Shown here in pieces: positions 1 to 36,302 of a stretch of 36,302 nt of DNA (its first letter is position 1; every line of letters begins with the position of its first letter). Below the pieces are notes generated by a model. The model was not told where the DNA came from. It did not search any database and saw nothing but the letters and a program-made list of their open reading frames with translations. The position numbers and the translations under genes are program-made. Origin of the DNA: Acidobacteriota bacterium (lineage in GTDB: Bacteria > Acidobacteriota > Vicinamibacteria > Vicinamibacterales > JAFNAJ01); the NCBI GenBank assembly GCA_016789685.1, contig JAEUQQ010000440.1, positions 1 to 36,302 of the forward strand. The letters run 5' to 3'.

Positions 1-60
1 ACGATGGTGCATCACCGTGCCGACATAGACGGCCGACCGGCCCGGCGGTGGCGTTACCAC
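1..60 (-). CDS. DUF1365 family protein, N-terminal fragment (runs off the left edge)
   Basis: Only the first 20 codons are present. Starting from a GTG at 60-58, the minus strand reads a short basic leader and then VYVGTVMHHR, which matches the usual opening of DUF1365 proteins (xLYxGxVxHxR). The start overlaps the end of the upstream flavoprotein gene by 7 bases, so the two are translationally coupled. DUF1365 genes commonly sit beside a COG2907 flavoprotein and a cyclopropane-fatty-acid-synthase-type methyltransferase, which is exactly what the neighbour suggests. The DUF1365 biochemical role is not settled; a part in membrane lipid modification is inferred from context. The remainder of the gene lies outside the window, so the call rests on a short motif plus synteny. 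Confidence 0.6.
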   Translation of the reverse strand, partial: MVTPPPGRSAVYVGTVMHHR

Positions 61-1304
61 GTGACACCAAGCCCACGGGCCACGGCCACGGCCGAGACGA
101 GCCCGTCCTCGTGGAAGCCGTAGCGCAGATGCGCGCCGCAGTAGTAGGTGTGCCGCGTGCCGTTGAGCGCGGCGAGCGCCGGCTGCGCGGCGAGCGCCGG
201 ACCGTCGAGGATGGGGTGCGTGTAGTCCATCACCGCCAGCACCTCGCCGTCGAACGGCCGATCGTGGTTGAGCGTGACCGAGAACATCGTGCGACCCGCG
301 TGACCCTGCAGGCGATTGAGCTGGTAGGTCAGCGACACGGGCCGCGACGAGTCGCAGCAGTCCGCGAGGTCCGCGTTCCAGGCCGACCAGGCGGCCTGGC
401 GTCGCGGCAGCATGCTCGTCCCCGTGTGCAGCACGGTGGCGTTGTGCGAGTAGCGGAACGCGCCCAGCAACTTCCGCTCGGCGTCAGACGGGTCGCCGAG
501 CAGGCCGAGTGCCTGGTCGGCGTGCGTGGCGATGACGACCGCATCGAACGCGCGCAGGTCGCCCGAGGCCAGCGTCACGTCGACGCCGCCTTCACGCCGC
601 ACGACACGCCTGACGCCCGTGCCGAGGCGCACCCGGCCGCCGAGGCGGTGCAGGATGGCCTGCACGTAGGTCTGGCTGCCGCCGCTCACCGTGCGCCATC
701 GGGGATGGTCGGTTGCCGAGAGCATCCCGTGGTTGTGCATGAACTGCAGGATGGAACGCGCCGGGAACATCCGCATGTCGTCGAATGACGCCGACCAGAT
801 CGCGCCGGTCAGCGGCAGTACGAAGTGCCGTGCGAGCCCGGTGCCGTAGCCGCCCTCGTCGAGGAACTCGCCGAGCGACACGTCGCCGCCACGTGCACCA
901 GCCAGGAAGGCCTGCCCCCGCCTGAAGAACCGCAGCATGTCGACGAGCATGCCCAGGTGACGCGGGTCGACGAGCCGTCGCGGCTGCGCGAAGAGCGTCG
1001 AAAGCGTGCGAGTCGAGTACTCGAGGTCGCAGCGACGGCACCGCACGCTGAACGACATGTCGGTCTCCTGCGACCGCACGCCGAGTTCGCCGAGCAACCG
1101 GATGAAGTTCGGGTAGGTCGCCGGATTGAACACCAGGAAGCCCGTGTCGAGTGACCAGGACTGGCCCTCGTGCGCGATCCGGTGCGTGTGCGCGTGGCCG
1201 CCCGCCCGTGTGTCGCGTTCGAACAACTCGACATCGTGCGCACGCGAAAGCAGGTGGGCGGCGCCGAGTCCGGCGATCCCCGAACCGATGATGGCGATCT
1301 TCAC
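54..1304 (-). CDS. NAD/FAD-binding flavoprotein of the COG2907 (amine-oxidase-like) family
   Basis: A 416-residue flavoprotein with a GTG start at 1304. Residues 3-30 form a Rossmann dinucleotide fold (IIGSGIAGLGAAHLLS), followed by the acidic end of the second strand (ELFERD) and the GGHAHTH segment typical of COG2907. The C-terminus has the second FAD contact (YYCGAHLRYGFHEDGLVSA), so the protein looks complete and cytosolic, without signal peptide. The family is related to amine oxidases and phytoene-type desaturases, but its substrate is unknown here. It is co-transcribed with a DUF1365 gene and lies divergent from a short-chain dehydrogenase. In other bacteria this set accompanies a cyclopropane-fatty-acid-type methyltransferase, often under stress or light control, so oxidation of a membrane acyl chain is a reasonable inference, not shown by the sequence. 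Confidence 0.85.
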   Translation of the reverse strand: MKIAIIGSGIAGLGAAHLLSRAHDVELFERDTRAGGHAHTHRIAHEGQSWSLDTGFLVFNPATYPNFIRLLGELGVRSQETDMSFSVRCRRCDLEYSTRTLSTLFAQPRRLVDPRHLGMLVDMLRFFRRGQAFLAGARGGDVSLGEFLDEGGYGTGLARHFVLPLTGAIWSASFDDMRMFPARSILQFMHNHGMLSATDHPRWRTVSGGSQTYVQAILHRLGGRVRLGTGVRRVVRREGGVDVTLASGDLRAFDAVVIATHADQALGLLGDPSDAERKLLGAFRYSHNATVLHTGTSMLPRRQAAWSAWNADLADCCDSSRPVSLTYQLNRLQGHAGRTMFSVTLNHDRPFDGEVLAVMDYTHPILDGPALAAQPALAALNGTRHTYYCGAHLRYGFHEDGLVSAVAVARGLGVTW

Positions 1305-1344
1305 GCGAACACGACGCAGCGGGCTGTGAGAGAGTGGAAACGTT

Positions 1345-1358
1345 CGAGCATGTGCTCG
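1345..1358. promoter_or_regulatory. short inverted repeat in the divergent region before the SDR gene
   Basis: CGAGCA-TG-TGCTCG, two perfect 6-base arms, 21 bases before the preferred SDR start and 41 bases from the start of the flavoprotein gene. Its place between divergent genes suits an operator, but it is short and I recognise no regulator for it. Confidence 0.3.
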
Positions 1359-1378
1359 GGAAAGACGCCTGGAGGGCG

Positions 1379-2155
1379 ATGAAGGATCCTGGATTGGCAG
1401 GGGCGCGCGTGTGGCTCACGGGCGCGAGCAGCGGTATCGGCGAGGCCATGGTGCCGGTGCTGGTCGACGCCGGTGCGCGCGTCGCCATCAGTGCGCGCCG
1501 CACGGAACCCCTCGATGCTCTGGCGGCGACGCACCCTAACCGGGTAGTCGTCGTGCCCTGCGACGTCACCGACCGTGCAGCGGTGGCCGCCGCCGCGCGT
1601 GCAGTCATCGCCGAATTCGGCGGCCTCGACCTCGCCATCCTCAATGCCGGCGGCAGCGCGCCGTTCTCGGCCGCCCAGTTCTCGACCACACCGTTCACCC
1701 AGGTGTTCGGCCTCAACTACTTCGGCGTGCTGCACGCCGTCGAGGCCGTCCTGCCCACGATGCAGGCGCAGCGCTCGGGACACCTGGCAGTAATCTCGAG
1801 TGCATCGGCCTACAACCCGATGGCGTCGCTCACCGCGTACGGGGCGTCGAAGGCCGCCATCTCGTACACCATGGACGCCCTGCGCGACGAGCTGGCGCCG
1901 TGGCATATCGACGTCTCGGTGGTCTGCCCGGGCTTCATCCGGACCCCGTTGACCGCGCGCAACGGCCGGATGCCCTTCCTGCTCGAGCCGGACGAGGCCG
2001 CGCGCCGCATCGTCGAGGGCCTGGCTGCCCGTCGGCCCGAGGTGCACTTCCCGCGGCGGCTGACCTGGCCGCTCAAGCTCGTGCGGCGGCTGCCCGGCCC
2101 CTGGCGTCGGGCACTCCTGCGGCGCGTCGCTCCCCGCCGGACCATGCTGGACTGA
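1379..2155 (+). CDS. short-chain dehydrogenase/reductase (SDR family)
   Basis: A classical SDR of 258 residues. The cofactor motif TGASSGIG is at residues 14-21, followed by the NAG motif (LNAGG) and the catalytic Ser plus Tyr-x3-Lys pair (YGASK). The ATG at 1379 is preferred because GGAGGG lies four bases upstream; a GTG at 1334 would add 15 residues but has a poorer ribosome site and would place a small palindrome inside the gene. The C-terminal 30 residues are rich in Arg and Pro (PRRLTWPLKLVRRLPGPWRR), a tail seen in membrane-associated SDRs. It is divergent from the COG2907/DUF1365 pair, with which such SDRs are frequently clustered. The substrate cannot be read from the sequence; lipid carbonyl or hydroxyl chemistry is inferred from the neighbours. 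Confidence 0.85.
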   Translation: MKDPGLAGARVWLTGASSGIGEAMVPVLVDAGARVAISARRTEPLDALAATHPNRVVVVPCDVTDRAAVAAAARAVIAEFGGLDLAILNAGGSAPFSAAQFSTTPFTQVFGLNYFGVLHAVEAVLPTMQAQRSGHLAVISSASAYNPMASLTAYGASKAAISYTMDALRDELAPWHIDVSVVCPGFIRTPLTARNGRMPFLLEPDEAARRIVEGLAARRPEVHFPRRLTWPLKLVRRLPGPWRRALLRRVAPRRTMLD

Positions 2156-2189
2156 CCTGCCCGGGCGCACATTCCTGTTGACCGAAGGA

Positions 2190-2213
2190 TTGCAGAGTGA
2201 TATCACTTTGCAA
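2190..2213. promoter_or_regulatory. 24-bp palindromic operator candidate upstream of the SPFH gene
   Basis: A 24-base inverted repeat in which 11 of 12 base pairs match (only 2195/2208 fails). The core AGTGATATCACT is perfectly symmetric and the arms end in TTGCA and TGCAA. It is strikingly AT-rich against the flanking GC-rich DNA. It ends 34 bases before the SPFH start codon, so it would overlap the promoter or early leader. The operon it precedes encodes a ribbon-helix-helix DNA-binding protein, the simplest candidate to bind it. A GTG at 2197 lies inside the palindrome and is therefore an unlikely start codon. Confidence 0.7.
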
Positions 2214-2247
2214 GCAACGCACGCCTGGGTCAAAGGGGGCCCACACG

Positions 2248-3117
2248 ATGATTCGCGAACGTCAGCTCTCCACGCTCAACGGGGGATTCGTCCTGCTCGT
2301 GCTTCTCGCCGCGACGGCACTGGCCACCTGGTGGCTCATCATCGGCATCAGGGCCGAGTCGCCGTTTGACGCCATCGGCGGTGGGCTCGCCCTCACGCTC
2401 CTCCTCTTCATGCTGGCGGGCCTGTTCGTGGTCAACCCGAACGAGGCCCAGGTCGTGCAGCTCTTCGGCAACTACGTGGGCACCGTGAAGTCGCCGGGCC
2501 TGCGCTGGGCCAACCCGTTCTATTCGAAGAAGAAGCTGTCACTGCGCGTGCGCAACTTCGAGAGCGGCCACCTCAAGGTCAACGACCTCGAGGGCAACCC
2601 CATCGAAATCGCGGCCGTGGTCGTGTGGCGGGTCGTCGAGACCGCCGAGGCGGTGTTCGAAGTCGACGACTACGAGCACTACGTCAAGGTCCAGAGCGAG
2701 TCGGCGCTGCGCAACCTCGCCACGAGCTACGCCTATGACGCACACGACGATCACACCCGTTCGTTGCGGGGCCACACGAACGATGTCGCCGAGCACCTCA
2801 AGCGCGAGATCCAGGAACGCCTCAACAAGGCCGGCGTCGAGGTGATCGAGGCGCGCATCTCGCACCTGGCCTATGCGCCAGAGATCGCCGCCGCGATGCT
2901 CCAGCGGCAGCAGGCCGGCGCGATCATCGCGGCACGGCAGCGCATCGTCGAGGGCGCGGTCGGGATGGTCGAAATGGCGCTGGCGATGCTCTCGAAGAAG
3001 GAGATCGTCACGCTCGACGAGGAGCGCAAGGCCGCGATGGTGAGCAACCTGCTCGTCGTCCTCTGCGGTGAGCGCGGCGCCCAGCCCATCGTCAATACCG
3101 GCACGATCTACCAGTAA
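2248..3117 (+). CDS. SPFH/band-7 domain membrane protein
   Basis: A 289-residue protein. Two hydrophobic segments at about residues 13-35 and 45-65 anchor it in the membrane. They are followed by a band-7 (stomatin/prohibitin/HflC-type) domain: [20 protein letters not shown], then VRNFES, an [10 protein letters not shown] strand, and the amphipathic helix [20 protein letters not shown] typical of the domain end. The ATG at 2248 follows AAAGGGGG with good spacing and is chosen over the GTG at 2197, which lies in the upstream palindrome. Such proteins form membrane scaffolds and often modulate proteases or membrane stress; no specific role can be read here. A ribbon-helix-helix protein gene follows five bases later, an arrangement suggesting a self-regulated two-gene operon. 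Confidence 0.9.
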
Positions 3118-3122
3118 GGCCG

Positions 3123-3317
3123 ATGGCTCGCAAACCGTTCCTGCTGCGGATGGACCCCGAGGTGTTCGACGACCTGCAACGGTGGGCCGACGACGACCTG
3201 CGCAGCCTGAACGGCCAGATCGAGTACCTGCTGCGCGCGGCGCTGCGCGACCGGCGCCGCGGCCCCAGGCGCGAGCCGACGCGCACGACCGGGCCCGAAC
3301 CCGACGAGGGCGCCTAG
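3123..3317 (+). CDS. small ribbon-helix-helix (Arc/MetJ-type) DNA-binding protein
   Basis: A 64-residue protein. Residues 4-42 fit an Arc-type ribbon-helix-helix fold: a beta strand (KPFLLRMD), helix 1 (PEVFDDLQRWADDD), a turn with SLNGQ, and helix 2 (IEYLLRAALRDR). The last 20 residues are Arg/Pro-rich and probably disordered. The gene starts five bases after the SPFH stop codon, so it is co-transcribed with it. Proteins of this fold bind as dimers to short palindromes; the 24-bp palindrome ahead of the operon is the obvious target (inference). It could also be an antitoxin-like repressor, but no toxin gene is adjacent. Confidence 0.8.
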   Translation: MARKPFLLRMDPEVFDDLQRWADDDLRSLNGQIEYLLRAALRDRRRGPRREPTRTTGPEPDEGA

Positions 3318-3323
3318 AACGCA

Positions 3324-3359
3324 CGAGGGGCACGCCACCAGACGGTGACGTGCCCCTCG
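3324..3359. terminator. hairpin between convergent genes, likely two-way terminator
   Basis: A perfect 11-base stem (CGAGGGGCACG with CGTGCCCCTCG), continued after one mismatch by a 4-base inner stem (CACC/GGTG) with an AGAC loop. It lies seven bases after the ribbon-helix-helix gene and 25 bases beyond the end of the convergent minus-strand gene. There is no T-run on either side, so it may rely on Rho or act mainly as an RNA end barrier. Confidence 0.65.
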
Positions 3360-3383
3360 GCAGGTGCTCGACGGATGCGAATC

Positions 3384-3608
3384 CTAGCTTTCTTCTTCGA
3401 AGCCCTCTTCCTCTGACGGCAGGTAGCGGGTCGGTGGGCGCAGCGCCTCGCGGTAGTCGTACAGGGGCAGGTCGCGCACGTGCAGCGGCGACGGGCACCC
3501 GGCACTCTTTTCGTCGACGACGATCGTATAGGGTCGGCCTTCGGGCGCGTCGCGGAACACGACGCGACATCCGCACGCCAACCGAGCGTGTGTGAATCCT
3601 CGACTCAT
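3384..3608 (-). CDS. small conserved-looking protein with a Cys-x-Cys motif, unknown function
   Basis: A 74-residue protein that I do not recognise. It opens with MSRGFTHARLACGCRVVF, giving a C12-x-C14 pair, with a third Cys at 38 (SAGCPSPLHV), and ends in a strongly acidic tail (PSEEEGFEEES). The Cys/His content suggests a small metal-binding or redox fold, but this is a guess. The ATG at 3608 is chosen because GGAGGG lies 10 bases upstream; a longer frame from 3680 would begin on top of a TATGAT hexamer (3681-3676, minus strand) that looks like a -10 box. It sits alone between convergent and tandem neighbours, downstream of the TlpA gene on the same strand, separated by 124 bases with its own likely promoter. 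Confidence 0.6.
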   Translation of the reverse strand: MSRGFTHARLACGCRVVFRDAPEGRPYTIVVDEKSAGCPSPLHVRDLPLYDYREALRPPTRYLPSEEEGFEEES

Positions 3609-3732
3609 GACTGCCGGACCCTCCACGCCCGGGAACCCTGCACGCGTGGGACCGCAGGCCCCGCGCGCACTGCGGATCATACTACGGAACGCCGCAGCCC
3701 CCGGGAGGCGGTGACGGGCCGATGCCGAGCGC

Positions 3733-4302
3733 CTACATCAGCGCGCTGATCTCGCGCTCGAGCTGCGCTTCGCTCGCCAACCCCGCGTGCGTCTTGCAGA
3801 TCCTGCCCTGCCGGTCGATCATCACCGTGATCGGCACGCCGTAGATTGGCCCGTAGGCGTCCTGCACGTCCTCGCGGCCAAGACCGACGAGCAACGGGTA
3901 GTTGATGCCGTACTTCTCGGCGAACGGCTTGAGGTTTTCGGCTGGATCATCGACCGACAGTCCGAGGAAGGCCACGCCCTGGTCGCGGTACTTGTCCTGG
4001 AGCTTCACGAACGACGGGATCTCGTACTTGCAGGGACCGCACCACGTCGCCCAGAAGTTGAGGAGGACGATCTTGCCCTTGTAGTCAGCCAGGCTGACAT
4101 CGGCGCCGTTCATGTCCTTGAGGGTGAACGGCGGCGCCATCTTTCCGCTGGCGTCGCACACACCGCCCGCCGCCGGCGCGACCGATGCCGACTGTCCCTG
4201 CGCCGACACGCTGGGCATGCCGGTGCTCCGCGGCCAGAACGGCACTGACGCGAGGCCCAGGCCCAGGCACGCCGCCGCGACGAGAATCCACTTGCTCTTC
4301 AT
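3733..4302 (-). CDS. TlpA-family thiol-disulfide oxidoreductase, exported
   Basis: A 189-residue protein. The N-terminal hydrophobic segment (about residues 4-20, ending near SVSAQG) is a signal peptide or membrane anchor. It is followed by an AhpC/TSA-Redoxin-type thioredoxin fold with the catalytic NFWATWCGPCKYEIP motif and the cis-proline segment GVPITVMID. The protein should therefore act in the periplasm as a disulfide reductase or in cytochrome-maturation-type thiol exchange. The ATG at 4302 has GGAG seven bases upstream. It is the third gene of an operon with an ECF sigma factor and its anti-sigma factor, 22 bases downstream of the latter. This links the thioredoxin to an envelope stress circuit, either as target gene or as a partner acting on cysteines of the anti-sigma factor (inference). 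Confidence 0.9.
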   Translation of the reverse strand: MKSKWILVAAACLGLGLASVPFWPRSTGMPSVSAQGQSASVAPAAGGVCDASGKMAPPFTLKDMNGADVSLADYKGKIVLLNFWATWCGPCKYEIPSFVKLQDKYRDQGVAFLGLSVDDPAENLKPFAEKYGINYPLLVGLGREDVQDAYGPIYGVPITVMIDRQGRICKTHAGLASEAQLEREISALM

Positions 4303-4324
4303 GATGGCTCCAGGACGTCTCCGC

Positions 4325-5140
4325 TCAGCGCGCGTGCGCCCGCATGAACTCCACGACACGGTCGGGCACAGCCGACGTGGCCCCCACCAGGGCATAGGTG
4401 CGTCCACCGTGCGTCCACGACCTCGTATCGACTCCCATTATGGGCAGGTTGGCCGCCAGCGCGTCAACCGTCGACGGGACGATGAAGAGCGACAGGCGAT
4501 GCCCGCCGACCTCGTACAACACGTGCGCCATCTGCCCCTCGCCGGCGATGCAGCGGCGGAGCCCGATCAGCGTGACGCCGGCCGTGGCATCCGAGGGCGG
4601 CACGCTGACGTTCCAGCCGCGATCGGCACGCCACGAGGCTTCCAGGGCCTCGTGCGACACGCCCGCATGCCCGCCATCGATCAGCAGGCACTTGTAGTGA
4701 TCGAGTGCGAGTTGCGCTGCAAACAGCCGGTCTCCCCCGAACGTGCCGACGACGAACACACCGCCGACTGCGAGGACCAGCGCGGCGGCCACTGACCAGC
4801 GGGCGACGGTCGTCGACCAGCGACGCCGCGACACCGGAGCGCCCTCGCCCCCGGCCGACGCGGCGGCCGTGGCCACGGGGAACGGCACCACCACGGCCGG
4901 CGACGCCCCGCGCACCTCGCGTGCGACCGCGGCGCGCAGTTCGGCAGGCGCCGTACCGCGCAGCGTCGCCGCGTGCTGCACGACCAGGGCGCGGGTCGCC
5001 TCCTGGGCGTCGATGTCGGCCGCGCAGGCGCGACATGTCGCGGCGTGCGCCGCGATCGCGGCGGCGACGCCGGGGGCGACTTCGCCATCGATCCACGCAC
5101 CTGCCCGCTCACGGACGTCGTCACAACTCAGCACACTCAT
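4325..5140 (-). CDS. zinc-finger anti-sigma factor, single membrane span
   Basis: A 271-residue protein. The N-terminal ZAS (zf-HC2) domain has C6 and the signature H32-x3-C36-x2-C39 (HAATCRAC), which in this family binds zinc and holds the sigma factor. One transmembrane segment lies at about residues 112-135 (VAAALVLAVGGVFVVG), placing residues 140-271 in the periplasm. That outer domain has two lone cysteines, C151 (HYKCLLID) and C197 (LRRCIAG), which could form a sensing disulfide. The start codon overlaps the sigma-factor stop codon (ATGA), with GGAGGA just upstream, so the pair is translated together. Only 22 bases separate it from the TlpA-like thioredoxin gene. The likely role is to keep the ECF sigma factor inactive until a periplasmic redox or envelope signal arrives. 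Confidence 0.85.
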   Translation of the reverse strand: MSVLSCDDVRERAGAWIDGEVAPGVAAAIAAHAATCRACAADIDAQEATRALVVQHAATLRGTAPAELRAAVAREVRGASPAVVVPFPVATAAASAGGEGAPVSRRRWSTTVARWSVAAALVLAVGGVFVVGTFGGDRLFAAQLALDHYKCLLIDGGHAGVSHEALEASWRADRGWNVSVPPSDATAGVTLIGLRRCIAGEGQMAHVLYEVGGHRLSLFIVPSTVDALAANLPIMGVDTRSWTHGGRTYALVGATSAVPDRVVEFMRAHAR

Positions 5141-5739
5141 TCCTCCGCCTGCGTGGCGCCGCCCGGCCTCGTGGCCAGGCGGCTCGTCGCCAGGGCTTTC
5201 TGCAAGAGACGCCTGCCGCGGGCGATCCGTGACATGACGGTGCCGATGGGCACCTCGAGGATGCCGGCGATCTCGGCGTACGAGAACTCCTCGACATCGC
5301 GCAGCCAGACCGCCTGCCGGTACGCCTCGGGCAGGGCGTCGAGGGCGTTTCGGAGTTCGGCGGCCGTTGCGGCGCGTATCAGTTCGCCCTCGGGGGTCGG
5401 GGCGCTGGCGGCGGCCGGGGCCTGTTCGACGATCTCGCTGTCGATGTCGACGGGGCTGCGTCCCGCCCCGCGCCTCCCGTTCCTGAACGTGTTGTGCAGG
5501 ATGGTGAAGAGCCAGCCCCGCAGGTTGGTCCCGGGCTCGAAGCGGTGGCCGAAGCGGAGGACCTTGACGAACGTGTCCTGCACCAGGTCCTGGGCGGCGT
5601 GCGCGTCGCGTGTCAGTCGCAGCGCGGCCGCGTGCAGGGCATCGAGGTACTGGACGGCCTCGACGTCGACGCTCGACGTGGCCGGCCGTTCCGCCCAGGG
5701 CGGCGGCATCGGAGGCTCAGGCATGCGACATGCGGGCAT
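5137..5739 (-). CDS. ECF-family RNA polymerase sigma factor
   Basis: A protein of about 200 residues with the two sigma-70 regions kept in ECF factors. Region 2 covers YLDALHAAALRLTRDAHAAQDLVQDTFVKVLRF and the FEPGTNLRGWLFTILHNTFRN promoter-melting helix. Region 4 covers ALDALPEAYRQAVWLRDVEEFSYAEIAGIL and the recognition helix VPIGTVMSRIARGRRLL. The exact start is uncertain: ATG codons at 5739, 5724 and 5709 are all in frame and none has a strong ribosome site. A candidate ECF-type promoter ends about 22 bases before 5739, which fits that start. It overlaps the anti-sigma gene by four bases and the TlpA-like gene follows, forming one operon that is probably self-activated. Confidence 0.9.
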   Translation of the reverse strand: MPACRMPEPPMPPPWAERPATSSVDVEAVQYLDALHAAALRLTRDAHAAQDLVQDTFVKVLRFGHRFEPGTNLRGWLFTILHNTFRNGRRGAGRSPVDIDSEIVEQAPAAASAPTPEGELIRAATAAELRNALDALPEAYRQAVWLRDVEEFSYAEIAGILEVPIGTVMSRIARGRRLLQKALATSRLATRPGGATQAEE

Positions 5740-5760
5740 CCCAGGGGCCACGCGTTGTCG

Positions 5761-5786
5761 AACACCGCGTCGGCCGGGTGTATTCC
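5761..5786 (-). promoter_or_regulatory. candidate ECF-type promoter of the sigma/anti-sigma/TlpA operon
   Basis: Reading the minus strand, GGAATA (5786-5781) is followed after 17 bases by GTTCGA (from 5763). This resembles the GGAA(C/T)-N16-18-GT(T/C) architecture common to ECF promoters. The transcription start would fall near 5755, leaving a leader of about 16 bases before the ATG at 5739. Self-activation of such operons is usual. A similar GGAAC-N17-GTC arrangement lies upstream of the cytochrome gene at 31055. Confidence 0.4.
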
Positions 5787-5961
5787 CGCGACCGGAGTAT
5801 ACGTCACCGGCGGTTTACGTCCGCCGTCGCCAGGCGACGGGGCCTTGCACTCGAACGTGGACGATAGGTTGCCGCACCGCGGGTATTTATGGGGTTTTTT
5901 GGCGACGCGCTGCGGCGCAACCCTTGCAGCGCGTGCCGCAGCATTGTGTGAACCCATTGCG

Positions 5962-5991
5962 TTGCGAGGGCGGTCATAGAGCGAGTAACAT
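5962..5991 (+). promoter_or_regulatory. candidate sigma-70 promoter of the peptidase-propeller-barrel gene
   Basis: TTGCGA (5962-5967), an 18-base spacer, then TAACAT (5986-5991). Transcription would start near 5998, giving a leader of about 55 bases that includes the GAGGTGAGGG ribosome site. Both hexamers match the consensus in four of six positions, so this is moderate evidence. Confidence 0.4.
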
Positions 5992-6052
5992 GCCGGACCG
6001 ACCCGGAGAATCGCTCTCGCATCGCGTTCCCGGCTACCTCGAGGTGAGGGTT

Positions 6053-9000
6053 ATGAGCAGGTGGACACGGCGTGCGTCCATCGTGGCGTCGATTGCGCTG
6101 GCCGCAGTCGTGGTCGCGGGTGTGGCGGATGCGCAGACGTCTTTCGTTCCGTACTTCGGCAAGAATCGCGTGAAGTACGACAATTTCAAGTGGCAGATCT
6201 ACACGACCGAACACTTCGAGATCTACTACTACCCTGACCTCGAACCGCACCTCGAGCGCGTGGCGAGCTACGCCGAGAGTGCGTACCAGCAAATCAGCTC
6301 AGACCTGAAGCACGACCTGGCGCACAAGGTGCCGATCGTGCTGTTCAAGACGCAGTCCGAGTTCCAGCAGCAGAACATCATCCAGGGCGACATTCCCGAA
6401 GGCGTGGCGGCCTTCGCGGAACCCTCGCGCGATCGGCTGGTGCTGCCGATCGACGAGCCGCCCGACCAGCTGTATCGCCTGATCACCCACGAGATGACGC
6501 ACATCTTCGAGTTCGACATCATCCCGCGGTCGTTGATCCGGCGGAACGTGCCCTTGTGGGTCGACGAGGGCCTGGCCGACTTCATGGCGGGCATCTGGCG
6601 CCCGCTCGACCTGATGACCGTGCGCGACGTCGCCGTGGCCGATGCGGTCCCGAAGATGACCGACATGGAGGGCTACGGCTCGTTCACCAACGCGCGGATG
6701 GTCTACAACCTCGGGCACGCGGCCTTCGAGTTCATCGAGTCGAAGTGGGGCAAGGAGGGCATCCGGCAGTTCATGTTCTCGCTCCGCAAGAGCGTCATCG
6801 GCGGCGGCGAGAACGCCTACGAAGAGGCGTTCCGTGTCTCGCCCGAGGAGTTCGACGAGCAGTTCCAGAAGTACCTCAAGGACCGCTTCAAGGCGTTCCG
6901 CGACAAGGAGCGGCCCGCCGACTACGGCCGTGACCTCGCGCCGAAGCCCGAGAAAACGCGCTACACGGCCGTGTTGTCGATCGAGCCGTCGCCATCGGGC
7001 GACCTGATTGCGGCCGTCGCCGGCAACCGGCGCGACCAGGAGCTCGACGTCGTGCTGGTGTCGGCCAAAGACGGGCAGGTCGTGCGCAACCTCACGGGCG
7101 GTTTCGACAAGGACAAGGGGTTCGAGTACATCACGGTGCCTGGCGCCCGCTGGAACACGGTGCCCTGGATGTCGTGGGCCCCGGCCGGCGACCGGCTCGC
7201 CTACTTCGTGCGCACCGAGAAACACCGGACGCTGGTCGTCCAGAACGCCGTCACCGGCAAGATCGAAGACCGCGTCGAATTGCCCACGGTCGATGCGCCG
7301 GAATCGCCCGACATCTCGCCCAACGGACGCACGGTGGCGTTCTCGGCCCTGCAGGGCGCGGTCGGCGACATCTGGCTGCTCAACGTCGAGACGCGCGAGC
7401 TGACCAATGTCACCAAGGACGAGTTCGCCGACTACGCCCCGACGTGGTCGCCCGATGGCACGTACCTCATCTACCTGTCGCGCATCAGCGGCAACGACAA
7501 GCTGTTCCGCCTCGATCCCGCGACCGGCAAGCGCACGCAGCTCACGTTCGGCACGCACGACGATGGGGCCGGGCAGTTCCTCGACGAGAACACGATCGTG
7601 TTCTCATCGACGGCGACCGACCCGACCAAGCCGCTCGAGCCCGAGGTCGCGCGCAACGGCAACATCTACAACCTCTGGACGCTCAGCCTCAAGTCGGGCG
7701 AACTGCGGCAATACACCGACACGCTGACCGGCAACCTCTCGCCGGTCGTCCTGCGTGAAGGCAACACCTCGAAGGTCGCCTTCGTGACCTACTTCAAGGG
7801 CGACTACGGGTTGCACACGCTGGTGCCCAAGGACCCGGTCGCCACGGCCGCCTCCGAGGACTTCGGTGCGCCGGGTCCGGTCATCGACTTCCAGTCGCCG
7901 CTGTCGCACACGCTGGTCAAGGCCAACCAGAAGAAGAAGGGCCGCTTCGAGAAGCTGTTCCTCGACGGCCGGCCGCCCGTGGCCCTCGGCGTCACCAGCG
8001 GCGGCGACCTGTTCGGTGGCACGCAGGTCACGTTCTCGGACGTGCTCGGCGACCAGCAGTTCAACATCGTCGCGTCGTCGGTCTCGCAGTACCGGACGTT
8101 CTCGGGCTCGTACGTCAACCTCTCGGGCCGGCTGCAGTGGGCCGTGCAGGGCTTCTCGCAGACGCAGTTCTTCTACGGGCTCCAGACCGGCGGTCTGCTC
8201 GACTACGGCCTCGGGTTCCTCGATCGCGACGACGCCATCGCCACGCGGACCATGCGCGGCGGCAGCGTGTTCGGGATCTACCCGCTCAACCGCTACACGC
8301 GGCTCGAGATGTTCGGTGGCGTCTCGCACTACGACGAGAAGTACGACGATCCCGTCCTCGAGGAGTTGGCGCAGGACTACCAGCAGCAGGCCTATGGGCA
8401 GACCATCCTCCGCAACGGCACCGCCATGCCCCTGGGCGTCGCGCTGGTGCGCGAGACGACGGTCTTCAGGGAGTTCGGCCCGCTGGCGGGCGACACCATC
8501 CGCCTGTCGTACGAGGTCGCGCCCAAGATCAGCACCTGGCTGTCGAACCAGACGGTCGACCTCGACGCCCGCTACTACCTGCGCATCGCCGGCACGGGCG
8601 TGCTGGCCCTGCGCGGCAAGGGCTACAAGAGCTGGGGCCAGCAGCCCAACTTCTTCTTCTTTGGCGGCAACTCCGAACTGCGCGGGTACGAATACCTGGA
8701 GTTCGCCGGCAACGAGGGCTTCTTCGCGAACGCGGAGCTGCGCTTCCCGCTCGTGGAAGCGTTCCTGACGCCGATTGGCGTGCTCGGCGGCATCCGCGGC
8801 ACGTTCTTCGCCAACATCGGCGGCGCCCGTTTCAAGGGACAGGACTTTTCGTTCTCGAGCAGCGGCGATGAGCAGTACACGCCGATCATCAACTACACCT
8901 TCGACCTGGCCTCCCAGTCGTTCCAGCCGGTCTACGGCCCGCCGCAGACCGTGTCGGGTTTCAGGCTGCGTGATGGTCGCGCGTCATATGGCGTCGGGCT

Positions 9001-9154
9001 GCAGACCTTCGCGCTCGGCTTCCCCATCCACTTCGACTGGGCCTGGCGCACGTTGTTCAACAAGGAATGGGAAGACCTGCTGTTTGCCTACGGCGGTGGC
9101 AGTTCGGCCTTCCGCAAGCCGACGTTCAAGGTCTGGATGGGTTTCGACTTCTAG
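6053..9154 (+). CDS. exported HExxH metallopeptidase - TolB-like propeller - BamA-type barrel fusion
   Basis: A 1033-residue protein. The ATG at 6053 follows GAGGTGAGGG; residues 8-27 form a signal peptide ending near ADAQT. Residues about 50-260 resemble the peptidase MA gluzincin family: H146-E-M-T-H150 with E172 in WVDEGLADF as probable third zinc ligand. Residues about 270-600 carry PD40/WD40-like propeller blades (ISPNGRTVAFSA, WSPDGTYLIYLS, LWTLSLKSGELR). Residues about 640-1033 look like a surface-antigen (BamA/TamA) barrel: repeated alternating strands, an FFFGGNSELRGYEY segment like the conserved RGY region, and a C-terminal aromatic residue (VWMGFDF). The protein is probably seated in the outer membrane with peptidase and propeller in the periplasm. 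It is monocistronic. The substrate is unknown; whether the barrel is a transporter or only an anchor cannot be told. Confidence 0.85.
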   Translation: MSRWTRRASIVASIALAAVVVAGVADAQTSFVPYFGKNRVKYDNFKWQIYTTEHFEIYYYPDLEPHLERVASYAESAYQQISSDLKHDLAHKVPIVLFKTQSEFQQQNIIQGDIPEGVAAFAEPSRDRLVLPIDEPPDQLYRLITHEMTHIFEFDIIPRSLIRRNVPLWVDEGLADFMAGIWRPLDLMTVRDVAVADAVPKMTDMEGYGSFTNARMVYNLGHAAFEFIESKWGKEGIRQFMFSLRKSVIGGGENAYEEAFRVSPEEFDEQFQKYLKDRFKAFRDKERPADYGRDLAPKPEKTRYTAVLSIEPSPSGDLIAAVAGNRRDQELDVVLVSAKDGQVVRNLTGGFDKDKGFEYITVPGARWNTVPWMSWAPAGDRLAYFVRTEKHRTLVVQNAVTGKIEDRVELPTVDAPESPDISPNGRTVAFSALQGAVGDIWLLNVETRELTNVTKDEFADYAPTWSPDGTYLIYLSRISGNDKLFRLDPATGKRTQLTFGTHDDGAGQFLDENTIVFSSTATDPTKPLEPEVARNGNIYNLWTLSLKSGELRQYTDTLTGNLSPVVLREGNTSKVAFVTYFKGDYGLHTLVPKDPVATAASEDFGAPGPVIDFQSPLSHTLVKANQKKKGRFEKLFLDGRPPVALGVTSGGDLFGGTQVTFSDVLGDQQFNIVASSVSQYRTFSGSYVNLSGRLQWAVQGFSQTQFFYGLQTGGLLDYGLGFLDRDDAIATRTMRGGSVFGIYPLNRYTRLEMFGGVSHYDEKYDDPVLEELAQDYQQQAYGQTILRNGTAMPLGVALVRETTVFREFGPLAGDTIRLSYEVAPKISTWLSNQTVDLDARYYLRIAGTGVLALRGKGYKSWGQQPNFFFFGGNSELRGYEYLEFAGNEGFFANAELRFPLVEAFLTPIGVLGGIRGTFFANIGGARFKGQDFSFSSSGDEQYTPIINYTFDLASQSFQPVYGPPQTVSGFRLRDGRASYGVGLQTFALGFPIHFDWAWRTLFNKEWEDLLFAYGGGSSAFRKPTFKVWMGFDF

Positions 9155-9254
9155 GCCGACCCGTCGTGCCACCCGCGGCGCGACCACCTCTCGTTCCTGC
9201 CACCCGGGGCCCGGCATCGACGTCCGTCGGTGTCGGGCCTCGCGGCGTCTGGGC

Positions 9255-9271
9255 CGCGTGCCTGGCACGCG
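9255..9271. repeat. palindrome CGCGTGCC-N-GGCACGCG, copy 1 (between convergent genes)
   Basis: Two 8-base arms around a single T. It lies about 100 bases after the barrel-fusion gene and 121 bases beyond the end of the convergent TPR/protease-like gene, a position suited to a transcript end, though there is no T-run. The same 8-base arms recur at 10914-10930, on the other side of the TPR/protease-like gene. The rest of the 9155-9391 gap shows no gene. Confidence 0.5.
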
Positions 9272-9391
9272 TGAGGCGCACGTTCCGTCGCAGGCCTCGC
9301 CGCGCCATTCGACGGCCGAGCGGGTCCGGCGGGGGCACCGGCGCTGACCTGGATGTGCTCCAGCGGCGCGTGATGCGTCGCGCGACCAGCG

Positions 9392-10900
9392 TCAGTTCGC
9401 GCTCGTCGCGAGCCTGACCTCGCTGCGGCGCAGGTCGATCGTGACGTCGTACTTGCTCAGGAACCGGTGCCCGACGATCCCGCCGAGATCGAAACCCAGC
9501 AAGATGCTCGGCGCGTCGAGGTTGAGCACGGGAACGGCGACGTTGTCGAGCGCGACGCGGTCGAACGCGACGTGAATCCCGGTGAGCAGGAAGGCGTCGG
9601 GGTCCCAGCCTGACGTGCCGTACACCTTGAGGCCGATGTGCCGCGGCGGCACGACCGCGATCGCATCGGCCGTCGAGCGGCTGATCGACAGCACTTCGCC
9701 CCCCGTGTCGATCACGAACGGCACCGACGTCTTGCCGTTCACGCTCCCCGTCACGGTGGCGAGGCGATGCAGGCGCATCGGCAGCACGAAGTCGGCGGCC
9801 GCGTCGGGCAGGTCGCGGGCCATCGTGAGGAGGCGACGCCGGTAGTCGATGCGCACCGAGAAGCCCATGGCGAGCGGCGAAAAGCTCTCGACTTCCTGCG
9901 TGGGCAGCCCCTGCAGCGGCGGGTTCTTGATGAGCGTGGGCACCTGGTCGATCACCAGGCTCCCGATCTGCAGGCGGTCCATCGTCCCGACCATCAGGCC
10001 GCGCAGGCCGACGCCGCCGACACCCGCCGACAACGTGTAGACGACGGGCTGCACCCCATAGCGCTGCGCGACGCGACGCGACACGACCGTCATTTCGGCG
10101 CCGGTATCGAGGATGAAGTCCATCTCGGCACGCCCGTTGACCCTGGCGGTCACGACAATCTTGTCCTTGCGCAGCCTGAAGGGCACGGTGTGGACCTTCT
10201 GGCCGGCATCGCCCCGAGCCGCCAGCGGCACCCGGTCGTCGAACGACTTCAGGAACCTGACCTGCTGGCGGGCCCAGGCGGCCATCTCGCTGTTGTCCTT
10301 GTTCGGCAGCAGGTTCGAGTAGTTGGTGTAGGCCAGGGCCGCTTCGGGATAACGGCGCTGCCGCTCGAGCACGAAGCCGAGCGTGTGGTGGAACTCGGGC
10401 TCCCGCGGCGCGAGGCCGACGGCACGGCGGGCGTGTTCGAGTGCCTCGTCTGGCCGGCCCCGCGAATCGAGGGCCCTGGCCATCCCGCTGATCGCACGCG
10501 CCTGGTTGGCGTCGGCGGCGAGCGCCGCCGCATAGGCCTGTTCCGCCGCGGCGAACTGGCCCGCCGACCAGCGGGTATCGCCCAGCAACGCCAGGACCTC
10601 GGCGTCATCAGGGGCGGTGTCGGCCAGTTCGGCGGCGGTGGTCCGGGCACGACGGAACTCGCCGCTCCGCAACAGCGACTTGACGAGCCCGCGGCCCATG
10701 GCCACCCGCAAGGGCCCGCTCGCCGAGGCGTAGGCGGCGTCGTAGGCGTCGATGGCGTCGCGGAACCGGCCGTCGCCGTACAGGAGGTCGGCCAACTGGG
10801 CCTTGACCAGCGACGCCGGATCATCGGCTGCAGCGAGCACCGACACCGCCCCCGCAACGGTCAGCACAGCCATCCATCCGCTCAGGCGACGCACGCGCAT
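9392..10900 (-). CDS. exported TPR protein with two aspartic-protease-like (retropepsin-type) domains
   Basis: A 502-residue protein. The ATG at 10900 has GGGGAG six bases upstream, and residues 5-25 form a signal peptide (WMAVLTVAGAVSVLAAAD). Residues about 30-200 contain tetratricopeptide repeats, for example the unit with WSAGQFAAAEQAYAAALAAD and the next with ALEHARRAVGLAP. Two gag-pol-type aspartic protease folds follow, each with the active-site Asp-Thr-Gly: D265 (FILDTGAEM) and D398 (FVIDTGGEV), with the later ILLGFDLGGIVGHRFL segment closing the second. In retropepsins two DTG halves form one active site by dimerisation; here both halves are in one chain, like a pepsin-type bilobal arrangement or two tandem domains. 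The probable location is the periplasm. The substrate is unknown. The gene stands alone, flanked by two copies of the same palindrome. Confidence 0.85.
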   Translation of the reverse strand: MRVRRLSGWMAVLTVAGAVSVLAAADDPASLVKAQLADLLYGDGRFRDAIDAYDAAYASASGPLRVAMGRGLVKSLLRSGEFRRARTTAAELADTAPDDAEVLALLGDTRWSAGQFAAAEQAYAAALAADANQARAISGMARALDSRGRPDEALEHARRAVGLAPREPEFHHTLGFVLERQRRYPEAALAYTNYSNLLPNKDNSEMAAWARQQVRFLKSFDDRVPLAARGDAGQKVHTVPFRLRKDKIVVTARVNGRAEMDFILDTGAEMTVVSRRVAQRYGVQPVVYTLSAGVGGVGLRGLMVGTMDRLQIGSLVIDQVPTLIKNPPLQGLPTQEVESFSPLAMGFSVRIDYRRRLLTMARDLPDAAADFVLPMRLHRLATVTGSVNGKTSVPFVIDTGGEVLSISRSTADAIAVVPPRHIGLKVYGTSGWDPDAFLLTGIHVAFDRVALDNVAVPVLNLDAPSILLGFDLGGIVGHRFLSKYDVTIDLRRSEVRLATSAN

Positions 10901-10913
10901 GCACGACTCCCCT

Positions 10914-10930
10914 CGCGTGCCGGGCACGCG
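10914..10930. repeat. palindrome CGCGTGCC-N-GGCACGCG, copy 2 (in the leader of the TPR/protease-like gene)
   Basis: The same 8-base arms as at 9255-9271, here around a single G, 13 bases before the ATG of the TPR/protease-like gene. In the mRNA it would form a hairpin just upstream of the ribosome site; in DNA it could be an operator. A related but shorter palindrome (CGCGTG-CT-CACGCG) lies at 10999-11012. Confidence 0.5.
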
Positions 10931-11010
10931 TCGACGACGGGCGAAGCGGGACGAGCGACCGGCGTCGGCACAGGGACGCGCCGGACGACGACACCGCTCG
11001 CGTGCTCACG

Positions 11011-11040
11011 CGGCGATGCGCGCGTGGCCACGCATCGCCG
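11011..11040. terminator. strong hairpin downstream of nuoI
   Basis: A perfect 10-base stem (CGGCGATGCG with CGCATCGCCG) around a 10-base loop, which itself overlaps a competing palindrome GCGTGGCCACGC. It begins 49 bases after the nuoI stop codon, where a terminator of the iclR-ferredoxin-nuoB-nuoI operon is expected. No T-run follows. Confidence 0.5.
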
Positions 11041-11089
11041 AGATACCGGCGACGCGCGGCGTCACGCCGCACCAGCGGCCACGCGAGGC

Positions 11090-11560
11090 TCAGCGGGTGT
11101 AATGCTGAATCGGCAAGCCGTCGTACATTTCGTCGATGCGCAGAATCTGCGACGCGCGCGAGTAGCTGCCCAGCTCGTAGTCCTCGCTCATGACAAGGGC
11201 CTTGATCGGCTTGGTCGGGCACACCTCGCTGCACAGCCCGCAGAAGCTGCAGCGCGACAGGTTGAAATCGAAGTAGTCGAGAATCTTGATCTTCTGGCCA
11301 GGTTCGCGGTGGCCGCCGAGCGAGATCAGGTCGTCCGGGCACGCTTTGGCGCACTGGTCACAGACGATGCAGGTCTGGGCGCCGTTGGCGGGATCGACCT
11401 GCAGGCGCAGCACGCCGCGGAACCGCGGCGCGACGGGCCGCCGTTCGGCCGGGTACTGGAACGTGAACGCCGGCTTGGGCGTGTGGCGCAGCGTGAGCAT
11501 CAACCCCTTGACGAGGTCGATGAGAAAGAACGACTTGACCCACTGAAACAGGCTGGCCAT
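11090..11560 (-). CDS. nuoI: NADH-quinone oxidoreductase subunit I (complex I, two [4Fe-4S] clusters)
   Basis: A 156-residue protein of the usual NuoI length. It has two ferredoxin-type motifs: C64-x2-C67-x2-C70-x3-C74-P (CIVCDQCAKACP) and C104-x2-C107-x2-C110-x3-C114-P (CSFCGLCSEVCP), the ligands of clusters N6a and N6b. The N-terminus has the amphipathic membrane-contact segment typical of NuoI (FFLIDLVKGLMLTLRHTPKP) and the YPAERRPVAPRFRG motif. It passes electrons between NuoG and NuoB inside complex I. The start lies six bases after the nuoB stop codon. The other complex I genes are not in the window; nuoB and nuoI are usually separated by nuoCDEFGH, so this pair is a split or secondary set. 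Confidence 0.92.
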   Translation of the reverse strand: MASLFQWVKSFFLIDLVKGLMLTLRHTPKPAFTFQYPAERRPVAPRFRGVLRLQVDPANGAQTCIVCDQCAKACPDDLISLGGHREPGQKIKILDYFDFNLSRCSFCGLCSEVCPTKPIKALVMSEDYELGSYSRASQILRIDEMYDGLPIQHYTR

Positions 11561-11566
11561 GGCTCG

Positions 11567-12100
<534 letters not shown>

Positions 12101-12123
12101 GGCGATGTCACTCCGCTACGACA

Positions 12124-12384
12124 TTACTTCTGATAATACTCCGCGTTCCTGGGGATGAAGCCCTTCCACTTCTCGGGGACTTCGTCGAGCGCGAAGATGG
12201 CCTCGACGGGGCACGCCGGCACGCACGCGCCGCAGTCGATGCACTCGTCGGGATGGATGTAGAGCATCTCGGCCGCCTGGAACTCGGGCTCGTCCTTGCG
12301 CGGATGGATGCAGTCGACCGGACACACGTCGACACAAGCCGTGTCCTTGGTGCCGACGCAGGGTTCCGTGATGATGTACGCCAC
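12124..12384 (-). CDS. dicluster (probably 7Fe) ferredoxin
   Basis: An 86-residue ferredoxin. The GTG at 12384 is the start because AGGAGG lies eight bases upstream and the protein then opens with the usual AYIITEPC. The first half has C9-x7-C17-x3-C21-P with C25 beyond, the spacing of [3Fe-4S]-containing ferredoxins; the second has C48-x2-C51-x2-C54-x3-C58-P for a [4Fe-4S] cluster. This matches the 7Fe ferredoxins of the FdxA/FdI type, soluble one-electron carriers. It sits between an IclR regulator gene (44-base gap) and nuoB (23-base gap). The setting suggests it feeds or accompanies the NuoB/NuoI electron chain; it might instead serve an oxygenase such as BoxAB, whose reductase gene is not nearby. 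Confidence 0.9.
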   Translation of the reverse strand: MAYIITEPCVGTKDTACVDVCPVDCIHPRKDEPEFQAAEMLYIHPDECIDCGACVPACPVEAIFALDEVPEKWKGFIPRNAEYYQK

Positions 12385-12428
12385 GTGTCGATCCTCCTCG
12401 ATCGCAGTGTGGGGCTCGCGGGCGGTCC

Positions 12429-13163
12429 CTACGCCGTCACCGCAAGCGTGGCGGCCGGGAGGTGCCCGAGCCGCAGTGAAACAAGCCGTGCCAGGTCGAA
12501 CGCCTGGCGATGTGCCCGTCCGACGAGGTCGCGCTCGTCGGCGGCGTGTGCAAAGAGCCCGATGCGCGCCACCTCGCGCCCCGAGTAGTCGCGCACCGGG
12601 GCGCAGGTGCAGGCCAGGATCGGGTTGGCCGTAGCGGCGCCGTCGCCGAGCCGCTGCACCAGGGGCTCGGGCTCGGCCGCGTCGGTGGCGGTCGTGAGCT
12701 TGAGGCAACTGAGGCGCCGCGGGGCGGCCGCACTCTCGCCGAAGTAGAGCGCGCAGTGCCCCGGCATCGGCCGCCCGTAGGTCGAGTGCATCGCAACCTC
12801 GTCAGGACCGGTGCTCCAGAAATACGTGACCTCGCCGCTGGCGGTCACGGCCACGAACGCCCGGGCCCCGGTCCTGACCACGTGTTCGCGCAAGACCGGG
12901 TAGGCGTGCAGCCGCAGTTCCGAGCGCCCCAGCAGCCTGAAGCTGATGTCGAGCATCTTGAGGCTCAGCGCGTAGCGGCTGGTCGCCTCGTCCTGGCGCA
13001 CATACCCGCGACGCTTGAGCACGTTGAGCAGGCGGTGAACGGTCGGGGCCGGTTGCTTCATGGCGCGGGCGATGTCTGACACGCTCGCCCCGTCCGGCGT
13101 CGCCGAGAGCACTTCGCAGACCTCGAGGGCCTTCTCCAGCGAACTCTGCCGCTCATTCCGCAT
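12429..13163 (-). CDS. IclR-family transcriptional regulator
   Basis: A 244-residue protein. Residues 8-65 form the winged helix (SSLEKALEVCEVLSATPDGA, then ISDIARAMKQPAPTVHRLLNVL-type recognition helix and wing RRGYVRQDEATSRYAL). Residues 80-240 fit the IclR effector-binding domain (LREHVVRTGARAFVAVTASGEVTYF, the small-residue PMPGHCALYFGES loop, and AACTCAPVRDYSG-like segment). The ATG at 13163 is chosen because upstream ATGs at 13202 and 13193 fall on a promoter spacer and -10 box. IclR proteins usually respond to small organic acids or aromatic breakdown products. A GGAACG-N-CGTTCC palindrome four bases upstream of the start suggests self-regulation. It heads an apparent operon with the ferredoxin, nuoB and nuoI. 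Confidence 0.9.
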   Translation of the reverse strand: MRNERQSSLEKALEVCEVLSATPDGASVSDIARAMKQPAPTVHRLLNVLKRRGYVRQDEATSRYALSLKMLDISFRLLGRSELRLHAYPVLREHVVRTGARAFVAVTASGEVTYFWSTGPDEVAMHSTYGRPMPGHCALYFGESAAAPRRLSCLKLTTATDAAEPEPLVQRLGDGAATANPILACTCAPVRDYSGREVARIGLFAHAADERDLVGRAHRQAFDLARLVSLRLGHLPAATLAVTA

Positions 13164-13166
13164 GTC

Positions 13167-13179
13167 GGAACGCCGTTCC
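13167..13179. promoter_or_regulatory. candidate IclR operator
   Basis: GGAACG-C-CGTTCC, a 13-base palindrome four bases before the iclR start codon and just downstream of the predicted transcription start near 13182. IclR-family operators often carry GGAA/TTCC half sites, so self-repression is the simplest reading. Confidence 0.5.
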
Positions 13180-13188
13180 ACAACACAG

Positions 13189-13217
13189 AGCATATGGCGC
13201 ATGGCGCACGGGATCAA
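13189..13217 (-). promoter_or_regulatory. sigma-70 promoter of the iclR-ferredoxin-nuoB-nuoI operon
   Basis: On the minus strand TTGATC (13217-13212), a 17-base spacer and TATGCT (13194-13189). Spacing is ideal and each hexamer matches four of six consensus positions. The transcript would begin near 13182 and contain the GGAACG-N-CGTTCC palindrome in its short leader. Confidence 0.6.
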
Positions 13218-13316
13218 GGTCAGGTTCGGTCCGATATCGGCCCGCAACAGGAAACGGCTGCGCTGGCGGTACCACCGGCACGACCTGCCCCGCGGACGGG
13301 GCAACGAGCCCGGCGG

Positions 13317-14063
13317 CTACTTCGCGACCGTCAGCGAGATATCGCCGCGCACGGCGTCCGCCGACAGGAGGGGTTGCGCCGTCCCGAACGTGCCTTCGCG
13401 AAAGCGGGGGCCGAAGCCCTGCCGCTCGGACAGCGGCAGGTCTGACGTGATGCCGCCGCTCAACGTCAGCAGCAGCACGCGCGCGTCCTTCGGTGCGCGC
13501 ACCAGGCCGATGCGGATGGACCCGTTGAACGTCCGCAAGCGCAACAGGCCATCAGCGCGCAGGTCCGAGCGCTCGATCACGAGGTCGCCCGCGACGGTCT
13601 CGAGCCGTACGACCCCCGCGAGGTCCTCGGCCTGGATCGGCCCGCGCTCGATCCGCGCCTGGATCGACCCCCGGAGGCCCGACACGCCGATCCTGCCCTC
13701 GAACACGCTCACCTGCCTGACGGCGGTCACCAGTGGCACCAGCACGACGACGCGGGCCCTGAGGGTGGCGAGCTTCCCCCCATCGCGCTGCGTCACGTTC
13801 ACGATCAGCGACTCCTCGGTGTCGGCGATGTCGACGGGAATCCGCGCCAGGCCGGCGACGTCGGGCGCCTCGCGCTCCACCTCGATGACGATGTCGGCAC
13901 GGTCGGTCGCGCGGATCTCGATCTCGCCCACCGTCACCCGCACGTCGAGCGGCTTGAACGGAGGCATGATGCGCTTCGACTCGCGTTCGACGAGGGCGTC
14001 GGCACGCCCCGTCGTCGCGGCCATCACCGCCATGCACGCCACGACGACCCAGGTGCCTCGCAT
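13317..14063 (-). CDS. exported adhesin-like repeat protein (DUF4097-type)
   Basis: A 248-residue protein with a signal peptide (residues 3-22, VVVACMAVMAATTGRADA). The mature part is a run of short strands with repeated G-x-I/V patterns (VGEIEIRATDRADIVIEVE, SVFEGRIGVSGLRGSIQARIERGPIQAEDLAGVVRLETVAGDLVIE in sequence), which is how the DUF4097 putative-adhesin beta-solenoid looks. It is probably periplasmic or surface-exposed; no enzymatic motif is visible. The ATG at 14063 lies six bases after a perfect TATAAT and has no ribosome site, so its mRNA is probably leaderless. The gene is divergent from the barrel gene at 14090 and shares its -10 element. The iclR gene follows 153 bases later with its own promoter. 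Confidence 0.75.
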   Translation of the reverse strand: MRGTWVVVACMAVMAATTGRADALVERESKRIMPPFKPLDVRVTVGEIEIRATDRADIVIEVEREAPDVAGLARIPVDIADTEESLIVNVTQRDGGKLATLRARVVVLVPLVTAVRQVSVFEGRIGVSGLRGSIQARIERGPIQAEDLAGVVRLETVAGDLVIERSDLRADGLLRLRTFNGSIRIGLVRAPKDARVLLLTLSGGITSDLPLSERQGFGPRFREGTFGTAQPLLSADAVRGDISLTVAK

Positions 14064-14068
14064 CGCGC

Positions 14069-14078
14069 GATTATAATC
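14069..14078. promoter_or_regulatory. shared palindromic -10 element of a divergent gene pair
   Basis: The 10-base palindrome GATTATAATC contains a perfect TATAAT on both strands (plus 14072-14077, minus 14075-14070). The minus-strand start codon is six bases away and the plus-strand one 12 bases away, so transcripts would be leaderless or nearly so. No good -35 hexamer is visible for either direction. Confidence 0.55.
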
Positions 14079-14089
14079 ACCCGCAGCTC

Positions 14090-15367
14090 ATGAACGGCGA
14101 CGCTCGGTCCCCTGCACCGCCCGCCCGGCCCCGCACTGCGACGGCGGTCGCGGCGAGCTTGGCGCTAGCCGTGGGCCTGGCCGCTGCGCCGGTGGCCGCG
14201 CAACCCGAGTGGCGAGTACCGCCGCTGCTCGACGGACGCCTGCTCGTCGGCGGCGACGTGAGCGCGACGATGGGCTCGCGCGACCGCGGGTTCTACAACC
14301 ACACCGACTACGACATTTCGCTGCTGCGATACGTCAGCGTCCAGTTCGACGCGGAGTGGCGCGTCGGCGACCGTGCCTCGATCGTGGGACAGATCAGGAG
14401 CGAGAACGACCACGGCGTGCACGCGTCGGCGTGGCTCGTGCGGTTGCGCCCGATGGCGCGCGTGCCGTTGACGTTCGAAGCGGGCCGGCTTCCCCACGTG
14501 TTCGGTCAGGCCACGAATCGTCGTTACGGGAGCGACAACCCGCTGATCGGCCTTCCGCTCGGATACCAGTACCTCACGTCGCTCCGGGCGGATTCCGTGG
14601 CACTGTCGGCCGACGCCCTGCTGCGTTCGCGCGGGCGCGGGTGGCTGTTGTCGTATCCGCAGGGACTCGGGTCGCCAGACGACGCGGCCGGCGTGCCGAT
14701 CGTGGCGGCCCTGCGCTGGGACACGGGCGTTAAGGCCACCTGGGACGCCGGCGGCATCGTCGAAGCGTCACTGGCGCTCACGGTGGGTTCGCTGTCGCAG
14801 CCACGCGTGGATGACGACAACGGTGGGCGCCAGGTCGCCGCGCGCGTCGTGGCCAGGCCCGCGGCGGCGCTCGCCATCGGCATGTCGGCCGCCAGGGGCG
14901 CCTACCTGGCCGACGTGGCACGCACCGCGGTCGCCGGCTACACGGGCTCCGCGCGGCGCGACTGGTACCAGTCGGCCGTGGGCGCCGATGTCGAATGGTC
15001 GCTCGGACATTGGCTGGCACGCGCAGAAGTCCTGACATCGCGCTGGCGCACACCGCGCCTGGCCCGGCCGCTGTTGCCGGATCATCTTGACGCCACGTCG
15101 GGCATGGTCGAGGCCCGGTACCGCGTTCATCCCCGCGCGTGGCTTGCTGGCAGAGCCGAGCACCTGTGGTTCTCGCGCATCACGGGCACGGTCTTCGGCG
15201 GTGAGGCGACCACGTGGGACGCGCCCGTGACGCGCGTCGAAGCTGGCATCGGCCTCCTGCTCACCCGGCAGCTCGTGCTGAAGTCGTCGTATCAGCACGC
15301 GTGGCGCGACGCCGGACGGGTCCGCAGTCCCCACCTCGGGGCCGCGCAACTGTCGTTCTGGTTCTGA
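14090..15367 (+). CDS. outer-membrane beta-barrel (porin-like) protein
   Basis: A 425-residue protein that I cannot assign to a named family. A signal peptide covers about residues 16-38 (ending VAAQPEW). The rest is a chain of alternating amphipathic strands, with features such as RYVSVQFDAEWRVGDRASIVGQIRSEN and FEAGRLPHVFGQATNRRYGSDNPL, resembling porin-like outer-membrane proteins. It closes with LGAAQLSFWF, an aromatic last residue as required for barrel insertion. It is the first gene of an operon: the cupredoxin-like gene starts two bases after its stop codon, followed by a histidine kinase and an NtrC-type regulator. The start codon lies only 12 bases after TATAAT and lacks a clear ribosome site. 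A role in passing a substrate or metal to the periplasm is inferred. Confidence 0.75.
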   Translation: MNGDARSPAPPARPRTATAVAASLALAVGLAAAPVAAQPEWRVPPLLDGRLLVGGDVSATMGSRDRGFYNHTDYDISLLRYVSVQFDAEWRVGDRASIVGQIRSENDHGVHASAWLVRLRPMARVPLTFEAGRLPHVFGQATNRRYGSDNPLIGLPLGYQYLTSLRADSVALSADALLRSRGRGWLLSYPQGLGSPDDAAGVPIVAALRWDTGVKATWDAGGIVEASLALTVGSLSQPRVDDDNGGRQVAARVVARPAAALAIGMSAARGAYLADVARTAVAGYTGSARRDWYQSAVGADVEWSLGHWLARAEVLTSRWRTPRLARPLLPDHLDATSGMVEARYRVHPRAWLAGRAEHLWFSRITGTVFGGEATTWDAPVTRVEAGIGLLLTRQLVLKSSYQHAWRDAGRVRSPHLGAAQLSFWF

Positions 15368-15369
15368 GG

Positions 15370-16065
15370 ATGGGGTCGATGGCACGAGCGCGAGGGGCCG
15401 GAGCCGCGAGTGCGGCGCTCGTGGCCTGCCTGGCGGCCTCACCTGGCGTGTTGGCCCAGGCACGCACGGGGGCGATTCGCGGCCGGGTGGATGCCGGCGA
15501 ACTCGGCGCGGCGCACGCGCACCGGCCGGCCGTGGTCGATCGCGCGCGCCCGGTCGCGCCGACTGACGAACGCCGCCGCGCCGTGGTGTATCTCGAGACC
15601 GCGCCGCGTGGCGCCTTCGACGATGTCGGCCCGCGGCGGGCGCGGCTCGACCAGCGCAACGAGATGTTCGTGCCACACGTGATCGCGATCCAGGTCGGGA
15701 CGACGGTCGACTTCCCGAACAACGACCGCACGTACCACAACGTGTTCTCGCTCTCGCGCGTGAAGTCGTTCGACCTGGGCCGCTATGCGGCAGGGCGCTC
15801 GAAATCGGTGACCTTCGACCGTCCGGGGATCGTGCGGGTGTTCTGCGACATCCACTCGCACATGAACGCGTGGATCCTCGTCTTCGCGCACCCATTCTTC
15901 GCGGTCACGGATGCCGACGGGCGGTTTCGCATCGAGGGCATCCCGCCTGGCACCTACACGGTGGCCATCTGGAACGAGGCCGCCACCGCCGAGTCGCGCA
16001 CCGTGGTCGTCTCGGCCGGCAGCGAGGCCGATGTCGGCTTCACCCTCGGGCGCAAGGTGCCATGA
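15370..16065 (+). CDS. periplasmic cupredoxin-like protein with C-terminal carboxypeptidase-regulatory-like domain
   Basis: A 231-residue protein (ATG at 15370; an in-frame ATG at 15379 is equally possible). The signal peptide runs to about residue 30 (CLAASPGVLAQA). Residues about 70-170 form a plastocyanin/MauL-type fold with plausible type 1 copper ligands: H123 (TYHNVFS), C159, H162 and M165 (FCDIHSHM). Residues 175-228 (FFAVTDADGRFRIEGIPPGTYTVAIWNE) match the CarboxypepD_reg-like beta-sandwich. The stop codon overlaps the histidine-kinase start (ATGA), so the two proteins are made together; a direct link, such as copper- or redox-loaded cupredoxin being sensed by the kinase, is a reasonable inference. 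Copper binding itself is not proven by the motif alone. Confidence 0.8.
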   Translation: MGSMARARGAGAASAALVACLAASPGVLAQARTGAIRGRVDAGELGAAHAHRPAVVDRARPVAPTDERRRAVVYLETAPRGAFDDVGPRRARLDQRNEMFVPHVIAIQVGTTVDFPNNDRTYHNVFSLSRVKSFDLGRYAAGRSKSVTFDRPGIVRVFCDIHSHMNAWILVFAHPFFAVTDADGRFRIEGIPPGTYTVAIWNEAATAESRTVVVSAGSEADVGFTLGRKVP

Positions 16066-17858
16066 ACCGCGTCTTCGGCTCGCTGACCAACCGTATCTTC
16101 CTCGCGGCGGCGTTGCTCGCCGTCGCCACTATCGGCGTCGCGGTCTTCGTCGTCAACACGGTGGTCACGCGGCAGGCCGAGCGCGAACTGACGACCGAAC
16201 TCAACGACACGAGCACACTGGTCGAGCAGTTCCAGGTGCTCAGCGAGACGCAGTTGCAGCAGCAGGCGCGGCTGATCGCCGACCTGCCGAAGTTCAAGGC
16301 CGCCCTCGCCGTCAATCACGGCCCGACGCTCGAGCCGCTGGTGGTCGACTACCGCCAGCAGCTCGGGGCGGCGGCGGTGGTGGTGTCAGATCCGCGCGGC
16401 ACCATCCTCGCGCGCGCGGGCCTCGACGCACGCACCGCGACGGCGCTGGTCTCGCTGCCCGCGGCCGTGCGCGCGCGCGACGGAGCCGAAGGGTCCGGCT
16501 TCCTTGCGCGAGGCGACGCCGTCTACTTCGTGGTCACGGCGCCTGTCTGGATCGATCCCAGTCAGCCGGAGTTGCTCGGCACCTTGAGTGTGGCGGCCGC
16601 GCTCGACGTCGCGCTCGCCGCGCGCCTGCGCGCCTTCACGGGCAGCGACCTCGCGTTCACGTGGGAGGGCAAGGTGCGAGCCACGACGCGCCCCGCCGCC
16701 GAGGCCGAGGCGCTCGACGCGTGGCTCCTGCACCAGGCCACGCCCACGGTCAGCCTCGGCGCCGAGGAGTTCATGGTGCGCGTGATGCCGTTGCATGCGG
16801 CGGCCACCGCCACCGCTGGCGCGGGCACCGTCCCGGGCGTCGTGCTGCTCCGCTCGCGCACCGAGCACCTGCGCTTCCTGGCCACGCTGCATCGGGCGCT
16901 GGCGGCGACGGCCATGGCCGCCGTCCTGCTCGCCACGGTGCTCTCGTACGTCGTCGCGCGCACGATCACCAGGCCGATCCGCGCGGTCACCGCCGCGATG
17001 CTCGAACTCGAGGCCACCGGGACGCCGGCGCCGCCGGCGCTGCCGCCGACCTCGCCGTTCGACGATGAGGATGCCCGCGGGCTGGCCCAGACGTTCACGT
17101 CGATGACGACGGCCATCGCCCGCTTCCAGCGCGAGGCCACGCAGCGCGAACGGCTCTCGTCGCTCGGGCGCCTGTCGACGGTGATCGCGCACGAAATCCG
17201 CAACCCCCTGATGATCATCAAGACGGCGTTGCGTTCGCTGCGCCGCCGCGTGCCGGCCGACGACGCCGCAACGACGGCGATTGCCGACATCGACGAAGAA
17301 GTCGCGCGCCTCAACCGGCTCGTGAACGACGTCCTCGACTTCGCGAAGCCGATCCGCTTCGAGATCGCGCCCGCCGATCTCGGTGCCATCTGCGAAGGCG
17401 CGGCGCTGGCCGCGATGGCCGACGGCGCACCGCCGCGGGTCGAGGTACGCCTGCCAGCGCGCGGCGTCACGATCGACACCGACGCCGAACGGCTGCGCGC
17501 GGCCCTGGTCAACTTGCTGGCCAACGCGCGCCAGTCGGTCGTGGCGGGCGCGGCGACGGCCGGCGCGGCCGACCTGCCCGCCGTCGTGCTCGAGGCGTGC
17601 GCCGGTGATAGCCCGCAGGTCGGCATCGTGGTGAGCGATCGGGGCGCGGGCATCGCACCGGGCGACCTGCCACGCATCTTCGATCCCTTTTTCACGACCA
17701 GGCGTACGGGGACCGGCCTGGGTCTTGCAATCGTTCGCAACGTCATCGAAGGGCTCGGTGGGCGCATCACCATCGACAGCCGCGTGTCCGAGGGCACGAC
17801 GGTGACACTGGCGCTGCCCAGGCACGCCGCCGATGCGGCCTCCACGGGACTCGAATGA
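16062..17858 (+). CDS. membrane sensor histidine kinase
   Basis: A 598-residue kinase. Transmembrane segments lie at about residues 11-34 and 282-305, enclosing a periplasmic sensor domain of about 245 residues with a dCACHE/PAS-like look (YRQQLGAAAVVVSDPRGTILARAG). A HAMP-like linker follows (RTITRPIRAVTAAMLELEATG), then the phosphoacceptor H377 in IAHEIRNPLMIIK, and the ATPase with N box (LVNLLANARQSV), G1 (VSDRGAGIAPGDL), F box (IFDPFFTTR) and G2 (GTGLGLAIV). All motifs are intact. It overlaps both neighbours by four bases (ATGA on each side), so cupredoxin, kinase and regulator are one translational unit. It should phosphorylate the NtrC-family regulator encoded next. Confidence 0.93.
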   Translation: MNRVFGSLTNRIFLAAALLAVATIGVAVFVVNTVVTRQAERELTTELNDTSTLVEQFQVLSETQLQQQARLIADLPKFKAALAVNHGPTLEPLVVDYRQQLGAAAVVVSDPRGTILARAGLDARTATALVSLPAAVRARDGAEGSGFLARGDAVYFVVTAPVWIDPSQPELLGTLSVAAALDVALAARLRAFTGSDLAFTWEGKVRATTRPAAEAEALDAWLLHQATPTVSLGAEEFMVRVMPLHAAATATAGAGTVPGVVLLRSRTEHLRFLATLHRALAATAMAAVLLATVLSYVVARTITRPIRAVTAAMLELEATGTPAPPALPPTSPFDDEDARGLAQTFTSMTTAIARFQREATQRERLSSLGRLSTVIAHEIRNPLMIIKTALRSLRRRVPADDAATTAIADIDEEVARLNRLVNDVLDFAKPIRFEIAPADLGAICEGAALAAMADGAPPRVEVRLPARGVTIDTDAERLRAALVNLLANARQSVVAGAATAGAADLPAVVLEACAGDSPQVGIVVSDRGAGIAPGDLPRIFDPFFTTRRTGTGLGLAIVRNVIEGLGGRITIDSRVSEGTTVTLALPRHAADAASTGLE

Positions 17859-19222
17859 ACACCATCCTGCTCGTCGACGACGAACCGAAAATCCGGCAAC
17901 AACTGCAACGTGCCCTCGCGGATGAAGACTTCGAGGTGCTGGCGGTGGCGAGCGCGCTCGACGCACGGGCCCTGGTCGCCGAGCGGTTGTTCGACATCCT
18001 GGTCGTCGACAACCTGATGCCCGGCATGACGGGCCTCGAGTTGATCCGCGAACTGGCGCAGACGACGGCCGAGGGCGAGCGGCCGCAGATCATCATGATG
18101 ACCGCCCATGCCTCGGTCGAGAGCGCGATCGAGGCGATGCGGCACGGGGCCTTCGACTACCTGCAGAAGCCATTCGAGGTCGACGAACTGATCGTCGTCG
18201 TGCGCCGGGCCCTGGCGCACGCCGCGCTCCGCAGCCAGCATCACTACCTGCTCCACGAACGCGACGAGGAGTTCCACCACTACGGCATCGTCGGGCGCAG
18301 CCGCCAGGTGCAGGAGATGATCCGGACGGCAGAACTCGTGGCCGCCTCGAAGAGCACCGTGCTGATCACCGGCGAAACCGGCACGGGCAAGGAACTGCTG
18401 GCGCGGGCCATCCACGACCGCAGCGCACAGCGCGATCGCCCGCTCATCAAGGTCAACTGCGCTGCCATTCCAGAGACGCTGCTCGAATCCGAGCTCTTCG
18501 GGCACGTGCGCGGCGCGTTCACGGGCGCCGTCCAGAACAAGAAGGGCAAGTTCGCGCTGGCCGATGGCAGCAGCATCTTCCTCGATGAGATCGGGACGAT
18601 GAGCCTCACGCTCCAGGCCAAGCTGCTGCGGGTCCTGCAGGAACGCGAGGTCGAACCCCTCGGCTCGGATCGCCCGCAGCGGGTCGACGTCCGGGTGATT
18701 GCGGCAACCAACCGCAACCTGCCGCAAATGGTCGCCGAGGGGAAGTTCCTCGACGACCTCTTCTTCAGGCTCAACGTGATCCCCATCGTCCTGCCGCCGC
18801 TGCGCGAGCGGAAGGAGGACATCAAGGGCCTGGTCGAGCACTTCGTCAAGAAGCACGCGCAGCGGGCAGGCCGGACGTTCGAGCGGATCGACGAGAAGTT
18901 CCTCGAGAGCCTGTCTGACTACAGCTGGCCCGGGAACATCCGCGAACTCGAAAACACGATCGAGCGCGCGGTCGTGCTGTCGACGGGATCGGTGCTCTCG
19001 CCCCGCCTGGTACCCGCGCTGGAGCCGGCGACACCGGCGACGCCACAGCTGCCCAGCCTCAACCTCCGGCAGAATCTCGACTGGGCCGAACGCGAGACCG
19101 TTCGGCGGGCGCTCGACCAGTCGGGCGGCATCAAGAAGGACGCGGCCGAGGCCATGGGCATCTCGCAGCGGGCCCTGAGCTACTACCTGTCGAAGCACCG
19201 CCTCGAGGGCGGAGGGGCCTAG
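17855..19222 (+). CDS. sigma-54-dependent response regulator, NtrC family
   Basis: A 455-residue activator with three domains. The receiver (residues 3-118) has phosphoacceptor D52 (ILVVDNLMPG) and K105 (YLQKPF). The AAA+ domain (about 144-375) has Walker A GETGTGKE (173-180), an intact GAFTGA sigma-54 contact loop (220-225), Walker B-like FLDEIG, and the arginine-finger region. A Fis-type helix-turn-helix closes the protein (AERETVRRALDQSGGIKKDAAEAMGISQRALSYYLSKHRL in several helices). It overlaps the kinase gene by four bases. Two TTAC-N7-GTAA dyads and a -24/-12 promoter lie immediately downstream, before the next operon, which identifies a likely target in cis. The regulon beyond the window is unknown. 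Confidence 0.95.
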   Translation: MNTILLVDDEPKIRQQLQRALADEDFEVLAVASALDARALVAERLFDILVVDNLMPGMTGLELIRELAQTTAEGERPQIIMMTAHASVESAIEAMRHGAFDYLQKPFEVDELIVVVRRALAHAALRSQHHYLLHERDEEFHHYGIVGRSRQVQEMIRTAELVAASKSTVLITGETGTGKELLARAIHDRSAQRDRPLIKVNCAAIPETLLESELFGHVRGAFTGAVQNKKGKFALADGSSIFLDEIGTMSLTLQAKLLRVLQEREVEPLGSDRPQRVDVRVIAATNRNLPQMVAEGKFLDDLFFRLNVIPIVLPPLRERKEDIKGLVEHFVKKHAQRAGRTFERIDEKFLESLSDYSWPGNIRELENTIERAVVLSTGSVLSPRLVPALEPATPATPQLPSLNLRQNLDWAERETVRRALDQSGGIKKDAAEAMGISQRALSYYLSKHRLEGGGA

Positions 19223-19227
19223 CCCAT

Positions 19228-19270
19228 CGTTTACGCCGCAGGTAACGACTTACGGCGCCGGTAAACGTCG
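19228..19270. promoter_or_regulatory. two tandem dyads TTAC-N7-GTAA, likely enhancer (UAS) of the NtrC-type regulator
   Basis: Dyad 1 has TTAC at 19231-19234 and GTAA at 19242-19245; dyad 2 has TTAC at 19250-19253 and GTAA at 19261-19264. Both have exactly seven bases between half sites, and the centres are 19 bases apart, about two helical turns. The flanks extend the symmetry (CGTTTAC/GTAACG, CGAC...GTCG). They lie 60-100 bases upstream of a sigma-54-type promoter, where activators of this class bind. Confidence 0.7.
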
Positions 19271-19326
19271 CGGCGGCGCGCCCCGTCGAGCGGCCTGAAT
19301 TCACGTGGGATTCACGATCCCGGGTC

Positions 19327-19343
19327 CGGCATCGCCCTTGCCA
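19327..19343 (+). promoter_or_regulatory. candidate sigma-54 (-24/-12) promoter
   Basis: GG (19328-19329) and GC (19340-19341) are separated by the required 10 bases, in the context CGGCAT-N5-TTGCCA. The -12 TTGC is perfect; the -24 part departs from TGGCAC at two positions. Transcription would start near 19353, 30 bases before the haem lipoprotein gene. Tandem dyads upstream and the preceding NtrC-family gene support it. Confidence 0.65.
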
Positions 19344-19383
19344 CACCTTCTCGCAGGCATTTCCCCGGCGAGGAGAGAACGGC

Positions 19384-19857
19384 GTGAGCGAACGACAAAG
19401 GCACCGAATGATCTGGGCGCAGCGTCTTGCGGCCCTGACCCTGGCATTGAGCACCATGACCGCCGCAGGCTGCGACGAGACGCTGTCGAAGATAGCGGGC
19501 CCCACACCGACGCTCGAACCCACGTTCTCGAGCATCCGCACGAACATCATCGAGGCACAGGACTCGGCGGGCCGGCGCGCCTGCGTGCAGTGCCACACGA
19601 ACGTCGGCCGCACGCCGGCGGCAGGCCTGAACCTCCTCGTCGATCCGTATGCGGCCATGGTCAACGTCCCGAGCCGCAACAAGCCGGGCGCGATCATCGT
19701 CGTGCCGGGCGATCCCGACGGCAGCTACCTGTACCAGAAGCTGATCGGCGCGCCGGGCATCGTCGGCCTCCGGATGCCGCTCGTGCCGCCACACCTGACC
19801 GAGGGCCAACTCCTGATTGTGCGTCGCTGGATCCAGAACGGCGCGAAGAACGACTAG
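19384..19857 (+). CDS. c-type cytochrome-like lipoprotein (one CxxCH)
   Basis: A 157-residue protein. The signal sequence ends in a lipobox with C30 (TAAGC), so the mature protein is lipid-anchored. The haem-binding motif is C67-V-Q-C70-H71, and M131 in LRMPLVPP is a likely distal ligand. The VVPGDPDGSYLYQKL, RMP and QLLIVRRWIQNGA segments match the small planctomycete-type cytochrome c domain. The GTG at 19384 is preferred because AGGAGA stands eight bases upstream; an ATG at 19408 also keeps the signal sequence. It is the first gene behind the sigma-54 promoter and the DUF5777-type barrel gene follows after 31 bases. It likely carries electrons at the envelope. Confidence 0.8.
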   Translation: MSERQRHRMIWAQRLAALTLALSTMTAAGCDETLSKIAGPTPTLEPTFSSIRTNIIEAQDSAGRRACVQCHTNVGRTPAAGLNLLVDPYAAMVNVPSRNKPGAIIVVPGDPDGSYLYQKLIGAPGIVGLRMPLVPPHLTEGQLLIVRRWIQNGAKND

Positions 19858-19888
19858 TGCGCCAGATGGCGTAACGGAGACAGCATCC

Positions 19889-20812
19889 ATGACGCGACAC
19901 ACGTTCACGGCCGCCCTCGTGCTGGGCGCATTGACCGTTCATTCACTGGCGGCGGCCCAGGCCCCGCCTCCTCCTGCTCCTACTGAAGCTGGCGCGCCGG
20001 CCGCGGCCACCGACGCGACCGGGGTCGCCGTCGTTCAGGACGCCATCGACGACGCGGTCCTCAATCCTGCGCAGCCCGACTTCACGCTCGTGGGGCTGCC
20101 GACGACGCTGCGGCTGCCGCGCGGGGCGTGGTCGTTCCGCGTCACGCACCGGTTCGCCCGCCCGTTGGGCCAGGGGACGTTCGGCAACCTGGCCGAGGAT
20201 CTGTTCGGCCTCGACTCCGGCGGCCTGGTCGGCCTCGAACTGCGCTACGGGGTGCTGCCGGGCCTGCAGGTGGGCATCCACCGCACGAGCGATCGCACGA
20301 TCCAGTTCTTCACCCAGTTCAACGCCATCCGCCAGCGCGAGGGGCGGCCGTTTGCCGTCGATGCGTTCGCGTCGGCCGAGGGCACGAACAACTTCAAGGG
20401 CAGTGACCCGAACACGCCGACCGGCGAAGGCATCCGGTCGCCGGCTGTCGGGGCCATCGTCTCGACCACCGTCGGGCGTCGCGCCGCCTTCTACGCGATG
20501 CCGGTGTGGGTGAACAACACCAACGACCTGCCCGAGGAACTCGCCGACGACAACAGCACGTTCGCGCTGGGACTCGGCACACGCCTGCGCGTGTCGTCGA
20601 CGCTGTACCTGGTGGCCGAGGTCATGCCGCGGCTGTCGGGGTACGACCCGGGCGCGAAGCACGCCTCGTTCGCGGTCGAAGCGCGCAAGGGCGGCCACGC
20701 GTTCCAGATCAACGTCTCGAACGGATTTGGCACCACCCTGGCGCAACTGGCGCGCGGCGGGTCGGAAGACGACTGGTACATCGGCTTCAACATCTCGCGG
20801 AAGTTCTTCTGA
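19889..20812 (+). CDS. DUF5777-type outer-membrane beta-barrel protein
   Basis: A 307-residue protein with signal peptide (residues 5-23, ALVLGALTVHSLAAAQA) and a Pro/Ala-rich linker. The mature domain has the features I associate with DUF5777: RVTHRFARPLGQG, LFGLDSGGLVGLELRYGVLPGLQVGIHRTSDRTIQFF (in consecutive strands), a NNTN loop, and the C-terminal strand YIGFNISRKFF with a terminal Phe for barrel assembly. The family has no established function; members often accompany cytochromes and other redox lipoproteins. It lies 31 bases after the haem lipoprotein gene with no promoter between, so it is part of the sigma-54-controlled operon. A role as outer-membrane partner of the haem lipoprotein is inferred. 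Confidence 0.8.
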   Translation: MTRHTFTAALVLGALTVHSLAAAQAPPPPAPTEAGAPAAATDATGVAVVQDAIDDAVLNPAQPDFTLVGLPTTLRLPRGAWSFRVTHRFARPLGQGTFGNLAEDLFGLDSGGLVGLELRYGVLPGLQVGIHRTSDRTIQFFTQFNAIRQREGRPFAVDAFASAEGTNNFKGSDPNTPTGEGIRSPAVGAIVSTTVGRRAAFYAMPVWVNNTNDLPEELADDNSTFALGLGTRLRVSSTLYLVAEVMPRLSGYDPGAKHASFAVEARKGGHAFQINVSNGFGTTLAQLARGGSEDDWYIGFNISRKFF

Positions 20813-20821
20813 GACCTCGCG

Positions 20822-20874
20822 CTGTCGGCGCAGGCCTGCCACGGGCTTGACAGTGGCAGCGCTTGCGCCGACAG
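20822..20874. repeat. large nested hairpin between the barrel and cupredoxin lipoprotein genes
   Basis: Outer arms CTGTCGGCGCA (20822-20832) and TGCGCCGACAG (20864-20874) pair over 11 bases; inner arms CTGCCAC (20836-20842) and GTGGCAG (20853-20859) add seven, with a near-continuous junction and one bulge. It fills most of the 101-base gap. It may end or stabilise the upstream transcript, or tune read-through into the cupredoxin gene. There is no T-run. Confidence 0.6.
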
Positions 20875-20913
20875 TGTGTGCAGCCAGCTTCAGCGGGCTT
20901 TCGAGGTAGAGGG

Positions 20914-21345
20914 ATGAGGACGAAACTGCTCGTGTGCGCGGCGGTGGCGCTGACCGGGGCGATCGCCTGCGGCGGTGGAGGCGGTTCGGCCCCGACACAA
21001 CCGTCGAACAATGGCGGCGGTGGCACCGCCGGCGGCGGCACGAGTGGCGGGTCGTCGACCACGAACCGCATCACGATCACGGCCACCGGCGTCGACACCA
21101 GGGCGCTGACGATCAAGGTCGGCGAGCGGATCACGGTCACCAACAGCGACTCCCGGGCGCACGAGTTCTCGTCGGATCCCCATCCGGAGCACACCAACTG
21201 CCCGGAGTTGAACCAGATCGGGTTCATCCAGCCGAACCAGACGAAGGAATCTGGCAACTTCGTCACGGCCAAGGCCTGCGGATTCCACGACCACAACCAG
21301 CCGAGCAACGCGTCGTTGCAGGGGCGCGTGACGATCGCGCCGTAG
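20914..21345 (+). CDS. cupredoxin-like lipoprotein
   Basis: A 143-residue protein. A lipoprotein signal ends at C19 (TGAIAC), followed by a Gly/Ser/Thr-rich flexible linker (residues 20-50). Residues 52-143 form a small cupredoxin-like beta-sandwich: TIKVGERITVTNSDSRAHEF with H83, and ACGFHDHNQ with C122, H125 and H127, then QGRVTIAP as last strand. H83, C122 and H125 or H127 are plausible copper ligands; no Met is at the usual axial position, so the site may differ from plastocyanin. The start follows GAGGTAGAGGG. It lies 101 bases after the DUF5777-type gene, across a large hairpin, and may be co-expressed with it. It is the second cupredoxin-like protein of the island. Confidence 0.75.
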   Translation: MRTKLLVCAAVALTGAIACGGGGGSAPTQPSNNGGGGTAGGGTSGGSSTTNRITITATGVDTRALTIKVGERITVTNSDSRAHEFSSDPHPEHTNCPELNQIGFIQPNQTKESGNFVTAKACGFHDHNQPSNASLQGRVTIAP

Positions 21346-21373
21346 TCCTGTCGATCGTCCTGCGCCGGCCGGC

Positions 21374-22546
21374 CTATGCGTCCGCTGGCGGCGGCATCGC
21401 CGCGACGAGTTCGTCGAGCACGCCGAGCGCCAGTTCGATCTCGTCGACCGACGTGTAGTAGTGCGGCGCCATGCGGATCCCAGCGCCAGGCCGATAGTCG
21501 ACGATCACTTCGCGGGCGATGAGCGCCCGGGCAATCGACTCCCCGTTGGGCAAGTCAATCGTGACGGTACCGCCGCGGGCGGCGTCGGCCCTCGGCGTCC
21601 GCACGCGCCACCCCCGCGCGTCGGCGTGGTCCATCACGCGGCGTGTCAGCGCGAGCGAGTGCGCGCGGATGCGGTCGAGGCCAACCTCGTGCACCAGCCG
21701 GTAGCCGGCGCGCGCAGAGTAGAACGTCGGCACGTTCGGGGTCCCGCTCTGAAACCGCTCGAGGCCATCGGCGTACTCGATTGCACCGACGGCGAAGTCG
21801 AACGGGCGCCGGTGCGCCGCCCATCCGACGAGTGCGGGCTCGAGCCGCGGAACCAGGTCGGGCCTGACGTAGAGGTAGCCAGCGCCGGGCCCGCCACACA
21901 ACCACTTCACCGATCCGCCGACCGCGAAGTCGGCCTCGAGTGCGCCGAGCGCCAGCGGAATCGTGCCCGCCGCCTGGTAGGCGTCGGCCACCACGCGGGC
22001 CCCGACGCTGTGCGCCTTGTCGATGATGGCCCTGGCATCCTGGATGGCCGACGATCGGAACAGCACGTACGAGAACGGCACGAGGACCGTTCGTTCGTCG
22101 ATGGCGTCGAGCAGGGCCTCGGTCGCCGGGTGGATGCCGTCGGGCGATTCGACAACCACGATCTCGGCGCCGTACTTCCGCCAGTTCTCGAACAGGTACA
22201 GGTTCGACGGGAACTCGACGTCGCTGACGACGATGCGGTTGCGGGTGCCGGAAAAATCGCAGGCCGACAGGATGATGCCCAGGGCCACCGCGACGTTCTG
22301 GTGCATCGAAATCGTCCCTGGCCCCACGCCGAGAATCGGGGCGAGCAGGTCGCCGGTCTCGCGTCCCATGTCCCACCAGCCCTCGTGCCACGCGCGGACG
22401 CCGCGCGTCGCCCAGGCCTCGCAGAACGCGCGGACGTCGTCGTACACCGCGCGCGGCATCGCGCCGAGCGAGTGGCTCACGAGGTACGTCGTGTGCTCGA
22501 GGATCGGGAACTCCGTGCGGTACGACGCGAGGCTGCGCTCTGTCAT
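21374..22546 (-). CDS. kynureninase-like PLP enzyme (aminotransferase class V fold)
   Basis: A 390-residue fold-type I PLP enzyme. Its motifs track kynureninase: SHSLGAMP (24-31; NSLG in kynureninase), SDVEFPSNLYLFENW (108-122), VLFRSS, the PLP-binding D188 in VVADAYQAAG, K214 in GGSVKWLCGGPGAGYLYV, and PFDF plus RFQSGTPNVP. The Schiff-base lysine is present, but the residue before it is Val213, where classical kynureninases have a catalytic Tyr, and the N-terminal Asn is His24. So the fold is kynureninase-like while the reaction is uncertain. The ATG at 22546 starts 26 bases after the boxB stop codon on the same strand, so it belongs to the boxC-boxB operon, perhaps making or handling an aromatic acid that enters the pathway. 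Another class V activity is possible. Confidence 0.8.
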   Translation of the reverse strand: MTERSLASYRTEFPILEHTTYLVSHSLGAMPRAVYDDVRAFCEAWATRGVRAWHEGWWDMGRETGDLLAPILGVGPGTISMHQNVAVALGIILSACDFSGTRNRIVVSDVEFPSNLYLFENWRKYGAEIVVVESPDGIHPATEALLDAIDERTVLVPFSYVLFRSSAIQDARAIIDKAHSVGARVVADAYQAAGTIPLALGALEADFAVGGSVKWLCGGPGAGYLYVRPDLVPRLEPALVGWAAHRRPFDFAVGAIEYADGLERFQSGTPNVPTFYSARAGYRLVHEVGLDRIRAHSLALTRRVMDHADARGWRVRTPRADAARGGTVTIDLPNGESIARALIAREVIVDYRPGAGIRMAPHYYTSVDEIELALGVLDELVAAMPPPADA

Positions 22547-22572
22547 GGGTGGGTGTCCACGTCGTGCGGCCG

Positions 22573-23997
<1,425 letters not shown>

Positions 23998-24064
23998 GTC
24001 GGTGCCTGCCGGTCGTCGAAGTCCAGGGAGAGGGACACCCGCGTGCCCCGCGGCCGCGCCCGCG

Positions 24065-25723
24065 TCAGGTGCGCGTGTAGTCGAACTCCGCCCGGCCGCT
24101 CGCGTTACCGAACGCGCGCAGCGCGCCACGCTCGCCCACCGCGTTGGGCCGCTGGAAGATCCAGTTCTGCCACGCCGTGAGGCGGCCGAAGATCTTCGTC
24201 TCGATCGTCTCGGGCCCAGCAAAGCGCAGGTTGGCCTCGAGGCCCGTCAGGGCATCGGGCGACATCGCCGCGCGCGCCTCGATCGCCAGCCGCACTTCGT
24301 CGTCCCAGTCGATCTCGTCGGGCGCGAACGTCACCAGCCCCGCATCCATCGCCGACAGCGGGTCGAACGGCTCACGCTCCTCGGCGAGGTCGGCGACCAG
24401 TTGCGGCTCGCCGAGAAAGCGCGTGTCGAGCCGCGTCAGGCCATTGCTCATCGGCAGTGGCCCGAAGTTGAGCGGCGACAGGGCCACCGTCGTCGGGCGC
24501 GTCTCGTCGTCGAGCATGTAGATGCGATCGGACGCCAGCGCCAGTTCGAAGAGACACCCCGCGAAGCACGACCCAGGTTCGACCAGCGCAATGAAGCTCT
24601 TCGCGGTGAGATCCAGGCGCTTGAGCGTGCGCTTCATGAAATGCAGGATCTCTCGGACGAGCCAATCTCCGGCCAGCGATGCCAGCGTCGCATCGACCGC
24701 CCTGACCGCGTCGCCGTCGCCGGCGGTCCGCACGACGACCGTGCCAATCAACGGCTCGTTGAGGCGCAGGTGCAGCAGCATCGCGTCGAGCTCACGAAAC
24801 GCACGCAGCGCCCAGAACTGGTCACCGGCCGCGTGGATGGCGTCGGCGGTCTGTGGCTGCACGCCCGACGGTCCCGCGACCGTCAGGTGCGCCACACGCG
24901 CCTGGCGCTCGACGCGCAGCGACACCAGCGCACCATCGGCGCCATCGGCGCCGTAACGGATCCCGAGCGGCCCCAGCACGATGCCCGTCGCCCCGTCAGG
25001 GCGGTCAGACGCTGCCGCCAGGTCGCGGGCACGGGCCTGCACCGTCTCGTCGAAGCGGCTTCGGGCCACCGCGCGGTCGACCAGGCGCCACTGCACGGCG
25101 CGCTTGCCGCGCACCCCTTCGACCAGCGTGCTGAACACGTCCGCGAGGTCACGGCGCACCCGCCGCTTGTCGACGACCCGCGTCAACCCGCCGGTGCCCG
25201 GCAGCACGCCGAGCAGCGGCGCCTCGGGCAGGCTCACCGACGCCGCCCCGTCGTCGACGAGGAAGATCTCGTCGCAGGCCAGTGCCAGTTCGTAGCCGCC
25301 GCCGGCGCAGATGCCGTTCACTGCCGCCAGGAACCTGAGGCCGGAGTGCCGCGAGGCGTCTTCGATGCCATTGCGCGTTTCGTTGGTGAACTTGCAGAAG
25401 TTGACCTTGTGCCCGTGCGACGAGCCGGCGAGCATGAAGATGTTCGCGCCGGCGCAGAAGACGCGGTCCTTGCCACTGCGGACGATGACGACGCGGACCT
25501 CGGGATGCTCGAACCGGAGGCGCTCGACCGCATCGGCGAGTTCGATGTCGACCGCCAGGTCGTAGGAGTTGAGCTTCAGCCGGTAGTCGTCGCGCAGGCC
25601 CGCGTCTTCGGTCACATCCATGGTGAGCGTGGCCACCTGGCCGTCGCACGACAGACGCCAATGCCGGTAGCGATCCGGGTGCGTCTCGCACCGGATCGGT
25701 GGCGCCACGATTGATTGTTCCAT
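24065..25723 (-). CDS. boxC: 2,3-epoxybenzoyl-CoA dihydrolase (benzoyl-CoA-dihydrodiol lyase) BoxC
   Basis: A 552-residue member of the crotonase (enoyl-CoA hydratase) superfamily, at the typical BoxC length, about twice a single crotonase because of a second, degenerate crotonase-like half. Residues 75-155 hold the canonical oxyanion-hole segments (RVFCAGANIFMLAGSS and AAVNGICAGGGYELALACDEI). The second half has ALVEPGSCFAGCLFELALASD, and the C-terminus KIFGRLTAWQNWIFQRPNAVGERGAL (read in two parts) is typical of BoxC. It opens the ring of 2,3-epoxybenzoyl-CoA, using two waters and releasing formate. It is the first gene of the boxC-boxB-kynureninase-like operon. The ATG at 25723 lies eight bases after a GATAAT box and has no ribosome site, so its mRNA is probably leaderless. 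Confidence 0.95.
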   Translation of the reverse strand: MEQSIVAPPIRCETHPDRYRHWRLSCDGQVATLTMDVTEDAGLRDDYRLKLNSYDLAVDIELADAVERLRFEHPEVRVVIVRSGKDRVFCAGANIFMLAGSSHGHKVNFCKFTNETRNGIEDASRHSGLRFLAAVNGICAGGGYELALACDEIFLVDDGAASVSLPEAPLLGVLPGTGGLTRVVDKRRVRRDLADVFSTLVEGVRGKRAVQWRLVDRAVARSRFDETVQARARDLAAASDRPDGATGIVLGPLGIRYGADGADGALVSLRVERQARVAHLTVAGPSGVQPQTADAIHAAGDQFWALRAFRELDAMLLHLRLNEPLIGTVVVRTAGDGDAVRAVDATLASLAGDWLVREILHFMKRTLKRLDLTAKSFIALVEPGSCFAGCLFELALASDRIYMLDDETRPTTVALSPLNFGPLPMSNGLTRLDTRFLGEPQLVADLAEEREPFDPLSAMDAGLVTFAPDEIDWDDEVRLAIEARAAMSPDALTGLEANLRFAGPETIETKIFGRLTAWQNWIFQRPNAVGERGALRAFGNASGRAEFDYTRT

Positions 25724-25731
25724 TACCGGCG

Positions 25732-25760
25732 ATTATCCCTGCCCCCCCTGGGGCGGTCAA
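25732..25760 (-). promoter_or_regulatory. strong sigma-70 promoter of the boxC operon
   Basis: On the minus strand TTGACC (25760-25755), a 17-base spacer, and GATAAT (25737-25732), five of six matches in each hexamer. The start codon A is at 25723, nine bases after the -10 box, so transcription starts on or within two bases of it. Confidence 0.75.
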
Positions 25761-25808
25761 TTGGGGGGACTACGGAAGTGCCGGCGGTTGCCCGATAAGG
25801 GGAGCGTC

Positions 25809-26027
25809 ATGGCTTGGGATCCCTCGAAACCAGACCGTCGCACCGGGTACGACCGCCGGGGCTACCAGCGCGGCGGGCGCAGACAGACCGACTGGCCAAC
25901 CGACGTCGGACAGCTCTCGTGCCCGTCGTGCCTGTCGAAGGAAATCAAGTTCATCGATGCCACGCCCTCGACGTACTTCTGGCAGTGCCATCGATGCCGC
26001 CACACCTGGGATACCGCGCGGACCTGA
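25809..26027 (+). CDS. small zinc-ribbon protein, unknown function
   Basis: A 72-residue protein. An Arg/Asp-rich N-terminal part (KPDRRTGYDRRGYQRGG) precedes a zinc ribbon with LSCPSCLSKEIKF and FWQCHRCRHTWDT, two Cys-x2-Cys knuckles about 22 residues apart. Such ribbons occur in transcription or RNA-associated proteins, but nothing more specific is visible. The ATG at 25809 follows AAGGGGAG. It is divergent from boxC with an 85-base gap and convergent with the acylase gene. Confidence 0.7.
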   Translation: MAWDPSKPDRRTGYDRRGYQRGGRRQTDWPTDVGQLSCPSCLSKEIKFIDATPSTYFWQCHRCRHTWDTART

Positions 26028-26075
26028 TCCGCACCGGAATCGCGCACTGCGGCATCCCCGGCACCACAACACGAC

Positions 26076-26099
26076 AGCCCGGGCACGGCTCCCCGGGCT
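26076..26099. terminator. hairpin between convergent genes
   Basis: AGCCCGGG (26076-26083) and CCCGGGCT (26092-26099) form an 8-base stem with an 8-base loop. It lies between the ends of the zinc-ribbon gene (26027) and the acylase-type gene (26109), so it can serve both strands. No T-run follows. Confidence 0.5.
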
Positions 26100-26108
26100 C
26101 GATGTCGT

Positions 26109-28523
26109 CTACGGCAACAGCGTCAGCCGTGCCGTCACGGCGGCGTCTACCGCCCCGCGCGAGTATGGCAGCGGCACATAGCGCACCGCCTGCCACGACG
26201 CCAGCATGTCGGCGACGTGCGGTGACCCCACCTGGCCGCTCTGCCCGAGCGTGACGACGGCTTCCGACCGGTCGAAATCGGCGAGATCGAGCACCTGCCG
26301 GTACGACGACACCACCGTTTGCGATTCCGACCGCATCACCGGCGTAATCGTGGTGGAGTTCCCGCCGAACTCGGCGCGGTGGCTGAACCAGCGCCGGAGC
26401 AACCAGTGCGCGTCGAACGGCACGTGTGGGAATCCGACCTCGTTGAGCGTTCCCCAGCGCCAGGCGTCCTCGTTCGTCGTCCCGGTCCGTACATCCAGAG
26501 ACGCGAGCGCCGCCCCGAGGGCTGTCGCCATCACCGACTCGCAAGACTCTCGATCGGGAGTCCGCCGATCGTCGCACCAGGCGTCCTCGGTGCGCATCAC
26601 GATCCCGTGGATTGCCTTGGTCGGCCAATGCGGAAGCCCGGCCCACTCCTTCCACAAGGGGTCGCCGAGGTCGTCCCTGAACAGGCCTTCGACCAGCGCG
26701 TCGTACCAGGCCATGTAGATCGCCGCTGACGACGAGTCGCGTGCAAGCGTCCCGTCCCAGGCCTTGAGGCGGGCGATCGCCGCCAGGTGCCGCGGGTCGG
26801 TCGTCACCGTCCGCAGCATCCAGGGCAGCAGGACCTTGACCTGCGCCGACCGCACGTCGGCGTGCATCGCCTTGATGTCGTCCGGGCCCAGCGTGGGCTT
26901 CGCCTCGATCAGCTCGGTGATGCGGGCAGCGCGGTAGCCGGGCTCGAAGTTGGTGCTGATCACGTGCCGTGAGCCGTCGGGCAGGGCCTGGTTGTTGGCC
27001 GTGACCACGAAGCCCCGCGTCGGGTCGGCAATGCGGGGCATCTCCGACAGCGGCACGTAGCCGCGCCATTCGTGTTCGCGCGTCCAGCCAGGCACCGGCA
27101 GCGTGCCATCGCCGGTCGGCCGGATCGGCAGCGCCCCGTACGCCATGTAGCCGATGTGCCCGTCGACGTCGGCGTACACCCAGTTCTGGATGGGCGCGTG
27201 GTACGACGCCATGGCCGCCTCGAACTCGCGCCAGTTCTGCGCCAGGTTCACGCCCCGGAAGGCTGCAAAGGTCGTGTCGCGGTCGTCGAGCGCCGTCCAG
27301 CGCAATGCCAGCGCCTCGGTCGCCCCCTTCGTGATGTCGGTGACGATCGGGCCGTGGCGGGTGCTCCGGACGGCGATGACGACGTCGGGGGCCCCCTTGA
27401 CCTTGATCGTCTCGTAGGCGACCGACATCGGTTCCCACGCGCCGTCGTACTCGGCCGCGCCCTCGGCGTTGAGCCGCTCGATGTAGAGATCCTGCACGTC
27501 GGCCATGAGGTTCGTCACGCCCCAGGCGATGCGCTGGTTGTGGCCGATCACGACCCCGGGCACGCCCGGCAGCGTCGCGCCGATCGCGTTGAGCGGGCCG
27601 CCCTCGACGTGCGCCAGGTACCAGACGGCGGGCGACCGCGTGCCGAGGTGCGGGTCGTTGGCCAGCAACGGCTTCCCCGTCGTCGACCGCGCCCCGGAGA
27701 CCACCCAGTTGTTGCTCGCGCCGAGGGCGTCGAGGGCGTACGGCGACGCCGGCACCAGCGGCGCGGCGCGGGCAATCGCGTCGAGGACGCCGGCTCCGAT
27801 CACGCGGGCATCGGCAGCCGGCGCCTGCGGGGGCGTGGAGGGCGTCAGCCCCTCGGGGAGGATCACCGGGCCTCCCGCGGTGTAGGCGGGCATCAGTGCC
27901 CGGGCACCGTCCAGCCCGACGCGACCCGCGATGCGGGCGCGCAGCACTTCGTCGCGATAGTTCGTCGACAGGTTGAGCGCCATCACCTTCGACCAGGCGA
28001 GGGCGTCCTCTGCGGTATACGGCGCTGGGGCCGTTGCGAGCAGGGCGTATTCGACGGGCAGGCCGCGCCCGGCATGGCTCGAGATGAACGCATTCACGCC
28101 GCGCACGTAGGCATCGAGATACGCGCGCGACTCCGCGGGCAACGACTGCATGCCGGTGGCCGCGGCGCGGTAGAGGCCCAGCGTGCGGAACAGGCGATCT
28201 GTCTCGACGGCCGCCGGCCCGAGGAGTTCGGCCAGGCGCCCGGCCGCGAGCCGGCGCTGGAACTCGATCTGCCAGAGGCGGTCTTGCGCGTGCGCGTACC
28301 CGAGGCCGAACGCCGCGTCGTGTTCCGAGGCCGCGCGCACGTGCGGAATGCCCCAGGCATCGCGCAGGATCTCGATCGCGGCCGACGGCCCCTGGACGCG
28401 AATGGTGCCCGACGTCTGCGGCAGCGCCGCCTTCACCCGGAACCAGGCGTAGCCGCCGCCGGCCAGCAGGGCGAGCAGCAGCCCCACCACGGCCCACTTC
28501 AACAGCTGAACCATGACACGCAT
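26109..28523 (-). CDS. penicillin acylase family (Ntn hydrolase) amidase, membrane-anchored
   Basis: An 804-residue protein. Residues 4-27 form a signal anchor (LLKWAVVGLLLALLAGGGYAWF). The alpha-chain region begins with IEILRDAWGIPHVRAASEHDAAFGLGYAHAQDRLWQIE, split over the usual landmarks. The catalytic N-terminal Ser of the beta chain is S270 in GASNNWVVSG, followed by GKPLLANDPHLG, and the oxyanion Asn segment VTANNQALP is present. The family self-cleaves into two chains and hydrolyses amides: penicillins, acyl-homoserine lactones or N-acyl peptides. The substrate cannot be told here; quorum-signal acylase is one option. The ATG at 28523 is preferred since an upstream ATG (28535) overlaps a TATGCT box seven bases before it. 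The gene is divergent from lipA. Confidence 0.9.
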   Translation of the reverse strand: MRVMVQLLKWAVVGLLLALLAGGGYAWFRVKAALPQTSGTIRVQGPSAAIEILRDAWGIPHVRAASEHDAAFGLGYAHAQDRLWQIEFQRRLAAGRLAELLGPAAVETDRLFRTLGLYRAAATGMQSLPAESRAYLDAYVRGVNAFISSHAGRGLPVEYALLATAPAPYTAEDALAWSKVMALNLSTNYRDEVLRARIAGRVGLDGARALMPAYTAGGPVILPEGLTPSTPPQAPAADARVIGAGVLDAIARAAPLVPASPYALDALGASNNWVVSGARSTTGKPLLANDPHLGTRSPAVWYLAHVEGGPLNAIGATLPGVPGVVIGHNQRIAWGVTNLMADVQDLYIERLNAEGAAEYDGAWEPMSVAYETIKVKGAPDVVIAVRSTRHGPIVTDITKGATEALALRWTALDDRDTTFAAFRGVNLAQNWREFEAAMASYHAPIQNWVYADVDGHIGYMAYGALPIRPTGDGTLPVPGWTREHEWRGYVPLSEMPRIADPTRGFVVTANNQALPDGSRHVISTNFEPGYRAARITELIEAKPTLGPDDIKAMHADVRSAQVKVLLPWMLRTVTTDPRHLAAIARLKAWDGTLARDSSSAAIYMAWYDALVEGLFRDDLGDPLWKEWAGLPHWPTKAIHGIVMRTEDAWCDDRRTPDRESCESVMATALGAALASLDVRTGTTNEDAWRWGTLNEVGFPHVPFDAHWLLRRWFSHRAEFGGNSTTITPVMRSESQTVVSSYRQVLDLADFDRSEAVVTLGQSGQVGSPHVADMLASWQAVRYVPLPYSRGAVDAAVTARLTLLP

Positions 28524-28621
28524 GCGCGAGAGCATACCCCAGTCCCTGCGCCAATCCGTGCCCGCCTCCCCCGCCTCCCGCCGCGGGTCGGGGCACGCCG
28601 GCGTGCTACGATCCACGGGAT

Positions 28622-29527
<906 letters not shown>

Positions 29528-29574
29528 GCGCACGTCCCGCGCGCCCGACAGGCGCCCGGCCCACGGAGGCCCGC

Positions 29575-30321
29575 ATGCCGCCAACGCGACACACGGCTCG
29601 CCGCGACCCATCGGCCGCGCCAACGCTCGCCGAGGTCCGCGACCAGATCGTCAACTGCACCGCCTGCCCGCGACTCCGCGACTATTGCCAGCGTATCGCG
29701 CGCGAGAAGAAACGCGCGCATCGCGACGACACGTACTGGGGCCGGCCCGTCCCCGGCTTCGGCGATCCCGACGCCCGCGTGGTGGTGATCGGCCTGGCGC
29801 CAGCCGCCCATGGCGCCAACCGCACGGGGCGCGTGTTCACGGGCGACGGCGTTGGCGGCTCCTGCGACTTCCTGATGACGGCGATGCACGCGCACGGATT
29901 CGCCAACCAGCCGACGTCGCACCACGCCGGCGACGGCCTGCGTTTGTCTGGCGCGTTCATCGCAGCGGTGTGCCGGTGTGCCCCGCCCGACAACAAGCCG
30001 CTGCCTTACGAGATCGCGGCGTGCCGTCAGCACCTCGATGCGGAACTTGCCGCCCTGCCCAACGTGCGGGTGGTCGTGGCCCTCGGACGCATTGCGTCGG
30101 ATGCCTGCTGGCGGAAGTACCGGCCCGAGGGGCCGTCGGCCGTCACTCGCCCCGCGTTCGCGCATGGGCAGGTCATCGATCTCGGCACTGCGGGCGTGCC
30201 GATCATCGTCGAGTCGTACCACCCGAGCCGCCAGAACACCAACACGGGACGCCTCACGCCGCCGATGATGTCGGCGGTGTTCGCCACGGCGAAGCGACTT
30301 GCTGGGCCGGTCGGTGCCTGA
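29575..30321 (+). CDS. family 5 (UDGb-type) uracil-DNA glycosylase with Fe-S cluster
   Basis: A 248-residue protein. Motif 1 of the family, GLAPAAHGANRTGR (73-86), and motif 3 in ESYHPSRQNTNTG are intact; the second replaces the usual Asp-containing sequence of family 4 with Ala, which is the family 5 hallmark. Cysteines C28, C31, C133 or C135, and C150 can bind the [4Fe-4S] cluster. Such enzymes remove uracil, hypoxanthine and other deaminated bases from DNA. The start follows ACGGAGG six bases upstream. It is 47 bases downstream of lipA; the pairing has no obvious functional sense beyond shared transcription. Confidence 0.9.
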   Translation: MPPTRHTARRDPSAAPTLAEVRDQIVNCTACPRLRDYCQRIAREKKRAHRDDTYWGRPVPGFGDPDARVVVIGLAPAAHGANRTGRVFTGDGVGGSCDFLMTAMHAHGFANQPTSHHAGDGLRLSGAFIAAVCRCAPPDNKPLPYEIAACRQHLDAELAALPNVRVVVALGRIASDACWRKYRPEGPSAVTRPAFAHGQVIDLGTAGVPIIVESYHPSRQNTNTGRLTPPMMSAVFATAKRLAGPVGA

Positions 30322-30343
30322 CGGGGGCGCGCCCGTCCTGCAT

Positions 30344-30365
30344 CGCCGGGCGCGAACGCCCGGCG
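30344..30365. terminator. very stable hairpin between convergent genes
   Basis: CGCCGGGCG and CGCCCGGCG form a perfect 9-base stem closed by a CGAA loop, with TGC/GCA a little further out. It lies 23 bases after the glycosylase gene and 52 bases beyond the end of the convergent cytochrome gene. No T-run. Confidence 0.65.
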
Positions 30366-30416
30366 ACGCAGTGGCGGGTCAGGTGGTGGGCCGCGAGGCG
30401 CGGCGCGGTGTGCAGG

Positions 30417-31055
30417 CTACGGGCGCGGAGCCGTGGGCGCAGGCGCGGCGTCGGGCGGCATGACCGGCGCGACGATCGCATCGGGCACGCGGTTTCGGAT
30501 CGCCGGGACGGTCCGCAGGAACGCGAACATCGCCTTCACGTCCTCGTCGGTCATCTGCGCGTAGGCGGGCCAGGGCATGGGCGGCATGATCATGCGGCCG
30601 GTCGCAATGCCCAGGTGACGCCCGGTCTTCAGCGCCTGCACGAAGCCGTGCTCGGTCCACTGGCCGAGGCCCGTCGCTTCGTCAGACGTCAGGTTGATCG
30701 CGTAGCTGATGCCCCACGGCCCCGCGTACGCGGTGTTCGTGGCGTTCCCGGCATACATCCAGGGCATCTCGAGCTTCGGCGCGGGCGGCATCACCATCGA
30801 CTCCGGGTGGCCGCTCAGGTAGCGTGTCATGTCGGGCTCGGGGCCCCTGGGCCCCATCTTCAGCGGCGTGTGGCAGTCGTTGCAGCCGCCGATCGCGACG
30901 AGGTACTTGCCGCGCGCCAGCTGGGCGCTCGCGGGATCCTTGGCCGCCGCCGTCGACACATCAGGGGTCGCGGTGCACGCCACCGTCACCATCAGGGCAA
31001 CCGCTGCCCCACCCATCACCAGCGCGCGTCCTGCGCGCCGCACGTCGTTCGTCAT
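30417..31055 (-). CDS. c-type cytochrome lipoprotein (one CxxCH)
   Basis: A 212-residue protein. The signal sequence ends at lipobox C27 (VTVAC). The haem motif is C58-N-D-C61-H62 (GGCNDCH), preceded by LARGKYLVAIGG, typical of cytochromes of the alcohol-dehydrogenase/gluconate-dehydrogenase small-subunit type; the MPPMPW region can supply the axial Met. The C-terminus is Pro/Ala-rich. The ATG at 31055 is chosen over the adjacent ATG at 31058 because GGAGG then lies seven bases upstream. It is a single gene, convergent with the glycosylase gene. A GGAAC-N17-GTC arrangement upstream hints at control by an ECF sigma factor. The redox partner is unknown. Confidence 0.85.
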   Translation of the reverse strand: MTNDVRRAGRALVMGGAAVALMVTVACTATPDVSTAAAKDPASAQLARGKYLVAIGGCNDCHTPLKMGPRGPEPDMTRYLSGHPESMVMPPAPKLEMPWMYAGNATNTAYAGPWGISYAINLTSDEATGLGQWTEHGFVQALKTGRHLGIATGRMIMPPMPWPAYAQMTDEDVKAMFAFLRTVPAIRNRVPDAIVAPVMPPDAAPAPTAPRP

Positions 31056-31093
31056 CATTCGTCCTCCATTCATGATTCGTGACGTGCAGTATC

Positions 31094-31120
31094 GACGCAC
31101 GGGCACCCGGGAAGTTCCCG
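31094..31120 (-). promoter_or_regulatory. palindrome and candidate ECF-type promoter of the cytochrome gene
   Basis: CGGGAAGTTCCCG (31108-31120) is a 13-base palindrome. Its minus strand gives GGAAC (31118-31114), followed after 17 bases by GTC (31096-31094), an ECF-like spacing. Transcription would begin near 31087. Either an operator, an ECF promoter, or both; the evidence is modest. Confidence 0.35.
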
Positions 31121-31157
31121 CACGAAAAACTTTGATACGTTCGGCGTCAGGCGACCA

Positions 31158-32573
31158 CTACTTCTTCTTGGGACGATAGATGTGCGTCGACGTGCCGAAG
31201 TACGCATCGGCACTCTCCATCACCGTTTCCGACAGCGTCGGATGCGGGTGGATGCTCATGGCGACGTCCGTCGCGGTCGCGGCCATCTCGACCGCGAGCA
31301 CGCCTTCGGCGATGAGCTCGCCGGCCCCGGGCCCCACGATGCCCATGCCACGCACGCGCCCGGTCGCCTTGTCGATGATGAGCTTGGTGACACCATCGCT
31401 GCGGTCGATCGTCGTGGCGCGGCCAGACGCGGCCCATGGGAAGCGTGCGATCTCGACATCCACGCCGTTGGCCTTGGCGTCGGTTTCGGTGAGGCCGCAC
31501 CAGGCGAGTTCCGGATCGGTGAAGACGACGGCCGGGATGGCAGCGGGCTCGAAGGCCGCCTTGTGTCCGGCGATCACTTCCACGGCGACGCGTCCTTCGT
31601 GCGATGCCTTGTGCGCCAGCATCGGATCGCCGGCGACGTCGCCAATGGCGAAGATCGACGGCTCGGCCGTGCGGCGCTGGCCATCGACGACGATGAACCC
31701 GCGGCCGTTGACCTGGACCTTCGTGCGCTCGAGGCCGGGGATCTTCGAGTTGGGCTTGCGGCCGACCGACACGAGCACCTTGTCGAACTGCTGCGTCTTC
31801 TCGGCCACGTCACCGTCGAACACGACGTCGAGCGACGCCCCGTTGTCGGTGAGCGACACGACCCTGGTCTTGAGCAGCACCGCCGTGAAGCGCGGCGCAA
31901 TCGATCGCGCGAGCACATTGGCGAGGTCGCGGTCTGCGCCGGGCAGCAGGCCATCGAGCATCTCGACGACGGTCACCGCCGAGCCGAGCGCGGCATAGAC
32001 GCTGCCGAGTTCGAGCCCGATGTAGCCACCGCCGACAACGAGCAGCCGCCTCGGGATGTCGCGCAACTCGAGTGCCCCGGTCGAGTCCATCACGCGTGGG
32101 CTGTCGATCGACACGCCCGGGACCTTCGTCGGGAATGACCCGGTCGACAGGATGATGTAGTCGCTGGTGACCCGCTGCTCGCCCGTGGCGGTGGCGACGC
32201 TGATGGTGTGGGGATCGACGACCGTGCCTCGTCCGCGGACGAACGTGATGCCGCGCATGGTCGACAGCTGCCCCAGGCCGCCGGTCATCTTCGCGACCAC
32301 GCCCTCCTTGAAGCTGCGCAGCCGGTCGAGATCGATCACCGGCGGCGCGAACGTCACGCCCCACGCCGACGAGTGCCTGGCCTCGTTGATCAGCCTGGCC
32401 ACGTGCAGCAACGCCTTCGACGGGATGCATCCGCGGTAGAGGCAGACGCCACCGGGATTCGCCTCTTCGTCGATCAGCGTGACCGGCAGGCCGAGATCGG
32501 CCGCGAGGAAGGCGGCGGCGTAGCCGCCCGGGCCTCCCCCGAGGACGGTGAGTGACGGAGTCGGATGTGACAT
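31158..32573 (-). CDS. lpdA: dihydrolipoyl dehydrogenase (E3)
   Basis: A 471-residue flavoprotein of standard E3 length. FAD-binding GGGPGGYAAA at 12-21, the redox disulfide C44-x4-C49 (GGVCLYRGCIPSK), the NAD-binding VVGGGYIGLELG, the second FAD motif (IFAIGDVAG), and the active-site base pair H444/E449 (HPHPTLSE) are all present. It reoxidises dihydrolipoamide on the E2 subunits of 2-oxoacid dehydrogenase complexes and reduces NAD. It starts 27 bases after the aceF stop codon, third in aceE-aceF-lpd. Nothing odd. Confidence 0.95.
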   Translation of the reverse strand: MSHPTPSLTVLGGGPGGYAAAFLAADLGLPVTLIDEEANPGGVCLYRGCIPSKALLHVARLINEARHSSAWGVTFAPPVIDLDRLRSFKEGVVAKMTGGLGQLSTMRGITFVRGRGTVVDPHTISVATATGEQRVTSDYIILSTGSFPTKVPGVSIDSPRVMDSTGALELRDIPRRLLVVGGGYIGLELGSVYAALGSAVTVVEMLDGLLPGADRDLANVLARSIAPRFTAVLLKTRVVSLTDNGASLDVVFDGDVAEKTQQFDKVLVSVGRKPNSKIPGLERTKVQVNGRGFIVVDGQRRTAEPSIFAIGDVAGDPMLAHKASHEGRVAVEVIAGHKAAFEPAAIPAVVFTDPELAWCGLTETDAKANGVDVEIARFPWAASGRATTIDRSDGVTKLIIDKATGRVRGMGIVGPGAGELIAEGVLAVEMAATATDVAMSIHPHPTLSETVMESADAYFGTSTHIYRPKKK

Positions 32574-32600
32574 GGTGCGGCGGATTCCTCGAATGGGCGG

Positions 32601-34352
32601 CTAGCCGGCGAGCGACAGCAGGAAGGGCTGCTCGAGCGCCTCGCACACGAAGCGCAGGAAGCGGATCCCGTCGGCACCGTCGATCACGCGGTGGTCGTAC
32701 GACAGCGACAGCGGCAGCATCAGGCGCGGCACGAACTCACCGTCCCTCCACACTGGCTGCATCGTGGCGCGCGACATGCCGAGAATCGCCACTTCGGGCA
32801 GGTTCACGATCGGCGTGAAATACGTCCCGCCGATTCCGCCCAGGTTCGTGATCGTGAAGCAGCCGCCCTGCATCTCGTCGAGCGACGTCTTGCCCGTGCG
32901 CGCGCGCTCGCTCAACTGCTGCAGCTCCACCGACAATTCGACGATGTTCTTCCTGTCGACATCGCGGATCACCGGCACGAGCAGGCCGCGGTCGGTGTCG
33001 ACGGCGACGCCGACGTTGACGTATTTCTTGAACACGATTTCGTCGGCCGCCATGTCGACGGCCGCGTTGAACTGCGGGAACTGCCTGAGGGCGGCGGCGA
33101 GGACCTTCAGCGTGATCGCCGTCACCGTCAGCTTGCCGCCGGCCGCCTCGGCGCGCTTGCCGAACTGCTTGCGCAGGTCCTCGAGCGCGGTGACGTCGGC
33201 GAGATCGCATTGCGTGACGTGGGGAATCTGCGCCCACGCGTTCGTGAGGTGCTCGGCGGTCTTGCGGCGAACGCCGCGCATCGGCTTGCGCTCGATGGCG
33301 CCGAACTTCGCGAAGTCGGGCAGCGGCGTCTGCGCGATGCCCGCGGGCACGACGGCAGCCTTCGGCCCGCCAGAGCTCATCACCGACTTCACGTAGGCCT
33401 TCACGTCGTCGACCGAGATGCGGCCCGCGGGGCCGGTGCCCTTCACCTGGTGGATGTCGGCGCCGAGTTCACGCGCGGCGCGACGCACCGACGGTGACGC
33501 GGGGGCCGGCATGCGCTTCAGGTCACGGCCGCGCCCCATGTCGACGACGTCGGCGCGTGCCGTCACGACGGCACGGGGTTGCCCGTCGGCCGCGGCCTCC
33601 TCGAGGGCGTGCTCGAGCATGCCCGGCTTGTCGGCGACGGGCGTCTTGATGACGCCGCCAACGTGCTGGTACATGCCGTCATCAGCCACGACGGTCGGCG
33701 AGGGCGAGGTCGACTTCATGGCCTGGTACTTCACGGGCGACGCCGAGGCTCCCGCCTCGCTCGCCTCGACGAGGAACACGACCTGGCCGATCGTCGCCTT
33801 CTCGCCCTCGGCGACCCGGACCTCGGTGACGCGCCCGGCCACCGACGAGGGGACCTCGATGGTGGCCTTGTCGGTCTCGAGTTCCAGCACGGGCTGGTCC
33901 TTGGCGATAACGTCGCCCGCCTTGACCATGACGCGCAGGATGTCGCCACCGGCGACGTTCTCGCCCAGCGACGGCAGCGCGAACTCGACGATCGTCGGCG
34001 CCACCGACCCACTGGGCTTCAACCACGGGTCGGCGGGCGCGGCGGCGGGCGCCGCCGCGACGGTTGGTGGCGCAGCCACATCGGTGGCCGGGGCCGGCGC
34101 GAGCGCCGCGGCCTCACGCTCGTCGTAGGTGAACACGACCTGGCCGACCTTGATCTTCTCGCCTTCCCTGATGCGGACCTCGGCCACCCGCCCCGACACG
34201 CCCGACGGCACTTCGATGGTGGCCTTGTCGGTCTCGAGTTCCAGGATCGGCTGATCCCTGGTGACCGTGTCACCGGCCTTGACGAGGACCTTCAGCACGT
34301 CGCCACCGGCGACGTTTTCTCCGAGCGATGGCAATGGATAGTCAGTGGGCAC
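32601..34352 (-). CDS. aceF: dihydrolipoyllysine acetyltransferase (E2 of pyruvate dehydrogenase)
   Basis: A 583-residue E2. Two lipoyl domains with lipoyl lysines K43 and K162 (each in LELETDKATIEVP) are joined by Ala/Pro-rich linkers. A peripheral-subunit-binding domain follows (SVRRAARELGADIHQVKGTG and GRISVDDVKAYV), then the acetyltransferase domain with the catalytic His and Asp in LSYDHRVIDGADG near the C-terminus. The N-terminal PLPSLGENVAGGD and the homodimeric E1 gene next door identify the pyruvate rather than the 2-oxoglutarate complex. E. coli AceF has three lipoyl domains; two is common elsewhere. It lies 58 bases after aceE. The lipoyl groups would be made by the nearby lipA product. 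Confidence 0.95.
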   Translation of the reverse strand: MPTDYPLPSLGENVAGGDVLKVLVKAGDTVTRDQPILELETDKATIEVPSGVSGRVAEVRIREGEKIKVGQVVFTYDEREAAALAPAPATDVAAPPTVAAAPAAAPADPWLKPSGSVAPTIVEFALPSLGENVAGGDILRVMVKAGDVIAKDQPVLELETDKATIEVPSSVAGRVTEVRVAEGEKATIGQVVFLVEASEAGASASPVKYQAMKSTSPSPTVVADDGMYQHVGGVIKTPVADKPGMLEHALEEAAADGQPRAVVTARADVVDMGRGRDLKRMPAPASPSVRRAARELGADIHQVKGTGPAGRISVDDVKAYVKSVMSSGGPKAAVVPAGIAQTPLPDFAKFGAIERKPMRGVRRKTAEHLTNAWAQIPHVTQCDLADVTALEDLRKQFGKRAEAAGGKLTVTAITLKVLAAALRQFPQFNAAVDMAADEIVFKKYVNVGVAVDTDRGLLVPVIRDVDRKNIVELSVELQQLSERARTGKTSLDEMQGGCFTITNLGGIGGTYFTPIVNLPEVAILGMSRATMQPVWRDGEFVPRLMLPLSLSYDHRVIDGADGIRFLRFVCEALEQPFLLSLAG

Positions 34353-34410
34353 GATGCGTATGGCCTGCGCGATTCTGCGTACGTGGTTGTCGTGAGTCCG
34401 TGGTCATCGG

Positions 34411-36302
34411 TCAGCTGATGGCCGGGTCGGCCTTCTCGGCGTCGATGCCCAGGTCGCGGATGGCCTGCGCGACGACCTGTGCGTCGATCTGCTTGTCGCG
34501 CGCCAGCGCGCCCAGGGTGGCAATCGTGATGAACCGGTGATCGACCTCGAAGAAGTTCCGCAGCGCCGCGCGGCCCTCGCTGCGCCCGAAGCCGTCGGTA
34601 CCCAGCACGTGGACCGGCCGCGATACCCAGCGATCGATGGCGCACGGCAGCGCCTTGACGTAGTCGCTGGCCGCAACGATGACACCCTTCGTGTCGTTGA
34701 GGTGCCGCGCCACCCACGGCGTACGCGGCGTCTCGGTCGGGTGGAGCATGTTCCAGCGATCGCACGCGTTGCCGTCGCGATACAGCTCGGTGTAGCTCGT
34801 GACGCTCCAGACGTCGGCAGCGACGTTGAACTTCTCGGCGAGCAGGGCCTGGGCCTTGAGCACCTCTGGAAGGATGGCGCCGCTGCCGAGCAACTGCGCC
34901 TTGAGCTTCGTCTTCGGGGCGCTCGCCGCCTGCAGCTTGTACAGGCCCTTGAGGATGCCCTCGCGCGCGCCCTCGGGCATCGCCGGCTGCGCGTACTGCT
35001 CGTTCATCACGGTGAGGTAGTAGAAGACGCTCTCGCCCTCGCCGTACATCCGCCGGATGCCGTCGTCGATGATCGTGGCGATCTCGAACGCGAACGCCGG
35101 GTCGTACGCCAGCAGGTTCGGGATCGGCAGCGTCAACAGGTGCGAGTTGCCGTCCTGGTGCTGCAGGCCCTCGCCGGCCAGCGTCGTGCGGCCGGCCGTC
35201 CCGCCGAGCATGAACCCCTTGCACCGCATGTCGCCCGCCGCCCAGATCAGGTCGCCGACGCGCTGCAGGCCGAACATCGAGTAGAAGATGAAGAACGGAA
35301 TCGCATTGACGCCGTGCGTCGCGTAGGCCGTGCCCGCCGCGATGAACGACGCCAGCGACCCCGCCTCGGTGATGCCTTCCTCGAAGATCTGCCCGTCGGT
35401 CGCCTCCTTGTAGTAGAGGAGGTTGTCGATGTCGACCGGCTCGTACAACTGCCCGACGTGCGAGTAGATGCCGACCTGGCGGAAGAGCGCCTCCATGCCG
35501 AACGTACGCGCTTCGTCGGGCACGATCGGCACGACCAGGTCGCCGAGTTCCTTGTCGCGAAGCATCTTCGACAGCATCCGCACGAACGCCATCGTCGTCG
35601 AGACCTTGCGGCCGTCGGTGCCCGTGAGGAACTCGTCGAAGATCTCGCGCTGGTTCGCCGGCGTGAGGGCCGGGGCCACGACCGCGCGGCGCGGGACGGA
35701 GCCGCCGAGCGCCTGGCGGCGCTCCTTCATGTAGCGGATCTCGTCGCTGTCGTCGGCGGGCCGGTAGAACGGCAGGTCGGCGATCTCGGCATCGCTGATC
35801 GGGATGCCGAACCGCGTGCGAAACGCGCGCAGTTCGTCCTCGTTGAGCTTCTTCTGCTGGTGCGTGATGTTCTTGCCCTCGCCGCTCTCGCCCATGCCGT
35901 AGCCCTTGATGGTGCGGGCGAGGATGACCGTCGGCGACCCCTTGTGGTTCACGGCCGCGCGATACGCGTTGTAGACCTTCTCGGGGTCGTGTCCCCCGAG
36001 GCGCAGCTTCTTGAGTTGTTCGTCGGAGAGATGCTTGACCATGTCGAGCAGGCGCGGGTCGGCGCCGAAGAAGTGCTCGCGGAGGTACGCGCCCGATTCG
36101 ACCGCGTACTTCTGGTACTGGCCATCGACGATCTCACCCATCCGGCGGGCGAGCAGCCCCTCGTGGTCGCGCGCCAGCAGCGCGTCCCACTCGCGGCCCC
36201 AGATCACCTTGATCGCGTTCCAGCCCGAGCCGCGGAAGATGGCCTCGAGTTCCTGGATGATCTGGCCGTTGCCACGCACCGGGCCGTCGAGGCGCTGGAG
36301 GT
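34411..36302 (-). CDS. aceE: pyruvate dehydrogenase E1 component, homodimeric type (5' end cut by right edge)
   Basis: The last 629 residues of an AceE-type E1. The visible part opens in the conserved [19 protein letters not shown] region, around residue 260 of E. coli AceE, so roughly 250-260 N-terminal residues lie outside the window. Later landmarks are present: [38 protein letters not shown] in sequence, [25 protein letters not shown], and [17 protein letters not shown] with its catalytic histidine. The enzyme decarboxylates pyruvate with thiamine diphosphate and acetylates the lipoyl groups of AceF. It is first in aceE-aceF-lpd as far as the window shows; the promoter lies outside. Confidence 0.95.

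Follow-up and report, generated by a model that had tools for sequence, protein, structure and literature searches.

Downstream of the box (benzoyl-CoA) genes boxC and boxB, the stretch of Acidobacteriota DNA analysed here (36,302 nucleotides, hereafter the window) carries a gene for a kynureninase-like PLP enzyme, here named KynL, in which residues of the kynureninase active site are exchanged. The locus raises the question of which reaction this enzyme catalyses and whether that reaction is linked to the box pathway. The three genes concerned are:

21374..22546, minus strand: KynL, kynureninase-like PLP enzyme of 390 amino acids (Lys214, Val213, Gln191, Asp188, Trp242, Arg358)
22573..23997, minus strand: boxB, benzoyl-CoA 2,3-epoxidase subunit (TIGR03225, 729 bits)
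24065..25723, minus strand: boxC, 2,3-epoxybenzoyl-CoA dihydrolase (TIGR03222, 841 bits)

Both box genes passed their curated models (cut-offs: 499 bits for TIGR03225 and 712 bits for TIGR03222). The start of boxB was read from the translation as the ATG inside a longer open reading frame (22573-24222), and TIGR03225 was run on 22576-24030. BoxC lies upstream of boxB, and the gap of 26 bases from the boxB stop to the KynL ATG, already noted in the sequence-only reading, was confirmed. A gene for tryptophan 2,3-dioxygenase (TDO), a formamidase or an anthranilate enzyme was not seen next to KynL in the window. The box genes are adjoined by a penicillin amidase gene (26109-28616, minus strand) and a lipA-type radical SAM gene (28622-29527, plus strand), an arrangement that is also present at locus L126 with box genes and at locus L118 without them. 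Convergent with KynL, a small Cys/His-containing, secreted-looking protein is encoded at 20863-21345 (plus strand).

The fold of KynL was compared by sequence and by structure. The best PDB match by sequence was the kynureninase of P. fluorescens (1QZ9, E-value 1e-43), and the KYNU_C domain was detected with 60 bits (cut-off: 27) in a class V aminotransferase fold. The predicted model (pLDDT 91.7) had the same 1QZ9 as its closest solved structure (378 aligned residues with an rmsd of 2.3, Z 46.6 and 29% identity), followed by a human kynureninase variant (Z 41.8) and a cysteine desulfurase (Z 41.1). These results uphold the kynureninase fold proposed earlier. Cysteine desulfurases have this fold in common, and since their Z scores (up to 41) are about as high as those of human kynureninase (41-42), the reaction cannot be read from the fold alone. 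The kynureninase equivalog model TIGR01814 gave 124.3 bits for KynL, about half of its curated cut-off (246.4).

For the comparison of active-site residues, alignment rows with fewer than 300 amino acids or more than one stop were dropped, which left 117 rows; only one of the eight class V loci from the window's own genome was left as an outgroup. The canonical rows (n = 10) comprised the P. fluorescens and human enzymes and eight sequences from relatives, all eight above the TIGR01814 cut-off. In the alignment with canonical kynureninases KynL retains K214, D188, W242 and R358, which we take to be the PLP lysine, the aspartate, the tryptophan and the substrate-side arginine of kynureninase. 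Val213 aligns with Tyr226 of 1QZ9 and with Tyr275 of the human enzyme (3E9K), and the residue before the PLP lysine was Tyr in 10/10 canonical rows and Val in all 24 rows of the clade to which the window KynL belongs (clade A). A tyrosine next to the PLP lysine matters for kynureninase catalysis. Gln191 occupies the site of the canonical His (204 in P. fluorescens, His253 in human), which was His in 10/10 canonical and Gln in 24/24 clade-A rows, and in the HSLG motif (residues 25-28) His25 aligns with Asn35 (P. fluorescens) and Asn74 (human). The PLP lysine K214, the Val in place of Tyr and the HSLG in place of NSLG noticed beforehand were thus borne out by the alignment with 1QZ9 and 3E9K, while the change to Gln191 had not been mentioned. 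Compared with canonical KynU/KYNU (EC 3.7.1.3; TIGR01814; 1QZ9, 3E9K), KynL is alike in fold, length and KYNU_C domain and keeps the PLP lysine, the Asp, Trp256/305, Arg375/434 (P. fluorescens/human) and the D-x-R and RG motifs, whereas it has Val for Tyr, Gln for His, HSLG for NSLG and WLC for YLN and falls into a separate clade.

To place these changes in a wider family, 555 stretches encoding a KynL relative were confirmed, and the best 80 of the 555 were analysed as loci (16 in clade A and 64 in clade B). Clade B contains cousins of the window KynL with 50-57% identity. In a tree of 85 rows (32 of the 64 clade-B rows; midpoint root only, long branches flagged) the ten canonical kynureninases and clade A were separate with 100/100 support each, and clades A, B and D grouped together at 99/92. 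The phylogeny suggested as a check on the earlier reading thus leaves KynL outside the canonical kynureninase clade. By sequence, the KynL family is separate from canonical kynureninase and wide among bacteria. It is common in Acidobacteriota and was also found in metagenome-assembled genomes (MAGs) labelled Nitrospirota and Planctomycetota, where such labels may be wrong. One example is L037 from a MAG labelled Acidimicrobiia, where KynL and the genes around it closely resemble their counterparts at L036 from a Vicinamibacterales MAG, perhaps due to a mis-binned contig.

The clade-B loci had been gathered with patterns that included VKWLCGGP, so that the Val in 64/64 of them is no independent evidence, and because of this partly motif-fetched set a motif-free sample of the phylum was drawn. 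Matches at an E-value of 1e-60 or better were obtained in 61 of 297 phylum genomes, and the 57 loci not already in the set were fetched, some of them from the same genomes as earlier clade loci. Residue 213 was Leu in 28, Val in 22, Ile in 6 and His in 1 of the 57 loci, and residue 191 was Gln in 50 and His in 7. Lys214, Asp188, Trp242, W53, W57 and F112 were kept in 57/57 and R358, D350 and R352 in 56/57 with one gap. With Tyr in 0/57 loci, its loss is a trait of the family, and the 555 confirmed stretches together with an aliphatic residue in 56/57 loci show that the altered residue 213 is not due to chance. Position 25 was Asn in 28 and His in 27 loci (gap in 2), and the HSLG or NSLG motif therefore varies inside the family. 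At six positions clade A and clade B each conserve a residue of their own (e.g., A88 versus C, F119 versus Y, A192 versus S), which may count against a kynureninase function of the window enzyme.

The genomic context of clade B points to tryptophan. TDO was encoded in the fetched flank (up to 8 kb) of 30 of the 64 loci and an alpha/beta hydrolase, possibly a formamidase, in the flank of nine others; amino acid permease matches (12), RidA (16) and benzoate-CoA ligase-family genes (10) also occurred in the 64 flanks. At L048 the gene order is SDR-RidA-MarR-ECH-ACAD-OYE-KynL-TDO-benzoate-CoA ligase-family gene, with tiny or absent gaps. The L048 OYE matched part of the second half of PRK08255 (136 bits) and an FAD monooxygenase at L104 its first half (residues 1-384, 469 bits), both below the model cut-off, which is set for the fused protein. 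As judged from gene neighbourhoods, this is the layout that would be expected for a route from tryptophan via kynurenine and anthranilate to 2-aminobenzoyl-CoA, and the ligase-family, ECH, ACAD and monooxygenase/reductase-like genes are shared with the 2-aminobenzoyl-CoA (abm) pathway of Proteobacteria (PMC8879955). The cousins near TDO carry the same Val213/Gln191 pair as the window KynL. In the phylum sample, TDO was found in the fetched flank of 15/22 Val-type loci, several of which are clade-B loci, versus 0/35 others, and it was likewise lacking from the flanks of the eight clade-D loci (0/8). Next to some of these non-Val relatives lies a gene for an amino acid permease or an arylformamidase-like protein; at the Leu213-type locus L207 only 24 bases separate KynL from an arylformamidase-type gene (213 bits with TIGR03035, slightly below the cut-off of 223).

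Canonical KynU above the TIGR01814 cut-off was detected in none of 50 KynL-family genomes (the genomes of 50 of the 80 loci). In a set of 60 relatives it was present in 0/24 KynL-family genomes (one of which, G044, rests on a fragment) versus 8/36 others, without overlap (Fisher p 0.017, a guide only as the genomes are related). The sequence-only reading had proposed that the changed residues stand for a different C-C or C-N cleavage, and this has become less likely given the Val213/Gln191 cousins near TDO and the genomes without canonical KynU above the cut-off. The exchange of Tyr for Val in a kynureninase-like protein, as a family trait, is alone no evidence of a new reaction.

Sources of kynurenine were more uneven. 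A TDO-family match was obtained in 31 of the 50 KynL-family genomes (9/16 in clade A, 22/34 in clade B), and the window's own genome has a stand-alone TDO on another contig, in two pieces of 148 and 74 bits. TDO was found in the flank of 0/16 clade-A loci, which counts against the kynureninase reading. Among 14 clade-A relatives with a full KynL a TDO-family match was absent in eight, two of which (G006 and G018) are single-contig genomes. This absence speaks most strongly for the possibility that clade A uses another substrate or imported kynurenine. Among the other six, G000 has a full TDO, G053 a fragment, and G002, G022, G026 and G050 only a distant TDO-like protein (29-32% identical to TDO), where G022, G050 and G053 were assessed from the corresponding regions of G068, G071 and G060. 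A distant TDO-like family with an IGTQGTPV-type motif (L229-L236, 28-34% identity to a TDO) was also observed in eight clade-A genomes on contigs other than that of KynL. IDO as an alternative source gave matches in 0/26 genomes, and the control gave no match either. A published count lists one Acidobacteria genome in which four or more of the five steps of the kynurenine pathway are present (PMC4217691).

Clade-A KynL occurs with boxC-boxB in the window and at L033, L034, L035, L038, L041, L043, L120 and L126, and with boxB at a contig edge at L039; L119 duplicates L033, and several other clade-A loci are too short to tell. At 7 of the 16 clade-A loci (L033, L034, L035, L038, L039, L041 and L043) the box genes are accompanied by HCDH and mostly by ALDH and ECH; unlike this common layout, the window has no ALDH, HCDH or ECH beside KynL. 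The aldehyde dehydrogenase of the box operon had generic matches that gave no specific name. Relatives of the small secreted-looking protein of the window are encoded in the flanks of L035, L036, L039 and L041. An amidohydrolase gene (PF04909) lies upstream of KynL at L030, L032, L033 and L035 (L035:5930-6805); it may be a decarboxylase of the 3-hydroxyanthranilate route, its two PDB matches being an uncharacterised protein and a predicted amidohydrolase.

BoxB was present in 10 of the 15 clade-A relatives, among them G000, versus 8 of 45 others. The clade-A figure includes G044, for which both genes were scored from fragments (KynL is cut by a contig edge, and BoxB gave two partial matches that stay below the cut-off), while a weak BoxB match in G042 was left out of the figure for the others. 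G002, G006, G018, G028 and G055 encode KynL without BoxB, two of them (the single-contig G006 and G018) also without TDO, and at L118, L115 and L116 KynL remains near a lipA-type gene in the absence of box genes. KynL therefore does not need the box pathway. The synteny with boxCB that the sequence-only reading had named as a check recurs in related genomes, while in others boxB is unlinked or absent; the feeding of the box pathway by KynL is possible and is weakened by the KynL genomes without boxB. The boxB and boxC genes of the window are shared with the box pathway of Proteobacteria (PMC8879955), which differs from the clade-A arrangement with KynL beside or inside the box operon and without detected BoxA or benzoate-CoA ligase. 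A benzoate-CoA ligase (TIGR02262, E-value 1e-100 or better) was found in 0/10 clade-A genomes with BoxB and, among the 15 clade-A relatives, only in G002, itself without BoxB. BoxA above the cut-off was found in 0/18 genomes (G000 and 17 relatives, 13 with BoxB), nine box-bearing clade-A genomes among them, and no control genome passed the cut-off either. The models behind these absences were trained on other organisms. BoxB may depend on a different reductase in these genomes. A match to the monooxygenase half of PRK08255 was obtained in 2/14 clade-A genomes (G002 and G005).

Several other explanations were weighed against a divergent kynureninase. If KynL were not a C-C hydrolase but a class V enzyme of the cysteine desulfurase or C-S lyase type, this would fit the high structural scores to SufS-type enzymes (Z 39-41) and the Gln191 that other class V rows also have (10/10 X, 1/1 O). 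SufS/IscS-type cysteine desulfurases have a catalytic Cys near the C-terminus; KynL has no Cys after residue 217, and with kynureninase as the top match by sequence and structure, a KYNU_C domain and cousins near TDO we regard this function as highly improbable. It is unlikely, though less so, that the substrate of clade A has changed to a different beta-aroyl-alanine or a beta-keto amino acid of similar kind, from which the box pathway would be supplied with an aromatic acid. Kynureninase accepts beta-benzoylalanine as a substrate, and the full support of clade A in the tree, its recurrent box neighbourhood with the higher frequency of BoxB and the missing TDO matches all speak for such a shift. 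The main active-site residues are, however, the same as in tryptophan-linked clade B, the BoxB-less clade-A genomes exist, and among the operon genes none was recognised that could provide such an amino acid. A more specific form, in which KynL-bearing vicinamibacterial box operons without a recognisable BoxA or benzoate-CoA ligase would constitute a distinct aryl-alanine route (the aromatic acid released by KynL, anthranilate or another, reaching BoxBC as its CoA thioester via an unrecognised ligase, with a substrate other than plain benzoyl-CoA), appears doubtful to us.

The position of the gene could also be incidental, with KynL as a kynureninase and old neighbour of lipA alongside which box genes were gained and lost. 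Its proximity to a lipA-type gene both at the box-less L118, L115 and L116 and in the box-bearing window and L126 agrees with this, as does the relative of the L126 penicillin amidase gene retained at L118; the same strand, the 26-base gap and the recurrent position between boxB and HCDH/ECH argue instead for co-transcription. We consider incidental placement somewhat unlikely on balance. It concerns the position and not the reaction, and is compatible with a divergent kynureninase.

That KynL is a divergent kynureninase outside the canonical KynU family is the probable explanation. From homology and gene neighbourhoods we infer that it would act as a PLP-dependent hydrolase that splits L-kynurenine, or a closely similar beta-aroyl-alanine, between C-beta and C-gamma and yields L-alanine together with anthranilate (or the aryl acid that corresponds to the substrate). 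The kynureninase mechanism has been described as ketimine formation, water addition aided by the PLP phosphate and C-beta/C-gamma cleavage (PMC7461572, section 10). In KynL the reaction would run without the canonical Tyr, the residue there being aliphatic in the family and the His near PLP usually Gln. In the genome of the window KynL could act after the stand-alone TDO from another contig, and co-expression with the box genes, like any metabolic link to them, may accompany this role.

The literature matches listed, mainly open papers and including PMC12451956, PMC8879955, PMC4217691 and PMC7461572, contained no description of the KynL family in their accessible parts. If the proposed function holds, KynL would represent a second kynureninase family that dispenses with the Tyr of the kynureninases known so far and would account for this step in genomes in which the standard model detects no kynureninase, and the family would provide a natural test of the role of this Tyr in kynureninase.
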